Positions 1-64,000 of a DNA stretch of 64,000 bases are shown here, in pieces. Each line of letters begins with the position of its first letter. Positions within the stretch are counted from its first letter, which is position 1. The notes below the pieces were generated by a model. That model saw nothing but the letters and a program-made list of their open reading frames with translations. It was not told the DNA's origin and did not search any database. The position numbers and the translations under genes were made by a program. Source of the stretch: Ruania alba (GTDB lineage: Bacteria; Actinomycetota; Actinomycetes; Actinomycetales; Beutenbergiaceae); contig NZ_FNTX01000002.1 in the NCBI RefSeq assembly GCF_900105765.1, forward strand, positions 1,550,001 through 1,614,000, in the 5' to 3' direction.

Positions 1-493
1 CGCCGCGAACATCCCGGCCGAGGCGTTCAAGCCGATCATCATCGTGGTGTTGGTGGCCGTGGCGGTCTACACGGTGGCCAAGCCGAAGGTCGGGGTTTCG
101 ACGGACCTGCGCTGGACGGGGAACCACCATTACGGCATGGCGATGCTCGTCGGCGCCACGATCGGGGCCTACGACGGCCTGCTCGGGCCGGGGACGGGGA
201 GTTTTCTCGTGATCGGGCTGGTCAGCGTGCTCGGCTATGCCTTCCTCCCGGCGACGGCGTTGGCCAAGATCGTGAACTTCGCCACCAACCTCGGGGCGCT
301 CGCGTTCTTCGTTCCGCACGGGGCGGTGCTGTGGGGGATCGGGCTGCTGGTGGGCACGGCCAACATGGTCGGTGCCTATCTTGGGGCCCGCACGGCAGTG
401 GCACGAGGGAGCCGATTCATCCGGATCGCCTTCGTGGTCGTGGTGGCGGTGCTGATCATCAAGCTCGGCTGGGACGTCGCGCACGGTCGCTGA
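1..493 (+). CDS. TauE/SafE family permease, 5' end outside window
   Basis: The frame is open from base 2 with no credible start, so the gene begins before the window; the stop is TGA at 491-493. About 163 residues are visible, almost all hydrophobic, forming four or more membrane segments. A GAYDGLLGPGTG stretch follows a charged loop. Glycine-rich re-entrant segments of this kind at the start of the second half are typical of TauE/SafE sulfite/sulfonate exporters (usual length about 250 aa), so roughly the C-terminal 60 percent is present. Substrate cannot be told from sequence. It lies 128 bp upstream of lysC with no sign of co-transcription. Family assignment is firm; specific function is unknown. 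Confidence 0.85.
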   Translation, partial: AANIPAEAFKPIIIVVLVAVAVYTVAKPKVGVSTDLRWTGNHHYGMAMLVGATIGAYDGLLGPGTGSFLVIGLVSVLGYAFLPATALAKIVNFATNLGALAFFVPHGAVLWGIGLLVGTANMVGAYLGARTAVARGSRFIRIAFVVVVAVLIIKLGWDVAHGR

Positions 494-621
494 CCCGGTG
501 CAGCGCGTCTTCGCTTTGGCGAGTGTGAGGTGCGTCATACCGAGATCCGGACGGGCCGCCGCCAAGGACCGGTGCGGCCTTTACCATTGATTGTCCAGTT
601 CTCTACCCCCCGGAGCGCCCA

Positions 622-2932
<2,311 letters not shown>

Positions 2933-2947
2933 GCCCGCTCGCGCAAC

Positions 2948-2999
2948 CATCGCCCGTTGGTCCGGCCGTTCACGCGAACGGCCGGACCGGCGGGCGATC
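2948..2999. terminator. Hairpin between convergent asd and ROK gene
   Basis: Arms 2949-2970 and 2977-2998 pair over 22 bp, with two G-U wobbles in the + strand RNA and a core of GGTCCGGCCGTT. The loop is six bases, or a tetraloop if the C-G next to it closes. No T tract follows, which is usual for actinobacterial terminators. It sits between two genes that end towards each other and can serve both. Confidence 0.75.
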
Positions 3000-3019
3000 T
3001 CGTCTCTGTGGGCTCGGCG

Positions 3020-4246
3020 TCACACCGCGACGGCGCGCGCCGGGAGCGTGAAGTCCAGCGGGTTCGCCCGCACCAGTGCGAGGGCGCGGTGCAGGGCACC
3101 GGTGCGAACCGCATCCGCGCCCAGCTCGGAGGCGACGATCGTGGGGAACGGGGGATGGGTGTACTCCTCGAGCAGCGCCGTCGCCTGTGAGACGACCGGC
3201 TCCAACGCCGGTGCAATCGCCCCGGCCACCACGATCCGCTCCAGGTCGAGCATGGTCGCGATCACCGCACACACCCGCGCCAGCCGGTCCGCGAGCCGTG
3301 CCACGATGTCGGTCGCGAGAGAGTCTCCGTTCAGCGCGGCGGCGAACACATGCTCCGCGTCCGGCCCCTCCGGGCCCGCGCGCAGCAGCGCCGAGCCCGC
3401 CGGCACCATGCCCGCGTCGATGGCTTCCCGCACCATCTCGCGCGCCACATAGCCAAGGCCCTCCGGCCCGCCGACGCCGTCCACCAGATCCAGCAGGCGC
3501 AGCTCGCCCGCACCGCCGGTCCGCCCGCGGAGGAGCTCGCCGTCGACGATCAGGCCGGAGCCGAACCGCTCCCCGGAGAGCAGCACAGCGAACGAGGTCA
3601 GGTGCTTCCCGGATCCAACGGCTCCCTCGGCCACCGCAGCCAGGTTGGCGTCGTTCTCGACCACGACCGTGCGACCGGGGCGCGCGAGTGCCTGTGGCAG
3701 ACCGGGGTTCATCCGGTTCCAGAAGTCATGATCGGCGGGGGAGTCGCCCCGGGAGTCGGTGGGTGCAGGCACACCGGCCACCGTGACCAACACCTCGTCC
3801 GGGGCCACACCGGCCCGGTCGAGAGCGTCCTCGACCACGTCCAGCACGGTCGTGCGTCGCAGCGTGCGGTCGGTGTCGTCCTCCGCCAGCGTCCGCTCGG
3901 CCGTGCCGAGCTCGGCCCCTGCCAGGTCAGCGACCGAGGCGGTCACGCGATGCAGCCCCGCGTCCACGCCCACCACATGACCGGCGGTGGGATTGAACGC
4001 GTACCGCCGTGCCGGCCGGCCCTTGCTGTAGGAGCCGGCGGCCCGAGCATTGGCCAGCTCGGTGATCCACCCGCTGGTGGCCAGCTCGTCGCACAGACCG
4101 AGCACGGTCGATCGGGTGAGTCCGGTAGCCGCGATCAGGTCGCTGGCGGTGAACGGTGCACCGTTCCATGCGGTACGCAGGACGGTGGCCGCGTTCGCGC
4201 GGCGTAGCACCTGCGGCGAGCTCACGACGGCGTTCGATGTCACCAT
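3020..4246 (-). CDS. ROK family transcriptional regulator
   Basis: 408 aa from ATG 4246; a GTG at 4264 would add six residues and neither start has a clear SD. The N-terminal winged helix (residues 10-70, LIAATGLTRSTVLGLCDELATSGWI) is followed by the ROK sugar-kinase fold. GVDAGLHRVTASVADL is the first phosphate-binding motif, but Asp-Gly-Gly-Thr is altered, as in repressors that bind sugar without phosphorylating it. The ROK cysteine signature (CxCGxxGC) is not visible, the matching region reading GGAGELRLLDL. It is divergent from the GH13 alpha-glucosidase with a palindrome in between, so local control of maltodextrin or other glucoside use is likely (inference). Confidence 0.88.
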   Translation of the reverse strand: MVTSNAVVSSPQVLRRANAATVLRTAWNGAPFTASDLIAATGLTRSTVLGLCDELATSGWITELANARAAGSYSKGRPARRYAFNPTAGHVVGVDAGLHRVTASVADLAGAELGTAERTLAEDDTDRTLRRTTVLDVVEDALDRAGVAPDEVLVTVAGVPAPTDSRGDSPADHDFWNRMNPGLPQALARPGRTVVVENDANLAAVAEGAVGSGKHLTSFAVLLSGERFGSGLIVDGELLRGRTGGAGELRLLDLVDGVGGPEGLGYVAREMVREAIDAGMVPAGSALLRAGPEGPDAEHVFAAALNGDSLATDIVARLADRLARVCAVIATMLDLERIVVAGAIAPALEPVVSQATALLEEYTHPPFPTIVASELGADAVRTGALHRALALVRANPLDFTLPARAVAV

Positions 4247-4282
4247 TTGACTGTAGTCGTACACCCCAGGATGATCGAATAC

Positions 4283-4305
4283 ATAGATCTAATGCCACGA
4301 TCTAT
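4283..4305. promoter_or_regulatory. Candidate ROK operator
   Basis: A perfect 7-bp inverted repeat, ATAGATC-N9-GATCTAT, lies in an AT-rich stretch (about 4250-4310) that stands out from the surrounding GC. It is 37 bp upstream of the ROK ATG and 180 bp upstream of the alpha-glucosidase ATG. Position and symmetry fit a dimeric regulator. No binding data are available. Confidence 0.5.
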
Positions 4306-4484
4306 AGACGTTCCAGTGACGGTGTCGGGTGCGCAGCCTGCGCCCGCAGCAGAGCCGCACGGGCCAGCGGGGTCATCTCGGGCAATACAGAGGCTGCGAT
4401 CAGGTGGTGTCCGCAGTTGCTCCCGCCGCAGTGACGTCTCCAGTCCCCGCCGTACCTACAACAAGAAGGCAGACGCTCACCCTC

Positions 4485-6155
4485 ATGACGAACACCCTGG
4501 CCAGCGAGCCCACCTCGGCGCTCTCCTCCGACCCCACCTGGTGGCGGCAGGCTGCCGTCTACCAGATCTACCCCCGTGCTTTCGCCGACTCCAACGGCAG
4601 CGGGCTGGGCGACCTGCGTGGGATCACTCAGAAGGTGCCCTATCTGAGTAGCCTCGGGATCGACGCCGTGTGGCTGAGCCCGTTCTATCCTTCGGCCCTG
4701 GCTGATGGTGGGTATGACGTGGACGACTACCGTGACGTCGACCCGAAGCTCGGCACCCTCGCCGACTTCGACGCGATGGTCGCCGCACTGCACGGGGCGG
4801 GAATCCGGCTGATCGTGGACGTGGTGCCGAACCACACCTCGGATCGGCACGAGTGGTTCAAGGCGGCGCTGGCTTCTCCGAAGGGATCACCGGAGCGGGA
4901 TCGGTACATCTTCCGGGACGGCAAGGGCGTCAACGGCGAGGAGCCGCCGGCCGACTGGGGCTCCACCTTTGGCGGGCCGGCCTGGCACCAGGTGGAGGAC
5001 GGGCAGTGGTACCACCACTTCTTCGCCAAGGAGCAGCCGGACCTGAACTGGGCCAACCCCGAGGTGCGGGCCGACTTCCTGCACACGCTCCGGTTCTGGT
5101 CCGACCGGGGTGTGGATGGGTTCCGCGTGGACGTGGCGCACGGCTGCGCCAAGGATCTTCCCGAGGAGCTGCCCAGCCAGGCCGAGCTCGACGCGATCCC
5201 CGTGGACGGCAACCACCCGATGTGGGACCGCGACGAGGTGCACGAGATCTACGCCGAGTGGCGCGAGGTGTTCAACTCCTACGACCCGCCGCGCACGGCC
5301 GTGGCGGAGGCGTGGGTGAAAGCGGACCGGCGCTCGCGCTACGCGAGCGCGGACGGGCTGGGGCAGGCGTTCAACTTCGACCTGCTCGAGGCCAACTTCG
5401 ACGCGAGCGACTTCAAGGACATCATCACGTTCAACCTGGAGCTGGCCGAGCGGTCCGGCTCGTCCACCACCTGGGTGTTCTCCAACCACGACGTGGTGCG
5501 GCACGCCACCCGGTACGGGCTGCCGCCCCGCACCGAAGACGAGCGCAAGGCCGGCTTCGCGTGGCTGCTCAGCGGTGGCACCGAGCCCACCCTGGACCGT
5601 GACCTCGGGCTGCGCCGGGCGCAGGCAGCCACGCTGCTCGAGCTGGCGCTGCCCGGGTCCTCCTACCTCTACCAGGGGGAGGAGCTCGGCCTGCACGAGG
5701 TGGCCGAGATTCCCGCCGAGCAGCGCCAGGACCCGACGTTCTTTCGCACCGAGGGTGCCGAGATCGGCCGGGACGGCTGCCGGGTGCCGCTGCCGTGGAC
5801 CACGGACGGCCCGTCCTTCGGGTTCGGTGCTGCCGAGCCCGACCTGCCGCAGCCTGAGTGGTTCGGCCCCTCCTCGGTACAGGCACAGGACGGCGTGCCC
5901 GGGTCCACACTGACCCTCTACCGGGAGGCGCTTGCGCTGCGCCGAGAGCTGCAGTCCGAGGAGACCCTGGAGTGGCTGGAGACCGGCGACGAGCAGGTCC
6001 TCGCCTTCCGCCGGCCCAACGGCTGGGTGAGCGTGACGAACTTCGGCACAGACGCCGTCGAACTCCCAGAAGGTGAGCTGCTGCTCAGCAGCGCAAGCTT
6101 GACGGCGGCCGGTCACCTCCCCGGGGCCACCACCGCCTGGCTGCGTCAGTCCTGA
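4485..6155 (+). CDS. Alpha-glucosidase, GH13 family
   Basis: Hydrolyses alpha-glucosidic bonds of small oligosaccharides in the cytoplasm (maltose/isomaltose type; exact linkage not decidable). 556 aa from ATG 4485; AAGAAGG ends 15 bp upstream, rather far, and the open frame extends back without good starts. The order of GH13 motifs is intact: QIYPRAF (start of the barrel), VPNHTS, nucleophile D216 in GFRVDVAHG, acid/base E275 in AVAEAWV, and D336 in SNHDVVRH. No signal peptide. No sugar ABC genes adjoin it, so import must be encoded elsewhere. Divergent ROK regulator upstream. Confidence 0.92.
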   Translation: MTNTLASEPTSALSSDPTWWRQAAVYQIYPRAFADSNGSGLGDLRGITQKVPYLSSLGIDAVWLSPFYPSALADGGYDVDDYRDVDPKLGTLADFDAMVAALHGAGIRLIVDVVPNHTSDRHEWFKAALASPKGSPERDRYIFRDGKGVNGEEPPADWGSTFGGPAWHQVEDGQWYHHFFAKEQPDLNWANPEVRADFLHTLRFWSDRGVDGFRVDVAHGCAKDLPEELPSQAELDAIPVDGNHPMWDRDEVHEIYAEWREVFNSYDPPRTAVAEAWVKADRRSRYASADGLGQAFNFDLLEANFDASDFKDIITFNLELAERSGSSTTWVFSNHDVVRHATRYGLPPRTEDERKAGFAWLLSGGTEPTLDRDLGLRRAQAATLLELALPGSSYLYQGEELGLHEVAEIPAEQRQDPTFFRTEGAEIGRDGCRVPLPWTTDGPSFGFGAAEPDLPQPEWFGPSSVQAQDGVPGSTLTLYREALALRRELQSEETLEWLETGDEQVLAFRRPNGWVSVTNFGTDAVELPEGELLLSSASLTAAGHLPGATTAWLRQS

Positions 6156-6165
6156 CCCAGCCCCG

Positions 6166-6213
6166 AGCCCACCCGCCCCGCGCACCCACCCACCCCGCGC
6201 ACCCACCCACCCG
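6166..6213 (-). repeat. C-rich tandem repeat; G-quadruplex motif on minus strand
   Basis: Two perfect 17-bp tandem units (CCCCGCGCACCCACCCA) occupy 6176-6192 and 6193-6209, flanked by further CCCACCC runs. On the minus strand this reads as many GGG/GGGG runs with 1-7 base spacers, enough for several G-quadruplex foldings. It starts about 12 bp after the alpha-glucosidase stop and ends just before the first palindromic repeat, so a role in transcript end formation is possible but unproven. Confidence 0.6.
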
Positions 6214-6217
6214 CAGG

Positions 6218-6276
6218 GCCGAGCGCAACCCTGTGCGGCGTTCTCGCGATATTCGCCGCACAAGGTTGCGCTCGGC
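6218..6276. repeat. 60-bp palindromic repeat, copy 1
   Basis: Left arm 6218-6240 and right arm 6254-6276 match over 23 bp with one mismatch; the shared core is CGCAACC[C/T]TGTGCGG, with a 13-base loop. Four further copies at 7361, 13808, 15229 and 16940 share the arm sequence and overall length. It lies between the alpha-glucosidase and the DUF559-type gene, both on the plus strand, so it can act as a terminator, but sequence conservation between copies goes beyond a terminator. Confidence 0.8.
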
Positions 6277-6403
6277 GGGTGGGCGCTGGGGCGCTGGCCG
6301 GGGCGAGTGGTGGTTGTGCACAGGGATGTCCCGATGCGCGCGCGTCCACATCCCCAGGCTGAGCTCGGGCACGCCACGGTCGCGTCCCGGTCACGATCGG
6401 GAC

Positions 6404-7351
6404 ATGGCAATCTCCTCACTCCCGCTCGCCTTGTACCGCCACGCCCGTTGCCAAGAGGGTCTCGTCACGCATCACCAGTGCGACGAGCACGGCATCAGTC
6501 ACGACGTGCGGACCCGGCTTGTCCGGTCGGGGCAGTGGCGCCGCGTCACGCGAGGCGTCTACGACCCCGGGATCATCGAGGACCCGACCGAATGGGAGCA
6601 CCGGAGGATGCGGCAGGTCTGGGTGGGCATCCTCGCCGGCGGGCCGCGGGCTGTCGCCGTGGGCCCGTGCGCGTTGGCCGTGCACGGGGTGTGGGGACTG
6701 CCGATCGACGTCAAGCCGCAGATCGCCCTGCCGCGCGGCGCGTTCGCGCACCCAGGCGAGGAGGTGCGCGTGCGCAGCTTCGGCCAGTGGGACGAGGTTC
6801 AGATGGTCGACGGGATCCCGGTGGTGCCGCCCGAGCATGCGCTGGCGCAGTCGATCTGCGAGATGTTCCGGGAGACGGCGGTCAGCGTGCTGGACTCGGC
6901 CCTGAACCTCGACGTGGTCGATCGTTCTGACCTGCGTACGGTGCGCCGGCTGCTTCGTGGCCGCCGTGGCGCGGCACGCACCCACGAGTGGTGGCCGTTG
7001 GTCGATCAGCGCGCAGAGTCACCGATCGAGACCCGCGCCCGGCTGATCTTCCGCGACGCGGGGATGGCGCCGGACCAGTTGCAGGTGCCGATCGTCGCGA
7101 TGGACGGAACCGAACTCGGCTACGGCGACATGGGCTGGCGGCTACCGGGCGGTGCATGGTTGATCGTCGAGATGGATGGCAAGGAGGTCCACGAGCGGCC
7201 CACGGCGGTCTTCCACGACCGGCACCGCCAGAACGATTTCCTCACGGCTGGGGCGACGATTCTGCGCTTCACCGGTTCGGACCTGCGCTACCCGGCACGG
7301 ATGGTCTCGCTCGTGCGTCAGGGTATTGCCGGCAGTGCTCGCGCGGCCTGA
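6404..7351 (+). CDS. AbiEi-like/DUF559-type orphan protein
   Basis: 315 aa from ATG 6404. Residues 1-60 resemble the winged-helix start of AbiEi antitoxin-like proteins (HHQCDEHGISHDVRTRLVRSGQWRRVTRGVYD); the middle part fits the AbiEi body (GPCALAVHGVWGLP). Residues 205-305 carry a PD-(D/E)XK-like nuclease pattern: SPIETRARLIF, then GDMGW, then IVEMDGKEVHERP, then LRFTGSDLRYP. Such fusions are common in actinobacteria, usually annotated DUF559 or AbiEi-domain protein, and their activity is unknown. There is no AbiEii toxin gene beside it. It is bracketed by two copies of the palindromic repeat (6218-6276 and 7361-7420). A paralogue with the same layout lies at 60348-61184. Confidence 0.75.
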   Translation: MAISSLPLALYRHARCQEGLVTHHQCDEHGISHDVRTRLVRSGQWRRVTRGVYDPGIIEDPTEWEHRRMRQVWVGILAGGPRAVAVGPCALAVHGVWGLPIDVKPQIALPRGAFAHPGEEVRVRSFGQWDEVQMVDGIPVVPPEHALAQSICEMFRETAVSVLDSALNLDVVDRSDLRTVRRLLRGRRGAARTHEWWPLVDQRAESPIETRARLIFRDAGMAPDQLQVPIVAMDGTELGYGDMGWRLPGGAWLIVEMDGKEVHERPTAVFHDRHRQNDFLTAGATILRFTGSDLRYPARMVSLVRQGIAGSARAA

Positions 7352-7360
7352 CCGAGCCCG

Positions 7361-7420
7361 GCCGAGCGTCACCTTGTGCGGCAGATTCGCAACGATCCGC
7401 CGCACAAGGTTGCGTTCGGC
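7361..7420. repeat. 60-bp palindromic repeat, copy 2
   Basis: Arms 7361-7382 and 7399-7420 with a 16-base loop. The right arm contains GCACAAGGTTGCGTTCGGC; the left arm differs at three positions, one of which is a G-U pair. It begins 9 bp after the DUF559-type gene stop and precedes the convergent S9 peptidase stop at 7448. Confidence 0.78.
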
Positions 7421-7447
7421 GGGGTGGGGAGGCAGGGTCAGGCAGGG

Positions 7448-9268
7448 TCAGGCCGGGACGTGCCGCACCACGAACTCCAGCTCGGCCCGCATCTGCCGCA
7501 CCCGCTCGTCGTCCACCGCGGAACCGTGCCCGGCGTCATAGGTGTACAGCTCCACCTCGCCGCCGTGCGAGCGCAGCATGTCCACGTAGTTCTGGATCTG
7601 CTTGAACGGGCAGCGCGGGTCGTTCGTGCCCGCCAAGATCAGTACCGGTGAGCGCACCTGCCCCACATAGGTGATCGGGGAGGAGTCGGTGTACGCCTGT
7701 GGTACCTGCCGCGGTGACCCACCGAACAGCGACCGATCGAACGCCTGCAGCGCATCCATCTCGTCGGCGTAGGCGGTCACGTAGTCGGCCACCGGCACGC
7801 TGGCGACTCCCAGGGACCACCGTTCCGGCTGCGTGCCGAGCCCGAGCAGCGTCAGGTACCCGCCCCAGGACGCACCGGCGAGGATGGACCGCTCCCGGTC
7901 CACCACCCCCGCCTGCGCCAGCGCCTCGTGCACGGCCGCGATGTCCTCCAGCTCGGTGTGGCCCACCCTGCCTTCGAGGGCGTCCCGCCAGGCGTTGCCG
8001 TAGCCGGTGGACCCGCGGTAGTTCACGCTCAGCACCGCGTACCCGTGATCCACCCAGGCCGCCGCGTACGGGCTGAACGAGTCCGACTCGTGCCAGGTCG
8101 GTCCGCCGTGCACCTCCACCACCACGGGCAGCGGCTCGACGGTGTTCACCGGCCTCCGCAGCAGGGCATGCACCCGCCCGGCCGGGCCGTCCGCCCAGAC
8201 ATCCTCCACTGACACAGACCCTGGCACCCGGTTCTCGCCCAGGGTGATCAGGGTGGTGCCCGTGCTCGCCTCGATCACGTCTCGAGGCTCCGCGGCCGAG
8301 GAACGGGCCAGCCACACCTCGCCGTCGGGGCGTGCGGTCGCGCCGGAGACAGTCCCGGTGGCCGATCCCACCTGGTGCACCGACCGGTCGGCGAGGTCGT
8401 ACCGGTAGGTGAGCGTACGAGCCTCATGGTCCACGGCCACCAGCAGCGACCTGCCGTCGGGGTACCAGTGCGCGTCGGCCACTTCACCGGGCAGCCCCAG
8501 GTCGAGCGTCTGCACCGTCGAGGTGGCTACGTCCCAGATCAGCAGCCCGGCCACGTCGCCGCGCTCGTGCCGCACCAGCAGACGGGTATCGCCCGGCCGG
8601 GGAGCGAAGTCGAGTGCGAACAATCCGCGCCCGGGACCGTCGTCCAGCTCCGACAGCGCGGAGCCGGTGTCCACCCGCAGTACGCGCAGCGCCGGGTGCC
8701 GGGAATCGCCGCGTTCGGAGTGCTCCAGTGCCACCAGGTTCCCGTCCCAGCTCAGCGCCGCCGCCTCCGCCGCCTCGCTGTGCGCGTACAGCAGTCGCGG
8801 GGTTGTCCCGGCTGCCCCCGGACCTATGTAGAGGGCGTGCACCTGAGTGCCGAAGTCGCCACTACGGCCCACGACGACGGTCCCGTCCTCGGCAAGGAGC
8901 AGTCCGGCATCGTAGGCATCCGGTAGGGGAATCGGGGCCTCGGCCCGGGAGTTCGGGGGAGACCCGAACGGTTGGCGTCGCCACCGACCGAACTCGTCTC
9001 CGTCGGAGTCGTCAAACCACCAGAGCCACGTGCCGTGCGGGTCGATGGTGGCGTCGGTGGTGCCATTCGTTCGCCTCGTGGCTTGCACCAGGCTGCGGGT
9101 AGACGGGGTCCACGAGTGCACCTCCAGGGTGCCGGCCACGCTCGCCACCACCACTGCTCGGTCCGGTGCCTGCAGCGCCCACTCGGGAAGACCCACCCGC
9201 CGTGCCCGAAACCGCCGCTCCCAGTCGGGCGGAGGCCACGCCGACACACTCGCCGTCGCGGCACTCAT
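7448..9268 (-). CDS. S9 family prolyl oligopeptidase-type serine peptidase
   Basis: 606 aa. The first 340 residues form a beta-propeller-like domain with repeated W/D strands (HSWTPSTRSL, HWYPDGRSLLVAVD). The alpha/beta hydrolase domain follows, with PVVVEVHGGPTWH (oxyanion region), nucleophile serine in GASWGGYLT, acid aspartate in GTNDPRCPF and histidine in DAGHGS. No signal peptide, so a cytoplasmic peptidase of short peptides is expected. The ATG at 9268 overlaps the TGA of the upstream CopC-like gene (ATGA), so the two are translationally coupled, though a functional link is not obvious. Normal length for DPP/acylaminoacyl peptidases. Confidence 0.9.
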   Translation of the reverse strand: MSAATASVSAWPPPDWERRFRARRVGLPEWALQAPDRAVVVASVAGTLEVHSWTPSTRSLVQATRRTNGTTDATIDPHGTWLWWFDDSDGDEFGRWRRQPFGSPPNSRAEAPIPLPDAYDAGLLLAEDGTVVVGRSGDFGTQVHALYIGPGAAGTTPRLLYAHSEAAEAAALSWDGNLVALEHSERGDSRHPALRVLRVDTGSALSELDDGPGRGLFALDFAPRPGDTRLLVRHERGDVAGLLIWDVATSTVQTLDLGLPGEVADAHWYPDGRSLLVAVDHEARTLTYRYDLADRSVHQVGSATGTVSGATARPDGEVWLARSSAAEPRDVIEASTGTTLITLGENRVPGSVSVEDVWADGPAGRVHALLRRPVNTVEPLPVVVEVHGGPTWHESDSFSPYAAAWVDHGYAVLSVNYRGSTGYGNAWRDALEGRVGHTELEDIAAVHEALAQAGVVDRERSILAGASWGGYLTLLGLGTQPERWSLGVASVPVADYVTAYADEMDALQAFDRSLFGGSPRQVPQAYTDSSPITYVGQVRSPVLILAGTNDPRCPFKQIQNYVDMLRSHGGEVELYTYDAGHGSAVDDERVRQMRAELEFVVRHVPA

Positions 9269-9996
9269 GAATTTCTCCGCAGCCGCACCACAGCGGCGGT
9301 GACCGCGCCGATCACGCCGAGCGCAATCAGCGCGAACAACGCGATCCGGCCGGCGGAGGGCCCTTCCTCGGCTCCCTCCGCATCGCCGCTCGTTGCCTCG
9401 TCGGCGTCGGTGGACGCTGCCGCTCCGGAACTGCCGCCCGAACCGTCGGTGGAGTCCGAGGCCGCGTCCTCGTCGGCGGCCTCGGTGACTTCCTCGGTCG
9501 GATCCTCAGTCACCGGTTCGGTCGTGTCGTCCTCGGCCGGTTCGCTCTCGCCACCGGCCTCTCCCTCGGCGGCCGACGCCCCGAGCCCCTGGGAGGCAGT
9601 GAAGGTGAGCTCGCCGTCGATCGGGTGCCCATCGGCGGACACCACCCGCCACACCACCACGTACTCCCCGGCGGGGAGGTCCGTGACCAGTGGCTGGCGT
9701 ACCTCAGGGCCGTCCAGCTCGGGGTCGCCGTCGGAGACCTCGGTCCCCTCCGGGCCGGTGATCTGGATGTTCGTGCCCATCTCGAGAATGTCTTCGTTGA
9801 ACGTGAGTAGCAGTGAGTCCGGCGCCGTGGTCAGTGTGGCGCCGTCTTCCGGGTCAGAGGAGATCAACCCGCTGTGTGCCGATGCCGGGGCTGCGGCGAG
9901 GGCGCCGAGCAGGGCGCCCAGGACCAGCGCGACGACGGCGCGCACGGAGTGCCGGGAGGTGCGGGTACCAGGCCCGAAGGAGGTGTGTGCGGACAT
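9265..9996 (-). CDS. CopC-domain secreted, membrane-anchored protein
   Basis: 243 aa from ATG 9996 with TGAGGA upstream. An N-terminal signal peptide (residues 19-40, VVALVLGALLGALAAAPASA) ends at AHSGLISSDP, leaving a histidine next to the new N-terminus as in CopC copper-binding proteins. The CopC fold runs to about residue 130, with a second conserved histidine in VSADGHPIDGEL. A long acidic Glu/Asp/Thr/Ser linker (about 140-210) leads to a C-terminal membrane helix and RLRR. Probably a periplasmic-side copper chaperone held at the membrane, but no CopD or copper regulator adjoins it. Confidence 0.85.
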   Translation of the reverse strand: MSAHTSFGPGTRTSRHSVRAVVALVLGALLGALAAAPASAHSGLISSDPEDGATLTTAPDSLLLTFNEDILEMGTNIQITGPEGTEVSDGDPELDGPEVRQPLVTDLPAGEYVVVWRVVSADGHPIDGELTFTASQGLGASAAEGEAGGESEPAEDDTTEPVTEDPTEEVTEAADEDAASDSTDGSGGSSGAAASTDADEATSGDAEGAEEGPSAGRIALFALIALGVIGAVTAAVVRLRRNS

Positions 9997-10208
9997 GTCC
10001 TCAGGGTACGGCTGCTGGGCACTGGATCAGGCATAAGGGTGCATCGCCCCGGTGACCGATGCGCCACGATCGCACGCGTGTCGAGCCGGCTGTGGGCGCG
10101 CGGGAGGTGGCGGGGTATGGATACATTGCCAGGGCGCGCTCGATCACGCCTGCTGACGGCTGCTGCGGGCGCCCGGCTTCCCCACCCACGATTCCTGGAA
10201 GGTCACCG

Positions 10209-11726
10209 ATGCCGATCACTCACGAGGTCCGGCCACGCACGAGCGCGGACGGCCTGCCGCGTTCGGAGCAGCTCGCCTGGAAGCTCGCCGAACTGGCCGC
10301 CGACCCCGCGCCGGTGCCGAGCGATGTGGTGGACATGGTGATCAACCGGATCATCGACAACGCCGCCGTAGCTACCGCCTCGTTGCTCCGGGAACCGGTG
10401 GTGGCGGCTCGGGCGCAGGCTCTCGCGCACCCGTACTCGGCCGGAGCGTGCGTCGTCGGGCGCAGCCCCGAGCTGCGGGTCAGCCCGGAGTGGGCCGCCT
10501 GGGCGAACGGGGTGGCGGTGCGTGAGCTGGACTACCACGACACCTTCCTCGCCGCCGATTACTCCCACCCGGGTGACAACATTCCCCCGATCCTTGCCGT
10601 GGCTCAGCATGTCGGAGCAGACGGCGCCTCGCTGGCCCGGGCGATCACCGTCGCCTACGAGATCCAAGTGAGCCTCGTCACGGCGATCAGCCTGCACAAG
10701 CACAAGATCGACCACATTGCCCACCTCGGTCCCAGCGCCGCCGCCGGGATCGGCACGCTGCTCGGCCTGGACACCACCACGATCTTCCAGGCGATCGGGC
10801 AAGCTCTGCACACGTGCACCGCGACCCGGCAGTCGCGCAAGGGGCAGATCTCCTCGTGGAAGGCGTACGCCCCGGCGTTCGCCGGCAAGGTGGCCGTGGA
10901 GTCGGTAGACCGTGCGATGCGCGGGCAGAGCGCACCGGAACCGATCTATGAGGGAGAGGACGGTGTGATCGCCTGGCTGCTCGACGGCCCCGAGGCGCGC
11001 TATCAGGTCACCCTGCCCGCCCCCGGGGAGGCGAAGACCGGAATCCTGCGCACGTACACCAAGGAGCACTCGGCCGAGTACCAGTCCCAGGCGCTCATCG
11101 ACCTGGCCCGCCGCCTGCACCGCACGCACCCGGAGTTGACCGACCCGAAGAACGTGGCCTCGATCGTGATCCACACCAGCCACCACACCCACTATGTGAT
11201 CGGCTCGGGAGCGAACGATCCGCAGAAGTACGACCCGAGTGCAAGCCGGGAGACCCTGGACCACTCCATCCCCTACATCGTGGCCGTCGCTCTCCAGGAC
11301 GGCGCCTGGCACCACGAGACCTCCTACGCTCCTGAACGGGCCCGCCGGGCGGACACGGTCGAACTGTGGCGCACGATCACCACTGCGGAGGACCCCGAGT
11401 GGACCCGGAGATATCACAGCGAGGACCCGGCCGAAAAAGCCTTCGGTGGCCGGATGAAGATCACGCTCACCGATGGGCGCACCCTCACCGAGGAGATCGC
11501 GATGGCTGATGCGCATCCGTTGGGGGCGCGCCCGTTCGCGCGTGCTCAGTACGTGGAGAAGTTCCGCATGCTTGCCGACGGCGTCGCTGAGCCTGAGGAG
11601 GCCGCTCGCTTTCTCGAGCTGGTCCAGCGGCTGCCCGAGCTCAGTGCCGAGGAGGTGGTCGGCCTCACCGTGACCGCCCGACCCGGACTGCTCGGGACGG
11701 TGCGCAACCCGAAGGGGCTGTTTTAG
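10209..11726 (+). CDS. prpD: 2-methylcitrate dehydratase
   Basis: Dehydrates 2-methylcitrate to 2-methyl-cis-aconitate in the propionyl-CoA breakdown cycle. 505 aa from ATG 10209 with GGAAGG six bases upstream; upstream in-frame starts lack an SD. It is a MmgE/PrpD family member over its whole length: [13 protein letters not shown] near the start, [19 protein letters not shown] at about 115-135, [18 protein letters not shown] at about 215-232. First gene of prpD-prpB-prpC; prpB starts immediately after its stop. No PrpR-type regulator is adjacent. Confidence 0.95.
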
Positions 11727-12617
11727 ATGCTGCACGCCCGGAGCACACCGGCGGCCAAGCGGGCCCGACTGCGGGCGGACCTGGCCGAGGGGCGCCTGCT
11801 GCGGTTTCCCGGTGCGCTCAACCCGCTCAGCGCCCGGCTCATCGCCGAGAAGGGGTTCGACGGGGTGTACGTGTCCGGGGCGGTGCTCGCCGCTGACCTC
11901 GGCCTTCCGGATATCGGCCTGACCACTCTCACCGAGGTGGCCACCCGGTCCGGCCAGGTCGCGCGGATGACGGACCTGCCCACGCTCGTCGATGCCGACA
12001 CCGGCTTCGGTGAGCCGTTGAACCTCGCCCGTACGGTGCAGAGCCTGGAGGACGCCGGACTGGCCGGCTGTCACATCGAGGATCAGGTCAACCCCAAGCG
12101 GTGCGGCCACCTGGAGGGCAAGGCCGTGGTGGACCTCCCCGCGGCCGTCCAACGGATCGAGGCGGCTGTGAAAGCCCGGCGGGACCCGGACTTCCTGCTG
12201 ATGGCCCGCACCGACGTGCGTGCCTTGGACGGGGTGCGAGCCGCCGTCGACCGGGCGAAGGCCTACGTGGATGCCGGGGCGGACGCCATCTTCGCCGAGG
12301 CGATGCGCGATCAGCGTGAGTTCGAGGCGATCGCCTCGGCGATCGACATGCCGGTGCTCGCGAACATGACCGAGTTCGGCAAGTCCGAGCTGCTCACCAC
12401 CGATCAGCTCGCCGATGCGGGGGTACAGATCGTGATCTACCCGGTCACCCTGTTCCGGCTGGCCATGGGTGCCGCCGAGGCTGGGCTGGACGAGCTTGCC
12501 GCCGCGGGGACCCAGGCGGGCCTCGTGGACCGGATGCAGACCCGCAGCCGCCTGTACGAACTGGTGGACTACGACGGGTACGAGGCGTTCGACTCGTCCG
12601 TCTACCGCGGCCCCTGA
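11727..12617 (+). CDS. prpB: Methylisocitrate lyase
   Basis: Cleaves 2-methylisocitrate to succinate and pyruvate. 296 aa, ATG 11727 directly abutting the prpD TAG. The isocitrate lyase/PEP mutase fold is clear: DGVYVSGAVLAADLGLPDIGL, metal-binding DADTGFGEP (about residues 90-98), and the catalytic loop PKRCGHLEGK (about 126-135), where Cys-Gly-His carries the active-site cysteine. Length is typical. Middle gene of the operon. Confidence 0.96.
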   Translation: MLHARSTPAAKRARLRADLAEGRLLRFPGALNPLSARLIAEKGFDGVYVSGAVLAADLGLPDIGLTTLTEVATRSGQVARMTDLPTLVDADTGFGEPLNLARTVQSLEDAGLAGCHIEDQVNPKRCGHLEGKAVVDLPAAVQRIEAAVKARRDPDFLLMARTDVRALDGVRAAVDRAKAYVDAGADAIFAEAMRDQREFEAIASAIDMPVLANMTEFGKSELLTTDQLADAGVQIVIYPVTLFRLAMGAAEAGLDELAAAGTQAGLVDRMQTRSRLYELVDYDGYEAFDSSVYRGP

Positions 12618-12646
12618 GAGGTTGTTCCGCCGACGAAGGAGGAAGC

Positions 12647-13780
12647 ATGACCGAGACACCGATCCACAAGGGACTGGCCGGCGTGGTGGTGGACACCACC
12701 GCGATCTCCAAGGTCAACCCGGACACCAACTCGCTGCTCTACCGCGGCTATCCGGTGCAGGATCTGGCCGCGCACTGCTCGTTCGAGGAGGTCGCCTACC
12801 TGCTCTGGCACGGTGAGCTGCCCAGCCCGGACCAGTTGGCCGAGATGGAGAAGCTCGAGCGTTCCCTCCGGCCGCTCGATGCACGCACGAAGACGCTCAT
12901 CGACGCCCTGCCGACGACGGCCCATCCGATGGATGTGGTGCGCACCGCCGTCAGTCAGCTGGGTACCTTCGACGACACGCTGCTGCAACCGGAGGGGCTG
13001 ACCGACCGCACCCTGAACGAGGGGCGTGCGATGTATCTGTTCGCGCAGCTCCCGGCGATCGTGGCCTACGATCAGCGCCGCCGCCGCGGTGAGGACCTCA
13101 TCGAACCGCGTGATGATCTGGGGTACTCGGCGAACTTCCTCTGGATGACCTTCGGCAGTGAGCCGGCGCCGGCGGTGGAGCAGGCCTTCAACGTCTCGAT
13201 GATCTTGTACGCCGAGCACTCCTTCAACGCGTCCACATTCACTGCGCGGGTGGTCACGTCCACGTTGTCGGACCTGTACTCCGCGGTTACCGGGGCGATC
13301 GGAGCGCTTAAGGGGCCGCTGCACGGCGGCGCGAACGAGGCAGTGATGGCCGTGTTCGGTGAGATCGGCACCGCCGACCGCGCCGATGACTGGCTCGAGG
13401 CCGCCCTCGCTGAGAAGCGCAAGATCATGGGCTTCGGGCACCGGGTCTACAAGCACGGCGATTCCCGCGTACCCACGATGAAGGCGGTGCTGGACGACCT
13501 GGTCGAGCATGCCGGCCGGCGGGACCTGGGTGACCTCTACGACGCCCTCGAGCAGGCGATGACGTCCCGCAAGAACATCCTGCCGAACCTCGATTACCCG
13601 GCCGGCCCCGCCTACCACCTGATGGGCTTCGACACCGCGACCTTCACGCCGCTGTTCGTCGCCTCCCGGGTGACCGGGTGGACCGCCCACATCATGGAGC
13701 AGCTCGAGTCCAACTCCCTGATCCGGCCGTTGAGCGAGTATGTGGGCCCGGATCAGCGGGAGGTGCCTGCCCGCCCCTGA
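12647..13780 (+). CDS. prpC: 2-methylcitrate synthase / citrate synthase
   Basis: Condenses propionyl-CoA with oxaloacetate. 377 aa from ATG 12647, with AAGGAGGAA a few bases upstream. Catalytic motifs are YAEHSFNAST (His), PLHGGANEAVM (His) and KIMGFGHRVYKHGD; the terminal Asp region is FVASRVTGW. Short citrate synthases of this size in actinobacterial prp operons act as 2-methylcitrate synthases, often with residual citrate synthase activity; context with prpD and prpB decides the call. Palindromic repeat copy 3 follows 27 bp after the stop. Confidence 0.94.
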   Translation: MTETPIHKGLAGVVVDTTAISKVNPDTNSLLYRGYPVQDLAAHCSFEEVAYLLWHGELPSPDQLAEMEKLERSLRPLDARTKTLIDALPTTAHPMDVVRTAVSQLGTFDDTLLQPEGLTDRTLNEGRAMYLFAQLPAIVAYDQRRRRGEDLIEPRDDLGYSANFLWMTFGSEPAPAVEQAFNVSMILYAEHSFNASTFTARVVTSTLSDLYSAVTGAIGALKGPLHGGANEAVMAVFGEIGTADRADDWLEAALAEKRKIMGFGHRVYKHGDSRVPTMKAVLDDLVEHAGRRDLGDLYDALEQAMTSRKNILPNLDYPAGPAYHLMGFDTATFTPLFVASRVTGWTAHIMEQLESNSLIRPLSEYVGPDQREVPARP

Positions 13781-13807
13781 CCCCTGCCCGCTCCGCCCCT
13801 GACCCCG

Positions 13808-13867
13808 GCCGAACGCAACGTTGTGCGGCGGCAACCGCTTGTCGGGCCGCACAGGGTTGCGTTCGGC
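13808..13867. repeat. 60-bp palindromic repeat, copy 3
   Basis: Arms 13808-13829 and 13846-13867, 16-base loop. Core CGAACGCAAC / GTTGCGTTCG; two adjacent mismatches in the stem. It follows prpC and precedes the DAHP synthase leader region. Confidence 0.78.
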
Positions 13868-13956
13868 GATCAGGGGGGCCAGGGCGCCCTGGGCCCTGGG
13901 CCCTGCGCCCGACACCCGACGCCCTGCGCCTGTGGGGTTGGTGTATGGTCGCTGCC

Positions 13957-14013
13957 ATGCATTCGGTTCGTTGGTATTGGTTTGCGTCGGCTCCGGCCGC
14001 CGCGACCTGCTGA
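13957..14013 (+). CDS. Aromatic amino acid leader peptide
   Basis: An 18-codon ORF, MHSVRWYWFASAPAAATC, with Trp-Tyr-Trp-Phe in codons 6-9, ends at TGA 14011-14013, 113 bp before the DAHP synthase ATG. Four consecutive aromatic codons in such a short peptide upstream of the first enzyme of aromatic biosynthesis are the hallmark of ribosome-mediated attenuation. There is no SD, but a TATGGT -10-like hexamer at 13944-13949 would start RNA at or next to the ATG, so the peptide is probably read from a leaderless transcript, as is common in actinobacteria (inference). Confidence 0.8.
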   Translation: MHSVRWYWFASAPAAATC

Positions 14014-14089
14014 CGCGCGCGACCGGAGCCGACCAGGGCGTGGACCATGAGGTCCGCGCCCTTCGCCATTGAGGCGGGCGCTCCGGAGC
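13986..14089 (+). promoter_or_regulatory. Transcription attenuator of DAHP synthase gene
   Basis: Hairpin A pairs GTCGGCTCCGG (13986-13996) with 14023-14033; its left arm starts five bases after the Phe codon, so a ribosome stalled on the aromatic codons would cover it. Hairpin B at 14036-14061 is GGGCG-T-GGACC, ATGA loop, GGTCC-G-CGCCC, followed by TTCGCC: terminator-like. A second GCTCCGG copy at 14080-14086 can pair with the freed right arm CCGGAGC (14023-14029), enclosing and competing with hairpin B. This offers two exclusive folds. The switch logic is inferred from sequence only. Confidence 0.65.
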
Positions 14090-14126
14090 ATCGGTGAGTT
14101 CGCCTCCACACCGTGAGGAACCACTG

Positions 14127-15221
14127 ATGACCACCACTCCCACCGCCGAGCGCACGGACGCCAGCACCGGCGACCTGCGGGTGCGCCGGATGGACCCGCT
14201 GCCCACCCCCGGTGAGGTGCTCGCCGAACTGCCACTGCCCACTGCGGCAGCCGAACTCGTGGCCAGCGCCCGGGCCGACGCCGCCGATGTGCTCGCAGGT
14301 GCCGACGACCGGCTGCTGGTGATGGTCGGACCGTGCAGCGTGCACGACCCTGCCGCCGCCATCGAGTACGCCCACCGACTGGCCGGCGCTGCCGAGAGCT
14401 ACGCCGACGACCTGGTGCTGGTGATGCGGGTCTACTTCGAAAAGCCCCGCACCACCACCGGGTGGAAGGGCCTCATCAACGATCCCGGGCTAGACGGCTC
14501 CTACGACATTCCCCGGGGCCTTCGCCTGGCGCGGCAGGTGCTGCTGGACGTGCTCGCCGCAGGCGTGCCCGCCGGGTGCGAGTTCCTGGAGACTACCTCC
14601 CCGCAGTACATCGCCGACACTGTCAGCTACGGCGCGATCGGCGCCCGCACGGTGGAGTCGCAAGTGCACCGCCAGCTGGCCTCCGGGCTTTCCATGCCAG
14701 TGGGGTTCAAGAACTCCTCCGACGGCGATGTGCAGGTGGCCGTGGACGCGTGCGTGGCCGCTGCCGCACCGCAGGCGTTCCTGGGCGTGGACACGCAGGC
14801 CCGGGCGGCGCTCGTGGAGACCGCGGGCAACCCGGACTCGCACGTGATCCTGCGCGGTGGGCGCCGCGGACCGAACTACGCCCCCGAGCACGTCCGCGCT
14901 GCCGCGGAGAAGCTCACTGCGGTGGGCCGTGCCGGGGTGATGGTGGACGCCAGTCACGGCAATTCTGGCAAGGACCATGTGCGACAGGCACAGGTGGCCG
15001 CCGAGATCGCCGAGGCCGTTGCCGCGGGGGAGACCGCCGTGGCCGGGGTGATGCTGGAGAGCTTCCTCGTGGAAGGACGGCAGGAGCCTGCACCGAGTGG
15101 TCTGGTCTACGGGCAGTCGGTCACCGACGCCTGCATGTCCTGGGAGGTGACCGAAGGCGTGCTGGAGCAGCTCGCGGCCGCTGCACGGACGCGCCGAGGT
15201 GCGCTCCGCCGTCGGGCATAG
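14127..15221 (+). CDS. aroF: 3-deoxy-7-phosphoheptulonate synthase (class I)
   Basis: Joins phosphoenolpyruvate and erythrose 4-phosphate, the committed step to chorismate. 364 aa from ATG 14127, GAGGAA six bases upstream; a GTG at 14094 is possible but has no SD. Motifs are MVGPCSVHDPAAAIEYA (about 73-89), YFEKPRTTTGWKGL (about 104-117), MPVGFKNSSDGD and VDASHGNSGKDH. This is the class I (AroFGH) type, not the plant-like class II enzyme, which actinobacteria often have in addition. The upstream leader peptide with Trp, Tyr and Phe codons predicts control by aromatic amino acid supply. Palindromic repeat copy 4 begins 8 bp after the stop. Confidence 0.96.
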   Translation: MTTTPTAERTDASTGDLRVRRMDPLPTPGEVLAELPLPTAAAELVASARADAADVLAGADDRLLVMVGPCSVHDPAAAIEYAHRLAGAAESYADDLVLVMRVYFEKPRTTTGWKGLINDPGLDGSYDIPRGLRLARQVLLDVLAAGVPAGCEFLETTSPQYIADTVSYGAIGARTVESQVHRQLASGLSMPVGFKNSSDGDVQVAVDACVAAAAPQAFLGVDTQARAALVETAGNPDSHVILRGGRRGPNYAPEHVRAAAEKLTAVGRAGVMVDASHGNSGKDHVRQAQVAAEIAEAVAAGETAVAGVMLESFLVEGRQEPAPSGLVYGQSVTDACMSWEVTEGVLEQLAAAARTRRGALRRRA

Positions 15222-15228
15222 CACACCC

Positions 15229-15288
15229 GCCGAGCGCAACCTGGTGCGGCGAAGATGGCACCGAACGCCGCACCAGGTTGCGCTCGGC
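15229..15288. repeat. 60-bp palindromic repeat, copy 4 (perfect stem)
   Basis: Arms 15229-15250 and 15267-15288 pair perfectly over 22 bp with a 16-base loop. Both arms carry CCTGGTG where the other copies have CCTTGTG, so the change is matched on both sides. It lies between the DAHP synthase and SnoaL-like genes. Confidence 0.85.
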
Positions 15289-15367
15289 AGGCCGGGGCAG
15301 AGGTTGCGGGGTTGGCTCACCTCGATACGCTGCGGCTGACGTAGTGATGCCCCGGAGGAGTACCGCC

Positions 15368-15697
15368 ATGACCGCAGTGTCCGTGCCCGAACCTGTCGGC
15401 TCGTTCATCGAGACCGTCAACGCCCACGACGAGAACGGCTTTCTGGAGGCCTTCACCACGGACGGCTTCGTGGACGACTGGGGCCGGGTCTTCACGGGCC
15501 GCGACCAGATCAAGGGCTGGAGCGACAAGGAGTTCATCGGAGCGACCGGGGTGCTGACCCCAACCTCGGTGACCGTGGACGGCGACCTGATCACCGTGGT
15601 GGGCGACTGGCGCAGCACCCACGCCAACGGGTTGTCCCGCTTCGAGTTCCGGGTCTCCGGGGACCAGCTGGCCTCGATGACCATTCGCGAGGGCTGA
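15368..15697 (+). CDS. SnoaL/NTF2-like protein
   Basis: 109 aa from ATG 15368 with GGAGGAG eight bases upstream. A small alpha+beta cone fold is suggested by ETVNAHDENGFLEAFTTDGFVDDWGRVFTGRDQI and the later strands FEFRVSGDQLASMTI, a typical nuclear-transport-factor-2/SnoaL pattern. Members include cyclases, isomerases and many proteins of unknown role. No catalytic assignment is possible here. It stands alone between palindromic repeat copy 4 and the LtrA gene. Confidence 0.8.
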   Translation: MTAVSVPEPVGSFIETVNAHDENGFLEAFTTDGFVDDWGRVFTGRDQIKGWSDKEFIGATGVLTPTSVTVDGDLITVVGDWRSTHANGLSRFEFRVSGDQLASMTIREG

Positions 15698-15766
15698 TCG
15701 GCGGCGCACCCGCGCCGAGCCCCACCGTTCCCGCCCCACGTGCGGCCACTTCCGGAGGTTGCCCTG

Positions 15767-16906
15767 ATGTCCGTGCTCGCTCGCCCGCAGTCGCGCCGCT
15801 CCGAGGTCGGTCCCGCTGAGCTGTTCTTCGACCTCGTGTACGTCTTCGCGATCATCCAGCTCTCCCACCTGCTCCTCCACCACCTCTCTTGGCAGGGCGC
15901 CGCGGAGACGGTGATTGTGTTCGCCGCGCTCTGGTGGGGCTGGAACTACACCGCCTGGGCGATGAACTGGCTCGATCCCCGGCGTACCGGCGTGCACCTG
16001 TTCACCGGGGTGCTGATGCTCGCCTCGCTTGCGATGGCGGTGGCGATCCCGCACGCGTTCGGTGACAAGGCGTGGCTGTTCGTGGCCGGCTACCTGGTGG
16101 CCGGGGTGCTCCGCCCGGTGGTGATGATGGTGGTCTACCGGGGCCAGCAGCTCGCCACCAACTACCGGATGCTGCTGCTGTGGACGCTCGGGGCGGGCGT
16201 CTTCTGGGTGGCGGGGGTGTTCGTCGAGCCGAACCTGCGGCTGTGGATCTGGTTGCTGGCGGTGCTGATCGACTACGCGGCACCGGCGGCGAACTTCCGC
16301 GTGCCGGGCGTGGGCGCGGCGCCGATGCACCTGTGGGACACCGACGCCGAGCACCTCGCCGAACGCAACCGCCTGGTCTTCATCATCGCGCTGGGGGAGT
16401 CCATCCTGCTGATGGGTGGCGCGGTCGTGGACGCCGGGGACCTCACCGGAGGGCTCGCGCTGAGCCTGCTGCTCGGCTTCGCAGGCCTGTTCGTGCTGTG
16501 GTGGAACTACTTCGCGCTCGCCGGCCATGAGGTGGAGGGGGCGAGGAGCACGACGGCGGCCCTGCGCTCCGCTTTCGCGTACGCCCACGCGTTCATGGTG
16601 CTGGGTGCGATCCTGTTCGCCGTCTCCGTGGAGTTGCGGCTCTCCCACGAGCACCTCACCCCGACGGTGGTGATCGTGACCGTGGCCGGTCCGCTGGTGT
16701 ATCTGGTGGGCAACCTGCTCTACCTCGGCTCGCGATTCGGACGACTGGCCCGGTCCCGGTTCGTGGCGATGGCGGCGCTGGTGCTGATCGGAGTGGTGGG
16801 TGTGCTCACTGCGGAGCAGTTCCCGCCCCTGCTGCTGAGCCTGTCCGTGCTCGCCGTCACCGGGGGCCTGGCCGCGCTGACGGCGTACAGTCGCCGCTCT
16901 GGCTGA
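15767..16906 (+). CDS. Low temperature requirement protein A (LtrA) family
   Basis: 379 aa from ATG 15767 with GGAGG nine bases upstream. The N-terminal signature SEVGPAELFFDLVYVFAIIQLSHLL is followed by about ten or eleven hydrophobic segments, with FIIALGESIL at about residues 204-213, both diagnostic of LtrA. The family is named for a Listeria gene needed for growth in the cold; biochemical function is unknown. A membrane location is certain. It ends towards the NUDIX gene, with palindromic repeat copy 5 between. Confidence 0.9.
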   Translation: MSVLARPQSRRSEVGPAELFFDLVYVFAIIQLSHLLLHHLSWQGAAETVIVFAALWWGWNYTAWAMNWLDPRRTGVHLFTGVLMLASLAMAVAIPHAFGDKAWLFVAGYLVAGVLRPVVMMVVYRGQQLATNYRMLLLWTLGAGVFWVAGVFVEPNLRLWIWLLAVLIDYAAPAANFRVPGVGAAPMHLWDTDAEHLAERNRLVFIIALGESILLMGGAVVDAGDLTGGLALSLLLGFAGLFVLWWNYFALAGHEVEGARSTTAALRSAFAYAHAFMVLGAILFAVSVELRLSHEHLTPTVVIVTVAGPLVYLVGNLLYLGSRFGRLARSRFVAMAALVLIGVVGVLTAEQFPPLLLSLSVLAVTGGLAALTAYSRRSG

Positions 16907-16939
16907 CCGGACTGCCTGCGCTGCGCCCCCACCCCGCAT

Positions 16940-16999
16940 TCCGAACGCAGGGTTATGCGGCATCCGCCACGGCCGATGCCGCACAACCCTGCGTTCGGC
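16940..16999. repeat. 60-bp palindromic repeat, copy 5 (variant core)
   Basis: Arms 16941-16964 and 16975-16998 pair over 24 bp with one mismatch. The core is CGAACGCAGGGTT[A/G]TGCGG: where other copies have AACC both arms here carry AGGG/CCCT, a matched change. It lies between the convergent LtrA and NUDIX genes. Confidence 0.8.
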
Positions 17000-17003
17000 G
17001 CGA

Positions 17004-17483
17004 TCAGCGGATGAAGCGGGGCCCGACGGCCGGGTCGTAGCCGAGAGCGTCGGCGATGCGCTGGCGGGACGTCTCTTGCAGGTCCTCCGGGAGGCCGTCC
17101 GGCCGGAACCAACCCACCTCGAGGGACTCGTCGTCGCCCACCCGCGCCTGGCCGGAGCGGTAGCGGCACAGGAAGGTCAGATCCAGGTAGCTCGCCCGGT
17201 CCCCGTTCGGGTAGGTGATCTCCTCGCCACTGTGCACGGACACCAACGACTCGACCTCGGCGTGGATCCCGGTCTCCTCGGCCACCTCCCGGACTGCGGC
17301 GACGGCGGGCTGCTCGCCCGGGTCGAGGATGCCGCTGACCACGGCCCACCGGCCGGTGTCGGTGCGCCGTCCGAGCAGGATCCGCCCGTCAGGATCGACC
17401 ACCACCGCACTCACGCCGGAGAGCCACAACGGTGCCGTGCCCACGTGGCGGCGCAACTCGAGAACGAAGTCGGGGACTGGCAT
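17004..17483 (-). CDS. NUDIX hydrolase
   Basis: 159 aa from ATG 17483; the minus frame stays open much further upstream, but only as an antisense shadow of the permease. The NUDIX box is complete: GILDPGEQPAVAAVREVAEE followed by TGI (about residues 50-72). The flanking SGVSAVVVDPDGRILLGRR and EVGWFRPDGLPEDL are typical of the family. Substrate unknown: a nucleotide, ADP-ribose or similar pyrophosphate. Divergent from the uracil permease with about 100 bp between starts. Confidence 0.92.
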   Translation of the reverse strand: MPVPDFVLELRRHVGTAPLWLSGVSAVVVDPDGRILLGRRTDTGRWAVVSGILDPGEQPAVAAVREVAEETGIHAEVESLVSVHSGEEITYPNGDRASYLDLTFLCRYRSGQARVGDDESLEVGWFRPDGLPEDLQETSRQRIADALGYDPAVGPRFIR

Positions 17484-17582
17484 GGCCCGATCCTCGCACG
17501 CGTGCGCAGGCTCCCTCAGCCGCGCCGCTACGATTCCCGCGGGCCACGTGCGTGGCCGGACCGGCCGAGACGAGGGAGAACC

Positions 17583-18875
17583 GTGCCCAGCTGGACGCTG
17601 TACCGCGACGGGAAGACGATCGCACCGGGGGAGGTGGTGGCGCCGGGGCAACGACTGAGCTGGCCGCGCACCGTCGGCATCGGTGCCCAGCATGTGGTGG
17701 CCATGTTCGGTGCCACGTTCCTGGTGCCGCTCATCACCGGCTTCCCACCCGCCACCACCCTGTTCTTCTCCGCGATCGGCACCGCCGGGTTCCTGCTGAT
17801 CACCCGTGGGCGGGTGCCGAGCTACCTCGGCTCCTCGTTCGCCTTCATCGCACCGATCGGTGCGGCCACTGCCTCGCAGGGGATGGCCACTGCGCTTGGC
17901 GGCGTTCTCGTGGTCGGGGTGCTGCTTGCGCTGGTCGGCGTGGTGGTGCACCTGGCTGGCGCCCGCTGGATCGACGTGGTGATGCCGCCGATCGTCACCG
18001 GCACCATCGTGGCGCTGATCGGGCTGAACCTGGCCCCGGCCGCATGGGGGAACGTGCAGGCCGCCCCGGTGACGGCGATCGTCACCCTGGTCTCGATCGT
18101 CCTGATCACCGTGCTGTTCCGGGGCCTCTTGGGCCGGCTGGCGATCCTGCTGGGCGTGCTCGTGGGCTACCTGGTGGCGGTGCTGCGTGGGGAGGTCGAC
18201 TTCACCACGGTCACCGAGGCCGCGTGGGTGGGATTGCCGGAGTTCACCGCACCGCAGTTCGACGTGGCGGTGCTTGGGCTGTTCGTGCCGGTGGTGCTGG
18301 TGCTGATCGCCGAGAACGTCGGTCACGTGAAGTCGGTGGCGGCGATGACCGGGGAGAACCTCGACGGGGTGATGGGCAAGGCGCTGTTCGCCGATGGCCT
18401 GGCCACGACGCTCGCCGGTGCCGGTGGCGGCTCCGGAACCACCACCTACGCCGAGAACATCGGCGTGATGGCCGCCACCCGGGTGTATTCCACCGCCGCC
18501 TATGCTGTGGCCGCCGGGTTCGCACTGCTGCTCAGCCTCTCCCCGAAGTTCGGTCAGCTCGTAGCCACCGTGCCGCCCGGGGTGCTCGGCGGTGCGGCGA
18601 CCGTGCTGTACGGGATGATCGGTGTGCTCGGAGCGCGGATCTGGGTGCAGAACAAGGTCGACTTCTCCGACCCGGTGAACCTCACCACCGCCGGGATCGC
18701 GCTCGTGGTGGGTATCGCCAACTACACCTGGTCCGCCGGTGATCTGCTGTTCGAGGGCATCGCGCTGGGTACTGCCGCCGCCCTGGGCATCTATCACGTG
18801 ATGCGCACGGTGGCACGGTGGCGCGGAACCTCGGCAGAGCCGGTGAGCCCGGCGTCGGTTCCGGGCGCGGACTGA
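17583..18875 (+). CDS. uraA: Uracil-xanthine permease (NCS2 family)
   Basis: 430 aa from GTG 17583, with GAGGGAGAA just upstream. Starts PSWTLYRDGKTIAPGEVVAPGQRLSWPRTVGIGAQHVVAMFGATFLVP, split here by family blocks: the GAQHVVAMFGAT region is the first NCS2 signature and VLIAENVGHVKSV with GGSGTTTYAENIGVM (about 275-325) is the substrate/proton site. About 14 hydrophobic segments. Uracil is the likeliest substrate from the UraA-like motif, but xanthine or other bases are possible. No pyr genes or regulator beside it. Confidence 0.92.
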   Translation: MPSWTLYRDGKTIAPGEVVAPGQRLSWPRTVGIGAQHVVAMFGATFLVPLITGFPPATTLFFSAIGTAGFLLITRGRVPSYLGSSFAFIAPIGAATASQGMATALGGVLVVGVLLALVGVVVHLAGARWIDVVMPPIVTGTIVALIGLNLAPAAWGNVQAAPVTAIVTLVSIVLITVLFRGLLGRLAILLGVLVGYLVAVLRGEVDFTTVTEAAWVGLPEFTAPQFDVAVLGLFVPVVLVLIAENVGHVKSVAAMTGENLDGVMGKALFADGLATTLAGAGGGSGTTTYAENIGVMAATRVYSTAAYAVAAGFALLLSLSPKFGQLVATVPPGVLGGAATVLYGMIGVLGARIWVQNKVDFSDPVNLTTAGIALVVGIANYTWSAGDLLFEGIALGTAAALGIYHVMRTVARWRGTSAEPVSPASVPGAD

Positions 18876-18953
18876 CCCAGGTCACGCGTGAATGAAATCT
18901 GGGTGACAGGAGCCGTCGCTCGCTAGGGCGAGCTCCTCGGCAAATCCTGGCAA

Positions 18954-19088
<135 letters not shown>

Positions 19089-19206
19089 GTGCAGCCTGGC
19101 CAGGATAGCGGAGCGAACCCCTCGGAGCGAAACTCGCGGTGTGGGCGCAGTCACACCCGGCCATGGGGTGCGCTCAGATCCGCACCCTGGTGCGGCTGGT
19201 GCGATC

Positions 19207-20160
19207 TCAGGCGTTCGGATCCGTGCGCCGGGTGAGGGTCAGCAGGGTGACGCTGGGCCGGCAGGCCAGCCGTACTGGAGTGAACGGGCTGGTGCCGATC
19301 CCGTTGCTCACGTGGAGCCACGCCGAGCCCGGCTCACCAGCAGCGCCCGGCCACTCGCTGAGCCCGCTGGCCCGGCCAGTGTCCAGATCACAATTGGTTA
19401 CCAGGGCGCCGTAACCGGGCACACACAGCTGCCCGCCGTGGGTGTGCCCGGCGAAGATCATGCCGCACCCGTCCGCGTGCATCGCGTTCAGCACCCGCTG
19501 GTACGGCGCGTGCGCCACGCCCAGGCGCACGACGGCGTCCCCACCGGATGCACCGCCGTCGGCAGCGGGGAAGCGGTCCCGATCCAGGTGGGGGTCATCA
19601 ACACCGACGAGTGCGAACGGAACGCCGCGCACCGACAGTGTGTCCCGTCTGTTCGTCAGGTCACGCCACCCGGCCGCGGCGAAGGCTCTGCCCAGCTCAC
19701 GGCCCGGAAGGTCCTCGGGTGGTGGCCCTTCTGCGTCGGTGCGTCGGGCGTCCCGGAGGAGGTAGCGGGCCGGGTTCTTCATCTGCGGGGCGTAGTAGTC
19801 GTTGGAGCCCATCACGAACGCGCCGGGGCGTTCGAGCAGCGGCTCGAGGGCGTGCAGCACGGTGGGCATCGCACGGCGGTGCGCCATATTGTCGCCGGTG
19901 TTGATCACCAGGTCCGGCTCGAGTTCGCCCAGCGCCCGCAACCACGCGATGGTGTGGCGCTGACGGGGGAGCAGATGCAGGTCGGAGAGGTGCAGCACCC
20001 GGATCTCGGGGGCCGTAGGTGGGAGGACGGGGACGCGCACCTGGCGCACCGTGTAGGCCTTCGCCTCCAGGAGGGACCAGCCGAGCGCGCCGAGCCCGAG
20101 GGCGGTGGCCGCGCCGGCCCCGGCCAGAGCAATCCGGGGGAGAGGAGGTGGGGATGGCAT
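19207..20160 (-). CDS. Membrane-anchored metallophosphoesterase
   Basis: 317 aa from ATG 20160. One N-terminal membrane helix (about residues 8-30) and then a calcineurin-like phosphoesterase domain with all metal motifs: LHLSDLHLL, VINTGDNM, MGSNDYY (GNHD position), VAHAPYQ and FAGHTHGGQLCVP. Substrate is unknown; homologues sit next to a class A PBP gene in many actinobacteria (Rv3683 beside ponA2, recalled), which suggests a cell-envelope role. The PBP gene upstream ends 15 bp before this ATG, so the two are probably co-transcribed. Confidence 0.93.
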   Translation of the reverse strand: MPSPPPLPRIALAGAGAATALGLGALGWSLLEAKAYTVRQVRVPVLPPTAPEIRVLHLSDLHLLPRQRHTIAWLRALGELEPDLVINTGDNMAHRRAMPTVLHALEPLLERPGAFVMGSNDYYAPQMKNPARYLLRDARRTDAEGPPPEDLPGRELGRAFAAAGWRDLTNRRDTLSVRGVPFALVGVDDPHLDRDRFPAADGGASGGDAVVRLGVAHAPYQRVLNAMHADGCGMIFAGHTHGGQLCVPGYGALVTNCDLDTGRASGLSEWPGAAGEPGSAWLHVSNGIGTSPFTPVRLACRPSVTLLTLTRRTDPNA

Positions 20161-20175
20161 CAGAGGTGGGCGGCG

Positions 20176-22719
20176 TCAGTTGTTGCCGCGGCCGTTCCCG
20201 CCGCCATTGTTGCCTCGGTCGCCGTCGTCGTCATCACCGTCGTCGTCGTTACCGCCACCGCCACCGTCACCGCCGTTGTCATTCCCGCCGTCGCCGTCAC
20301 CGTCATCATTGTTGCCGTTGTTGTCGTCGGGTTCCTCTGTCTCTTCTTCCTCCGGCTCCGGACCGTCACTGATGACCAGCCCGACCGACGAGCCGGGGCG
20401 GATCTGGGAACCGGCGCCAGGGCTGGTCCCGATCACGCGGCCGTCCGGCACGCTATCGCTGTAGGCGGTCGCACCCACGTACGTGCTGAACCCGGCCGAC
20501 CGCAGCGCGTTCTCGGCGTCGACCCGGGTCATCCCGGACACACTCGGCACCGGCTTGCGCTCACCGTAGATCTCCCGGTCGCGGGCCTCCTCGAACTCCT
20601 CCACGGCCATCCCGTCGGTGGCTTCGGACATGTAGTCCTGCCAGATCGGGGCGGCGAGGTTGCCGCCGTACCAGAATTCGCGGGTCGTGCCGTTGATGGT
20701 CTCCCAGAACATCGACTCGGTTCCCTCGGAGTAGCCCGCCCAGACCGCGGTGGCGAGTTGGGGGACATACCCGACGAACCACGCCGCGGAGTCGTCGTTC
20801 GCCGTTCCTGTCTTGCCGGCGATGGGGCGATCGGAGAGCACGGCGTTCTCACCCGTCCCGCCGTCGCTGGCCACTTCCTGCAGGGCGTGGTTCATCGCGT
20901 TCGCGACGCGAGGCTCCAGCACCTGGTTGCACTCGGCGTCCGGAACGGGCAGATCTTCGCCGTCCTGGTTCACCACGCGGGTGATGGCGATCGGGGTGCA
21001 GTAGGTGCCGCCGGAGGCGTAGGTGGCGAACGCAGCCGCCATGGTCAGCGGTGCTACCTCGTTCGCTCCCAAGGCCATCGACGGCACCACGGCCATCGAG
21101 TAGTCGCCGTACGGTTCGTCGTATCCCGGACCGGTGTACGGCTCGCCGGGTTCGACCGTGGCGTGGTGGAAACCCATACGCTGCACCGTGTCAGCAATAT
21201 CGCACTGATTGAGCTGGTTCGACATATTCGCGAACGCAGTGTTCACCGACTGGCGAGTGGCGTCGAGAACCGTCATCTGCGAGCCGCCCGCATTCTCAAT
21301 GTTGTTCGGTTCCCACGCTTTGACATCGACGAACTGCGGCAGGCACGTGTTCCAGGAAGAGCGCGGGAAGGACTGGTTGTCGGTACCGTCCACCCGATCG
21401 CTCAGCGAGTGGCCGTCGATCAACCACTGGGTGAGCACGAACGCCTTGAACGTCGAACCGGTCTGGAAGCCCTGCGAGCCCCCACGGTTCTGATCGGTGT
21501 TGAAGTTCACCTGGGTCGCGCGCGGTTCGTCGTCGGACGGGGTGCCGTAGGGCGTGTTCTGCGCCATCGCGAGGATCCGCCCGGTGCCCGGTTCGATCGT
21601 GGATGTTGCCGTCGACACCCCCGAGGGGTCGTCCATCGGGATGTGTTCGGTCAGAGCGTCGACCGCCTCCTGCTGCATCTCCGGGTCGATCGTGGTCTCG
21701 ATCCGCAACCCGCCGCGCACCAGGAGCTGGTAGCGGTCCGCCTGGGTCTCGCCGAACTCCGGGCTCTGCAGGATCTCGGCCTTGACGTAGTCGCAGAAAT
21801 AGGCGGAGATCCCTGCGGTGGCGCATCCGTTCGGGGTGTTCTGCACCTCGAGCATGTCCTCGACGGGAGTCTCGACCGCCTCGTCGTACTCCTCCTGAGT
21901 GATTTTGCCCTGGTTCAGCATGAGCTGAAGCACTGTGTCCCGGCGGTTCTGTGCGTTCTCCGGGTTCACTGCTGGGTTCCACTTGGCCGGGTTCTGCGTG
22001 ATCCCGGCAAGCAGGGCCGCCTCGGCCAGCGTCAGCTCGGCCGCGCTGTGCGAGAAGAAGTACCGCGAGGCGGCCTCCACGCCGTACTGGGACGGGCCGA
22101 ACTGGGCGATGTTCAGGTATCCCTCGAGGATCTCGTCCTTGCTGCGCTGCTGCTCCAGCGCGATCGCCAGCTTCGCCTCGCGGAGCTTGCGCGCAATGGT
22201 GGGCGCGGTGGCGGCGGCGATGGCGTCTGCGTCCTCGGCCCGTCGACCGGCCTCGATGAGCACGTTCTTCACGTACTGCTGGGTGAGGGTGGAACCACCC
22301 TGGTCGCTCAGGCCGAGCACGTTCTGCACGGCCGCGCGCATGATGCCCTCGGGGTCCACCCCGCCGTGGTCGTAGAAGCGGCGGTCCTCTACCGCCACCA
22401 CGGCCATCTGCATGTTCTCGGAGATGTCGTCCATCGGCCGCACGATCCGGTTCTCCAGGTAGAACCGGGCCAACAGTGACCCATCGCCGGCCACGATCAC
22501 GCTCTGCTCGGAGAGCTCTTCGCTGCCCAGCTCGGTCGGCAGCTCGTCGAACATCCGGCTCGCAGCGTCGGTGGTTGCACCGACGGTGGCCACAGCCGGC
22601 ATCACGAAGCCTGCAGAGAGCACGCCGCCCACGCCGGCGACCATCAGGAACGCCAGGAACATGGAGATCAGCTGCGCCACGTTGACCGTGCGAGAGGTCT
22701 CTCGTGAGGGAGGTGCCAT
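20176..22719 (-). CDS. ponA: Class A penicillin-binding protein with PASTA domain
   Basis: 847 aa from ATG 22719 (GTG 22740 is an alternative). Makes and cross-links peptidoglycan outside the membrane. Order: short cytoplasmic tail; membrane helix (about 14-45); GT51 transglycosylase with catalytic Glu in VAVEDRRFYDHGG (E111) and QGGSTLTQQYVKN; transpeptidase with TGSTFKAF (SxxK), SVNTAF (SxN) and AGKTGTAND (KTG); one PASTA domain (VPSVSGMTRVDAENALRSAG). It ends in a tail of about 60 residues made almost only of Glu, Asp, Asn and Gly. The layout matches mycobacterial PonA2 and its whiB4 neighbourhood. Confidence 0.95.
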   Translation of the reverse strand: MAPPSRETSRTVNVAQLISMFLAFLMVAGVGGVLSAGFVMPAVATVGATTDAASRMFDELPTELGSEELSEQSVIVAGDGSLLARFYLENRIVRPMDDISENMQMAVVAVEDRRFYDHGGVDPEGIMRAAVQNVLGLSDQGGSTLTQQYVKNVLIEAGRRAEDADAIAAATAPTIARKLREAKLAIALEQQRSKDEILEGYLNIAQFGPSQYGVEAASRYFFSHSAAELTLAEAALLAGITQNPAKWNPAVNPENAQNRRDTVLQLMLNQGKITQEEYDEAVETPVEDMLEVQNTPNGCATAGISAYFCDYVKAEILQSPEFGETQADRYQLLVRGGLRIETTIDPEMQQEAVDALTEHIPMDDPSGVSTATSTIEPGTGRILAMAQNTPYGTPSDDEPRATQVNFNTDQNRGGSQGFQTGSTFKAFVLTQWLIDGHSLSDRVDGTDNQSFPRSSWNTCLPQFVDVKAWEPNNIENAGGSQMTVLDATRQSVNTAFANMSNQLNQCDIADTVQRMGFHHATVEPGEPYTGPGYDEPYGDYSMAVVPSMALGANEVAPLTMAAAFATYASGGTYCTPIAITRVVNQDGEDLPVPDAECNQVLEPRVANAMNHALQEVASDGGTGENAVLSDRPIAGKTGTANDDSAAWFVGYVPQLATAVWAGYSEGTESMFWETINGTTREFWYGGNLAAPIWQDYMSEATDGMAVEEFEEARDREIYGERKPVPSVSGMTRVDAENALRSAGFSTYVGATAYSDSVPDGRVIGTSPGAGSQIRPGSSVGLVISDGPEPEEEETEEPDDNNGNNDDGDGDGGNDNGGDGGGGGNDDDGDDDDGDRGNNGGGNGRGNN

Positions 22720-22912
22720 GCCCCCAGAGTACGTTGCCACGCTGACAGGTGACCCACCCCGACTTTCATTCCCGCCGATTTCGGGATATAAACCGTGGTG
22801 GTGGCTGTGGTCGCCAACGTTGACAGCAAGGGTGGGCCTCGGGGGAGGTCAAGTAGTCGTTTCGACTCGCTTTTGATTCGGTCACACCACACTCGCAGGT
22901 GGAGAGGTGGAC

Positions 22913-23257
22913 ATGAGCACCAGGTTCGACGAAGAGTGGACGCTCAAGGCCGCATGCGCGACACGATCACCGGACGAACTGTTCGTCCAGGGAGCAGCTC
23001 AACGCCAAGTACGTGAGATCTGCTTCACCTGTCCGGTGCGGCTCGAGTGTCTGGTGGATGCCCTGGACAACCGGATCCAGTTCGGGGTCTGGGGCGGGAT
23101 GACCGAACGGGAGCGACGCGCGCTGTTGCGCAGCGAGCCCGAGGTGGAGGATTGGCGGTCCACGCTGGGCGACCTCGACCACGAGGAGCTCGACCAGTAC
23201 ATCGGGGTGCGGCGCTCCAAGGCTCGCCGACGGGTGGCCGGTGGCCGCGTCTCGTAG
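22913..23257 (+). CDS. whiB4: WhiB family regulator, WhiB4-like
   Basis: 114 aa from ATG 22913 with GGAGAGG five bases upstream (GTG 22907 lies inside that SD). Iron-sulfur ligands C15, C37, C40 and C46 (CATRSP, CFTCPVRLEC) are all present, followed by GVWGGMTERERR and a basic C-terminus (RRSKARRRVAGGR) for DNA contact. Divergent from ponA. In M. tuberculosis whiB4 is likewise beside ponA2 and acts as a redox-responsive regulator (recalled); the name rests on that synteny and is inferred, not proven. Confidence 0.88.
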   Translation: MSTRFDEEWTLKAACATRSPDELFVQGAAQRQVREICFTCPVRLECLVDALDNRIQFGVWGGMTERERRALLRSEPEVEDWRSTLGDLDHEELDQYIGVRRSKARRRVAGGRVS

Positions 23258-23266
23258 GATCGCGGC

Positions 23267-23422
23267 ATGACACGCTGGGAGTACGCGACCGTACCGTTGA
23301 TCATTCATGCCACGAAGCAGATCCTCGACCAATGGGGTGAGGACGGGTGGGAGCTCGTGCAGGTGGTCCCCGGCCCGGACAACAACGGGTTGGTGGCCTA
23401 CCTGAAGCGGGAGAAGGAGTGA
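23267..23422 (+). CDS. Small DUF4177-type protein
   Basis: 51 aa from ATG 23267, starting 9 bp after the WhiB stop. Sequence features: TRWEYATVPL at the start, ILDQWGEDGWELVQVVPG in the middle, and a basic end (LKREKE). This WEY...GWELV pattern is that of DUF4177, a small beta-alpha fold of unknown function; M. tuberculosis has a similar small gene at the same place (Rv3678A, recalled). Its stop overlaps the RidA GTG (GTGA), so they are translationally coupled. Confidence 0.8.
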   Translation: MTRWEYATVPLIIHATKQILDQWGEDGWELVQVVPGPDNNGLVAYLKREKE

Positions 23423-23892
23423 GCGCCTCCGCCCGCCTGGCCGAGTTGGGCATCGAGTTGCCCGACGTCGTCCCACCGGTCGCCTCCTACGTGCCGGCGG
23501 TGCAATTGGGCGCCCTGGTCTACACCTCCGGACAACTGCCGCTGTCCGGAGGGGCCCTAGTGCACACCGGCAAGGTCGGCGAGGGTGCGGGACTGGTCAG
23601 CGAGACGGACGCCACGGCGGCGGCCCGCGTGGCGGCGCTCAACGCCGTCGCTGCTGCCGCGTCGCTCGCCGGTGGCGTGGACCGGATCGCCCGTGTGGTC
23701 AAGGTGGTCGGCTTCGTCGCTTCCGACCCGTCGTTCACGGGCCAGCCCCGGGTGATCAACGGCGCCTCGAACCTCCTCCAGGAGATCTTCGGTGACGCGG
23801 GCGTGCACGCACGTTCCGCCGTCGGGGTGGCCGTGCTCCCGCTGGACGCCCCCGTCGAGGTGGAGCTGATCGTCGAGGTGACCACCCCATAA
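23419..23892 (+). CDS. RidA family protein
   Basis: 157 aa from GTG 23419, overlapping the DUF4177 stop, with AGAAGGA just upstream. The Rid fold is seen in AVQLGALVYTSGQLPLSGG, VKVVGFVASDPSFTGQPRVINGAS and HARSAVGVAVLPLDAPVEVELIVEV; the last has the Ala-Arg-Ser-Ala-Val-Gly block of the trimer interface, including the Arg that binds 2-iminoacids in RidA. RidA proteins hydrolyse reactive enamine/imine intermediates. This is the longer actinobacterial subgroup (Rv3678c-like), whose activity may differ. A hairpin follows. Confidence 0.9.
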   Translation: MSASARLAELGIELPDVVPPVASYVPAVQLGALVYTSGQLPLSGGALVHTGKVGEGAGLVSETDATAAARVAALNAVAAAASLAGGVDRIARVVKVVGFVASDPSFTGQPRVINGASNLLQEIFGDAGVHARSAVGVAVLPLDAPVEVELIVEVTTP

Positions 23893-23898
23893 CGCCAA

Positions 23899-23932
23899 CG
23901 CCCGACGGCGGCCCACCGGCCGCCGTCGGGCG
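23899..23932. terminator. Hairpin between convergent RidA and crp genes
   Basis: Perfect 15-bp stem, CGCCCGACGGCGGCC at 23899-23913 with 23918-23932, and a CACC loop, placed between two converging stops. GC-rich, no T tract; can serve both strands. Confidence 0.85.
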
Positions 23933-23946
23933 CTTGAGCGTGTGGT

Positions 23947-24624
23947 TCAGCGGGCGCGGTGGGTGAGACGGTCGATGTCCACCAGCACCACGGTGCGCCC
24001 CTGCAGCTGGATCCAGCCACGGTTGGAGAACTCGGCGAGCGCCTTGTTCACCGTCTCCCGGGTGGCTCCGACGAGCTGGGCGAGCTCCTCCTGGGTGAGG
24101 TCGTGGGTGACCCGCAGCCCGGAGTCGGTGCGCTCACCGAACCGGCGGCCCAGGTCCAGCAGCGCCTTGGACACGCGGCCGGGCACGTCGGAGAAGATCA
24201 GGTCGGCCACCTTGTCGTTGGTCTGCCGCAGGCGCAATGCCAGCGAGCGCAGCAGGTGCTGGGACACCTCCGGGCGTGCATCGAGGATCTGCAGCAGTCC
24301 CTGATGGCTCAGCTCGACCAGCTCGGTGGTGGCCAGCGCGGTGGCCGTAGCCGTGCGCTTGCCCGGGTCGTACAGGGACACCTCACCAAGGATCTCGCCG
24401 GGGCCGAGGATGGCCAGCAGGTGCTCCCGGCCGTCGGGCGCCATGTGCCCGAGCTTCACCTTGCCGGAACCGATCACGTACAACCGGTCCCCGGCGGAGC
24501 CCTCGTGGAAGATCTCCTCACCGCGACGGAACGTGAGTTCGGTGGTGCGTTCACGAACGGCGCGATAACTCTCATCGCTCAGCTCGGCGAACAGCGGGGC
24601 GGAACGAACCACGGCCTCGTCCAT
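23947..24624 (-). CDS. crp: Crp/Fnr family regulator (GlxR/Crp)
   Basis: 225 aa from ATG 24624, same length as mycobacterial Crp. The cyclic-nucleotide-binding domain is residues 10-125 (FRRGEEIFHEGSAGDRLYVIGSGKVKL; phosphate-binding GEILGEVSLYDPGKRTATATA). A dimer helix follows, then a winged helix with recognition sequence LTQEELAQLVGATRETVNKALAEF. Expected to bind cAMP and TGTGA-N6-TCACA sites across carbon metabolism genes. A near-consensus site lies in its own promoter region. Divergent from nth, as in M. tuberculosis (Rv3676, recalled). Confidence 0.94.
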   Translation of the reverse strand: MDEAVVRSAPLFAELSDESYRAVRERTTELTFRRGEEIFHEGSAGDRLYVIGSGKVKLGHMAPDGREHLLAILGPGEILGEVSLYDPGKRTATATALATTELVELSHQGLLQILDARPEVSQHLLRSLALRLRQTNDKVADLIFSDVPGRVSKALLDLGRRFGERTDSGLRVTHDLTQEELAQLVGATRETVNKALAEFSNRGWIQLQGRTVVLVDIDRLTHRAR

Positions 24625-24646
24625 CTCAAGATGTCCCTTCAGTTGC

Positions 24647-24662
24647 TGTGAGGTCAGCCACA
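24647..24662. promoter_or_regulatory. Candidate Crp/GlxR site upstream of crp
   Basis: TGTGAGGTCAGCCACA matches TGTGA-N6-TCACA with a single substitution. It lies 23 bp upstream of the crp ATG in the 129-bp crp-nth intergenic region, so it would fit negative autoregulation of crp. Found by eye only. Confidence 0.6.
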
Positions 24663-24753
24663 GTCTGCCACTCTTCGGCAGGTGGGCACGTCCGCAACGC
24701 TGCGTAGTCTGAGCAGACCAACCACGAACGCCGCAGATCAGGAGGAACCTCGG

Positions 24754-25437
24754 GTGCGTGCAGAACCACTCCAGATCGACGATCTCCTGGGAGATGCGTA
24801 CCCGGACGCGCACTGCGAACTGGACTATCGCACACCGCTGGAGCTCCTCGTCGCCACGGTGCTCTCGGCCCAGTGCACCGACGAACGGGTCAACCTGACC
24901 ACACCGGCCGTGTTCGCGCGCTACCCGGACGCCGCCGCCTACGCCGGCGCGGACCGTGCCGAGCTGGAAGCGCTGATCCGCCCCACCGGGTTCTTCCGGA
25001 ACAAGGCCGCCGCGATCCAGGGCATCGGCGCTGCCCTCGTGGCCGAGCACGGGGGAGAGGTGCCCGGCACCCTGGAGGAGCTGGTGGCGCTGCCCGGGGT
25101 GGGCCGCAAGACTGCGAATGTGGTGCTCGGGAACGCCTTCGACGTGCCCGGGATCACCGTGGATACCCACGTCGGCCGGCTCTCCCGGCGGCTCGGTTGG
25201 ACCACGAACACCGACGCGGTGAAGGTGGAGCGGGACCTGATGGAACTGTTCCCGGCCGAACGCTGGGTGATGCTCTGCCACCGGCTGATCTTTCATGGCC
25301 GGCGCACCTGCACCTCCCGCAAACCCGCGTGCGAGCGGTGCCCGCTCGCGGACCTGTGCCCGTCCTACCCGACGGGGGAGCCGCCGGCGCCGAAGAAGTC
25401 CCGCGCGAAGGGGCGGAGCCGGTCCACGAAACAATGA
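24754..25437 (+). CDS. nth: Endonuclease III
   Basis: Base-excision repair glycosylase/AP lyase for oxidised pyrimidines. 227 aa from GTG 24754, with AGGAGGAA six bases upstream; the frame is open earlier but lacks an SD. HhH motif [17 protein letters not shown] carries catalytic K119; D137 is in [12 protein letters not shown]. The 4Fe-4S ligands follow C-x6-C-x2-C-x5-C in [18 protein letters not shown] basic tail ([13 protein letters not shown]) ends the protein. Divergent from crp. Confidence 0.96.
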
Positions 25438-25467
25438 CGCGTGAAGCAACCTTCGGCAGCAGCGCGC

Positions 25468-26376
25468 TCACTCCAGCTCGTCGAGCCACCCGATCAGCAG
25501 CTCACTGACCTCCTCCGGCGCCTCCTCGGGCAGCCAGTGCCCGGCACCGTCGATCGTGACCCGCGAGTAGCGGGCGTGCGTGTAGTCGCCGTCCCGCCGG
25601 AACGAGGCCCCGGTGAACACCGGGTCCGCCGATCCGCGCACCGACAGCACCGGCACCTGGATGCCCGTGTTCACCCGGGCGCGGTACCGCTGCCCGTCCA
25701 CCCGCGGGGTGGACCGCAACGACCAGCGCAGCTGCTCCATCGCACTGTGCGCCACGAACGGCAGCCGCATCGCGTCGGTGTACAGGTTCACCGACTCCGG
25801 CTCCCACGCGGGAGCCCCCCATGCCTGCAGAAGGCGAGCAACGCCGTCGGAGTGGGTGAACGACCGCTCCGGGAACCACGGCACCTGGAACCGCGCCAGC
25901 GTGGCCAGTGTGCTCGCCGGAGTGACCTGGTGTGATGGGGTGTGCAGCGGCACCGGGTGCGGGGCGCCGAGCACCGCGATGGCACGGGTCACCTCCGGCG
26001 CCATCGCCGGCATCGACCAGGCCACCTGCCCGCCAAGGCCGTGCCCGATCACGACGGCGGAGCTCGCCCCGAGCGAGCGGATCACCCCACGGACGTCGGC
26101 CACCATCGACGGTGTGTCGTGGCCGGAGGGTGGTTTGTCCGACCCGGCGTACCCGCGCAGGTCCATCGCCGCCACCCGGTAGCCGGCAGCAGCCAGAGCG
26201 GGGATCTGCGCCCGCCACGCCCACCAGAACTGCGGGAAGGCGTGCAGCAGTACCACCAGCGGCGCCTCACCGTCGTCCGGCCCGGCCAGTGCCAGGTGGA
26301 ACCGGCCCCCGTTGGCGGCCACCATCCGGTGGGCCCAGGGCCCGCCGGCCAGCACGATCGAGGGGTCAACAATCAC
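25468..26376 (-). CDS. Alpha/beta hydrolase, EphE-like, nucleophile replaced
   Basis: 302 aa from GTG 26376; ATG 26325 is an alternative, and the frame is open to 26505 but there it runs into hairpin DNA. The fold is clear: VVLLHAFPQFWWAWRAQIPAL, DLRGYAGSDKPP, acid region VRGSADPVF and GAGHWLPEEAPEEV with the histidine. At the nucleophile elbow the sequence is VVIGHGLGGQVAW, so residue 113 is Gly instead of Ser/Asp. The gene position between nth and acs matches ephE in M. tuberculosis (recalled). Either it is catalytically altered or uses another residue. No obvious SD. Confidence 0.85.
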   Translation of the reverse strand: MIVDPSIVLAGGPWAHRMVAANGGRFHLALAGPDDGEAPLVVLLHAFPQFWWAWRAQIPALAAAGYRVAAMDLRGYAGSDKPPSGHDTPSMVADVRGVIRSLGASSAVVIGHGLGGQVAWSMPAMAPEVTRAIAVLGAPHPVPLHTPSHQVTPASTLATLARFQVPWFPERSFTHSDGVARLLQAWGAPAWEPESVNLYTDAMRLPFVAHSAMEQLRWSLRSTPRVDGQRYRARVNTGIQVPVLSVRGSADPVFTGASFRRDGDYTHARYSRVTIDGAGHWLPEEAPEEVSELLIGWLDELE

Positions 26377-26437
26377 GGGAGGTGACGTTACCCGTGCGTG
26401 CAGGTCGGGCGAATCATCCCCAAGGCGGAGAGCAGAG

Positions 26438-26496
26438 ATCCCTCGTCGATCTGGCGGTGGAGTCGAGACGACCCAGCGACCAGATCGACGAGGGAT
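26438..26496. repeat. Palindromic hairpin 1 upstream of hydrolase
   Basis: Perfect 17-bp arms, ATCCCTCGTCGATCTGG at 26438-26454 against 26480-26496, separated by 25 bases which can themselves partly pair (TGG-A-GTCG with CGACCCA). Total length 59 bp. It lies between acs and the hydrolase, both on the minus strand, so it could end acs transcription, but a second, longer hairpin stands closer to acs. Confidence 0.75.
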
Positions 26497-26501
26497 TCCC
26501 C

Positions 26502-26568
26502 CCACCCGAAATCGGACGTCGATCCGGCTACTGAGGAGTAGCCAGATCGACGTCCGATTTCGGGGTGG
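26502..26568. terminator. Long hairpin downstream of acs
   Basis: Arms 26502-26532 and 26537-26568 pair over about 31 bp with one bulged base and one mismatch, closing on a 4-base loop. The core is GAAATCGGACGTCGATC. It begins 6 bp after the acs stop (26574) on the minus strand. An unusually long stem for a terminator; see findings. Confidence 0.7.
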
Positions 26569-26573
26569 AGGGC

Positions 26574-28562
26574 TCAGTCCTGGGCGGAGGCGCCCTTCAT
26601 GCCGCTGCTGATCGGATCCATCACCGAGCTGTCGGCGAGGGTGGTCACGTCACCCACCTGCCGGTTCTCGGCCACGTCACGCAGCAGTCGCCGCATGATC
26701 TTGCCGGACCGGGTCTTCGGCAGCTCCGCCACCACGAGGATCGAACGCGGCTTCGCGATCGGGCCGATCTCGGAGGCCACGTGGTTGCGCAGCGCAGCCA
26801 CCACGTCCTCACCCTCGCCGACCTCGTCAGCCTTCTCCTGTGCCTCCCCGCGCAGGATCACGAACGCCACCACGGCCTGCCCGGTCGTGTCGTCGCTGGC
26901 GCCGACCACAGCCGCCTCGGCCACCCACTCGTGGGAGACCAGGGCGGACTCGATCTCCGTGGTGGACAGCCGGTGCCCGGAGATATTCATCACGTCGTCC
27001 ACCCGGCCGAGCAGCCAGACGTCCCCGTCCTCGTCGTACTTGGCGCCGTCACCGGCGAAGTAGGTGCCCGGGAAGCGAGACCAGTAGGTGTCCTTGAACC
27101 GCTGCTCATCACCCCAGATGCCGCGCAGCATCGACGGCCACGGCTCATCGAGCACGAGGTAGCCGCCGCCACCGGGACCGACTGCCTCACCGGCGTCGTC
27201 CCAGATGCTCACCGAGATGCCCGGCAGCGGCACCTGAGCCGAGCCCGGCTTGGTGGCGGTCACACCCGGCAGCGGGGAGATCATGATGGCGCCGGTCTCG
27301 GTCTGCCACCAGGTGTCCACGATCGGGGCCTTGTCGCCACCGATCACGCGGCGGTACCACATCCACGCCTCGGGGTTGATGGGCTCACCCACGCTGCCCA
27401 GCACCCGCAGCGAGGACAGGTCGAACTTGCCCGGGATCTCCTCGCCCCACTTCATGCAGGTGCGGATCGCCGTCGGGGCGGTGTAGAGGATCGTGACGCC
27501 GTACTTCTCCACGATCTCCCACCAGCGGCCCTGGTGCGGGGTGTCCGGGGTGCCCTCGTACATGACCTGGGTGGCGCCGTTGATGAGCGGACCGTAGGTG
27601 ATGTAGGAGTGGCCGGTGACCCAGCCGACGTCGGCCGAGCACCAGTAGATGTCCGTCTCCGGCTTGAGGTCGAAGACGTTCCAGTGCGTGTAGGCGGCCT
27701 GGGTGAGGTAGCCACCGGTGGTGTGCAGGATGCCCTTCGGCTTCCCGGTGGTGCCGGAGGTGTAGAGGATGAACAGCGGGTGCTCGGCCTCCACAGCGAC
27801 CGGGGTGTGCTCCTCGGAGGCTTCACCGAGGGCGTCGTGCCACCACACGTCCCGCCCTTCGGTCCAGGCCACGTCCTGCTCGGTGCGGCGCACGACGAGC
27901 ACGTGCTTGACGTTTGTCTCCCCCTTGGCGAGAGCGTCGTCGACGGCCGGCTTGAGCGTGCTCGGCTTGCCGCGCCGGTATCCGCCGTCGGCGGTGATCA
28001 CGGCGGTGGCGTCGGCGTCGATGATGCGTGAGTACAGCGCCTCGGCGGAGAAGCCGCCGAAGACCACCGAGTGGGCGGCACCGATGCGGGCGCAGGCCAG
28101 CATCGCGATGACGGCCTCGGGAATCATCGGCAGGTAGATGGCAACGCGGTCCCCGGTCTTCACTCCCAGGGCGTCGAGTGCGTTCGCTGCCTTGGAGACC
28201 TCGCGCTGCAGGTCTGCGTAGGTGAGCGTGCGCGTGTCCCCGGGCTCACCCTCGAACAGGATGGCCACCCGATCCCCGTTGCCGGCCTCCACGTGCCGGT
28301 CCACGGCGTTATAGGCGGCGTTCAGGCGTCCGTCGGCGAACCAGCGGGCCGTCGGGGCGCCGGAGAAGTCGAGCACCTCCGTGAACGGGGTGTCCCAGGT
28401 GAGGTACTGGCGGGCCTGCTCGGCCCAGAACTCCAGGCGGTCGGACTCCGCGTGGGCGTACAGATCTTCCTTGGCGTTCGCCGCCGCGGCGAACTCCTCC
28501 GACGGCGCGAACGCGCGCGTCTCGGTCAGGAGGTTCTCCAGGGCGGGGTTATGGTCGGTCAC
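26574..28562 (-). CDS. acs: Acetyl-CoA synthetase
   Basis: Activates acetate (often also propionate) to the acyl-CoA through an acyl-AMP. 662 aa from GTG 28562, with GGAGGAA a few bases upstream. Adenylate-forming motifs: [14 protein letters not shown] (about 265), [11 protein letters not shown], and C-terminal [15 protein letters not shown] with the lysine that protein acetyltransferases modify in this family. Normal length. Could feed propionyl-CoA to the prp operon at 10.2-13.8 kb. Monocistronic by context, ended by a long hairpin. Confidence 0.96.
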
Positions 28563-28692
28563 TGTTCCTCCGAGCAACGGCTATGGTGCATGGCTACCTG
28601 CCCAGCCTATGCCCAACTGTGCCCTTCGCTGCAGGGGCGGTAGTGAGCCGCCTCGGGTGGTGCGTGATGCCGATCGCGGTGGATGGCCGAGG

Positions 28693-28747
28693 CAGCACGA
28701 CAACGGCGGCCGGCCCCACCAAGGGGACCGGCCGCCGTCGTGTGCTG
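28693..28747 (-). terminator. Terminator of the 28748-29713 gene
   Basis: Arms 28693-28717 and 28723-28747 pair over about 23 of 25 positions (core CGGCGGCCGGCCCC), closing on ACCAA. It directly abuts the stop of the minus-strand membrane protein gene and lies upstream of acs. Confidence 0.8.
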
Positions 28748-29713
28748 TCAGCTCTCTGCGGCGATCCTGCGGCGCTCCTCGCGCCGGCCCTGCCGGCGCG
28801 CACCGTGGGAGACCACACCGATGAAGATCAGCACGATCCCGTAGAGCAGCAGGCGCCCCGCGTGCCCCTCGGCCACCAGGTGGTCGTAGAGGTTCGTGCC
28901 GAACTGGCCGAGCCGGTCGAAGATGGCCGACTGGCTGGCGAGGAATTCCGAGACGATCACCGGTACGGCAAGGAAAGCGCCGCCGATGAGCGTACCGATC
29001 GATCCGACGATGATCGGTCCCAGCGAGGACCAGCGCGCCGCCAGCAGCAGCACGACCGTGCAGAGCAAGCCCCCGGCGAGCTCCAGCAGGCCGGCCACGT
29101 TCACCGCCTCGAGGCTGCGGTCCAGGGAGAAGGACACCCGCTCGCCACCATCGGTGAGGAGGTACCAGGCGATCGGAGCGAACACGATCGCGATCAGGAT
29201 GCCCCACCAGTGCGCGGCGGCCCGTGACTGCGGCCCGTCGTCCCAGTCGCTGAACGGATCCTCGGGCTGGGTCTCCATCGGGGCGGGCACCGGCTCCACG
29301 CGAGTGTCGGTGGCGTCGGCCTCAGCGGTGCTCGGCTGGGTCACAGGTGTCTCCTCGTCGGGGGTGGAGGTGCCTCGCCCGAAACGGCGCGCACGCTCCT
29401 CGCGCAGAGCGGCGTCGTCGGCCTCGGTGGGAAGCTGGCGGGTCGGCGGTTCAGGCTCGGCCGGTCCGTCGTTCGACGCCGAAGCAGGCTCGTCCGGTGC
29501 CGCGCCGGCAGAGCTCTCGGGCGACTCGGAAGCACCGAGGGGCTCGTCAGCAGCGGGCGCTGAGTCATCGGCAGGGCGTGCGGCATCGACGTCCTCGGCC
29601 GCCGTGGCGTTCTCGCCGTTCTCAGCCGGCGGGGTGGCGTCAGCGGCCGCGTTGTCGTCAGGTGCGGCGTTCGGGTCGCGTTCCTCGCGATCATGCGGGG
29701 GGACGGTGCTCAC
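28748..29713 (-). CDS. Actinobacterial membrane protein with long acidic N-terminus
   Basis: 321 aa from GTG 29713, with GGAGGAT upstream. Residues 1-165 are low-complexity, rich in Ala, Glu, Asp, Pro and Ser and presumably disordered and cytoplasmic. Residues 170-305 have four hydrophobic segments (starting WGILIAIVFAPIAWYLL), and the protein ends in a basic stretch, RRQGRREERRR. I recognise no enzyme motif. It lies between acs and the Tad operon. Function unknown; a role at the membrane with a flexible docking tail is all that can be said. Confidence 0.75.
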   Translation of the reverse strand: MSTVPPHDREERDPNAAPDDNAAADATPPAENGENATAAEDVDAARPADDSAPAADEPLGASESPESSAGAAPDEPASASNDGPAEPEPPTRQLPTEADDAALREERARRFGRGTSTPDEETPVTQPSTAEADATDTRVEPVPAPMETQPEDPFSDWDDGPQSRAAAHWWGILIAIVFAPIAWYLLTDGGERVSFSLDRSLEAVNVAGLLELAGGLLCTVVLLLAARWSSLGPIIVGSIGTLIGGAFLAVPVIVSEFLASQSAIFDRLGQFGTNLYDHLVAEGHAGRLLLYGIVLIFIGVVSHGARRQGRREERRRIAAES

Positions 29714-29937
29714 GGGATCCTCCAGTCGGCGGGTGCGTTCACCGTATCGACGCAGGGCGTGCTCGTGGGGCGTGGCACGCCGAGAAATGCCGACCAGCCG
29801 AAGTGTCGGGCCCCGACGGCGTCCCTCACCTGTATCCACAGGGCGTTGCCGTTGCGCTGTTGTCCACAGCCCCCTCGGGCGTGGCACGCAGACCGGGCAC
29901 GCTCGGCACAGGCTGGGGGTCGGCGGAGGGAGAGTCG
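29714..29937. other. Intergenic region upstream of the Tad operon with a DnaA-box-like 9-mer
   Basis: This 224-bp region separates divergent genes. It contains TTGTCCACA at 29860-29868, the actinobacterial DnaA-box consensus, and the related GTATCCACA at 29832-29840. Identical 9-mers occur at 33448-33456 and, on the minus strand, 61227-61235, all outside genes. No promoter could be assigned with confidence. Confidence 0.4.
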
Positions 29938-30939
29938 ATGAGTTCGGACTTACATGTGGTGGCGCTGCGATCAGCGGATCCGGCGGTCATCGAGGCGGTG
30001 CGCGAGGTGGTTGCCCTGGTGGAGCAGCCGGTGGCGATCTATGCCCCCGGTGCGTCACCACCCGCGGGGGCTCGGCTGCTGCTCGACAGCGTCGCCGAGT
30101 ACGGGCCCGCTGACCCTGACTGGGTGCAGGCCGGGGGACGAACAGCATGGGTGAGCGTAGGGACGCCGGCCGAGCCGGGGGAGGGGCGGCTGGTGTGCCT
30201 TCCGGCGGACGCGGAAGAACTCCTCGCTCTTGTGCGCGCCGCAAGCCGACAGCGGCAGGCCCGGGTCCTCGGTGTGGTGGGTGCGCGCGGCGGGGCCGGT
30301 GCGTCGTGCCTGGCTGCCGCGCTGGCCAGCGTCTGCGCAGATGCGGGGCTCGGTGTGGCCCTGGCCGACCTTGATCTGCGCGGCCCGGGGATCGACCTCC
30401 TCCTCGGGATCGAGCACGCCGGCGGGCTTCGCTGGGCCGACGTGGCCGACCAGCGCGGCGCGATGCCGCACGACCCGCTCGCGGCAGCCCTGCCTACGTG
30501 GCACGGCGTGCACGTGCTCTCCACCGACTGGCGCGGAGGTCCCAGGGAGACCGACGGCGGCGACGTCATCGAGGCGCTCGCGGCCGGGCACGACGTGCTG
30601 GTGCTCGACCTGCCGCGCACCAGGACCCCCTGGGCAGACCTGTGCGACGTGGTCTACGTGGTGACCCCGTGCGACGTGATGAGCGCCGCCGCGGCGCGGT
30701 CCCTGGTGAGCGCGTGGCAGGGGATCGACCTGCGTCTGGTGGTGCGCGGCCCCGCGCCTGGCGGGCTCACCGCCGCTGAGATCGCCAGCGCGTGCGAGCT
30801 CCCGCTGGCGCTGACCATGCGGGAGGAACGGTCCTTGGCAGCGGCGATCGAGCATGGCGTCGCACCGGGGGAGCACCGCCGCGGTCCGCTCCGGCGCGGG
30901 GCGCGACGTGTGGTCCACGAGCTCTCGCTGGTGTCCTGA
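29938..30939 (+). CDS. CpaE/Ssd-like protein of the Tad locus
   Basis: 333 aa from ATG 29938, SD GGAGGGAGA. Matches the actinobacterial 'helicase/secretion neighborhood CpaE-like' family (septum-site-determining protein Ssd). The ParA/MinD-like domain starts at residue 110. The deviant Walker A reads GARGGAGAS (115-123), with both usual lysines replaced (R117, A122), so ATP hydrolysis is doubtful. VALADLDLRGPGIDLLLG is the next ParA motif. Likely directs placement of the Tad apparatus or affects division. Its stop overlaps the CpaF start (TGATG). Confidence 0.85.
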   Translation: MSSDLHVVALRSADPAVIEAVREVVALVEQPVAIYAPGASPPAGARLLLDSVAEYGPADPDWVQAGGRTAWVSVGTPAEPGEGRLVCLPADAEELLALVRAASRQRQARVLGVVGARGGAGASCLAAALASVCADAGLGVALADLDLRGPGIDLLLGIEHAGGLRWADVADQRGAMPHDPLAAALPTWHGVHVLSTDWRGGPRETDGGDVIEALAAGHDVLVLDLPRTRTPWADLCDVVYVVTPCDVMSAAAARSLVSAWQGIDLRLVVRGPAPGGLTAAEIASACELPLALTMREERSLAAAIEHGVAPGEHRRGPLRRGARRVVHELSLVS

Positions 30940-32132
30940 TGCCACGACCCACACCGACGCCACCACTCTCGCGTGCCACCGAGATCGACGCAGTCCGGGA
31001 GTCGCTGCTGAACGAGTCCGGTCCCCGCGGCATGGACAGCCCGGTCCGTCCAGCCGAGGTGAGTCGAGCGGTGCGGGACTCCGCCGGGGTCCGCGGCGAC
31101 CGGGACCTGCTCACCCTCGACCGCACGGCCCGAGCGGAGCTCCTCGGAGCAGGGCCAGTGCTCCAGCCGTTGCTGGACGACCCGGAGGTGAGCGACGTCG
31201 TCGTGAACGGGGACGGCACCGTGTGGGTGGACCGAGGGGCGGGGTTGCGCGTGATGCCTGGGCGCCTGCGTGCCGGCAGGGAACTGGCCACCAGACTCGC
31301 CGCCACAGCCGGGCAACGCTTGGATGACGCCGCACCCGTGGCCGAGGGCCGGCTGCCCGACGGCACCCGCCTGCACGCGCTACTGCCGCCCCTGTGTGCC
31401 GAAGGTGCGGTGCTCTCGCTCCGCACGATGCGCAACTGCGCGTTCCGGCTGGAGGAGCTCCAGGCCACCGGGATGCTCGACAGCCGCGGAGCCCAGGTGC
31501 TCGATCGGCTCGTGGAAGTGCGGGCGAACGTCCTCGTCAGCGGTGCCACCGGGACGGGGAAGACCACCCTCGTCGCCAGCGCCCTCACCCGCGTACCGCC
31601 GGCCGAACGCATCATCTGTATCGAGGAGGCGGCAGAGCTCGCCCCCGACCACCCGCACGTGCTGCACCTGCAGGTGCGTCGACCGAACGTGCAGGGCGCC
31701 GGCGAGGTGACGTTGCCAGACCTGGTGCGCACGGCGATGCGGATGCGGCCGGACCGGCTGGTGCTCGGTGAGTGCCGCGGGGCAGAGGTGCGGGACGTCC
31801 TGGGTGCTCTGAACACCGGGCACGACGGCGGATGGGCCACCGTGCACGCGAACGCCGCCCGTGACGTGCCCGCCCGGCTGGTCGCCCTGGGTGCCCTCGC
31901 TGGAATGTCCCCGGCGACGGTGGCGGTGCAGGCCCGCAGCGCCGTGCACGCGGTGCTGCACCTGGTGCGCCGGGATGGGCGGAGGCGACTGGCTGAGGTG
32001 GCCGTGCTGCGCGCGGATGGGGCCGACGGGTTCCGGGCGGAGCTCGCGCTGCGGGCAGGGGCCGGGAACGAACTCATCGAGGCCGAGGCGTGGCCGGAGC
32101 TGGCGCGCACTCTCGACGGTGCTGACCGGTGA
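30939..32132 (+). CDS. TadA/CpaF-type secretion ATPase
   Basis: 397 aa from ATG 30939, overlapping the CpaE-like stop by one base. It powers Flp pilus assembly or retraction at the inner face of the membrane. Residues 60-180 are the N-terminal domain (LLDDPEVSDVVVNGDGTVWVDRG). Walker A is GATGTGKTT with K208; the Asp box follows (IICIEEAAEL), then Walker B with GECRGAEVRDVLGALNTGHDGGWATVHAN, which includes the His box. Full-length and intact. Second gene of the Tad operon. Confidence 0.94.
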   Translation: MPRPTPTPPLSRATEIDAVRESLLNESGPRGMDSPVRPAEVSRAVRDSAGVRGDRDLLTLDRTARAELLGAGPVLQPLLDDPEVSDVVVNGDGTVWVDRGAGLRVMPGRLRAGRELATRLAATAGQRLDDAAPVAEGRLPDGTRLHALLPPLCAEGAVLSLRTMRNCAFRLEELQATGMLDSRGAQVLDRLVEVRANVLVSGATGTGKTTLVASALTRVPPAERIICIEEAAELAPDHPHVLHLQVRRPNVQGAGEVTLPDLVRTAMRMRPDRLVLGECRGAEVRDVLGALNTGHDGGWATVHANAARDVPARLVALGALAGMSPATVAVQARSAVHAVLHLVRRDGRRRLAEVAVLRADGADGFRAELALRAGAGNELIEAEAWPELARTLDGADR

Positions 32133-32842
32133 CCGGACCGGCGCTCGCAGCTGGGCTGATGCTCGGTGCCGTCGTGCTGCTCACTCTCCCTGGGCGAGGG
32201 GTGCGACGGCGCCGGCCACCACGAGATCGTGGACGCCGTGCCCGGTTCGGTGCGCGGAGGCGGCTGAAGGAACCAGTGGTGCCGGTGGGGGCGCTGCTCG
32301 TGGAGGTCGCCGCCCGGCTGCGCACCGGCGCCGCGATCACCACCGCCTGGGAGCAGACGCTGCGGGACCGGCCGGACGCGCCCGCAGAGCTGACGGCCCT
32401 CGGCCAGGTTGACTCAGGCGCTTTCGGTGCCGGTGCCGGGTGGAAGGGCGACCGGGTGCTGAGTGGTCGACGTCAGGCTGCCCGGACCGGTCCGCGCGCC
32501 GAAGCGGTGGCTGGCGCGGTGGCGGCGGTGCGGGTGGCCGAGCACCTGGGTGCGCCACTGGCCGACGTGCTGGATTCCTGCGCCCAGGGAGTGGCCGAGG
32601 CTGAAGAAGCCGCGAGCAGCCGGCGCACGGCCCTGGCTGCTCCCCGTGCGACGGCTCGGCTGCTCACCTGGCTCCCCGCTGCCGGGCTGCTCATGGGTGC
32701 CGCCTTGGGTGCCGACCCGATGGTGCTCCTCGACGGCGACTGGGGCACCGCCTGCTTGCTCAGCGGGGTGGTGCTCCTGGTGCTCGGATACCGGTGGACG
32801 AGCACTCTGGTCCGTGCCGCCGAGCGCACCGGAAGCAGGTGA
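32129..32842 (+). CDS. TadB-like type II secretion F domain protein
   Basis: 237 aa from GTG 32129, overlapping the CpaF stop (GTGA). One N-terminal membrane helix, a basic stretch (RRRRPPRDRGRRARFGARRR), then the T2SSF domain (about 50-170: LLVEVAARLRTGAAITTAWE, AVRVAEHLGAPLADVLDSCA) and two C-terminal helices. Forms the membrane platform with TadC on which the ATPase acts. Confidence 0.88.
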   Translation: MTGPALAAGLMLGAVVLLTLPGRGVRRRRPPRDRGRRARFGARRRLKEPVVPVGALLVEVAARLRTGAAITTAWEQTLRDRPDAPAELTALGQVDSGAFGAGAGWKGDRVLSGRRQAARTGPRAEAVAGAVAAVRVAEHLGAPLADVLDSCAQGVAEAEEAASSRRTALAAPRATARLLTWLPAAGLLMGAALGADPMVLLDGDWGTACLLSGVVLLVLGYRWTSTLVRAAERTGSR

Positions 32843-32846
32843 GCAG

Positions 32847-33419
32847 ATGCTGGCGTTGGTCGTCGCGACACTGGCCGCCGTGGCTCTGCTGCCGTGGGCG
32901 CTGGCGCGTGCGCCGGCTCGGAGCGGGGAACGATCCGCAGGAGCGGGCCGGAGGGGGCGTGGCCCCCTCCCTCGTGCGGACACACACGTGGACGAGGCGG
33001 TCCTGCTCGACCTGGCCGGGGCGGCGCTCGGCGCGGGCGCCTCGGTGCCCACCGTGCTCGATGCCCTCGGCCATGCCCTGCCGGTGGCCCATGGCGAACC
33101 ACTGCTGCGTGTGGTGGCAGCGCTGCGACTCGGTGCCTCGTGGGACGAGGCGTGGCAAGCGGGAGGCGATCCGGTGCCGGTGCACCCGCTGCGCAGTGCG
33201 CTCGGCCCCGCATGGCGGGACGGAGTGGACCCGGGCCCGCTGCTCGCCCAGGCGGCTGCCACGATCCGGGCCCGACGGGGCTCCCGAGCCCGAGAGGCCG
33301 CCGCCCGACTCGGTGTTCGCCTGGTGCTCCCGCTCGGCATCTGCCTGCTCCCGGCTTTCGTCCTGCTCGGCCTGATGCCCGTGCTGCTGTCTACCGGGTC
33401 CAGCCTGTTCGGCCCTTGA
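32847..33419 (+). CDS. TadC-like type II secretion F domain protein
   Basis: 190 aa from ATG 32847, four bases after the TadB-like stop; the frame is open further back inside tadB but that is a shadow. N-terminal helix, then a T2SSF domain (VLLDLAGAALGAGASVPTVLDALGHAL; LGPAWRDGVDPGPLLAQAA), and a C-terminal helix. Shorter than proteobacterial TadC, as usual in actinobacteria. Confidence 0.86.
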   Translation: MLALVVATLAAVALLPWALARAPARSGERSAGAGRRGRGPLPRADTHVDEAVLLDLAGAALGAGASVPTVLDALGHALPVAHGEPLLRVVAALRLGASWDEAWQAGGDPVPVHPLRSALGPAWRDGVDPGPLLAQAAATIRARRGSRAREAAARLGVRLVLPLGICLLPAFVLLGLMPVLLSTGSSLFGP

Positions 33420-33547
33420 GTGTGCACAGTTCCTCGCCGACGCAGCGTTGTCCACAACCCGCCCCCGGGGCCTCGGCACCGTCAGCGGTCCGCACCGCAG
33501 CCTGGACCTCCACGGGGTCACCCGACCCCCGAACGAGAGGAACGATC

Positions 33548-33799
33548 ATGACCGCACGCACGATCCGGGTCCGCCACGGCGGACCGTCCCGGTGGCACCG
33601 ACAGGCTCGCGCCGTCGTCGCTGCCCGCTGGTCCGCCGTCCGTGCCCAGGGCGAGGCCGGGATGGCCACCGCCGAGTACGCCATCGCCACGCTGGCTGCG
33701 GTGGCCTTCGCAGGCATGCTCTTGGCCATCATGCGCAGCGACGAGGTCCGCGGGATGCTCCTGAGCATCATCCAGCAGGCACTCTCGATCGGCGGCTGA
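33548..33799 (+). CDS. Flp-type pilin-like protein (DUF4244)
   Basis: 83 aa from ATG 33548 with GAGAGGAA upstream. A basic N-terminal leader of about 38 residues ends in EAG-MATAEYAIATLA: Gly followed by a segment with Glu at +5 and Tyr at +6 is the Flp prepilin cleavage pattern. A hydrophobic helix follows, with a short C-terminus. Likely the major pilin of this Tad system after processing by a prepilin peptidase that is not encoded in the window. A 128-bp gap with a DnaA-box-like 9-mer precedes it, so it may have its own promoter, allowing higher pilin expression. Confidence 0.85.
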   Translation: MTARTIRVRHGGPSRWHRQARAVVAARWSAVRAQGEAGMATAEYAIATLAAVAFAGMLLAIMRSDEVRGMLLSIIQQALSIGG

Positions 33800-33800
33800 G

Positions 33801-34169
33801 GTGGCCGGCGTCCGTGCACCCAAGCTGCCCCGCGAACGAGGGTCGGTGACGGCCGAGCTCGCTGTGCTGCTGCCTGGTGTGGTGCTGGTGCTTGTCGCGG
33901 TCCTGGTCGCAGCCGCGGTCGGGGTGGCGCAGGTGCGGTGCGCGGACGCCGCCCGTGCCGGAGCCAGGGCCGCTGCCGTCGGCCACTCCGAGGCGCAGGT
34001 GGTGGACCAGGCGCAACACGTGGCGGGGCCGGACGCGACGGTGAGCGTGCAGCAGGCCGGTGGCTGGGTGCAGGTCCGGGTGGAAACTGACGTGCCGCTC
34101 GGCCCGCTCGGCGGGTTGCTGGACGTGTCTGCCGAGCTGAGCGCCGCCGTCGAACCGGGTGTGCCGTGA
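33801..34169 (+). CDS. TadE-like pseudopilin
   Basis: 122 aa from GTG 33801, one base after the pilin stop. The leader ends ERGSVTAELAVLLPGVVLVLVAVLV: a Gly-Ser junction, Glu at +5, then a long hydrophobic helix, the TadE pattern. The rest is a small extracellular domain. Minor pilin or assembly factor of the Tad system. Its stop overlaps the next gene (GTGA). Confidence 0.85.
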   Translation: MAGVRAPKLPRERGSVTAELAVLLPGVVLVLVAVLVAAAVGVAQVRCADAARAGARAAAVGHSEAQVVDQAQHVAGPDATVSVQQAGGWVQVRVETDVPLGPLGGLLDVSAELSAAVEPGVP

Positions 34170-34540
34170 ACGCGCAGGGTCCGGGTGCTGGCAGCGGTGA
34201 GCGGGGCTCTGCCGGAGTCCTGGTGCTCGGTGTGGTGGCGGTGGCCCTGGTGGGCATCGTGCTGCTCTCCGCGCTTGCCCAGGCCACGGCTGCCCGAGGA
34301 CTGGCCCAGGGCGCGGCGGATCTGGCGGCGCTCGCGGCAGCGGGCGAGGCCGTCCGCGGAGCGGCAGACCCGTGCGCGACGGCCACCGCGGTCGCCGAAC
34401 GGAATGGAGCAACGGTGGTGAGCTGCGCCGTCGGGGACGGACCGATGGTGCAGGTGAGGGTGCGGGTGCCGGTCCAGCCGCTGCCGGGCTGGACCCGGGA
34501 TGCGACGGCCGAGGCGCGTGCGGGACCGGTCGGGCTGTGA
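34166..34540 (+). CDS. Second TadE-like protein (helicase/secretion neighborhood type)
   Basis: 124 aa from GTG 34166, overlapping the stop of the previous gene. SGERGSAGVLVLGVVAVALVGIVLLSA forms a single N-terminal helix, followed by QGAADLAALAAAGEAVRG, typical of Rv3654c-like TadE/TadG-like proteins. Two cysteines (ATAD..C-ATATA and VSC) may form a disulfide outside. Last pilus gene before the helicase. Confidence 0.82.
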   Translation: MNAQGPGAGSGERGSAGVLVLGVVAVALVGIVLLSALAQATAARGLAQGAADLAALAAAGEAVRGAADPCATATAVAERNGATVVSCAVGDGPMVQVRVRVPVQPLPGWTRDATAEARAGPVGL

Positions 34541-34576
34541 GGGCCGTGTGTCAGCAGGTGCTGAGACACTGAGCCG

Positions 34577-37018
34577 GTGAGCCACCCGGACAGCCTCGAC
34601 GTGCTCCTGACACCGAGACGTGAGTCCAGCCTCGTGCACCTCGAGCACCTCCCAGCCCGGGAAGGGCAGCAGGGCGCCTGGCCGGAATGGGCCGATCCGG
34701 ACCTCGTCGCCGGCTACGCCAGGCGTGGGGTGACGGCGCCCTGGCTGCACCAGGTGCAGGCGGCCGAGGCAGCGTGGGCGGGGCGGCACGTGGTGCTGGC
34801 TACCGCGACCGGCTCCGGGAAATCGCTCGCCTCCTGGCTCCCAGGGATCAGCGCCGTGCGGTCGGCCACCCGCGAGGGTCTCGGCACCAGCATCGCCGCC
34901 CTCAACCGCCGCCCCACCGTGCTGTACCTGAGCCCCACCAAGGCGCTCGCAGCCGACCAGCTGTACGGACTCCAGTCCCTGCTTCGTGACGCCGCCATCG
35001 GTGACGTCCGGCCGGCCACCTGCGACGGTGACACCCCCACCAGCGAGCGCGACTGGGTCCGTGACCACGCCGACCTGGTGCTCACCAACCCCGACTTCCT
35101 GCACTTCTCCCTGCTGCCGCGGCACCGGCGGTGGCAACGGCTGCTGCGGGGCCTGCGGTTCGTGGTGGTGGACGAGTGCCACGCCTACCGTGGCGTGCTC
35201 GGCGCCCACGTGGCCCTGGTACTACGCCGGCTGCTCCGGCTGGCCGCCCACTACGGGGCGGCCCCGACCGCCATCCTCGCCTCGGCCACCACCGGTGACC
35301 CGGAGCAGAGCGCGGCTCGCCTCCTTGGAGTGCCCGCCGAGAACGTCACCGCGGTGGTGACCGACACCGCTCCGGCGGGCCGCCGCACGGTGGCGCTCTG
35401 GCAGCCCCCGATCCTCGACACCGGTGAGGCCTTCCCGGAGGATCAGCCCACCGCCCCGGACACACCCGGCCCGTGGCGGCCCAGCGGTGCCCCGGAAGAC
35501 GGACCACGCCGATCCGTGCTCGCCGAGACCGCCGAGCTGCTCACCGATCTCGTCCGCGCCCGCCGCCGCACCCTCGCATTCGTCCGCTCCCGCGTCGGCG
35601 CCGAGGCAATCGCCGACCAGACCCGATCCCGGCTCGACGACCGCGGCCCCGCCGACCCGCGCGACCTGGCCGATGCCGTCGACCTCACCGCCACCGTGGC
35701 GGCCTACCGGGGCGGATACCTGCCCGAGGAACGCCGCGAGTTGGAGCGTGCCCTACGCACCGGCGAGCTGCGCGCACTGGCCACGACGAATGCGCTCGAG
35801 CTCGGCGTCGACATCGCCGGCCTGGACGCCGTGCTGATCGCCGGGTGGCCCGGCACCCGCGTCTCGTTCTGGCAACAGGTGGGCCGCGCCGGACGGGCCG
35901 GCGCGGAAGGCCTGGCCGTGCTGATCGCCAGCGACAACCCGCTCGACGCCTACCTGGTGCATCACCCGGAGATGATCCTCGGTGCCCCGGTCGAGGCGAC
36001 CGCGTTCGACCCCGGCAACCCCTACGTGCTCGCCCCGCACCTGTGCGCGGCAGCGGCCGAGCTGCCGCTGACCGAGCCCGACCTGGAAACCTTCGGCCCG
36101 AGTACCCCCGACCTGCTGGCCGAGCTCTGCACGCGAGGCATGCTCCGCCGTCGGAGCACCGGCTGGTATTGGAACTACGCGCGCCCCGAGGACCCCGCCG
36201 CCCTCACCGACCTGCGCGGCGGGGGCGGGCCGCCGGTGCAGGTGGTGGAAGCGGGCACCGGGCGCGTGCTGGGCACGGTCGACGCCGCTCGCGCAGACGC
36301 CACCGTGCACGCCGGTGCCGTCTACGTCCATCAAGGCCGCACCTTCTACGTCGAGGACTACGCCGACGACGTTGCCATCGTCACCGAACGAACCGTCGGC
36401 TACCGCACGCGCAGCCGTAGCGACAAGCACATCACGGTGCTCCAGACCCAGGTTGAGCAGCAGTGCGGCCCCGTCCGCTGGGCCTACGGCACACTCGAGG
36501 TGACCGAACGTGTGGTGGGCTACGACCGCCGTCGGCTGCCCGGCCTCGAGCTCGTCGGCTCCTACCCGCTGGACCTGCCCGAGCACACCCTGCGTACCAC
36601 CGGGTGCTGGTGGTCCGCTCCGGCTGAGGTGCTCTACGACTCCGGGCTTACTCCGGCAGACCTGCCTGGTGCCCTGCACGCGGCCGAGCACGCAGCCATC
36701 GGACTCCTCGGACTGGTCGCCACCTGCGACCGGTGGGACATCGGCGGACTGTCCACCGCGCTGCACCAGGACACCCTCGAACCCACGGTCTTCGTCTACG
36801 ACGGTTACCCGGGCGGCGCGGGCTTCGCTCAGCGTGGCTACGCGCTGGTCCGGCCCTGGCTCACCGCCACCCGGGACACCGTGGCCGGTTGCGGTTGCGC
36901 CACCGGGTGCCCGGCGTGCATCCAGTCACCCAAGTGCGGGAACAACAACTCGCCGCTGGACAAGGCCGGGGCGCTCGCCGTGCTCGGGCTGCTGCTCGAG
37001 CACGCGCCACCACAGTGA
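34577..37018 (+). CDS. DEAH/DEAD-box helicase with C-terminal DUF1998 and Cys cluster
   Basis: 813 aa from GTG 34577. Superfamily 2 helicase: Walker A ATATGSGKS (K82), YLSPTKALAADQL, motif II DECH (199-202), ASATTGDP (III), and the C-terminal RecA domain with LELGVDIAGLDAVLIAGWPGT and QQVGRAGRAG (VI). The DUF1998 region near the end has a cysteine set, GCGCATGCPACIQSPKCGN, probably for zinc or iron-sulfur. Same family as Rv3649 and the SftH/MrfA-like helicases, which act on DNA. Its constant position next to Tad genes in actinobacteria is known, but the functional link is not. Confidence 0.93.
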   Translation: MSHPDSLDVLLTPRRESSLVHLEHLPAREGQQGAWPEWADPDLVAGYARRGVTAPWLHQVQAAEAAWAGRHVVLATATGSGKSLASWLPGISAVRSATREGLGTSIAALNRRPTVLYLSPTKALAADQLYGLQSLLRDAAIGDVRPATCDGDTPTSERDWVRDHADLVLTNPDFLHFSLLPRHRRWQRLLRGLRFVVVDECHAYRGVLGAHVALVLRRLLRLAAHYGAAPTAILASATTGDPEQSAARLLGVPAENVTAVVTDTAPAGRRTVALWQPPILDTGEAFPEDQPTAPDTPGPWRPSGAPEDGPRRSVLAETAELLTDLVRARRRTLAFVRSRVGAEAIADQTRSRLDDRGPADPRDLADAVDLTATVAAYRGGYLPEERRELERALRTGELRALATTNALELGVDIAGLDAVLIAGWPGTRVSFWQQVGRAGRAGAEGLAVLIASDNPLDAYLVHHPEMILGAPVEATAFDPGNPYVLAPHLCAAAAELPLTEPDLETFGPSTPDLLAELCTRGMLRRRSTGWYWNYARPEDPAALTDLRGGGGPPVQVVEAGTGRVLGTVDAARADATVHAGAVYVHQGRTFYVEDYADDVAIVTERTVGYRTRSRSDKHITVLQTQVEQQCGPVRWAYGTLEVTERVVGYDRRRLPGLELVGSYPLDLPEHTLRTTGCWWSAPAEVLYDSGLTPADLPGALHAAEHAAIGLLGLVATCDRWDIGGLSTALHQDTLEPTVFVYDGYPGGAGFAQRGYALVRPWLTATRDTVAGCGCATGCPACIQSPKCGNNNSPLDKAGALAVLGLLLEHAPPQ

Positions 37019-37020
37019 CG

Positions 37021-37056
37021 CGGATCGGGCCCGACCCGAAGGCCGGACCCGATCCG
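37021..37056. terminator. Hairpin after the helicase gene
   Basis: CGGATCGGG-C-CCG at 37021-37033 pairs with CGG-A-CCCGATCCG at 37044-37056 around one internal mismatch; 10-base loop. It starts two bases after the helicase stop and faces the converging AMIN-like gene. Confidence 0.75.
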
Positions 37057-37103
37057 CTGCGGCTCGCACCGCCCTCATCGATCGCCGGGGGAGGCCCTCC
37101 TCC

Positions 37104-38372
37104 TCACCCCTGGGCGACCTCGATCTCGACCCCCGGGGAAACAGCCAGAACATTCCGGGTGCCGGAGTCCTGGTACGCATCCAGGTCCATCAGCATCGCG
37201 TAGGCCGTGTACGTGCCAGCGGGCACGCTCGGTCCGACCCCGGTCCAGCCGGGCTCGCAGTACTCCCACAGCTGGTGGCCTGCCGAGAACGTGGTGGTCC
37301 CGCCCGGGGCCAGATCCACATCCCCGACGGCGTCACTGCCGAGCAGCTCCGGTGAGTACACGGCCCCGTCCCGCACCAGGACCGTCCAGGTGTAGACACG
37401 GTGGCTGAGTGCCTCACTGCTGGTGTTGGTGATCACTGCGTCGGTGCTGATCCCACCGCTGGCACCGTCCGGTGAGGCGGTGAACGGCCCCGCACCCCAA
37501 TCGGCGTCGATGGTCAGCCCGGTGTTCAGCTCCGGCGGGCTCCAGGTGTCCCCGCAGGCCGGTTCGAACTCTGGCGCAGGCTCGAGCGGGCCGGCCGGGT
37601 CCCCGGTCGGTTCCTCCGCCTCGGTCTCCTGCACATCGATCACCACACGCTGGGGGTCGGTGAGCGAGAACACCCGGAACGGCGCCTCGGGATCGGCCAC
37701 ACCGAGCACCACCTGGGTCTGCCCTTCGAAGGTGCTACCGACGTAGGCCTGATCGATGGCCGCACCGCCCACGTCCAGCGCGGGTGTGGTGAACAGGTCC
37801 TCCTCGTCCTCCGGGTAGCGGGTGCCCTCCAGTGACATCCGGAGCAGGCCGTCACCGTCGAGCGTGATCGGTGCGCCGCTGCCGGCTTCGGCCGCAGAGT
37901 CGACGTACTCGGCCTGCCACCCCGGCGTGCCGCTGCCGGAGAACTCGAGCACCATGCGGTCGTACCCGTCGTGCTCACCGGCACGGGCGTCCACGAGCAA
38001 GAGGTCAGGATTTCCCTGGAGTTCCTGCGAGACGGGGGTCGGGTCAGCGGGGAACGGTGGCGGATCGCCGTCAGTCGGATCAGTGGTGGGCTCGCCGGTG
38101 GGTTCGGTGGTCTCGGACGGCGTCTCGTGGGGTGTCGTCTCCGATGGCGTCGCCGGGGGCGCAGCCTCCCAACCCAGCAGACCTGTCTGGGTGACGCCCC
38201 ACGCCCCGCCGACGACGGCCGCGACGGCGACCACCGCCCCGGCCCCCGCCCGCATCCTGCGGCGGTGCCGCACCCGTGCGGCGATCTCATCTACTCGTCC
38301 GGTCAACGGGTTCGGCTGTTCCATCCGCCTGCTCCGGTCCGCGTCCTTGTGCAGTTCGTCGTCGACGTTCAT
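37104..38372 (-). CDS. Membrane-anchored AMIN-like protein coupled to sigma factor
   Basis: 422 aa from ATG 38372, which overlaps the sigma factor stop (ATGA). Topology: cytoplasmic basic N-terminus (1-40, LTGRVDEIAARVRHRRRMR), one membrane helix (43-65), a Thr/Pro/Glu-rich linker, an AMIN-like domain (about 115-240; YDRMVLEFSGSGTPGWQAEYVD, RVVIDVQ), and a C-terminal Ig-like domain of about 130 residues (TGLTIDADWG...). Coupling and topology are those of an anti-sigma factor, but no ZAS zinc motif (HxxxCxxC) or RskA domain is visible. It could be a new anti-sigma type or simply an envelope protein of the same regulon. Confidence 0.8.
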   Translation of the reverse strand: MNVDDELHKDADRSRRMEQPNPLTGRVDEIAARVRHRRRMRAGAGAVVAVAAVVGGAWGVTQTGLLGWEAAPPATPSETTPHETPSETTEPTGEPTTDPTDGDPPPFPADPTPVSQELQGNPDLLLVDARAGEHDGYDRMVLEFSGSGTPGWQAEYVDSAAEAGSGAPITLDGDGLLRMSLEGTRYPEDEEDLFTTPALDVGGAAIDQAYVGSTFEGQTQVVLGVADPEAPFRVFSLTDPQRVVIDVQETEAEEPTGDPAGPLEPAPEFEPACGDTWSPPELNTGLTIDADWGAGPFTASPDGASGGISTDAVITNTSSEALSHRVYTWTVLVRDGAVYSPELLGSDAVGDVDLAPGGTTTFSAGHQLWEYCEPGWTGVGPSVPAGTYTAYAMLMDLDAYQDSGTRNVLAVSPGVEIEVAQG

Positions 38373-38896
38373 GACTGCTCTCCTTCCACGGCGAGTGCGC
38401 TGGCGAGCCGCGTCTTCGCCTCATGCAGGTAGCGCTTGACCGATCCGGCCGAGAGGTACAACTCATCGGCGATCTGCGGGACCGTGAGATCGGCGTAGAA
38501 GCGCAGCACCACGCAGGCCCGTTGCCGGTCCGGCAGCGTCTGCAGCGCGCGCTGCACATCCACCCGTTCCCCGGCGCTGTCCACCGGCACAGGAGGGGTT
38601 CCCGTCCCGTCGCCACCCTCGGCACGGACGAACAGGTGCCGGACGGCGCCCCATCGTTTTCGCCGCCGCTGGCGGTCCAGGTACAGGGTGAAGATCGTCC
38701 GGCGTACGTACGCCTCGGCGTGCTCCACCGCCTCATCACGCGGCTGCCGCCGCAACGAGGTGAAGACCTTCGTCAGGGCCTCCTGCACGAGATCGTCGCC
38801 ATCGGCAGGGTTGCCGCACAGCATGGTCGCGTACCGCGCCAGTGCACTGCCTCGGGTGGTCACGAGTTCGGTGAGCACCGGTTCCCAGTGAGCCAC
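38369..38896 (-). CDS. ECF sigma factor, SigE family
   Basis: 175 aa from GTG 38896, with GAGGAGGGGGC just upstream. Region 2 is GSALARYATMLCGNPADGDDLVQEALTKVF with AYVRRTIFTLYLDRQRRRKRW; region 4 is LQTLPDRQRACVVLRFYADLTVPQIADELYLSAGSVKRYLHEAK. This is the short SigE-type ECF group widespread in actinobacteria. The next gene encodes a membrane protein that overlaps its stop, so a membrane-linked signal is likely. A candidate self-recognised promoter lies upstream (38933-38958). Confidence 0.92.
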   Translation of the reverse strand: MAHWEPVLTELVTTRGSALARYATMLCGNPADGDDLVQEALTKVFTSLRRQPRDEAVEHAEAYVRRTIFTLYLDRQRRRKRWGAVRHLFVRAEGGDGTGTPPVPVDSAGERVDVQRALQTLPDRQRACVVLRFYADLTVPQIADELYLSAGSVKRYLHEAKTRLASALAVEGEQS

Positions 38897-38932
38897 GCCC
38901 CCTCCTCTCCTCGGCTTGGCCTGATATGAACG

Positions 38933-38958
38933 TAGACGTACGGCGGCTCGGAAACGTT
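38933..38958 (-). promoter_or_regulatory. Candidate ECF-type promoter of the sigma gene
   Basis: On the minus strand, ACAAC ending at 38956 is followed by 17 bases and CGTCTA (38938-38933). An AAC -35 core and CGTC -10 with 16-17 bp spacing is the general ECF promoter pattern, and it stands 37-62 bp upstream of the sigma GTG. This suggests autoregulation. Short motifs like this also arise by chance. Confidence 0.4.
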
Positions 38959-39091
38959 GTGCGCCGATCAGAGGATGCACAGCGACCAACCGGAGGGCCG
39001 GCGTGACGGACCTCACCTTTTCCTGGTTAGACTCACCGGAATCCCGGATCACCCCTCCGGGCTCGGTGTTCTTTTTCGTCGAGGAGGACGG

Positions 39092-41407
39092 ATGCTTCAG
39101 CTCGGACCCACGAGCCTCGTCATCGTGGCCGTGATCGCCGTGGTCGCGCTCGGATCACTGGCGTTCGCTGTGGTGCTGCGTCGCCAAGTGCTGGCCGCAG
39201 GCGACGGCTCACCTGCCATGAAGACCATTGCCACCGCCATCCAAGAAGGGGCGTCGGCCTACCTGAACCGGCAGTTCCGCACCCTGGCGCTGTTCGCCGT
39301 CGTCGTGTTCGCGCTGCTGTTCCTGCTCCCAGGGGACGCCGGCGTGCGGCTCGGCCGGTCGATCGCCTTCCTGGTCGGGGCCGGTTTCTCGGCCGCGATC
39401 GGCTACCTCGGCATGTGGTTGGCCACCCGCGCGAACCTGCGGGTGGCAGCCGCCGCGTCCACCGGGAAGGGCGACAGCGCCCGCCAGGAGGGTGCGCGGA
39501 TCGCGTTCCGCACCGGTGGCGCGGTCGGGATGAGCGTGGTGGGCCTGGGACTGCTCGGCGCGGCCGCCGTGGTGCTCGTCTACCGGGGTGACGCTCCGGC
39601 CGTGCTGGAGGGCTTCGGCTTCGGCGCCGCGTTGCTGGCGATGTTCATGCGCGTCGGCGGCGGCATCTTCACCAAGGCTGCTGACGTCGGCGCCGACCTC
39701 GTGGGCAAGGTTGAGCAGGGCATCCCCGAGGACGACCCCCGCAATGCCGCCACCATCGCCGACAACGTGGGCGACAACGTGGGCGACTGCGCCGGGATGG
39801 CTGCCGACCTGTTCGAGTCCTACGCCGTGACCCTGGTCGCGGCCCTGATCCTCGGCAAGGCCACCATGGGCGAGGCCGGCCTGGTGTTCCCGCTGATCGT
39901 CACTGCCATCGGAGCCTTGGTGGCAGTGCTCGGGGTCTTCATCACCAAGGTGCGTGGCAGTGAGTCCGGGTTGCGGGCCATCTACCGCGGCTTCTACGTC
40001 TCCGCCCTGATCGGCGCGGCGCTGGCCGCGGTCGCCGCGTTCATCTACCTGCCCTCCTCGTTCGCTGATCTCAGCGGTGTGGGGGAGACCCTCGCCGATC
40101 ACGACGGCGACCCGCGCCTGGTCTCGGCCGTCGCCGTGCTCGTGGGTGTGGTGCTGGCCGGGGTGATCCTCGCCATCACGGGATACTTCACCGGGACGAC
40201 GGCGAAACCCACCCGCACCGTCGCCGCCGCCTCCCGTACAGGTGCGGCCACGGTGGTGCTCTCCGGCATCGGCGTCGGCTTCGAGTCGGCCGTGTATACC
40301 GCGGGCATCATCGCCGCGGCGCTGTGCGGGCTCTTCCTGCTCTCCGGCGGCTCGATCTGGCTGGCACTGTTCCTGATCGCACTCGCCGGGTGCGGACTGC
40401 TCACCACGGTCGGCGTGATCGTGGCGATGGACACCTTCGGCCCCGTCTCCGACAACGCCCAGGGCATCGCCGAGATGTCCGGCGAGGTCGATGAGGAGGG
40501 AGCGCAGATCCTCACCGACCTGGACGCCGTCGGCAACACCACCAAGGCCATCACCAAGGGCATTGCGATCGCCACGGCCGTGCTGGCGGCGACCGCACTC
40601 TTCGGGTCCTACGCGGACGCCGTCAGTATGGCGTTGGTCGACCTGGGCGTGACGCCGGCGGCCGAAGGCATGGTCGCTGCGATGCTCAGCTACGAGATCA
40701 TCTCCCCGATCACCCTCGTCGGTGTGATCCTCGGCGGATCGACCGTGTTCTTGTTCTCCGGCTTGGCGATCGACGCCGTCACCCGGGCCGCCGGAGCCAT
40801 CGTGTTCGAGGTGCGCCGCCAGTTCCGGGAGAACCCGGGCATCATGACTCGCGAGACCCGCCCCGAGTACGCCCGCGTGGTGGACATCTGCACCAAGGAC
40901 TCCCTGCGTGAACTCGCCACTCCGGGACTGCTCGCGGCGTTCGCGCCGATCGCCGTCGGCTTCGGTCTCGGTGTGGGCCCGCTTGCCGGCTTCCTCGGCG
41001 GCGCGATCGGCGCCGGCGTACTGATGGCGGTGTTCCTGGCCAACTCCGGTGGCGCCTGGGACAACGCGAAGAAGATCGTCGAGGACGGCCACTACGGAGG
41101 GAAGAACTCCGAGGGACACGAGGCCACCATCATCGGTGACACCATCGGCGACCCGTTCAAGGACACCGCCGGCCCGGCGATCAACCCGCTGCTGAAGGTG
41201 ATGAACCTGGTCTCGGTGCTGATCGCCCCCGCCGTGGTGGTGATGAGCGTGCCGGACGATGCGAACCACGCGCTGCGGATCGGGATCGCCGTGGTGGCGG
41301 CTCTGATCGCGTTCGGGGCGATCCTCGCCTCGAAGCTGCGGGCGCCCCAGCTCGAGGTATCGAACGGGGAGCCGGCCGAGCACGAGCCGGTGGGGACTCG
41401 CTCGTAA
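39092..41407 (+). CDS. hppA: Proton-pumping membrane pyrophosphatase, K+-independent type
   Basis: 771 aa from ATG 39092, with GAGGAGGACGG upstream. Couples pyrophosphate hydrolysis to H+ export. About 16 membrane helices; the catalytic loop has DVGADLVGKVEQGIPEDDPRN and IADNVGDNVGDCAGMAADLFESY; the C-terminal acidic motif is DTIGDPFKDTAGPAINPL. In VGNTTKAITKG, K485 sits where K+-dependent enzymes have Ala, so this is the K+-independent class (family knowledge). A TAGACT -10-like element at 39028-39033 is the only promoter hint. A 24-bp hairpin follows. Confidence 0.96.
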   Translation: MLQLGPTSLVIVAVIAVVALGSLAFAVVLRRQVLAAGDGSPAMKTIATAIQEGASAYLNRQFRTLALFAVVVFALLFLLPGDAGVRLGRSIAFLVGAGFSAAIGYLGMWLATRANLRVAAAASTGKGDSARQEGARIAFRTGGAVGMSVVGLGLLGAAAVVLVYRGDAPAVLEGFGFGAALLAMFMRVGGGIFTKAADVGADLVGKVEQGIPEDDPRNAATIADNVGDNVGDCAGMAADLFESYAVTLVAALILGKATMGEAGLVFPLIVTAIGALVAVLGVFITKVRGSESGLRAIYRGFYVSALIGAALAAVAAFIYLPSSFADLSGVGETLADHDGDPRLVSAVAVLVGVVLAGVILAITGYFTGTTAKPTRTVAAASRTGAATVVLSGIGVGFESAVYTAGIIAAALCGLFLLSGGSIWLALFLIALAGCGLLTTVGVIVAMDTFGPVSDNAQGIAEMSGEVDEEGAQILTDLDAVGNTTKAITKGIAIATAVLAATALFGSYADAVSMALVDLGVTPAAEGMVAAMLSYEIISPITLVGVILGGSTVFLFSGLAIDAVTRAAGAIVFEVRRQFRENPGIMTRETRPEYARVVDICTKDSLRELATPGLLAAFAPIAVGFGLGVGPLAGFLGGAIGAGVLMAVFLANSGGAWDNAKKIVEDGHYGGKNSEGHEATIIGDTIGDPFKDTAGPAINPLLKVMNLVSVLIAPAVVVMSVPDDANHALRIGIAVVAALIAFGAILASKLRAPQLEVSNGEPAEHEPVGTRS

Positions 41408-41422
41408 CAGTTCCTCTGGCGA

Positions 41423-41474
41423 CATCCGACGTGGATGAGGCTGGTGATTGCACCAGCCACATCCACGTCGGATG
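41423..41474. terminator. Hairpin downstream of hppA
   Basis: Arms 41423-41446 and 41451-41474 pair over 24 bp with one mismatch, loop ATTG, core CATCCGACGTGGATG. It begins 16 bp after the hppA stop; no T tract. The remaining DNA to 41658 holds no gene I can support. Confidence 0.75.
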
Positions 41475-41658
41475 CCGTGGTGCCGTCTCCATGAATTCTC
41501 CCTGCGACCTCCACGACTGGCTGCTGTCCCTGCGCACACTCTGGAGGGGCACGCCGACCGGGGGTTCTGGCGCATCGTGGCGTCAGTGGTGACGTCAGAG
41601 CGAGGCACCACGTACGCCTCGCGCGATCGATCCTCGGTCATGACTCGAGGAGGATCTG

Positions 41659-42081
41659 ATGAGCACCACGTACACGGACAACGACCACACTGACGCACTC
41701 GTCTTCACCCAGGACGAGCTGGACGGTGAGACCGGGTTCATGCCGGAGCAGCTCGATGCCCTGGCCGACACCGTCGACGAGGTCGAGATCGCCCGCAGCA
41801 CCTGTATCGACATCTGGGTGCTCAAGGGATGCTTCGAGTACGCCCGTGGTGAGATCGACGTGCGCCTCTACGTCCTCAAGCAGTACATCGGGGGAGGCAC
41901 GATCAGTCGCGACCGGCCCGAGTTCTGCCTCGGCGCGGGCGTCGGGGTCGCGAAGGCGAAAGTCTGCGCCCGGGCGGACTTCGAGCGGGACCGGCTCACG
42001 GTCTGGGGGTCCGCCTGCTTGCGGAAGTGGTACGGCGGCTGGAAGTGCCGGTCGTTCCGGACGACGGCGCTCACCTGGTAG
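41659..42081 (+). CDS. Unknown protein with six cysteines
   Basis: 140 aa from ATG 41659 with a strong GAGGAGGAT. I do not recognise it. The first 45 residues are acidic (DNDHTDALVFTQDELDGETG), with no signal peptide or membrane helix. The rest alternates hydrophobic and polar residues as beta strands (IDIWVLKGCFEYARGEIDVRL, interrupted by YVLKQYIGGGTISR). It has cysteines C49, C58, C90, C103, C120 and C130 and an aromatic/basic end (WYGGWKC). An acidic leader before a Cys-rich, Trp/Gly-rich basic domain resembles ribosomally made secreted peptides or binding domains, but no processing or export gene adjoins. A terminator hairpin follows. Confidence 0.7.
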   Translation: MSTTYTDNDHTDALVFTQDELDGETGFMPEQLDALADTVDEVEIARSTCIDIWVLKGCFEYARGEIDVRLYVLKQYIGGGTISRDRPEFCLGAGVGVAKAKVCARADFERDRLTVWGSACLRKWYGGWKCRSFRTTALTW

Positions 42082-42124
42082 CCCAGGGTGGGACTGGCTC
42101 ACCGGTCGCCGCCCGAACCTGCGC

Positions 42125-42166
42125 CCTGCTCACCGGGACCGACGCAACCAGGTCCCGGTGAGCAGG
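42125..42166 (+). terminator. Hairpin after the six-cysteine gene
   Basis: Perfect 16-bp stem, CCTGCTCACCGGGACC at 42125-42140 with 42151-42166, 10-base loop, 43 bp after the stop. The DNA from here to 42338 contains nothing else that I can support. Confidence 0.8.
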
Positions 42167-42338
42167 CGTGCTCCGTGTGCCGGATTCTCTCGCTCGGTGG
42201 GCATGCTGCCAGGAGCCTGGCGGGCCTCCACCCCATCTCCACGCACTCTCCGGCACCGCTCCAAGCGCCTCCACAACCGAGTGTGAAGACTGACTGCCCG
42301 ACCGCACCACGGCGGTCAGACGATGAACGGAGTCGACG

Positions 42339-42905
42339 ATGACCACCACAGAGAGCGACGCCCGGACCAACGGCGTCGATCTGAACCAGCTCACCCAGAC
42401 CGTCGAGGCCATCCAGGCCGACGGCAATGTCGCGCAGTTCCAGTTCCGAGCCCAGAACGACTGGATTGACGGCGGCCACTCCCGCACCCGGATCCAAGGG
42501 TTCTGGGGTGCCGGCACCGAGGACGAGTCACGCACCACGCCATTCGTGCTCGACGGAGACGAACCTCCCGTGCTGCTCGGTAGCAATCAGGCCCCGAACG
42601 CCGTCGAAGTGGTGCTGCATGCACTGGCCTCGTGCCTGGCGGTCGGGATGGCGTACAACGCGGCCGCTCAGGGAATCACCATCCGCAGCATGCAGATCGA
42701 GCTGACCGGATCGCTGGACCTGCACGGCTTCCTCGCCCTCGAGCCACAGTCCCGGCCCGGCTACCAGAAGGTCGAGGTGACCTATCGCATCGACAGCGAC
42801 GGCAGTCCCGAAGCCATCGACGAGCTGGCCGGCCACGTTCAGCGCACGTCTCCGGTGCTCGACATCTTGCGGAACCCGGTCGAGGTCACCATCGCCCGCT
42901 CCTGA
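42339..42905 (+). CDS. OsmC family protein with one conserved cysteine
   Basis: 188 aa from ATG 42339. OsmC/YhfA-type fold: GAGTEDESRTTPFVLDGDEPPVLLGSNQAP before the helix with the peroxidatic cysteine C99 (VEVVLHALASCLAVG). The second redox cysteine of OsmC/Ohr peroxidases is Ser171 here (QRTSPVLDIL). It may act with an external thiol or not be a peroxidase. Hairpin 4 bp after the stop. Next to a methyltransferase gene but ended before it. Confidence 0.88.
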   Translation: MTTTESDARTNGVDLNQLTQTVEAIQADGNVAQFQFRAQNDWIDGGHSRTRIQGFWGAGTEDESRTTPFVLDGDEPPVLLGSNQAPNAVEVVLHALASCLAVGMAYNAAAQGITIRSMQIELTGSLDLHGFLALEPQSRPGYQKVEVTYRIDSDGSPEAIDELAGHVQRTSPVLDILRNPVEVTIARS

Positions 42906-42908
42906 ACC

Positions 42909-42947
42909 TCGTGGCCGGGCGATGCCCTCCGCCGTCCGGCCACGAGT
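42909..42947 (+). terminator. Hairpin after the OsmC-like gene
   Basis: Perfect 11-bp stem CTCGTGGCCGG (42909-42919) with 42937-42947 and a 17-base loop, directly after the stop. Confidence 0.7.
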
Positions 42948-42972
42948 CCACACCACAGAAAGTGAGAGACCC

Positions 42973-43026
42973 ATGCTTCCCACGCGCCCATCCCGGTGGC
43001 ACGCCGCGTTCGAGGGAGATCAGTGA
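42973..43026 (+). CDS. Possible 17-residue upstream ORF of methyltransferase
   Basis: ATG 42973 to TGA 43026 (MLPTRPSRWHAAFEGDQ), whose stop overlaps the methyltransferase ATG (TGATG). A purine-rich AAAGTGAGAGA precedes it. It may serve as a translational coupler; no motif is visible. Chance is not excluded. Confidence 0.3.
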   Translation: MLPTRPSRWHAAFEGDQ

Positions 43027-43847
43027 TGCCTGCCATCCCCACGGCCACTCCTCCCGGCCTCAAGGCGTCGCAGCAGGCCACCTGGGCCAGCGGCGACTAC
43101 AACCGGATCGCCTGGCTGACGGTGCCGCTCGCGGACATCCTCGTCGACGCCGTCGACCTACGGCCCTCGAGCAGGGTTCTGGATGTTGCCACGGGCACGG
43201 GACACGTCGCCCTGGCCGCTGCACGGCGGTTCAGCACGGCAGTCGGCGTGGACTACGTGCCCGCCCTGGTCGACGTCGCGCGGGAACGCGCCCGGGCTGA
43301 GGACCTGGATGTGACGTTCCAGGTCGGTGATGCGGAGGACCTGAGCGCCGGGGACGCGAGCTTCGACTACGTGCTCTCCGCGATCGGTGTGATGTTCACC
43401 GCCGACCATCAGCGGGCGGCCGACGAGTTGGTCCGGGTGTGTGCACCCGAGGGTCGGATCGGCCTGCTCAGCTGGACGCCGGGCGGGTTTGTCGGGCAGC
43501 TGCTGCGGACCGTCGGCCAGTACGTGCCCCCACCTCCGGGCGCGTTGCCGCCGATCCGGTGGGGCAGTCGCGACGTGCTCACCGAGCTCTTCGCCGACCA
43601 GGTGACGGGCTGGCAGTTCAGTACCGGGACCATCTCGATGCGGTTCCGTTCGCCCGAACAGTTCGCCGATCACTTCCTGGCCCACTATGGGCCGACGTTG
43701 CGTGCTGCGCAGCGGCTGCCACAGGAGGACTGGCCTGGCTTCCGTGCTGCGCTCGCGTCGCTCATCGCCGGCTCCGGCCTGCTCGAGGACGGCACCGTGC
43801 GCAGCGAGTGGGAGTACCTGGTGGCCGTCGCGGACCGGGCCGGCTAG
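43026..43847 (+). CDS. Class I SAM-dependent methyltransferase
   Basis: 273 aa from ATG 43026, with GAGGGAGA upstream. Motif I is VLDVATGTGHVALAAARR (about residues 42-59); motif II is AVGVDYVPALVDVA; the acidic loop is FQVGDAEDLSAGDASFDYVLSAIGVMF. The C-terminal half (about 140-273) is less conserved and likely binds substrate, which is unknown; small-molecule methyltransferases of the UbiE type look closest. Its stop is 6 bp from the stop of the converging regulator gene. Confidence 0.87.
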   Translation: MPAIPTATPPGLKASQQATWASGDYNRIAWLTVPLADILVDAVDLRPSSRVLDVATGTGHVALAAARRFSTAVGVDYVPALVDVARERARAEDLDVTFQVGDAEDLSAGDASFDYVLSAIGVMFTADHQRAADELVRVCAPEGRIGLLSWTPGGFVGQLLRTVGQYVPPPPGALPPIRWGSRDVLTELFADQVTGWQFSTGTISMRFRSPEQFADHFLAHYGPTLRAAQRLPQEDWPGFRAALASLIAGSGLLEDGTVRSEWEYLVAVADRAG

Positions 43848-43853
43848 TCCACG

Positions 43854-45455
43854 CTAGTCCGGGTCGCCTGCCGGCACCTGCGCCGATCGCAAGCCCTCGA
43901 GATAGAGTTCTCGTTGCTCCGGTCGCTTGAGGTAGAAGAGTTTGCGATCGGCGTAGGCCTGGGAGAACTGCGGGCACTGCGCCAGCAGGTCGCGGGCGGT
44001 GCACTCGGCCTCCTCCACACGACCAAGGTGCGCCAGCGCCACCGCCCGGTGCGCCGTGGTCCAGTACTGGCAGTTGACGATCGAGGATGCCTTGCGTGTC
44101 CACTCGATCGCCTCGTCGAACTGCTTGTCGAACACCAGCGCCAACGCGCCGTAGGTGTAGAACGCCCACAGCTGCGGGTCGTGTGAACCCAGCGCGACCG
44201 ACCGGCGGAAGTGAGCCATCGCCTCCCGGTAGCGGCCCTCGTAGCACAGCGAGTCACCGACCCCGCAATATGCGGCCGCGAACGTCGGATTGAGCTCGAG
44301 GGCACGTTCGTTGGCGGTCAGCGCGGGGCCGTACTCGCGGCGAGCCAGCTGGACTCGCCCGTACAGCACATGGAAGAGGGCGTTCTGCTCGTCCTTGCGG
44401 AGGGCCTGACGTGAGGCGGCGAGGGCCTCGTCGAGCAGGTCCGGGACTGGGTCCGTGCCCCAATACACCATGCCGAGCACGGTGGCGTAGGCCCACCAGG
44501 CGTGGGCATCGGGAAACCCGGGATCCCTGCTGCGGCACTCGCTCAACATTCGCTGAGCGTCCTCGTTCCCCTCGGCGGTGAACTGGAAGAATCGGTGCAG
44601 GCCGAGGTGGAACGTGTCCCACACCTGCATGTCCGTGCGTGGGAGGGCGCCACTCCGGGTGCGTTCGGCGTACCCGACCTCGGGCTCGACCGTGGCCACG
44701 ACAGTGCTGACGATCTCGTCGAGAACGTCGAAGAGTCGCTCGACCCGGCGTTCGAATCGATCGGCCCACAGGCAGACGCCGGTGCTGGTGTCGGTCAGGT
44801 TCACCGAGACCCGCAGGTGGTCACCGCCGAGCCAGAGAGTTCCCTCGACGGCGTAGCGGACATCGAGCTCGGACCGTAGGCGGTCAATGACGTCTGCCTG
44901 ACCGGCAAGGCCCGCTGTGGCGGCGCTCGTGAGCACGCGCAGCCATCGGTACTTCGACAGTGCGGCGATCAGGTCGTAGCGCAGCCCCCGGCCGAGCTGT
45001 GGACGTCCCGAGCTCGGGTCGAGGTCGGTGAACGGCAGCACCGCCACCACCGGTTGCCACAACGGGAGCAGTTCGTTCCCGGTCTCCGGTGTGGGCGGCG
45101 CCTCGTGCGGCGCACCTTCGGTGACCGGTGCCACGAAGCGGTACCCCTGCCCGTGCACGGTACGGACCATCCGCTGGGCGTCTCCGGTGTCGCCGATGGC
45201 GCGCCGGATCGCCTTGATCTGACTGCTCAGCGCCGACTCGCTGACGAATCGGTCTCCCCAGATGCTGTCCAGCAGCTCCGCCTTGGGCACCATCCGGCCC
45301 CGTGCGTCGATCAGGTGGAGCAGCACCTGCATGGCCCGAGGCTCAAGCGATACTGGTTGACCGCGATGGGTCAGCTCGAACCGATCGCGGTCAAGCTCGC
45401 ACTCGCCGAACTGGAAGGCCACCCCCGTCAGGGTACCGATCAGGGGCGGATCCAC
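43854..45455 (-). CDS. Winged-helix regulator with TolB-like and TPR domains
   Basis: 533 aa from GTG 45455 (GTG 45422 is an alternative). The N-terminal OmpR/CadC-type winged helix (about 10-110: LEPRAMQVLLHLIDARGRMV, then VRTVHGQGYRFVAPV) is linked to a TolB-like domain (about 135-270: VAVLPFTDLDP, then LRSELDVRYAVEGTLWLGGDHLRV). That combination is usual in CadC-like and adenylate-cyclase-linked regulators. TPR-like helices follow (about 290-520: ALTANERALELNPTFAAAYCGVG). No receiver domain or membrane helix, so the input is probably a protein or ligand bound by the TPRs. Divergent from the SDR gene, 38 bp between starts. Confidence 0.85.
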   Translation of the reverse strand: MDPPLIGTLTGVAFQFGECELDRDRFELTHRGQPVSLEPRAMQVLLHLIDARGRMVPKAELLDSIWGDRFVSESALSSQIKAIRRAIGDTGDAQRMVRTVHGQGYRFVAPVTEGAPHEAPPTPETGNELLPLWQPVVAVLPFTDLDPSSGRPQLGRGLRYDLIAALSKYRWLRVLTSAATAGLAGQADVIDRLRSELDVRYAVEGTLWLGGDHLRVSVNLTDTSTGVCLWADRFERRVERLFDVLDEIVSTVVATVEPEVGYAERTRSGALPRTDMQVWDTFHLGLHRFFQFTAEGNEDAQRMLSECRSRDPGFPDAHAWWAYATVLGMVYWGTDPVPDLLDEALAASRQALRKDEQNALFHVLYGRVQLARREYGPALTANERALELNPTFAAAYCGVGDSLCYEGRYREAMAHFRRSVALGSHDPQLWAFYTYGALALVFDKQFDEAIEWTRKASSIVNCQYWTTAHRAVALAHLGRVEEAECTARDLLAQCPQFSQAYADRKLFYLKRPEQRELYLEGLRSAQVPAGDPD

Positions 45456-45493
45456 ATCCTGGGGGCAGGCTCGGACGGCTCTACCATCGATGG

Positions 45494-46330
45494 ATGAGTT
45501 CCTCTGCTGCTGGACATGTCCTGCCCCCGCCTCCCGCCGGGACGGCCCTGGTCACCGGCGCCTCCCGGGGGATCGGGCGCCATCTCGCCGTCGGGCTGGC
45601 CGACGCAGGACTGGACGTGGCGGTGCTTGCCCGGGACGGCGACCGTCTCAGGGAGGTGGCTCAGGAGATCGCCTCGCACGGGCGCAAGGCGCTCGTCCTG
45701 ACGGCGGACGTCACCGATGCCGACGCCGTCGCCCGGGCAGTGGCTACCGCGGAGAGTGAGCTCGGATCGGTCGACCTGCTCGTCAACAACGCGGGTCTGA
45801 TCGACGGTGAGGTCCCGCTCTGGGAGGCGGATCCGGAGGAAGTCCGGCAGGTGCTGGAGGTGAACGTCTACGGGGCGTTCCTGCTGGCCCGAGCGGTGGC
45901 TCCCGGGATGCTCGCACGTGGCGGCGGCCGGGTGATCGACCTCAGTTCGGGTGCCGGCACCCGAGACATGGACGGCACTGTCGGTTACAACGCTGCCAAG
46001 ACGGCCTTGTTCCGCATCGGCGGGGGGCTGCACGAGGCCGGCTTCGAGCGTGGTCTGCGGGCCTTCGAGCTTGCCCCCGGGGTGGTCGCCACGGACATGA
46101 CCGCGAGCATGATCGCCCATGCGGACCGCACCGACTGGACGCCGCCGGAAGCTGTCACGGAGATCGCGGTGGCTATCGCGGCGGGAGACCTCGATCGGCT
46201 CTCCGGGTGCTACCTGCGTGCCGGGACCGACACCGTCGACGAGCTACGCGCCCGCGCCGCGGCCACCGACGGTGCCGAGACCGGCCGGCGACTGCGGGTC
46301 ACCGACTGGGAGATTCCTCCGGCGCGGTGA
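45494..46330 (+). CDS. Short-chain dehydrogenase/reductase
   Basis: 278 aa from ATG 45494. Classical SDR: cofactor motif TGASRGIGRHLAVGLADAG (TGxxxGxG, residues 21-28), NNAG, the catalytic serine region DLSSGAG and YNAAK. NAD(P) preference is not clear; an Arg after the glycine motif suggests NADP. Substrate unknown. Promoter shared with the divergent winged-helix/TPR regulator, which may control it. Its 3' end overlaps the 3' end of the convergent LacI gene by 32 bp. Confidence 0.9.
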   Translation: MSSSAAGHVLPPPPAGTALVTGASRGIGRHLAVGLADAGLDVAVLARDGDRLREVAQEIASHGRKALVLTADVTDADAVARAVATAESELGSVDLLVNNAGLIDGEVPLWEADPEEVRQVLEVNVYGAFLLARAVAPGMLARGGGRVIDLSSGAGTRDMDGTVGYNAAKTALFRIGGGLHEAGFERGLRAFELAPGVVATDMTASMIAHADRTDWTPPEAVTEIAVAIAAGDLDRLSGCYLRAGTDTVDELRARAAATDGAETGRRLRVTDWEIPPAR

Positions 46331-47378
46331 GGGGTGCGCTGGCCGACTCGCGCGCGGTGGAGCCACGCTCCACGATCCGCGGGGTGGGTGCCGCTTCGAC
46401 CGGCCGCTCCTCCCCGGTCAGCGAGCGGAACAGCAGCCGGGCTGCCGTGCGCCCCAGGCCGGGCAGGTCAAGGTCCAGCGCAGTCAGCGGCGGGTCGGCG
46501 AGCATGGCCCGCCGGCCGTCGTAGTTCGTCGCGACCATCAGGTCCTCCGGGATAGACCGGCCCACGTCCCGGGCCGCCTTGGCCGCCCCGACGGCGAAGG
46601 CATCGAGCGGTGCGTAGACGGCGTCGATGTCGGGCTGGGCCGCCAGGGCGGCCCGGGTGGCCTCGTACCCGCCCCGGTCGCCCTCGAGCGCCGGCGCCTC
46701 GATGATGGAGCACCGCGTGCCCGGCGGCGGTCCCGCACCATCCAGGTGGCTGCGGAACGAACGCGTCAGCGAGTACGACTCCGAGCTCAGCAGCACGGCC
46801 ACGTGGCGGGCTCCGGCTCCCGCCAGGTGAGCGAGCATGATGTCCATCCCCGCCGCGCCGCGGTCGATGTAGCCGTCCTGGGCGTCGCTCGCGCGACCGA
46901 CCGTGACCACCCGCACGCCCCGGTCCCGCAGGCGCCGCGAGATCGGATCCTCGACGGTCGGGTCCACCACGATCGCCCCGTCCACGTCGATCCCGTCCAG
47001 CATGTCGACGTGATGCAGCGGAGGGACGAGCATGAGCGAGTAGTCGTGGTTGAGGCACTCCTGCGCGATCGGCATCGACAGGTCCAGCAGGAAGCCGAGC
47101 TGGGACGCCTCCGAGACGATGCTGGCCGGCAGCGCGGTGATCAGGGCGACGGCCTGCGACCGGCCGGTGCGCAGCCGCTGAGCCCGCGGATTCGGCCGAT
47201 AGCCGATCCGCTCTGCCGTCTCCTGCACTCGGCGGCGCGTGTTCGGATCCACCCGGTCCCGTCCGTTCAGCGCCTTCGAGGCAGTCGAGAGGGAGACTCC
47301 CGCTGCCTCCGCGACGTCCACGATCGTCGGGCGGTTGCTCCGCCGTCGGCCACTCCCGGACGCACTCGGTGCCGGCAC
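46299..47378 (-). CDS. LacI family transcriptional regulator
   Basis: 359 aa from GTG 47378. The helix-turn-helix is VDVAEAAGVSLSTASKALNGRDRVDPNTRRRVQ (about residues 20-52), quoted here for its position, with the hinge helix NPRAQRLRTGRS. The ligand-binding domain is of the periplasmic-binding type (ALITALPASIVSEASQ onward; VYAPLDAFAVGAAKAARD; DLMVATNYDGRRAMLADPPLTAL). It is divergent from the nucleoside hydrolase operon, with a palindrome at 47469-47483 placed to block that operon's promoter. The ligand is probably a nucleoside, base or ribose (inference). Confidence 0.92.
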   Translation of the reverse strand: MPAPSASGSGRRRSNRPTIVDVAEAAGVSLSTASKALNGRDRVDPNTRRRVQETAERIGYRPNPRAQRLRTGRSQAVALITALPASIVSEASQLGFLLDLSMPIAQECLNHDYSLMLVPPLHHVDMLDGIDVDGAIVVDPTVEDPISRRLRDRGVRVVTVGRASDAQDGYIDRGAAGMDIMLAHLAGAGARHVAVLLSSESYSLTRSFRSHLDGAGPPPGTRCSIIEAPALEGDRGGYEATRAALAAQPDIDAVYAPLDAFAVGAAKAARDVGRSIPEDLMVATNYDGRRAMLADPPLTALDLDLPGLGRTAARLLFRSLTGEERPVEAAPTPRIVERGSTARESASAPLTAPEESPSR

Positions 47379-47427
47379 GCGTGCTCCCTTCTCGAGCTGG
47401 CTGGATGAGCTGCCATCGGTCGCGGTA

Positions 47428-47456
47428 TTGCGGACGACGTGGTCGATCGCTACAGT
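47428..47456 (+). promoter_or_regulatory. Promoter of the nucleoside hydrolase operon
   Basis: TTGCGG (47428-47433), 17 bp, TACAGT (47451-47456): a good primary-sigma promoter for a GC-rich genome. Transcription would start near 47463, 54 bp before the hydrolase ATG. A palindrome lies right at the expected start. Confidence 0.6.
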
Positions 47457-47468
47457 CTAGCCACCGAT

Positions 47469-47483
47469 GCGAAAACGTTTCGC
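47469..47483. promoter_or_regulatory. Candidate LacI-type operator
   Basis: GCGAAA-ACG-TTTCGC, a perfect 6-bp inverted repeat with central AACGTT, as in many LacI-family operators. It lies 12 bp downstream of the -10 element and would stop initiation or early elongation when bound by the adjacent regulator. Confidence 0.6.
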
Positions 47484-47516
47484 CCTCGCGGGGGCACCAG
47501 CACACGAAGGAGTGCC

Positions 47517-48428
47517 ATGCTCCTGATCGACACCGATCCGGGCCTTGATGACGCGCACGCCCTGGCGATCGCGCTCGCCCGGACCGACCCGGCCGATCTC
47601 GCCCTGACCACCGTCGCCGGCAACGTGGGCATCGACCACGTCACCCGGAACGCCCAACGTCTGGTCGGCACCATCTCGCCGACCGTCCCGATCTACGTCG
47701 GTGCCTCCGGCCCCCTGCTGGGCAACCCCGTGCTCGCCGAGCACATCCACGGCGCCGACGGCTTCGGAGGCACCCCGTGGGACGACTCCGACCTGCCCCC
47801 GGTCCACCCGCAGCACGCCGTCCAGGCCATCCTCGAGCTCGCCGACACCCATGGTGAGGACCTGCGCATCGTGGCCCTGGGCCCCCTCACGAATCTCGCC
47901 CTGGCCATCCGGATCGACCCGACCCTGCCACAGCGGATCGGACCGGTCGTGGCCATGGGGGGAACGCCGTCGGGGCTCGGTAATGCCAGCATCAACGCCG
48001 AGTTCAATATCTACGCCGACCCGTACGCGGCCGAGATCGTGCTCGCCACGGTGCCCGAGCTTACCCTCATCACCTGGGACCTCGCGTTGGCCGTGCGATT
48101 CAGCCGTGCCGAGATGGCCCAGATGGTGGCCGGCTCGAGCCCTGCGGCCGTGGCCGTGCGCACCCTGCACGAGCACCGAGTCGCCACCGATGCCGCCTAC
48201 CGCGATGCTGCCGACTACGGCCGGTGCGACCCGTTGGCGATGGCCGTGGCCCTCCACCCGGGTGTGGTGACCGACGCCGCCCACCACGCCGTCGTCGTCG
48301 GGCATGACGGCGGTCTCGGCCACGGCGTGACCGCCGTGGACTGGCGGGATGCCCGCACCGACCGCCCACGCCTGACCATCCCGCAGACGCTGGACCGCAC
48401 CGCGGTCCTGGACCTGCTCACCCTCTGA
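47517..48428 (+). CDS. Nucleoside hydrolase
   Basis: 303 aa from ATG 47517, SD AAGGAG. Splits the N-glycosidic bond of ribonucleosides to base and ribose. The calcium-binding signature DTDPGLDDAHALAIAL is at residues 5-20 (catalytic Asp region); VGASGPLLGN, RIVALGPLTNLALAI and NASINAEFNIYADPYAAEIVL are further family motifs. Length is standard. Purine or pyrimidine preference cannot be told. First gene of an operon with an ABC importer and an amidohydrolase. Confidence 0.92.
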   Translation: MLLIDTDPGLDDAHALAIALARTDPADLALTTVAGNVGIDHVTRNAQRLVGTISPTVPIYVGASGPLLGNPVLAEHIHGADGFGGTPWDDSDLPPVHPQHAVQAILELADTHGEDLRIVALGPLTNLALAIRIDPTLPQRIGPVVAMGGTPSGLGNASINAEFNIYADPYAAEIVLATVPELTLITWDLALAVRFSRAEMAQMVAGSSPAAVAVRTLHEHRVATDAAYRDAADYGRCDPLAMAVALHPGVVTDAAHHAVVVGHDGGLGHGVTAVDWRDARTDRPRLTIPQTLDRTAVLDLLTL

Positions 48429-48459
48429 CCCCCGTCAACCGTCTCACCGAGGAGAACCT

Positions 48460-49482
48460 GTGACCACTCGCCACCCGTCCCGCCGCCGTATCGTCGCCGG
48501 CCTCGCCCTCTCCGCCGTCGCCTCCACCGGAGTCCTGGCGGCCTGCTCCGACGATGCTGGCACCGGCGGCGATGCTGATGCCGGTGTGCTGAGCGAGGCG
48601 AGCGTCCAGCTCGGCTGGTTCCCGAACGTCGAGTCGGCCCCGATCATCGTGGCCGACGAGAACGGCTACTTCGCCGACGAAGGCATCGACGTGACCGTCG
48701 AGCCCGGTGGCCCCGAGGTGAACTCGGACGCCCAGATCGTCAGCGGGAACGTGCTGATGGGGACGTTGAACAGCGAAGGGCTCGCGAACGCCGTCATCGC
48801 CGGTGCCGACCTGGTCGCCGTCGGAGCGATCTACCAGACCTCCTCGTCCGCGATCGTGACCCTCGCCGACAGTGGCATCGAGGAGCCGGCCGACCTGGAG
48901 GGCCGCCGGTTCGGCACCTCCCCCTCCGACGACCGGGTCTACCCGCCCTTCTTCGAGCTGGTGGGCGTGGGCGACAGCCAGATCGAGAGCGTCAACATCG
49001 GCGCCGACCCGGCCGCGCTGGTCTCCGGCGAGGTGGATGCCATGTCCGGCACCCTCGCGAACCAGCCGATCGCTCTAGAGGCGCAGGGCCACGACGTCTC
49101 CACCATCCGCCTCGGCGACTATGGGTACAACCGGTGGAGCGGCGTGCTCGTCGTGAGGGCCGACTCCCTCGAGGACGAGACCAAGCGGGCCACGATCGTG
49201 GCCATGCTGCGGGCCATCGCGCAAGGCACCGCCGACCTCGTCGCGGACCCGGACGCCGCCGCCCAGGTGGTCGTCGACACCTACGGCGAGCAGCTCGGCC
49301 TGGACCCCGACCAGCAGGCAGCCAGCGCCGCCGTGTGGGCAGACCTCGCCTCGGGAGAGGCCGGCGAGCCGGTCCTGCTCACCGACGACGGCATCGCCTC
49401 CCAGCAGGACTTCTACGACCGGGTCGGGCTCGAGGTCGACGCCGGCACCATCTTCGACACCTCCGTGCAGGAGGACCTGTGA
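48460..49482 (+). CDS. NMT1/THI5-like substrate-binding lipoprotein
   Basis: 340 aa from GTG 48460, SD GAGGAGAA. The signal has twin arginines ([18 protein letters not shown]) and a lipobox VLAAC with C29, so it is a lipid-anchored binding protein. Mature part: [24 protein letters not shown], an NMT1/SsuA opening in which the usual aromatic/His contact region is NVES; then [20 protein letters not shown]. The family binds aromatic N-heterocycles (thiamine pyrimidine precursor), sulfonates or similar. With the hydrolase and amidohydrolase, a nucleoside or pyrimidine-like ligand is the best guess. Stop overlaps the ATPase GTG. Confidence 0.9.
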
Positions 49483-50255
49483 CGGCTCGAGGCCTCGAGG
49501 CCGAGCGGGTCAGCAAGACCTTCGGCAGCGGGGACGCGCAGGTGCAGGCGCTCGACGAGGTGAGCTTCACCTCCGACGAGGGCGCCTTCATCGCCCTGAT
49601 CGGGCCATCCGGGTGCGGAAAGTCCACCCTGTTGCGGATGTACGCCGGGTTGGACGCACCCACCTCCGGCTCGCTCGCCCTGCTGGGCCGTGCGCCCGAA
49701 CAGGTGCGCACCGAGAACGCGATCGGGGTGGCGTTCCAGGACGCCGCCCTGCTGCCCTGGCGCAGCGTAGAGGCCAACATCGCGCTCCCGCTGCAGGTGG
49801 CGGGTCGGCCCGTGGATCGGAAGGCCATTGCCGACCTGGTCGCGCTCACCGGACTCACCGGCTTCGAGAAGGCCCGCCCGGCGCAGCTCTCCGGCGGGAT
49901 GCGCCAGCGGGTGGCCATCGCCCGCGCGCTCGTGCTGGAACCGAAGGTGCTCCTGCTGGACGAACCCTTCGGCGCTCTGGACGACATGACCCGCCAGCAG
50001 ATGAACATCGAACTGCAACGCATCTGGGTGGAACGGCCCACCACCACGCTGCTGGTGACGCACGCGCTCGACGAGGCCGTCTTCCTCTCCGACCGGGTGA
50101 TCGTGCTGGCCGCCCGGCCGGGCCGGATCGCCGCCGAGGTCAGCGTGGACCTGCCCCGCCCGCGGGAGCCGGAGGTCCAGCACACACCGGAGTTCCACGC
50201 CCTCACCGACGAGCTCTCCCGGCACCTGTTCGACGCACGGTCCGCCGCGTCATGA
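49479..50255 (+). CDS. ABC transporter ATP-binding protein (SsuB/TauB/ThiZ type)
   Basis: 258 aa from GTG 49479 (GTGA overlap). Walker [11 protein letters not shown]-loop in [14 protein letters not shown], signature [15 protein letters not shown], Walker [12 protein letters not shown], and H-loop [11 protein letters not shown], all intact. Closest in pattern to nitrate/sulfonate/taurine/thiamine-precursor importers. Coupled upstream to the binding protein and downstream to the permease. Confidence 0.94.
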
Positions 50256-51871
50256 CCGCACCCACCCGCACCCGTGGCGGCGTGAAGGCCGCCGGCCCGG
50301 CGCGCCACGGCACCCTGATGCACACCGGTGGCGTCATCGGCGCCGTACTGGCGCTGTGGCTGGCCACCGCCTTTCTGCTCCGGGACACCAGCCTGGTCCC
50401 GTACCCGTGGGAGCTCGCAGCGCAGTTCGCGGCGGACGGGTCACTGCTGGCTGCCAACATCGGCCCCACGCTGAGCACGGCGGTCTGGGGATTCGGCCTC
50501 GGGGTGGTGGTGATCATCCCGCTGGTGGTGATCTCCATCCTTGCGCCCACCTGGGAGCCCGTGGTGGTACGCGTGGCCGTGGTGGTGCACGTGATCCCGT
50601 TCGTGGCGATCGCCCCGATCCTGGTGGTGGTCTTCCAGGGCCAGACCGCCCGGGTGGTGGTCGCCGCCCTCGCCGTGTACTTCCCGCTGCTGATCAACCT
50701 GCTGCTCGGACTCCGCTCCACGGACGACCGGGCCCGCGACGTGGTCTTCGCAGCGGGAGGCGGCCCGCTCACCACGCTGCGCATGGTGCGGGTGCCCTCG
50801 GCGTTGCCGAGCCTCGTCGCCGGTCTGCAGATCGCCGTCCCGGCTGCCGTGCTCGGTGCGCTGATCGCCGAGTTCTTCGGTGCCAACGAAGGGCTCGGCG
50901 CGATCCTGATCAGCGCCCAGGACGCGCTGATGATCAATCGGGTGTGGGCGATCGCCATCACGATGGGACTCGTCTCCGCCGCCGGGTACGCCCTCGTGAC
51001 GATCGCCGCGCGGATCCTGGTGCCGTGGGCCGGCAAGGGTGGCTCGGTCGGCACCTCCGTGGCCGGCGCCGAGCAGGTGCGGCTGCACCCGTGGCAGCTG
51101 CTGGTCGGCGCGCTCGCCTCGGTCGTGGTGCTCGTGGGCGGGTGGTGGAGCCTGCGCCCGGTCTTCGGGCTCGACGAGTTCTTCGTCAAGGACCCGCTGG
51201 ACGTGTGGCGCTTCCTCCAGGAGGGGAACCCGTTCACCGGCGCCCCGGCCGAGGAGTTCTGGACCGCCTTCACGACGGCGCTCGGCGAGTCGGCTGTGCA
51301 CGCGGCGGTCGGGTTCGTCGTCGGCACCCTGGTGGCCGTCTCGGCCGCCGTGCTCCTGGTGGCAGTGCCCAGTCTCGAACGTGCCGTGATGCCGTTCGCG
51401 ATCGTGCTGCGCTCGATGCCACTGGTGGCGATCACCCCGCTGATCGTGCTCGTCTTCGGGCGGGACCTGGTCGGCGTGACCGTGCTGGTCACCCTCGTCA
51501 CCTTCTTCCCGACCCTGGTGACCGTGATGGCCGGCCTGAAGGCGGCACCGGACGGCGCGCTCGACGTGATCTACGCCTCCGGCGGTTCGGCCCGCACGGC
51601 CGCGTTCCGCGCCCGGATCCCGTACGCCCTGCCGGCGATCACTGCCTCGGCTCGGATCGCGGTCCCCGGGGCAGTCACCGGTGCCACCCTCGCGGAGTGG
51701 ATCGCCACCGGGAACGGGCTGGGCAACCTCCTCACCTCCGCCGCGGTGCGTGCCGACTACTTCACCCTGTGGAGCGGCGGGCTGCTGCTGGTGCTGATCG
51801 TGCTCGTGCTCTACTCCGCCATCAATCTGATCGACCGCCTCGTGGCCCGCCGCCTCGGTGTGGCTTTCTGA
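50252..51871 (+). CDS. Tandem-fused ABC permease (two BPD_transp domains)
   Basis: 539 aa from ATG 50252 (ATGA overlap with the ATPase). Two complete inner-membrane permease domains lie in one chain, about residues 20-265 and 285-535, each with about six helices and its own EAA-type loop: [23 protein letters not shown], in which the Gly sits 9 residues before the Pro, and [23 protein letters not shown]. The halves are clearly related but diverged. Usually such importers use two copies of one roughly 260-residue subunit. So one chain should pair with two ATPases to make the importer. Confidence 0.9.
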
Positions 51872-51900
51872 CCGTGACCATCAAGGAAGGGGACGTCCCC

Positions 51901-53268
51901 GTGCGCCGTGCCGACGTGCTGATCCAGAACGCCCACGTGGTGACCTTCGACGACGACCGGCGGGTCGTGGCCGACGGCGCCATCGCGATCACCGACGGGG
52001 TGATCGCCGAGGTCGGACCCACCGCCGAGCTCGCGGAGCGCTGGGACCCGGCGCGCCGGGTGCTGGCCTCCGGGCAGATCGCGATCCCGGGCCTCACCGA
52101 CGCCCACTTCCACACGGCACAGACCTTGATGCGCGGCCTGATCTCCACCCTGCAGCAGACCCGAGCGCTGCGCGTGCCGACCTGGCGTGAGTACTACCTG
52201 CCGTTCGAGGCCGCCCTCACCCCGGAGGATGTGCAGCTCTCCGGCGAGCTGGCGTACACCACGATGCTCGCCGGCGGGACCACGAACTTCCTCGAGTCCG
52301 GCGGACCGCACCCCGAGCTGATGGCGTCCGCCGCCGAGCAGGTGGGCATCCGCGGCACCGTCACGGTCTCCACGATGGACACCGGGTCCCGGATCCCCGA
52401 GTCGATGATCACGACGACGGAGCAAGCCCTGGCCAGGAACGTCGCCGTGGTCGACGCCCTGCCCACCGCCGCCGACGGCTCCAACCGGGTCACCGGAGGC
52501 ATGTCGCTACGCCAGGTCATCACCTGCAGTACCGAGCTGGTGACGGCGATCCACGCCGAAGCGCAGCGGCGCGGGGTGAAGGTGCACACGCACCTGGTGG
52601 AGGGCACCTACGAAATCGACTACTGCCTGGAACGGTACGGGCTCCGCCCGGTGGACTACCTGCGCGACATCGGGGTCTTCACCCCCACGCTGCACGGCGC
52701 ACACTCGGTGCTCGCCGGGGATGCCGACATCTCCGCATACGCCGAGCATCAGGTCTCCGCCTGCCACTGCGCGAAGGGGAACTACGCGATCGGTGCGGCA
52801 CCGGCGATCCGCATGTGGCGCCGCGGGGTGCCCATCGGGCTCGGTACGGACGGGGTGGCCACCCTGGGCACGCTGGACATCTTCCGGGTGGCGATGCTCG
52901 CCCGAGTGGGCCAGCAGCTGGTGGAGGCCACCGGCAGCCACAACCGGAACGGCATCGCTCCCGAGGAGCCGCTCTCGATGGCCATCCGTGGCGGTGCCCG
53001 GGCGAGCGGGTTCGCCGACCACCTCGGTGCCCTCACCGCCGGACGGCGCGCCGACGTCGTGCTGGTTGGCACCTCCAGCGCCGACGCTGCCGGTTACGCC
53101 TCCCCGGAGGCGTTCCTGTACGAGTGCGCCAGCGGGCGGGACGTGGAGTCGGTCTTCGTGGACGGACAGCAGGTGGTCGCCGACGGTGAGGTGACCACGG
53201 TGGACGTCGAGCGGGTCCGGTACCAGGCCGCCCGCCGTCAGCGTGAGCTGATGGACGCGATCGGCTGA
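51901..53268 (+). CDS. Amidohydrolase (nucleoside/SAH deaminase-like)
   Basis: 455 aa from GTG 51901, with GGAAGGGG upstream (GTG 51874 would add nine residues without an SD). Metal motifs: DAHFHT (HxH, about residue 62), HTHLVEG (His and Glu), HGAHSV, and GLGTDGVA (metal Asp). Where deaminases of the S-adenosylhomocysteine/TRZ-ATZ group have HCPxSN, this one reads CHCAKGNYAIGAAPAI. Probably deaminates or dechlorinates/dealkylates an N-heterocycle or nucleoside. Last gene of the LacI-controlled operon, 29 bp after the permease stop. Confidence 0.88.
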   Translation: MRRADVLIQNAHVVTFDDDRRVVADGAIAITDGVIAEVGPTAELAERWDPARRVLASGQIAIPGLTDAHFHTAQTLMRGLISTLQQTRALRVPTWREYYLPFEAALTPEDVQLSGELAYTTMLAGGTTNFLESGGPHPELMASAAEQVGIRGTVTVSTMDTGSRIPESMITTTEQALARNVAVVDALPTAADGSNRVTGGMSLRQVITCSTELVTAIHAEAQRRGVKVHTHLVEGTYEIDYCLERYGLRPVDYLRDIGVFTPTLHGAHSVLAGDADISAYAEHQVSACHCAKGNYAIGAAPAIRMWRRGVPIGLGTDGVATLGTLDIFRVAMLARVGQQLVEATGSHNRNGIAPEEPLSMAIRGGARASGFADHLGALTAGRRADVVLVGTSSADAAGYASPEAFLYECASGRDVESVFVDGQQVVADGEVTTVDVERVRYQAARRQRELMDAIG

Positions 53269-53275
53269 GTGCGGG

Positions 53276-54661
53276 TCAGGAGTCTGTGCCCGGTTCGCCG
53301 GCGGCGTCCGCATCAGCACCCTGGGAGCCACCGAACCCCGCGGCGCCCGCGTGATCGTGCGGCTTCACCCGGGTCAGGAGGGCCAGTCCCACCAGGAGCA
53401 CGAGGACGATCCCGAGGATGCCCCAGTACTGGGCGTCGTCGGCACCGGTGACCACCAGCCCGAGGGAGATGGCCAGCGTCCACATGCTCGGGGCGAGGAA
53501 GCTCACCGCCCGGCCGGTGGTGGCGTACAGGCCGAACACCTCACCCTCGCGTCCGGCGGGGATGAGGCGCGCCAGGAAGGTGCGCGAGGCCGACTGTGCC
53601 GGCCCGACGAAAGCAGCCAGGGCCAGGCCGCACGTCCAGAACACGGTACGGCCGCCGTCGTGCAGGACGAAGATGAGCACACCCATGATCACCATCGCGA
53701 TCAGCGACGCCATGATCACCCGCTTCGGGCCGACGGCATCATCGATCCGACCGGCGATGATGGTGGCGATCCCGGCCACCACGTTGGCCACCACTCCGAA
53801 GATGATCACGTCACCGGGGGAGAAGCCGAACGTGCCCGCCGCGATCACACCCCCGAAGGTGAAGACCCCGGCCAGACCGTCCCGGAACACGGCCGAGGCG
53901 AGCAGGAAGTACACCGTGTTGTGATCGGCGCGCCACAGGTCCCGGATGGTGCCGAACAGGAGCCGGTAGGACTCGATCAGTCCGGCCTGGGCGCCCTGTT
54001 GTGTCGGTCGCGGGCCGTCGCGCACGGTGAGCAGCAGCGGGATCGAGAACAGCAGGGTCCACCCGGCGCAGAAGAGCATGCTCACCCGCACGTCGAGGCC
54101 GTCCTCGCCGGTGATGCCGAACAGGCCGACTTCCGGCTGGATCAACCCGAGGTAGAGGAACAGCAGCAGGACGATGCCGCCGAGGTAGCCCATGCCCCAC
54201 CCGATCCCGGAGACCCGGCCGACCGTGCGTGGGGTGGAGACGTCGGCGAGCATCGCGTTGTAGTTCACTCCTGCGAACTCGAAGGCGATGTTCCCGGCCG
54301 CGAGCAGCACCAGGCCGAGCCAGAGGTATTCGGCGGAGGGCTGGACGAAGAACAGCGAGGCGGACGCGGCGATCACCAGTGCGGTGTTCACGCCGAGCCA
54401 GAGGGTGCGGCGCCCGGCGCGGTCGGCGCGCTGCCCGATCACCGGCGCGGTCGCTGCGATCAAGAACCCGGCGATCGCCAGGGCGGTGCCCAGGCTGCGG
54501 TCGGCGTTCGGGCCGAACGCGTCGGAGGTCAGGTACACGGTGAAGACGAAGGTGGTGATCACCGCGTTGAACGCGGCCGACCCCCAGTCCCACAGCGACC
54601 AGGCGATCACCGGCCAGGTGAGGGTGCGGTCCTTGGGCCGGGGCACAGCAGCGCTGGTCAT
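53276..54661 (-). CDS. MFS transporter, UMF1/Atg22-like
   Basis: 461 aa from ATG 54661. Twelve membrane segments; the opening VIAWSLWDWGSAAFNAVITTFVF and GRVSGIGWGMGYLGGIVLLL are diagnostic of the UMF1 (vacuole effluxer Atg22-like) branch. In bacteria these are exporters of unknown substrate, perhaps amino acids. It ends 8 bp from the amidohydrolase stop, converging, so it is not part of that operon. Confidence 0.9.
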   Translation of the reverse strand: MTSAAVPRPKDRTLTWPVIAWSLWDWGSAAFNAVITTFVFTVYLTSDAFGPNADRSLGTALAIAGFLIAATAPVIGQRADRAGRRTLWLGVNTALVIAASASLFFVQPSAEYLWLGLVLLAAGNIAFEFAGVNYNAMLADVSTPRTVGRVSGIGWGMGYLGGIVLLLFLYLGLIQPEVGLFGITGEDGLDVRVSMLFCAGWTLLFSIPLLLTVRDGPRPTQQGAQAGLIESYRLLFGTIRDLWRADHNTVYFLLASAVFRDGLAGVFTFGGVIAAGTFGFSPGDVIIFGVVANVVAGIATIIAGRIDDAVGPKRVIMASLIAMVIMGVLIFVLHDGGRTVFWTCGLALAAFVGPAQSASRTFLARLIPAGREGEVFGLYATTGRAVSFLAPSMWTLAISLGLVVTGADDAQYWGILGIVLVLLVGLALLTRVKPHDHAGAAGFGGSQGADADAAGEPGTDS

Positions 54662-54899
54662 GGGTCCAACTGTGGCACTGGAAGGTGACTGGTGGGTGTC
54701 TGAGCCGGAAAATAGTGCGGCAACGCCTGGTCATCGTGACCGGATCGACGGCGATACGTAGAGCTGGGGGCCTATGCGGCGCAGCTTTGCGTATGACCGT
54801 CGATCGGGCCAGCACTTCTCCTCACGTGGCGGCGAGGATGTTTGGGCTGACTACGCTCGGACAACCAGTTCGACGTGTGATTTCAGGGAGGGGAGGGTG

Positions 54900-56423
54900 A
54901 TGGACGAGCCGAACGCCCAGGCGGTGCAGGCGCTGCGCGCGGATCTCACCGACGCCGAGTACACCGTGGACCGGCTCACCGAGGTGCTCGGGCCGGTGCC
55001 GATGGCCGCCCTCGCCCGGGAGCAGGTGCTGCCCGCCGTCCGCGCCGCGCGCTCGGCCGGACCCGACCCGGCCGCGCTGCTCGCCCGCGCCTTCATCCTC
55101 GGTGACACCCTTAGTCCCGCCGAGCTGGACACCGCCCTCCCGCGCACCGGCGCCGCCGGGGCGAAGCAGCTCGGACTGACCACCGGCCCCACACCGGTGC
55201 GCGGCGCCGTCGATCTGCGCCCCATCGATACCGCTGCCGGCGAGTTCTGGCTGGCCGCCGACCTCGGTGAAGCCACCACCGGGCGGGCCGTGACCGGCGA
55301 CCACGTGCTCGGGATGGGCGGCGCCTCCCGCACCCTGGCCGAGCTCACTCTCCGCCACCCGGTAGGCCGCACCCTGGACCTGGGCACCGGGTGCGGCGTG
55401 CAGGCCCTCAATGTGGCTCCGTTCAGCGGGGAGGTGGTGGCCACGGACATCTCCGCCCGTGCTCTCGCCTTCGCCCGGCTGAACGCCGCCCTCAACGACG
55501 TGCCGCTCGACCTGCGCGCTGGGTCGATGCTGGAGCCGGTGGCCGGTGAGCAGTTCGACCTGGTGGTCTCCAACCCACCGTTCGTGATCACTCCGCGGGC
55601 TGCGGGCATCACCGAGTACACCTACCGGGACGGCGGCCGTCGCGGTGACGATGTGGTGCGCGACCTGGTCACAGGGGTGGCCGACGTGCTCGCCCCGGGC
55701 GGTGTGGCGCAGCTGCTCGTGAACTGGGAGGTTCGCGATGGTGAGGGCCGCTTCGACAGGATCCAGGCCTGGCTGACCGAGTCCGGCCTGGACGGATGGG
55801 TGATCCAGCGGGAGAGCGCCGACGCGGCCGAGTACGCCGAGACCTGGCTGCGCGACGGTGGCATCACCCCGGACCGGGACCGGGATGCCTGGGAGCGCGG
55901 CTATGCCGCATGGCTGGACGACTTCGCCGACCGTGGTGTGGTTGCCGTCGGGTTCGGGTACGTCACCCTGTCCAAGCCGGACCAGTCCGACGGCGTCGCT
56001 CCCGCCGGCCCGGCCCGTGCCCCCTGGCACCGGGTGGAGGAATTCACCGGTCCGGTCACCGGGCCGCTGTGGCCCACCATCGCGGCCACCCTGCAGGCCA
56101 AGGACGCACTGGCGGCGCTGGATGACGGGGCGTTCGCCGAGCAGGCTCTCACCGTCGCCGCCGACGTCACCGAGGAACGGCACTATCGGCCCGGATCGGC
56201 CCACCCCGAGGTGATCGTGCTGCACCAGGGTGGCGGGCTCGGCCGGAGCGTGCGGGCGGACACGGCCCTCGCCGCGGTGGTGGGCACCTGCGATGGGGAC
56301 CTGAGCGTCGCGCAGATCGCCGCCGGGGTGGCCGCGCTCACCGACACCGATCGGGACGCCGTGCTCGCGTCCGTGCTGCCGCAGGTCCGCGAACTGGTGC
56401 TGGACGGGTTCCTGCTGCTCTGA
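54900..56423 (+). CDS. SAM-dependent methyltransferase with N- and C-terminal extra domains
   Basis: 507 aa from ATG 54900, with GGGAGGGGAGGG upstream. Residues 1-140 form a helical domain also found alone in actinobacterial proteins. The methyltransferase core has TLDLGTGCGVQAL (G162 in the motif) and SNPPF (N225-F228): the NPP[YF] motif marks methylation of a planar amide or base nitrogen, as in PrmC/HemK, RsmC or adenine-N6 enzymes. A C-terminal domain (about 370-507) ends in a helical bundle. Target unknown; rRNA, tRNA or a protein glutamine are candidates. Commonly found near topA in Micrococcales (recalled). Confidence 0.85.
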   Translation: MDEPNAQAVQALRADLTDAEYTVDRLTEVLGPVPMAALAREQVLPAVRAARSAGPDPAALLARAFILGDTLSPAELDTALPRTGAAGAKQLGLTTGPTPVRGAVDLRPIDTAAGEFWLAADLGEATTGRAVTGDHVLGMGGASRTLAELTLRHPVGRTLDLGTGCGVQALNVAPFSGEVVATDISARALAFARLNAALNDVPLDLRAGSMLEPVAGEQFDLVVSNPPFVITPRAAGITEYTYRDGGRRGDDVVRDLVTGVADVLAPGGVAQLLVNWEVRDGEGRFDRIQAWLTESGLDGWVIQRESADAAEYAETWLRDGGITPDRDRDAWERGYAAWLDDFADRGVVAVGFGYVTLSKPDQSDGVAPAGPARAPWHRVEEFTGPVTGPLWPTIAATLQAKDALAALDDGAFAEQALTVAADVTEERHYRPGSAHPEVIVLHQGGGLGRSVRADTALAAVVGTCDGDLSVAQIAAGVAALTDTDRDAVLASVLPQVRELVLDGFLLL

Positions 56424-56474
56424 TCGTCCGCCGCGCGCCCAGGAAATCCCCAGACTCGCCGATTATCGTGCGCG

Positions 56475-57401
56475 ATGATGACCACGATGGCCCCCACCAG
56501 CCCGCCCCGCTCAGTGCAGCCCGCACCACAGTCCGGAGCTGCCCGGTTCTGGGGTGCTGCCGTCCCGATCGCGGCGGCGGTGCTCAGCGCGGTGGCCGTG
56601 GTTGTCCTCTGGTGGGTGTTCGTGACCACCCGCAGCGGTCAGTTGCTCGACGATGTGGCAGCACTGGGGGCGGCGTTCGGGCGGGACACACTGGAGCCGC
56701 TGCTCACCCCGGTACTGACGATCGTGTCCATCCCGTTCGTGGCCGCTGCGCTGATCGCCGCCGTGGCACTCGCCGTGCTGCAACGGCGCCAGTCGATCGC
56801 CGTCGGTGCCGTGGTGCTCCTCGGCGGGGCGAACCTGACCACGCAACTGCTCAAGGCCGTCCTGCCGCGACCCGACCTGGACGTCACCTACGCCCTGGGG
56901 AACTCGCTGCCATCAGGGCACACCACCGTGGCCGCATCGGTGGCGGCCACGGCGTTGTTGATCGCTCCGCACCGTCTGCGCGGCGTGGTGGCCGTGGCCG
57001 GTGCCGTCTACGCCAGCTTGACCGGACTCGGCACTCTGGTGGGCGGCTGGCACCGCCCATCGGACGTGGTGGCCGCCTATCTCGTGGTGGCTGCCTGGTA
57101 CTTCCTCGTCGAGGCATCCCGGCAGTTCCGGTCTGCCACCCCGCTGCCACGTGGCTATCGCACAGCACCACCGGTGAACGCGGCCGCCGTGCTCGGCGGC
57201 CTCGGTCTGCTCAGCGGTGTCGTCGCGGTCGCGATCGGTGCCTGGGTGCTGGCTGAACTGCCTGCTCCGGGCACCGTAATTATGGATCCGGGCAGCGCCG
57301 GGACCACCCTCGCGTACGCTGGGGGTAGCCTCGCTGTGGCGGCGACGGCGTGCCTGACGATGGGCAGCATGCTCGTGATGCGGCCCTACGAACGCGGCTG
57401 A
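56475..57401 (+). CDS. PAP2 family phosphatase, membrane
   Basis: 308 aa from ATG 56475. Six or seven membrane helices. The three acid phosphatase motifs are present: KAVLPRPDL (KxxxxRP), LPSGHTTVAAS (PSGH) and GTLVGGWHRPSDVV (SR-x5-H-x3-D type, with the leading Ser-Arg replaced). It may dephosphorylate undecaprenyl pyrophosphate, phosphatidic acid or phosphatidylglycerol phosphate; not decidable here. Located between the methyltransferase and topA. Confidence 0.88.
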   Translation: MMTTMAPTSPPRSVQPAPQSGAARFWGAAVPIAAAVLSAVAVVVLWWVFVTTRSGQLLDDVAALGAAFGRDTLEPLLTPVLTIVSIPFVAAALIAAVALAVLQRRQSIAVGAVVLLGGANLTTQLLKAVLPRPDLDVTYALGNSLPSGHTTVAASVAATALLIAPHRLRGVVAVAGAVYASLTGLGTLVGGWHRPSDVVAAYLVVAAWYFLVEASRQFRSATPLPRGYRTAPPVNAAAVLGGLGLLSGVVAVAIGAWVLAELPAPGTVIMDPGSAGTTLAYAGGSLAVAATACLTMGSMLVMRPYERG

Positions 57402-57567
57402 CGTCGTCGGAGCCTTTTCGGCAGTACCACTACCTTCGGGTGGTGTGCGTCACACAGGCGTAGAAGTCCGCTGGGCGACGGCGCAGCCGAACACGTTGTA
57501 CCGTCACACCGCGAGAGTCCCTGAGTTGCACTGGTTGCCAGTGCACACCCGATGAAGGAAGGTCCGC

Positions 57568-60273
57568 GTGACCGCAACGGCCCGCAAGCTTGTGATCGTC
57601 GAGTCCCCGGCGAAGGCGCGAACGATCGCCGGGTACCTGGGCTCCGGCTTCGACGTCGAAGCGAGCGTGGGCCACATCCGCGACCTGGCGCAGCCGTCGG
57701 AACTGCCCGCGGAGATGAAGAAGGGGCCGTACAAGAAGTTCGCCATCGACGTCGACAACGGCTTCGACCCGTACTACGTGGTGGACGCGGACAAGAAGAA
57801 GAAGGTCACCGAGCTCAAGAAGCTCCTCAAGGATGCCGACGAGCTCTACCTCGCCACCGATGAGGACCGCGAGGGGGAAGCCATCGCGTGGCACCTGCTC
57901 GAGGTGCTCAAGCCCAAGGTGCCGGTCAAGCGGATGGTGTTCCACGAGATCACCCGCGAGGCGATCCAGCGAGCCCTGGCCGAGCCGCGGGACCTGGACA
58001 CGCGCTTGGTGGACGCGCAGGAGACCCGCCGCCTGCTGGACCGTCTCTACGGCTACGAGGTCTCGCCGGTGCTGTGGCGCAAGGTCCGCCAGGGCCTGAG
58101 TGCCGGCCGCGTGCAGTCCGTGGCCACCCGGATGGTGGTAGAGCGCGAGCGGGAGCGGATGGCGTTCGTCGCTGCCGAGTACTGGGATGTGCGCGGCACC
58201 TTCACCGGTGGGCGCGGCGCTACCGCCGGGACCACGTTCGGTGCGCGTCTGGTGGCCGTCGACGGCGCCCGGGTGGCCACCGGCAAGGACTTCCGCGACG
58301 ACGCCACGCTGAAGAGCAGCTCCGTGCTGCACCTGGACGAGGCGGCTGCACGCGGGCTCGTCACGGCCCTGCAGAGCAGCGACGTGACCGTCTCCAGCGT
58401 TGAGGAGAAGCCCTACACCCGCCGTCCGGCCGCGCCGTTCACCACCTCCACGCTGCAGCAGGAGGCCTCTCGGAAGTTGCGGATGAACTCCCGCACGGCG
58501 ATGCGGGTGGCTCAGGGGCTGTACGAGAACGGCTACATCACCTACATGCGGACCGACTCGGTGGCACTGTCCGGGCAGGCGATCAGCGCAGCCCGCAACC
58601 AGGCCACCGAGCTCTACGGTGCCGACTTCGTGCCGGCCAAGGCGCGCCACTACGCTTCCAAGTCCAAGGGAGCGCAGGAGGCGCACGAGGCGATCCGCCC
58701 GGCAGGGGACACCTTCCGCACGCCGGCGCAGGTGGCCAGCGCGCTCAGCGGGGACCAGTTCCGCCTGTATGAGCTGATCTGGAAGCGCACCGTGGCCTCC
58801 CAGATGGCTGATGCGAAGGGGTCGACGGCGTCCGTGCGCCTGCAAGGGACGGCCACCGATGGGCGGGTGGCCGAGTTCGCTGCCTCGGGCACGGTGATCA
58901 CCTTCCGCGGGTTCCTCGCCGCGTATGAAGAAGGTCGTGACGTCGACCGGTACAGCGAGGACGCAGCGGGCCAGGGCAAGGATGCGCGCCTGCCGGACCT
59001 GCAGACCGGTGACGGGGTCGCCACCGACGAGCTCACCGCTGACGGTCACGAGACCTCCCCACCTCCGCGGTACACCGAGGCGAGCCTGGTCAAGGCTCTC
59101 GAGGAGCGTGGCATCGGCCGCCCCTCCACCTACGCCGCCACCATCTCGGTCATCACGGACCGGGGCTACGTCTTGCGCCGCGGTCAGGCACTGGTGCCCA
59201 GCTGGGTGGCGTTCTCCGTGATCCGGCTGCTGGAGGAGCACTTCCCGAAGCTGATCGACTACGACTTCACCGCCGAGATGGAGTCCGACCTGGACCGGAT
59301 CGCGGCCGGGGACGCCGACCGGGTGGACTGGCTGGCTGGGTTCTACTTCGGACGGGACGGTGCCGAAGGTCTGAAGAACCTCGTGGAGGACCTCGGCGAG
59401 ATCGATGCCCGGGCGCTGAACTCCGTGCAGATCAGCGACGGCGTGACGTTGCGGGTGGGGCGTTACGGTCCGTATCTCGAAGGGCCACCCGCTGAGGAGG
59501 GCGGGCAGGCGCGACGCGCCTCCGTCCCGGACGACATCGCTCCCGATGAGCTCACCGCAGCCCGCGCCGAGGAACTGTTCGCAGCGAACGCCGATGGTGA
59601 CCGGGAGCTGGGTACCGACCCGGAGACCGGGCACACGATCGTGGCGAAGAACGGACGATTCGGTCCCTATGTCACCGAGGTGCTGCCGGAGCCGGAGCCG
59701 CCGGCGAAGGGGAAGAAGAAGCCCGCGAAGGCGAAACCGCGCACCGCGTCCCTGTTCAAGGACATGGACCTGGGCACCATCGAGCTCGACACCGCGCTGC
59801 GGCTGCTCTCCCTGCCGCGGGTGGTGGGGACCGACCCGGAGTCCGGAGACGAGATCACCGCCCAGAACGGCCGGTACGGGCCCTACCTGAAGAAGGGCAC
59901 TGACTCCCGGTCCCTGACCAGCGAGGACCAGCTCTTCGACCTCACCCTGGATGAGGCCCTGGAGATCTACGCCCAGCCGAAGCGGGGGCGTGGGGCGAGT
60001 GCGTCGAAGGCGCTCAAGGAACTCGGCGAGGACCCGGTCTCCGGCAAGCCCGTGGTGGTCAAGGACGGCCGGTTCGGTCCGTACGTGACCGACGGCGAGA
60101 CGAACGCCACGCTGCGCTCGGCGGATTCGGTGGACGCCATCACCGCGGACCGGGCCTATGAGCTGATCGCGGAGAAGCGGGCGAAGGGTCCGGCGAAGAA
60201 GAAGGCTCCGGCGCGGAAGGCTCCGGCCAAGAAGAAGGCACCGGCGAAGAAGGCGCCCGCGAAGAAGTCCTGA
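57568..60273 (+). CDS. topA: DNA topoisomerase I (type IA)
   Basis: 901 aa from GTG 57568, SD AAGGAAGG. Relaxes negative supercoils. TOPRIM domain at the start (KLVIVESPAKARTIAGYLG; LATDEDREGEAIAWHL); catalytic Tyr326 in YITYMRTDSVALS; core to about residue 600. The C-terminal part lacks zinc fingers and instead has repeats of the actinobacterial type (GRFGPYV, GRYGPYL, GRYGPYLKKG, GRFGPYVTDG), ending in an Lys/Ala/Pro tail of about 30 residues that should bind DNA. Upstream, a GTGTG-CGT-CACAC palindrome lies at 57443-57455. A perfect hairpin follows the stop. Confidence 0.97.
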   Translation: MTATARKLVIVESPAKARTIAGYLGSGFDVEASVGHIRDLAQPSELPAEMKKGPYKKFAIDVDNGFDPYYVVDADKKKKVTELKKLLKDADELYLATDEDREGEAIAWHLLEVLKPKVPVKRMVFHEITREAIQRALAEPRDLDTRLVDAQETRRLLDRLYGYEVSPVLWRKVRQGLSAGRVQSVATRMVVERERERMAFVAAEYWDVRGTFTGGRGATAGTTFGARLVAVDGARVATGKDFRDDATLKSSSVLHLDEAAARGLVTALQSSDVTVSSVEEKPYTRRPAAPFTTSTLQQEASRKLRMNSRTAMRVAQGLYENGYITYMRTDSVALSGQAISAARNQATELYGADFVPAKARHYASKSKGAQEAHEAIRPAGDTFRTPAQVASALSGDQFRLYELIWKRTVASQMADAKGSTASVRLQGTATDGRVAEFAASGTVITFRGFLAAYEEGRDVDRYSEDAAGQGKDARLPDLQTGDGVATDELTADGHETSPPPRYTEASLVKALEERGIGRPSTYAATISVITDRGYVLRRGQALVPSWVAFSVIRLLEEHFPKLIDYDFTAEMESDLDRIAAGDADRVDWLAGFYFGRDGAEGLKNLVEDLGEIDARALNSVQISDGVTLRVGRYGPYLEGPPAEEGGQARRASVPDDIAPDELTAARAEELFAANADGDRELGTDPETGHTIVAKNGRFGPYVTEVLPEPEPPAKGKKKPAKAKPRTASLFKDMDLGTIELDTALRLLSLPRVVGTDPESGDEITAQNGRYGPYLKKGTDSRSLTSEDQLFDLTLDEALEIYAQPKRGRGASASKALKELGEDPVSGKPVVVKDGRFGPYVTDGETNATLRSADSVDAITADRAYELIAEKRAKGPAKKKAPARKAPAKKKAPAKKAPAKKS

Positions 60274-60276
60274 CGT

Positions 60277-60340
60277 GAACTGACGGAAATGCGTCGACCC
60301 TCGCGCCATCGTGCGAGGGTCGACGCATTTCCGTCAGTTC
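60277..60340. terminator. Perfect 28-bp hairpin after topA
   Basis: Arms 60277-60304 and 60313-60340 pair perfectly over 28 bp (core GACGGAAATGCGTCGACC), loop 8 bases. It starts 4 bp after the topA stop and ends 8 bp before the stop of the converging AbiEi/DUF559-type gene. Works as a bidirectional terminator by position, but is unusually long and exact. Confidence 0.8.
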
Positions 60341-60347
60341 CGCGGGA

Positions 60348-61184
60348 TCAGGCGGCCCGTGGGACCCGCAGATGGTGACGGGTGGCGATGAGTGCGCCAA
60401 GATCACGCTGTGTTGCCGCCCAGTCGTCCCACACCTGGGTAAAACTGAGCCGAGTCACTGAATAGCCGAGCAGTCGTGCCGCCAGATCGCGACGACGGTC
60501 TGTTTCGTAGTTCGGCACGGCGGTGTGGTGTGCCTTGCTGTCGGTCTCGATCACCCACGAACGTCCCACCAGGAAGTCGACCTTCCCGACGCCCGGTATG
60601 CGTGCCTGTTGCGTGAATGCGATTCCGCGGCCGCGGAGCCAACGCGCCACTCGAGTCTCGGATCCCGACTGGCTGAGCCCGGAGAGCACGCCGAGGCGTG
60701 ACCTGATCCTGAGCGGGAGTGGCCGGGCAAGGTCGCCGACCTCGCCCGGCGTGAGGAGCTTGTGCGTCATCGACGACTCGAAGAGGATGGCGGACTGTTC
60801 AGGTGTGAGACATCGTGCTGCGTGCTGGAGACACAGACCGAGGCTGGCGACCGGTTCGGTCTCGGGCCAGGCATCGCAGTAGGGGCCGTGGGCGATGAAT
60901 CTCGGTGGTACTCGCCCTCGCCGAGCATAGACGTGCATGCCCGGGACGAGGGGTGACCAGAGTCCGTGGATGCGAGCCGCCGAGATGCAGGTCAACCGGG
61001 CTCCTGACCGCATAGCCATGAGTGCCGTCTGGTCTGCGTCACGGGTGGCGAACCAGCCACGGGTGACGGGGACGAGTCGGCCCTCCTCGATCAAGCGCAT
61101 GCGGTGCCGGCGGTCGATCCCGCGGGCCTCCAGGGACCAGGTGGGGTAGATCCCGACAGCGTCGGCGAGCGGTGATCCGGTCAT
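60348..61184 (-). CDS. AbiEi-like/DUF559-type orphan protein, second copy
   Basis: 278 aa from ATG 61184 (GTG 61235 is possible). Same design as the gene at 6404-7351. An N-terminal recognition-like part (RRHRMRLIEEGRLVPVTRGWF) is followed by the AbiEi body (SGARLTCISAARIHGLW). The PD-(D/E)XK-like end has SGSETRVARWL, KVDFLVGRSWVIETDSKAHH and YSVTRLSFTQVWDDWAAT, the order of acidic residues expected for this nuclease fold. No toxin partner. A perfect 28-bp hairpin abuts its 3' end. Activity unknown. Confidence 0.75.
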   Translation of the reverse strand: MTGSPLADAVGIYPTWSLEARGIDRRHRMRLIEEGRLVPVTRGWFATRDADQTALMAMRSGARLTCISAARIHGLWSPLVPGMHVYARRGRVPPRFIAHGPYCDAWPETEPVASLGLCLQHAARCLTPEQSAILFESSMTHKLLTPGEVGDLARPLPLRIRSRLGVLSGLSQSGSETRVARWLRGRGIAFTQQARIPGVGKVDFLVGRSWVIETDSKAHHTAVPNYETDRRRDLAARLLGYSVTRLSFTQVWDDWAATQRDLGALIATRHHLRVPRAA

Positions 61185-61327
61185 GGCCACCAGCCTGCCG
61201 GACCTTCCCACTCCCGGTGAGGGCCCTGTGGACAACGCTGAAATGACGGCTATATGACAGACCCTGCGCCATATGCGCGCGCTGTGACGTATCGCCGTCG
61301 TCTCGGTCGGCGCTCTACGCTGAGGCC

Positions 61328-62350
61328 ATGACGATCCACGACCTCACCTACGGACCAGACCCCGCCGACGCGCCGCCACTGCGCTGGGGGATCCTTGCCG
61401 CCGGCGGGATCGCCGCGAAGTTCGCCCAGGACGTCCCCGCGCACTCCTCCGGCTCGGTCGTGGCCGTGGGATCGCGGAGCCTGGAGAGGGCGCAAGCCTT
61501 CGCCGAGAAGCACCAGATCCCGACGGCGTACGGCAACTATGCGGACCTCGTCGCCGACGAACAGGTCGAGGCGGTCTACGTGGCCTCCCCGCACTCGGAG
61601 CACCTCGAGCACGCCATGCTCGCCATCGAGGCCGGGAAGCCGGTGCTGGTGGAGAAGTCATTGACACGGAATGCCGTGGAGGCCCGGGAACTCTTCGAGG
61701 CAGCGAAGGCCCGTGGGGTGTTCGTGATGGAGGCCATGTGGAGCCGGCTCCTCCCTCACATGGTGGCGCTGCGCGAGATCATCGCCTCCGGGGAGATCGG
61801 CGAGGTGCACATGGTCACCGCAGAGCATGGCCAGTGGCTGAACCACGTAGGTGACGACCACCGGCTGAAGAACCCGGACCTTGCCGGCGGCGCCATGCTC
61901 GACCTCGGCGTCTACCCCGTCTCCTTCGCCTACGCTGTGCTCGGCGCCCCGGACCAGATCAGCGCGATCGGCACGACGACTGCCACCGGTGTGGACGAGA
62001 GCGACGTCATCACGCTGCGGTATGGCAATCGGGCGCTTGCCCTGCTGGGCGCGAGCCTCAAGGGCGGGACCCGGAACGCCGCCACGGTCACCGGCACCCA
62101 GGGCAGGGTGGAGATCGAGCCGACGTTCTTCGCCCCCACCACCCTCACGGTGCGGCCGCAGGGCGGCGAACCGCGGACCCTCACCCCACCGGTGGGCGGC
62201 GGCTTCGAGTACCAGGCCGCCGAGGTGGCACGCTGTGTGGCCGCCGGTCGCACGGAGTCCGAGGTGCACTCCTGGGCGGACACGATCGCCGTCATGGAGA
62301 TGATGGACGAGGCGCGCCGTCAGTTCGGTGTGGTGCTCCCGGGGGAGTGA
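61328..62350 (+). CDS. Gfo/Idh/MocA family oxidoreductase
   Basis: 340 aa from ATG 61328. N-terminal Rossmann domain (RWGILAAGGIAAKFAQDV; VEAVYVASPHSEHLEHAMLAIEAGKPVLVEKSLT, where EKP is replaced by EKS but the lysine is kept). C-terminal substrate domain has EAMWSRLLPH and MLDLGVYPVSFAYAVLG, close to dimeric dihydrodiol/glucose-fructose oxidoreductase-type members. Uses NAD(P) on a sugar or polyol; exact substrate unknown. Stands alone. Confidence 0.9.
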   Translation: MTIHDLTYGPDPADAPPLRWGILAAGGIAAKFAQDVPAHSSGSVVAVGSRSLERAQAFAEKHQIPTAYGNYADLVADEQVEAVYVASPHSEHLEHAMLAIEAGKPVLVEKSLTRNAVEARELFEAAKARGVFVMEAMWSRLLPHMVALREIIASGEIGEVHMVTAEHGQWLNHVGDDHRLKNPDLAGGAMLDLGVYPVSFAYAVLGAPDQISAIGTTTATGVDESDVITLRYGNRALALLGASLKGGTRNAATVTGTQGRVEIEPTFFAPTTLTVRPQGGEPRTLTPPVGGGFEYQAAEVARCVAAGRTESEVHSWADTIAVMEMMDEARRQFGVVLPGE

Positions 62351-62400
62351 GGCGCCCAAGGCCCGGGTCGCCGCGACCGCCGTCGCGACGACCCGGATGG

Positions 62401-63258
62401 CTAGCGGCTCAGGTTCTGGAACTGCCGCACCGCCAAGGGCACGAAGACGATCATCACGATCGCCGGCCAGATGAGAGCCCCGCCGATGGCCTGTCCCTCG
62501 ATCCAGTAGGTGCTCGTCGCGAGGTCGACACCCGGGGTGTGGAACAGCTCCCGGATGGCCGAGGCGGTCGACGACACCGGGTTCCACGCGGCGACGGTCC
62601 CCAGCCAGCCGGGCATCATCTGCGGCGGGGCGAAGACCGAGGAGATGAACCCCAGCGGGAACGCGATCGCGAACAGGTTGCCGGCCGCCTCGGTGTTCTT
62701 CACCCGGAGTCCGATCCAGATCCCGACGAAGATCAGCGCGAACCGCAGCCAGAGCAGCAGGGCGAAGGCCGCGAGGGTCTCGCCGAGCGTGCCGCCAGGG
62801 CGCCAGCCGATCGCCAGGGCAATGGCCACGATCACGGCGAGATCGACGGCCGCCTGGACGATGTCGGCCACGCCCCGTCCGGTCACCACGGCTGAGGAGG
62901 ACATCGGCATGGACCGGAACCGGTCCATGAAGCCCTTCTCCTTGTTGAACGCCACCGGGAAGGCGGTGTTCATGAAACCGAAGGCGATCGTCATCGCGAA
63001 CATGCCCGGCATGGCGTAGTCGATGTACCCCACCCCGGCGCCCATCCCCGTGACGTCCATCGCGCTGCCGAAGACGTAGACGAACATCAGCACCATGACC
63101 ACCGGCATGCCGAGCTGCCAGGCGAACGTGGAAGGCTGGCGTAGCAGGTGCATGAACTCCTGCAACACGATGGTCCAGGTGTCCTTGAGTGCCCAGCGCA
63201 GGCGACTGCCGAGCGTGTCGTCGGTCACGGCGGGCTGGTTTACCGAAGTCGTGCTCAT
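62401..63258 (-). CDS. ABC-2 type transporter permease
   Basis: 285 aa from ATG 63258, which overlaps the ATPase stop (ATGA). Six membrane segments in the ABC-2 pattern (FMHLLRQPSTFAWQLGMPVVMVLMF; FGFMNTAFPVAFNKEKGFMDRFRSMPMS), ending with the conserved NPVSSTASAIRELF. DrrB-like: likely drug or lipid export with its ATPase. Confidence 0.9.
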   Translation of the reverse strand: MSTTSVNQPAVTDDTLGSRLRWALKDTWTIVLQEFMHLLRQPSTFAWQLGMPVVMVLMFVYVFGSAMDVTGMGAGVGYIDYAMPGMFAMTIAFGFMNTAFPVAFNKEKGFMDRFRSMPMSSSAVVTGRGVADIVQAAVDLAVIVAIALAIGWRPGGTLGETLAAFALLLWLRFALIFVGIWIGLRVKNTEAAGNLFAIAFPLGFISSVFAPPQMMPGWLGTVAAWNPVSSTASAIRELFHTPGVDLATSTYWIEGQAIGGALIWPAIVMIVFVPLAVRQFQNLSR

Positions 63259-64000
63259 CGGGTCTCCTCCGTCGGTGCAGCGAGCACGGCCTGATCGCCG
63301 GTCAGCTGCAGGAAGGCTTCATCGAGGGTCGGGCGGCGGAGCGCAATGTCGGCCAGGGTGAGGCCGGCTGCGCGGATCTCCGAGGCCACCTCGGTCAGTG
63401 CACGGACGCCGTCGGGCACCGGCACGCTCAGGGTGGTGCCGCCCTCGTCCGTATCGGGCGCGAGATCCGTCACCCGCCGCACCAGGTCCGCCGCCTGATC
63501 GAGGTCAGCGGGGTCGGCCACCGTCAGCTCGAGACGTTCGTCACCGATGCGGCGCTTCAGTCCTGCCGGGGTGTCCTCGACGAGATTGCGACCGTGGTCG
63601 ACCACGCTGATCCGGTCGCACAGCTGGTCGGCCTCGTCGAGATAGTGGGTGGTCAGCAGCACGGTCGTGCCCTGTGCCGCCAGCTGGCGGATCGCGTGCC
63701 ACACCTCGCGCCGGCCCGCCGGGTCCAGTCCGGTGGTCGGCTCGTCGAGGAACAGCACCTGCGGGGCAAGGATCATCGAGGCCGCCAGATCAAGGCGGCG
63801 GCGCATCCCACCGGAGAACTTCTTCGGCGCTCGATCGGCGGCATCGGTCAGGCTGAACTGCTCGAGCAGTTCGTCCGCGCGCCGCTGAGCCGACGTCTTG
63901 TCGAGGCGGAACAGGCGTCCGAACATCGTCAGGTTCTGGCGCGCGGTGAGCAGGTCGTCGACAGCAGTCTGCTGCCCGGTCAGGCCGATGGCCCGGCGAA
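63255..64000 (-). CDS. ABC transporter ATPase, DrrA-like, start beyond window
   Basis: The frame is open to the right edge with no adequate start, so the N-terminus with Walker A lies outside. Visible: TGQQTAVDDLLTARQNL (past the Q-loop), signature KFSGGMRRRLDLAASM, Walker B VLFLDEPTTGLDP, H-loop LLTTHYLDEADQL, and a DrrA-type C-terminal extension of about 100 residues (RRIGDERLELTVADP, PTLDEAFLQLTG). About 248 residues are present. Coupled to the permease by ATGA overlap. Confidence 0.92.
   Translation of the reverse strand, partial: RRAIGLTGQQTAVDDLLTARQNLTMFGRLFRLDKTSAQRRADELLEQFSLTDAADRAPKKFSGGMRRRLDLAASMILAPQVLFLDEPTTGLDPAGRREVWHAIRQLAAQGTTVLLTTHYLDEADQLCDRISVVDHGRNLVEDTPAGLKRRIGDERLELTVADPADLDQAADLVRRVTDLAPDTDEGGTTLSVPVPDGVRALTEVASEIRAAGLTLADIALRRPTLDEAFLQLTGDQAVLAAPTEETR

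Follow-up and report, generated by a model that had tools for sequence, protein, structure and literature searches.

The closest precedent for the element described here is the aroR leader of Corynebacterium glutamicum, which Neshat and colleagues reportedly described before aroF in 2014. According to excerpts of four sources, this leader encodes a Phe-Tyr-Phe run (PMC11802643, PMC4046766, PMC7356990, PMC3890552), and in excerpts of two of them transcription of the aroF operon in C. glutamicum rises under phenylalanine limitation and is unaffected by tyrosine availability (PMC11802643, PMC4046766). Tyrosine being without effect there, not every codon of such a leader need be sensed. For the Actinobacteria at large, the excerpted parts of one survey list trp, ilv, leu and cys elements and report no conserved RNA structures upstream of phenylalanine/tyrosine operons (Seliverstov 2005, PMC1262725). 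Eight leaders are named in the excerpted text of an S. lividans survey, none of them before a DAHP synthase gene (PMC8079986), and excerpts of a further source describe, ahead of the Acholeplasma aroF gene, a motif named uORFC-13-1 (PMC8632094). Word searches of the literature, whose coverage leaves most subscription papers outside, returned no report of the wider element presented below.

The window analysed here, a stretch of 64,000 nucleotides from Ruania alba, contains a class I DAHP synthase gene at 14127 that is the sole TIGR00034 match in its own genome. A sequence-only reading had pointed to an 18-residue ORF with four consecutive aromatic codons ahead of this first enzyme of the aromatic pathway, and both the sequence of the ORF, which runs from an ATG at 13957-13959 to a TGA stop at 14011-14013, and the TIGR00034 match bear this out. 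The features of the locus are as follows.

13944 to 13949, + strand: predicted -10 box TATGGT, read from the sequence, 7 nt 5' of the leader ATG
13957 to 14013, + strand: leader ORF encoding MHSVRWYWFASAPAAATC, found in 8/8 genomes of the genus
13972 to 13983, + strand: regulatory codons TGG TAT TGG TTT (Trp-Tyr-Trp-Phe), read from the sequence
13986 to 13996, + strand: segment A, GUCGGCUCCGG, within the ORF, a partner of B
14023 to 14033, + strand: segment B, CCGGAGCCGAC, 3' of the stop codon, with A or C as its partner
14035 to 14062, + strand: terminator-like hairpin T, 12 pairs with loop ATGA, covarying
14063 to 14070, + strand: tail TCGCCATT 3' of hairpin T, a weak U-tract
14073 to 14089, + strand: segment C, GGCGGGCGCUCCGGAGC, the third segment, a possible partner of B
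14098 to 14101, + strand: GUUC, which by eye could pair weakly with the Shine-Dalgarno flank GAAC
14115 to 14119, + strand: Shine-Dalgarno sequence GAGGA of the DAHP synthase gene, read from the sequence
14127 to 15221, + strand: class I DAHP synthase gene, presumed to be the controlled gene (TIGR00034, E 2.2e-144)

Because the -10 box ends 7 nt before the ATG, the transcript is predicted to be leaderless, with its start expected at 13957. A TANNNT box lies 6-8 nt ahead of the start in 96 of 97 leaders, a rate biased by a leader finder that preferred starts with a -10 box. The DAHP synthase unit is also flanked by copies of a palindromic repeat, CCGARCGCAACNNNGTGCGGCG, which occurs at 6219-6275, 7398-7419, 13809-13866 and 15230-15287 of the window (seven matches at up to 2 mismatches, with 0.01 expected); it forms inverted pairs in three places, two of which flank the unit, and looks like a REP-type intergenic element.

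Like aroR, the window element is an aromatic leader peptide of an actinobacterium directly before a DAHP synthase gene. It differs in its run, Trp-Tyr-Trp-Phe as against a Phe-Tyr-Phe in which no Trp is named (a comparison by description, not by RNA sequence). For aroR, attenuation has been reported from transcript data. Acholeplasma, the host of the uORFC-13-1 motif, belongs to another phylum. As far as its excerpted description goes, that motif resembles the window element in that a uORF holding one or more Phe codons precedes a DAHP synthase gene and adjoins a terminator, where the window has its terminator-like hairpin; but only Phe is named there and the RNA is different. With the actinobacterial trp attenuators, as excerpted, the element shares leader codons and GC-rich hairpins, with a terminator-like hairpin in the place of their terminator; these attenuators are built as terminator/antiterminator triples, whereas no antiterminator was found for the window element (PMC1262725). 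The excerpts of the same survey also describe a LEU element before leuA, also an actinobacterial leader ORF, which carries regulatory codons and is followed by RNA extending to the Shine-Dalgarno sequence; there it is the leucine codons that base-pair with the Shine-Dalgarno box, whereas no such pairing stands out in elements of the window type (mean z of -0.16 between Shine-Dalgarno and ORF).

Covariance model R1 gave 68 matches in 67 of 394 genomes of the class, spread over 27 of 138 genera. Of these matches, 46 lie 65-181 nt 5' of a TIGR00034 match, 17 precede a chorismate mutase gene (CM_2 above the Pfam cut-off in 17/17), one stands before a tyrosyl-tRNA synthetase gene, and four are weak and chance-like, with no aromatic gene seen nearby. 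Model R2 gave 58 strong matches in 54 of 297 genomes of the order, with an E-value gap from 5e-11 to 1e-5, and two of its weak matches, when read, both proved to be without a leader; a strict pattern search recovered only 3/297 and was too strict. The own genome holds a single copy (next best E 0.93). All eight genomes of the genus carry the element, as do, by a strong R2 match, 17/17 genomes of the family that have a class I DAHP synthase and 0/7 of those that do not, three of the seven giving weak R2 matches (E 3e-4 to 3e-3). The aromatic run is conserved in close relatives, as the sequence-only reading would predict. The same layout was seen in named genomes of one Streptomyces, Mycolicibacterium, Gordonia, Arthrobacter and Isoptericola. 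In a sample of 396 genomes of the phylum, for which the number from outside the class is not given, ten match at E 1e-6 and all belong to the same class. Rfam models run against 13700-14400 of the window gave only three chance-like matches, far under the cut-off. The element is widespread in the class, and the aromatic-codon leader with its folded RNA before DAHP synthase is in all likelihood functional.

R1 is absent at 32 of 78 class I DAHP synthase genes, which counts against an attenuator reading. Twenty of these 32 loci were examined: six carry a second leader type with a YFWF or YYWF run, and 14 show none. The second type, in which the run is followed by PA.GG, occurs in Rhodococcus, Nocardia, Amycolatopsis and others (L033, L041, L044, L050, L068, L082, L175-L180); by eye, in six named genomes, its segment B pairs with A or with a downstream CCGGCUCG, and it has no terminator-like hairpin.

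The codons of the leader track the gene behind it. In the run that precedes segment A, 72 of 93 distinct peptides before DAHP synthase contain Trp, Tyr and Phe, 15 contain Phe and Tyr without Trp, and six contain Trp and Tyr without Phe (six leaders without a clear segment A were cut at residue 13 for this count). When residues anywhere in the leader are counted, all three occur in 76/93, including three leaders with Trp and one with Phe solely downstream of A. The aromatic residues come in varying order (WYWRF, WYWF, WYAYF, WFTY, WQFY, FYW, YWRFFEW), and 20 of 30 unique runs hold all three, compared with 8.0 in residue shuffles (sd 2.3; 0/20000 shuffles reached 20; relatedness was not removed). 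Chorismate mutase belongs to the branch that leads to Phe and Tyr, not to Trp, and among its 14 distinct leaders eight contain Phe and Tyr, six contain Phe only and none contains Trp; the 17th match is partial and its leader was left uncalled. The leaders before tyrosyl-tRNA synthetase contain Tyr only, in 4/4 genomes of one genus (g7; L147, L223, L224, L225; for example MLTRRVYPNGSGVSRSPARP). Three of these four loci were added by R2; two match tyrS over the cut-off and L223 does so over its first part only, its tyrS frame seeming broken. Since the codons correspond to the amino acids that the downstream enzyme helps to make, the leader most likely reports shortage of Trp, Tyr and Phe, and since codon identity tracks the pathway of the downstream gene, there is strong evidence in the sequences for a sensor of tRNA charging. 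Of all the observations, this tracking argues most strongly that end products are sensed by the codons. Of the proposal that one peptide senses all three amino acids at once, the conservation of the triple leader and the exchange of codons with the gene stand; the 21/93 leaders lacking Trp or Phe count against the attenuator reading. An aromatic leader before DAHP synthase is already known from aroR, and the combined, codon-exchanging element would be a new variant that is widespread in the class.

Two observations on these loci deserve mention in their own right. Of the 15 DAHP synthase leaders without Trp, 13 come from a single clade (family f38, genera g130 and g150), with runs YPYF, YRYF, YSYF and YF (no-Trp loci of the clade: L108, L110, L113, L116, L117, L120, L122, L124-L126, L128, L129, L137 and L138), and Trp may be handled otherwise there. 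Among the 17 chorismate mutases (PF01817) behind the element, 14 also show a partial N-terminal match to a DAHP synthase domain (PF00793), which in 12 is over the cut-off (L144, L146, L148, L150, L151, L152, L154-L158, L160, L161, L164); such a fusion could be an unusual allosteric one or a remnant.

The Tyr and Phe codons of the DAHP synthase leaders are mostly those that the downstream genes seldom use. In 97 distinct DAHP synthase leader ORFs, TAT outnumbers TAC by 120 to 6 and TTT outnumbers TTC by 87 to 10, whereas 76 downstream DAHP synthase genes show the reverse (TAC 404 vs TAT 10; TTC 592 vs TTT 19; five loci, three duplicates and two without a usable leader, were omitted, and some of these genes were read from a wrong start codon, in the window a GTG at 14094). 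Elsewhere in the same leaders C-ending codons are favoured for Ile (54:1), Asn (38:6) and His (20:4), U-ending ones for Asp (GAT 16 vs GAC 9) and Gly (GGT 55 vs GGC 30), and usage is mixed for Ala (103:115) and Arg (CGT 82 vs CGC 112); the U-leaning and mixed codons of these other residues are perhaps partly due to segment A. Chorismate mutase leaders favour TTT for Phe (16:5) and, opposite to the DAHP synthase trend, TAC for Tyr (8:2). The rare U-ending Tyr and Phe codons suggest slower wobble decoding, and a reason at the level of the RNA is also possible. From the start of the last aromatic codon to A the distance is 8 nt in 73 leaders and 11 nt in 30 (110 counted of 117), so a ribosome stalled at that codon would reach the base of the A helix. 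In 3/4 leaders of tyrosyl-tRNA synthetase and in 1/97 of DAHP synthase (L143), the GGCUC of A falls in a different reading frame; it is therefore RNA, not peptide, that is kept there.

The RNA that follows the codons folds as the sequence-only reading had proposed in most respects. Its first hairpin was said to start five bases after the aromatic codons; GGCTCC indeed begins at 13989, five bases past the TTT codon, and its pairing with 14023-14033 reaches back to 13986. The fold of the window leader beats 200/200 shuffles (z -5.1). In the first 28 sequences the A:B and T helices covary (score 0.309, compared with 0.123 when shuffled, and also exceeding slid controls), 91.5% of the cells in the helix alignment are paired and 13 of 23 pairs show changes on both sides, so that the compensatory hairpin changes expected in aligned upstream regions are present; on 93 sequences, in an alignment fitted to the model, the score is 0.304 compared with 0.116. 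Hairpin T covaries over its 12 pairs and yet has a weak tail in the window, where a simple terminator scan found none and TCGCCATT is a poor U-tract, a qualification to the terminator-like hairpin of the sequence-only reading, which is otherwise upheld; the tail is U-richer in the chorismate mutase copies and in several mycobacterial ones. The third segment, suggested to swap partners, lies at about 14073-14089 and can pair with B: the B core has -17.8 kcal/mol with the downstream region (z -2.4). Pairing at the GUUC of the window with its Shine-Dalgarno flank gave z -0.1; in sister species, judged by eye, the equivalent partners are GGUCC and GGACC.

Our own proposal, which we hold to be probable, takes the element for a ribosome-mediated attenuator acting on the DAHP synthase gene. 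The leaderless 18-codon ORF would be translated at once. With charged tRNA-Trp, tRNA-Tyr or tRNA-Phe in short supply, the ribosome would halt at 13972-13983, just 5' of A, so that the A:B helix can form (B at 14023-14033). A ribosome that translates on through A would instead release B for pairing with C, past hairpin T. The swap would raise enzyme output under shortage through read-through of a leaky terminator, through opening of the Shine-Dalgarno sequence, or through both. Conservation, covariation, gene-tracking codons and narrow spacing are the grounds on which this proposal is built, and the swap is a product of the models; we infer the transcript start, the stalling and the direction and level of output. 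The sensor is well supported and the change from A:B to B:C is plausible in the models. When the model moves from a stall at the first aromatic codon to a fully occupied ORF, pairs between B and the ORF fall from 17.0 to 0 and B:C pairs rise from 1.3 to 8.0 (n=82; 10/92 elements were omitted for start distance, the choice of DAHP synthase start being unsure). Intermediate footprints are mixed, however, B being divided between its two partners when the final aromatic codon is the stall site (B:ORF 7.8, B:C 7.3) and leaning to the ORF when the ribosome is at the stop codon (8.5 and 1.8), so the modelled swap logic is not clean. A masking of the DAHP synthase Shine-Dalgarno sequence by the Trp-Tyr-Trp codons, suggested by a first fold, was rejected (the mean z of -0.16 given above, with 1% below -2; n=90 of 92, some of them with a wrong DAHP synthase start).

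What the swap does to expression is where the readings divide. In a classical trp-type attenuator a stalled ribosome would let an antiterminator form that excludes hairpin T, and leader codons, hairpin and terminator-like hairpin do follow one another as such attenuators require, with a U-rich tail in the copies before chorismate mutase and in several from mycobacteria; a Corynebacterium ilvB motif of uORF hairpin plus terminator is described as a classical attenuator in the excerpted text of PMC10272879. In 92 elements (one without a hairpin dropped), however, neither arm of T has a standout complement in any upstream sequence: mean z was +0.56, +0.09 and +0.17 for the arms and tail, and at most 3/92 had z < -2 for the 5' arm. 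T, moreover, keeps 10.6-10.7 pairs at every modelled ribosome position (29 and 92 elements) in models that hold stem energies only, without kinetics or triplexes; excerpts on the Streptomyces venezuelae trpE attenuator report that a model failed until triplexes were added (PMC4833913). Because the antiterminator test failed, we do not file the element as a classical trp-type attenuator, which we regard as unlikely. The earlier view of the hairpins as a classical terminator/antiterminator pair is not supported, and their proposed exclusiveness holds between A:B and B:C and does not extend to the terminator hairpin. Alternatively, the choice between A:B and B:C would set whether the region around C covers the Shine-Dalgarno sequence, as a switch of translation. 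B:C pairing is above chance (z < -2 in 25/75), pairing of the Shine-Dalgarno sequence with its complement less so (19/75), and modelled opening is greater under stall than with an occupied ORF (0.38 vs 0.35; of 82 elements, 22 open more and 9 less, P 0.0055, a value made optimistic by related rows), by eye most clearly in several mycobacterial rows. Against this, the gain is slight across the elements and close to zero in the window (0.15 vs 0.11), the mycobacterial rows L024 and L135 run in the opposite direction, ribosome footprints placed on the first aromatic codon, the last one or the stop codon shifted opening in no common direction (13 rises to 15 falls, and 8 rises to 21 falls, among 92), which leaves the contrast with the fully occupied ORF as the only one to show an effect, and the conserved terminator would be left idle, so this switch is a doubtful explanation by itself. 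For the attenuator that we propose, the output route may be leaky termination affected by kinetics, control of translation, or both.

The remaining explanations concern the peptide. TnaC is an arrest peptide that senses tryptophan in the ribosome tunnel, and a nascent chain here might similarly sense free aromatic amino acids, an APGG-like stretch recurring after the aromatic run. This stretch looks RNA driven, however, given the other frame of GGCUC, the aromatic order is scrambled and the U-ending codons point toward decoding, which makes arrest very improbable; among the leaders, peptide conservation beyond codon and RNA constraint was not seen, as order varies and the frame differs in the tyrosyl-tRNA synthetase and L143 copies. 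That the ORF is a chance one with a functionless aromatic run is favoured by nothing except its small size and, with class-wide conservation and codon sets that track the gene, has almost no chance of being right. Tentatively, the element can also be described in wider terms: it may be a modular, class-wide one, whose fixed scaffold of A, B, T and C serves the genes of DAHP synthase, chorismate mutase and tyrosyl-tRNA synthetase alike with only the codons exchanged, its sensing possibly sharpened by rare U-ending codons, and its output may need no antiterminator if B leaves a partner upstream of T for a downstream one.

Because nature itself swaps the codons when the target gene changes, a control is already at hand by which the claim of sensing can be tested directly, and the bias to rare codons yields the testable claim that decoding speed tunes attenuators. 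If the attenuator reading is true, the element would offer a handle for strains producing aromatic amino acids. In E. coli, responding to the three aromatic end products at this step is the work of several DAHP synthase isozymes together with repressors. TyrR and TrpR are named as the E. coli repressors in the excerpted text of PMC11802643. In the organisms that carry the element, if the reading is true, one short peptide would report on the three products together where the shikimate pathway begins.
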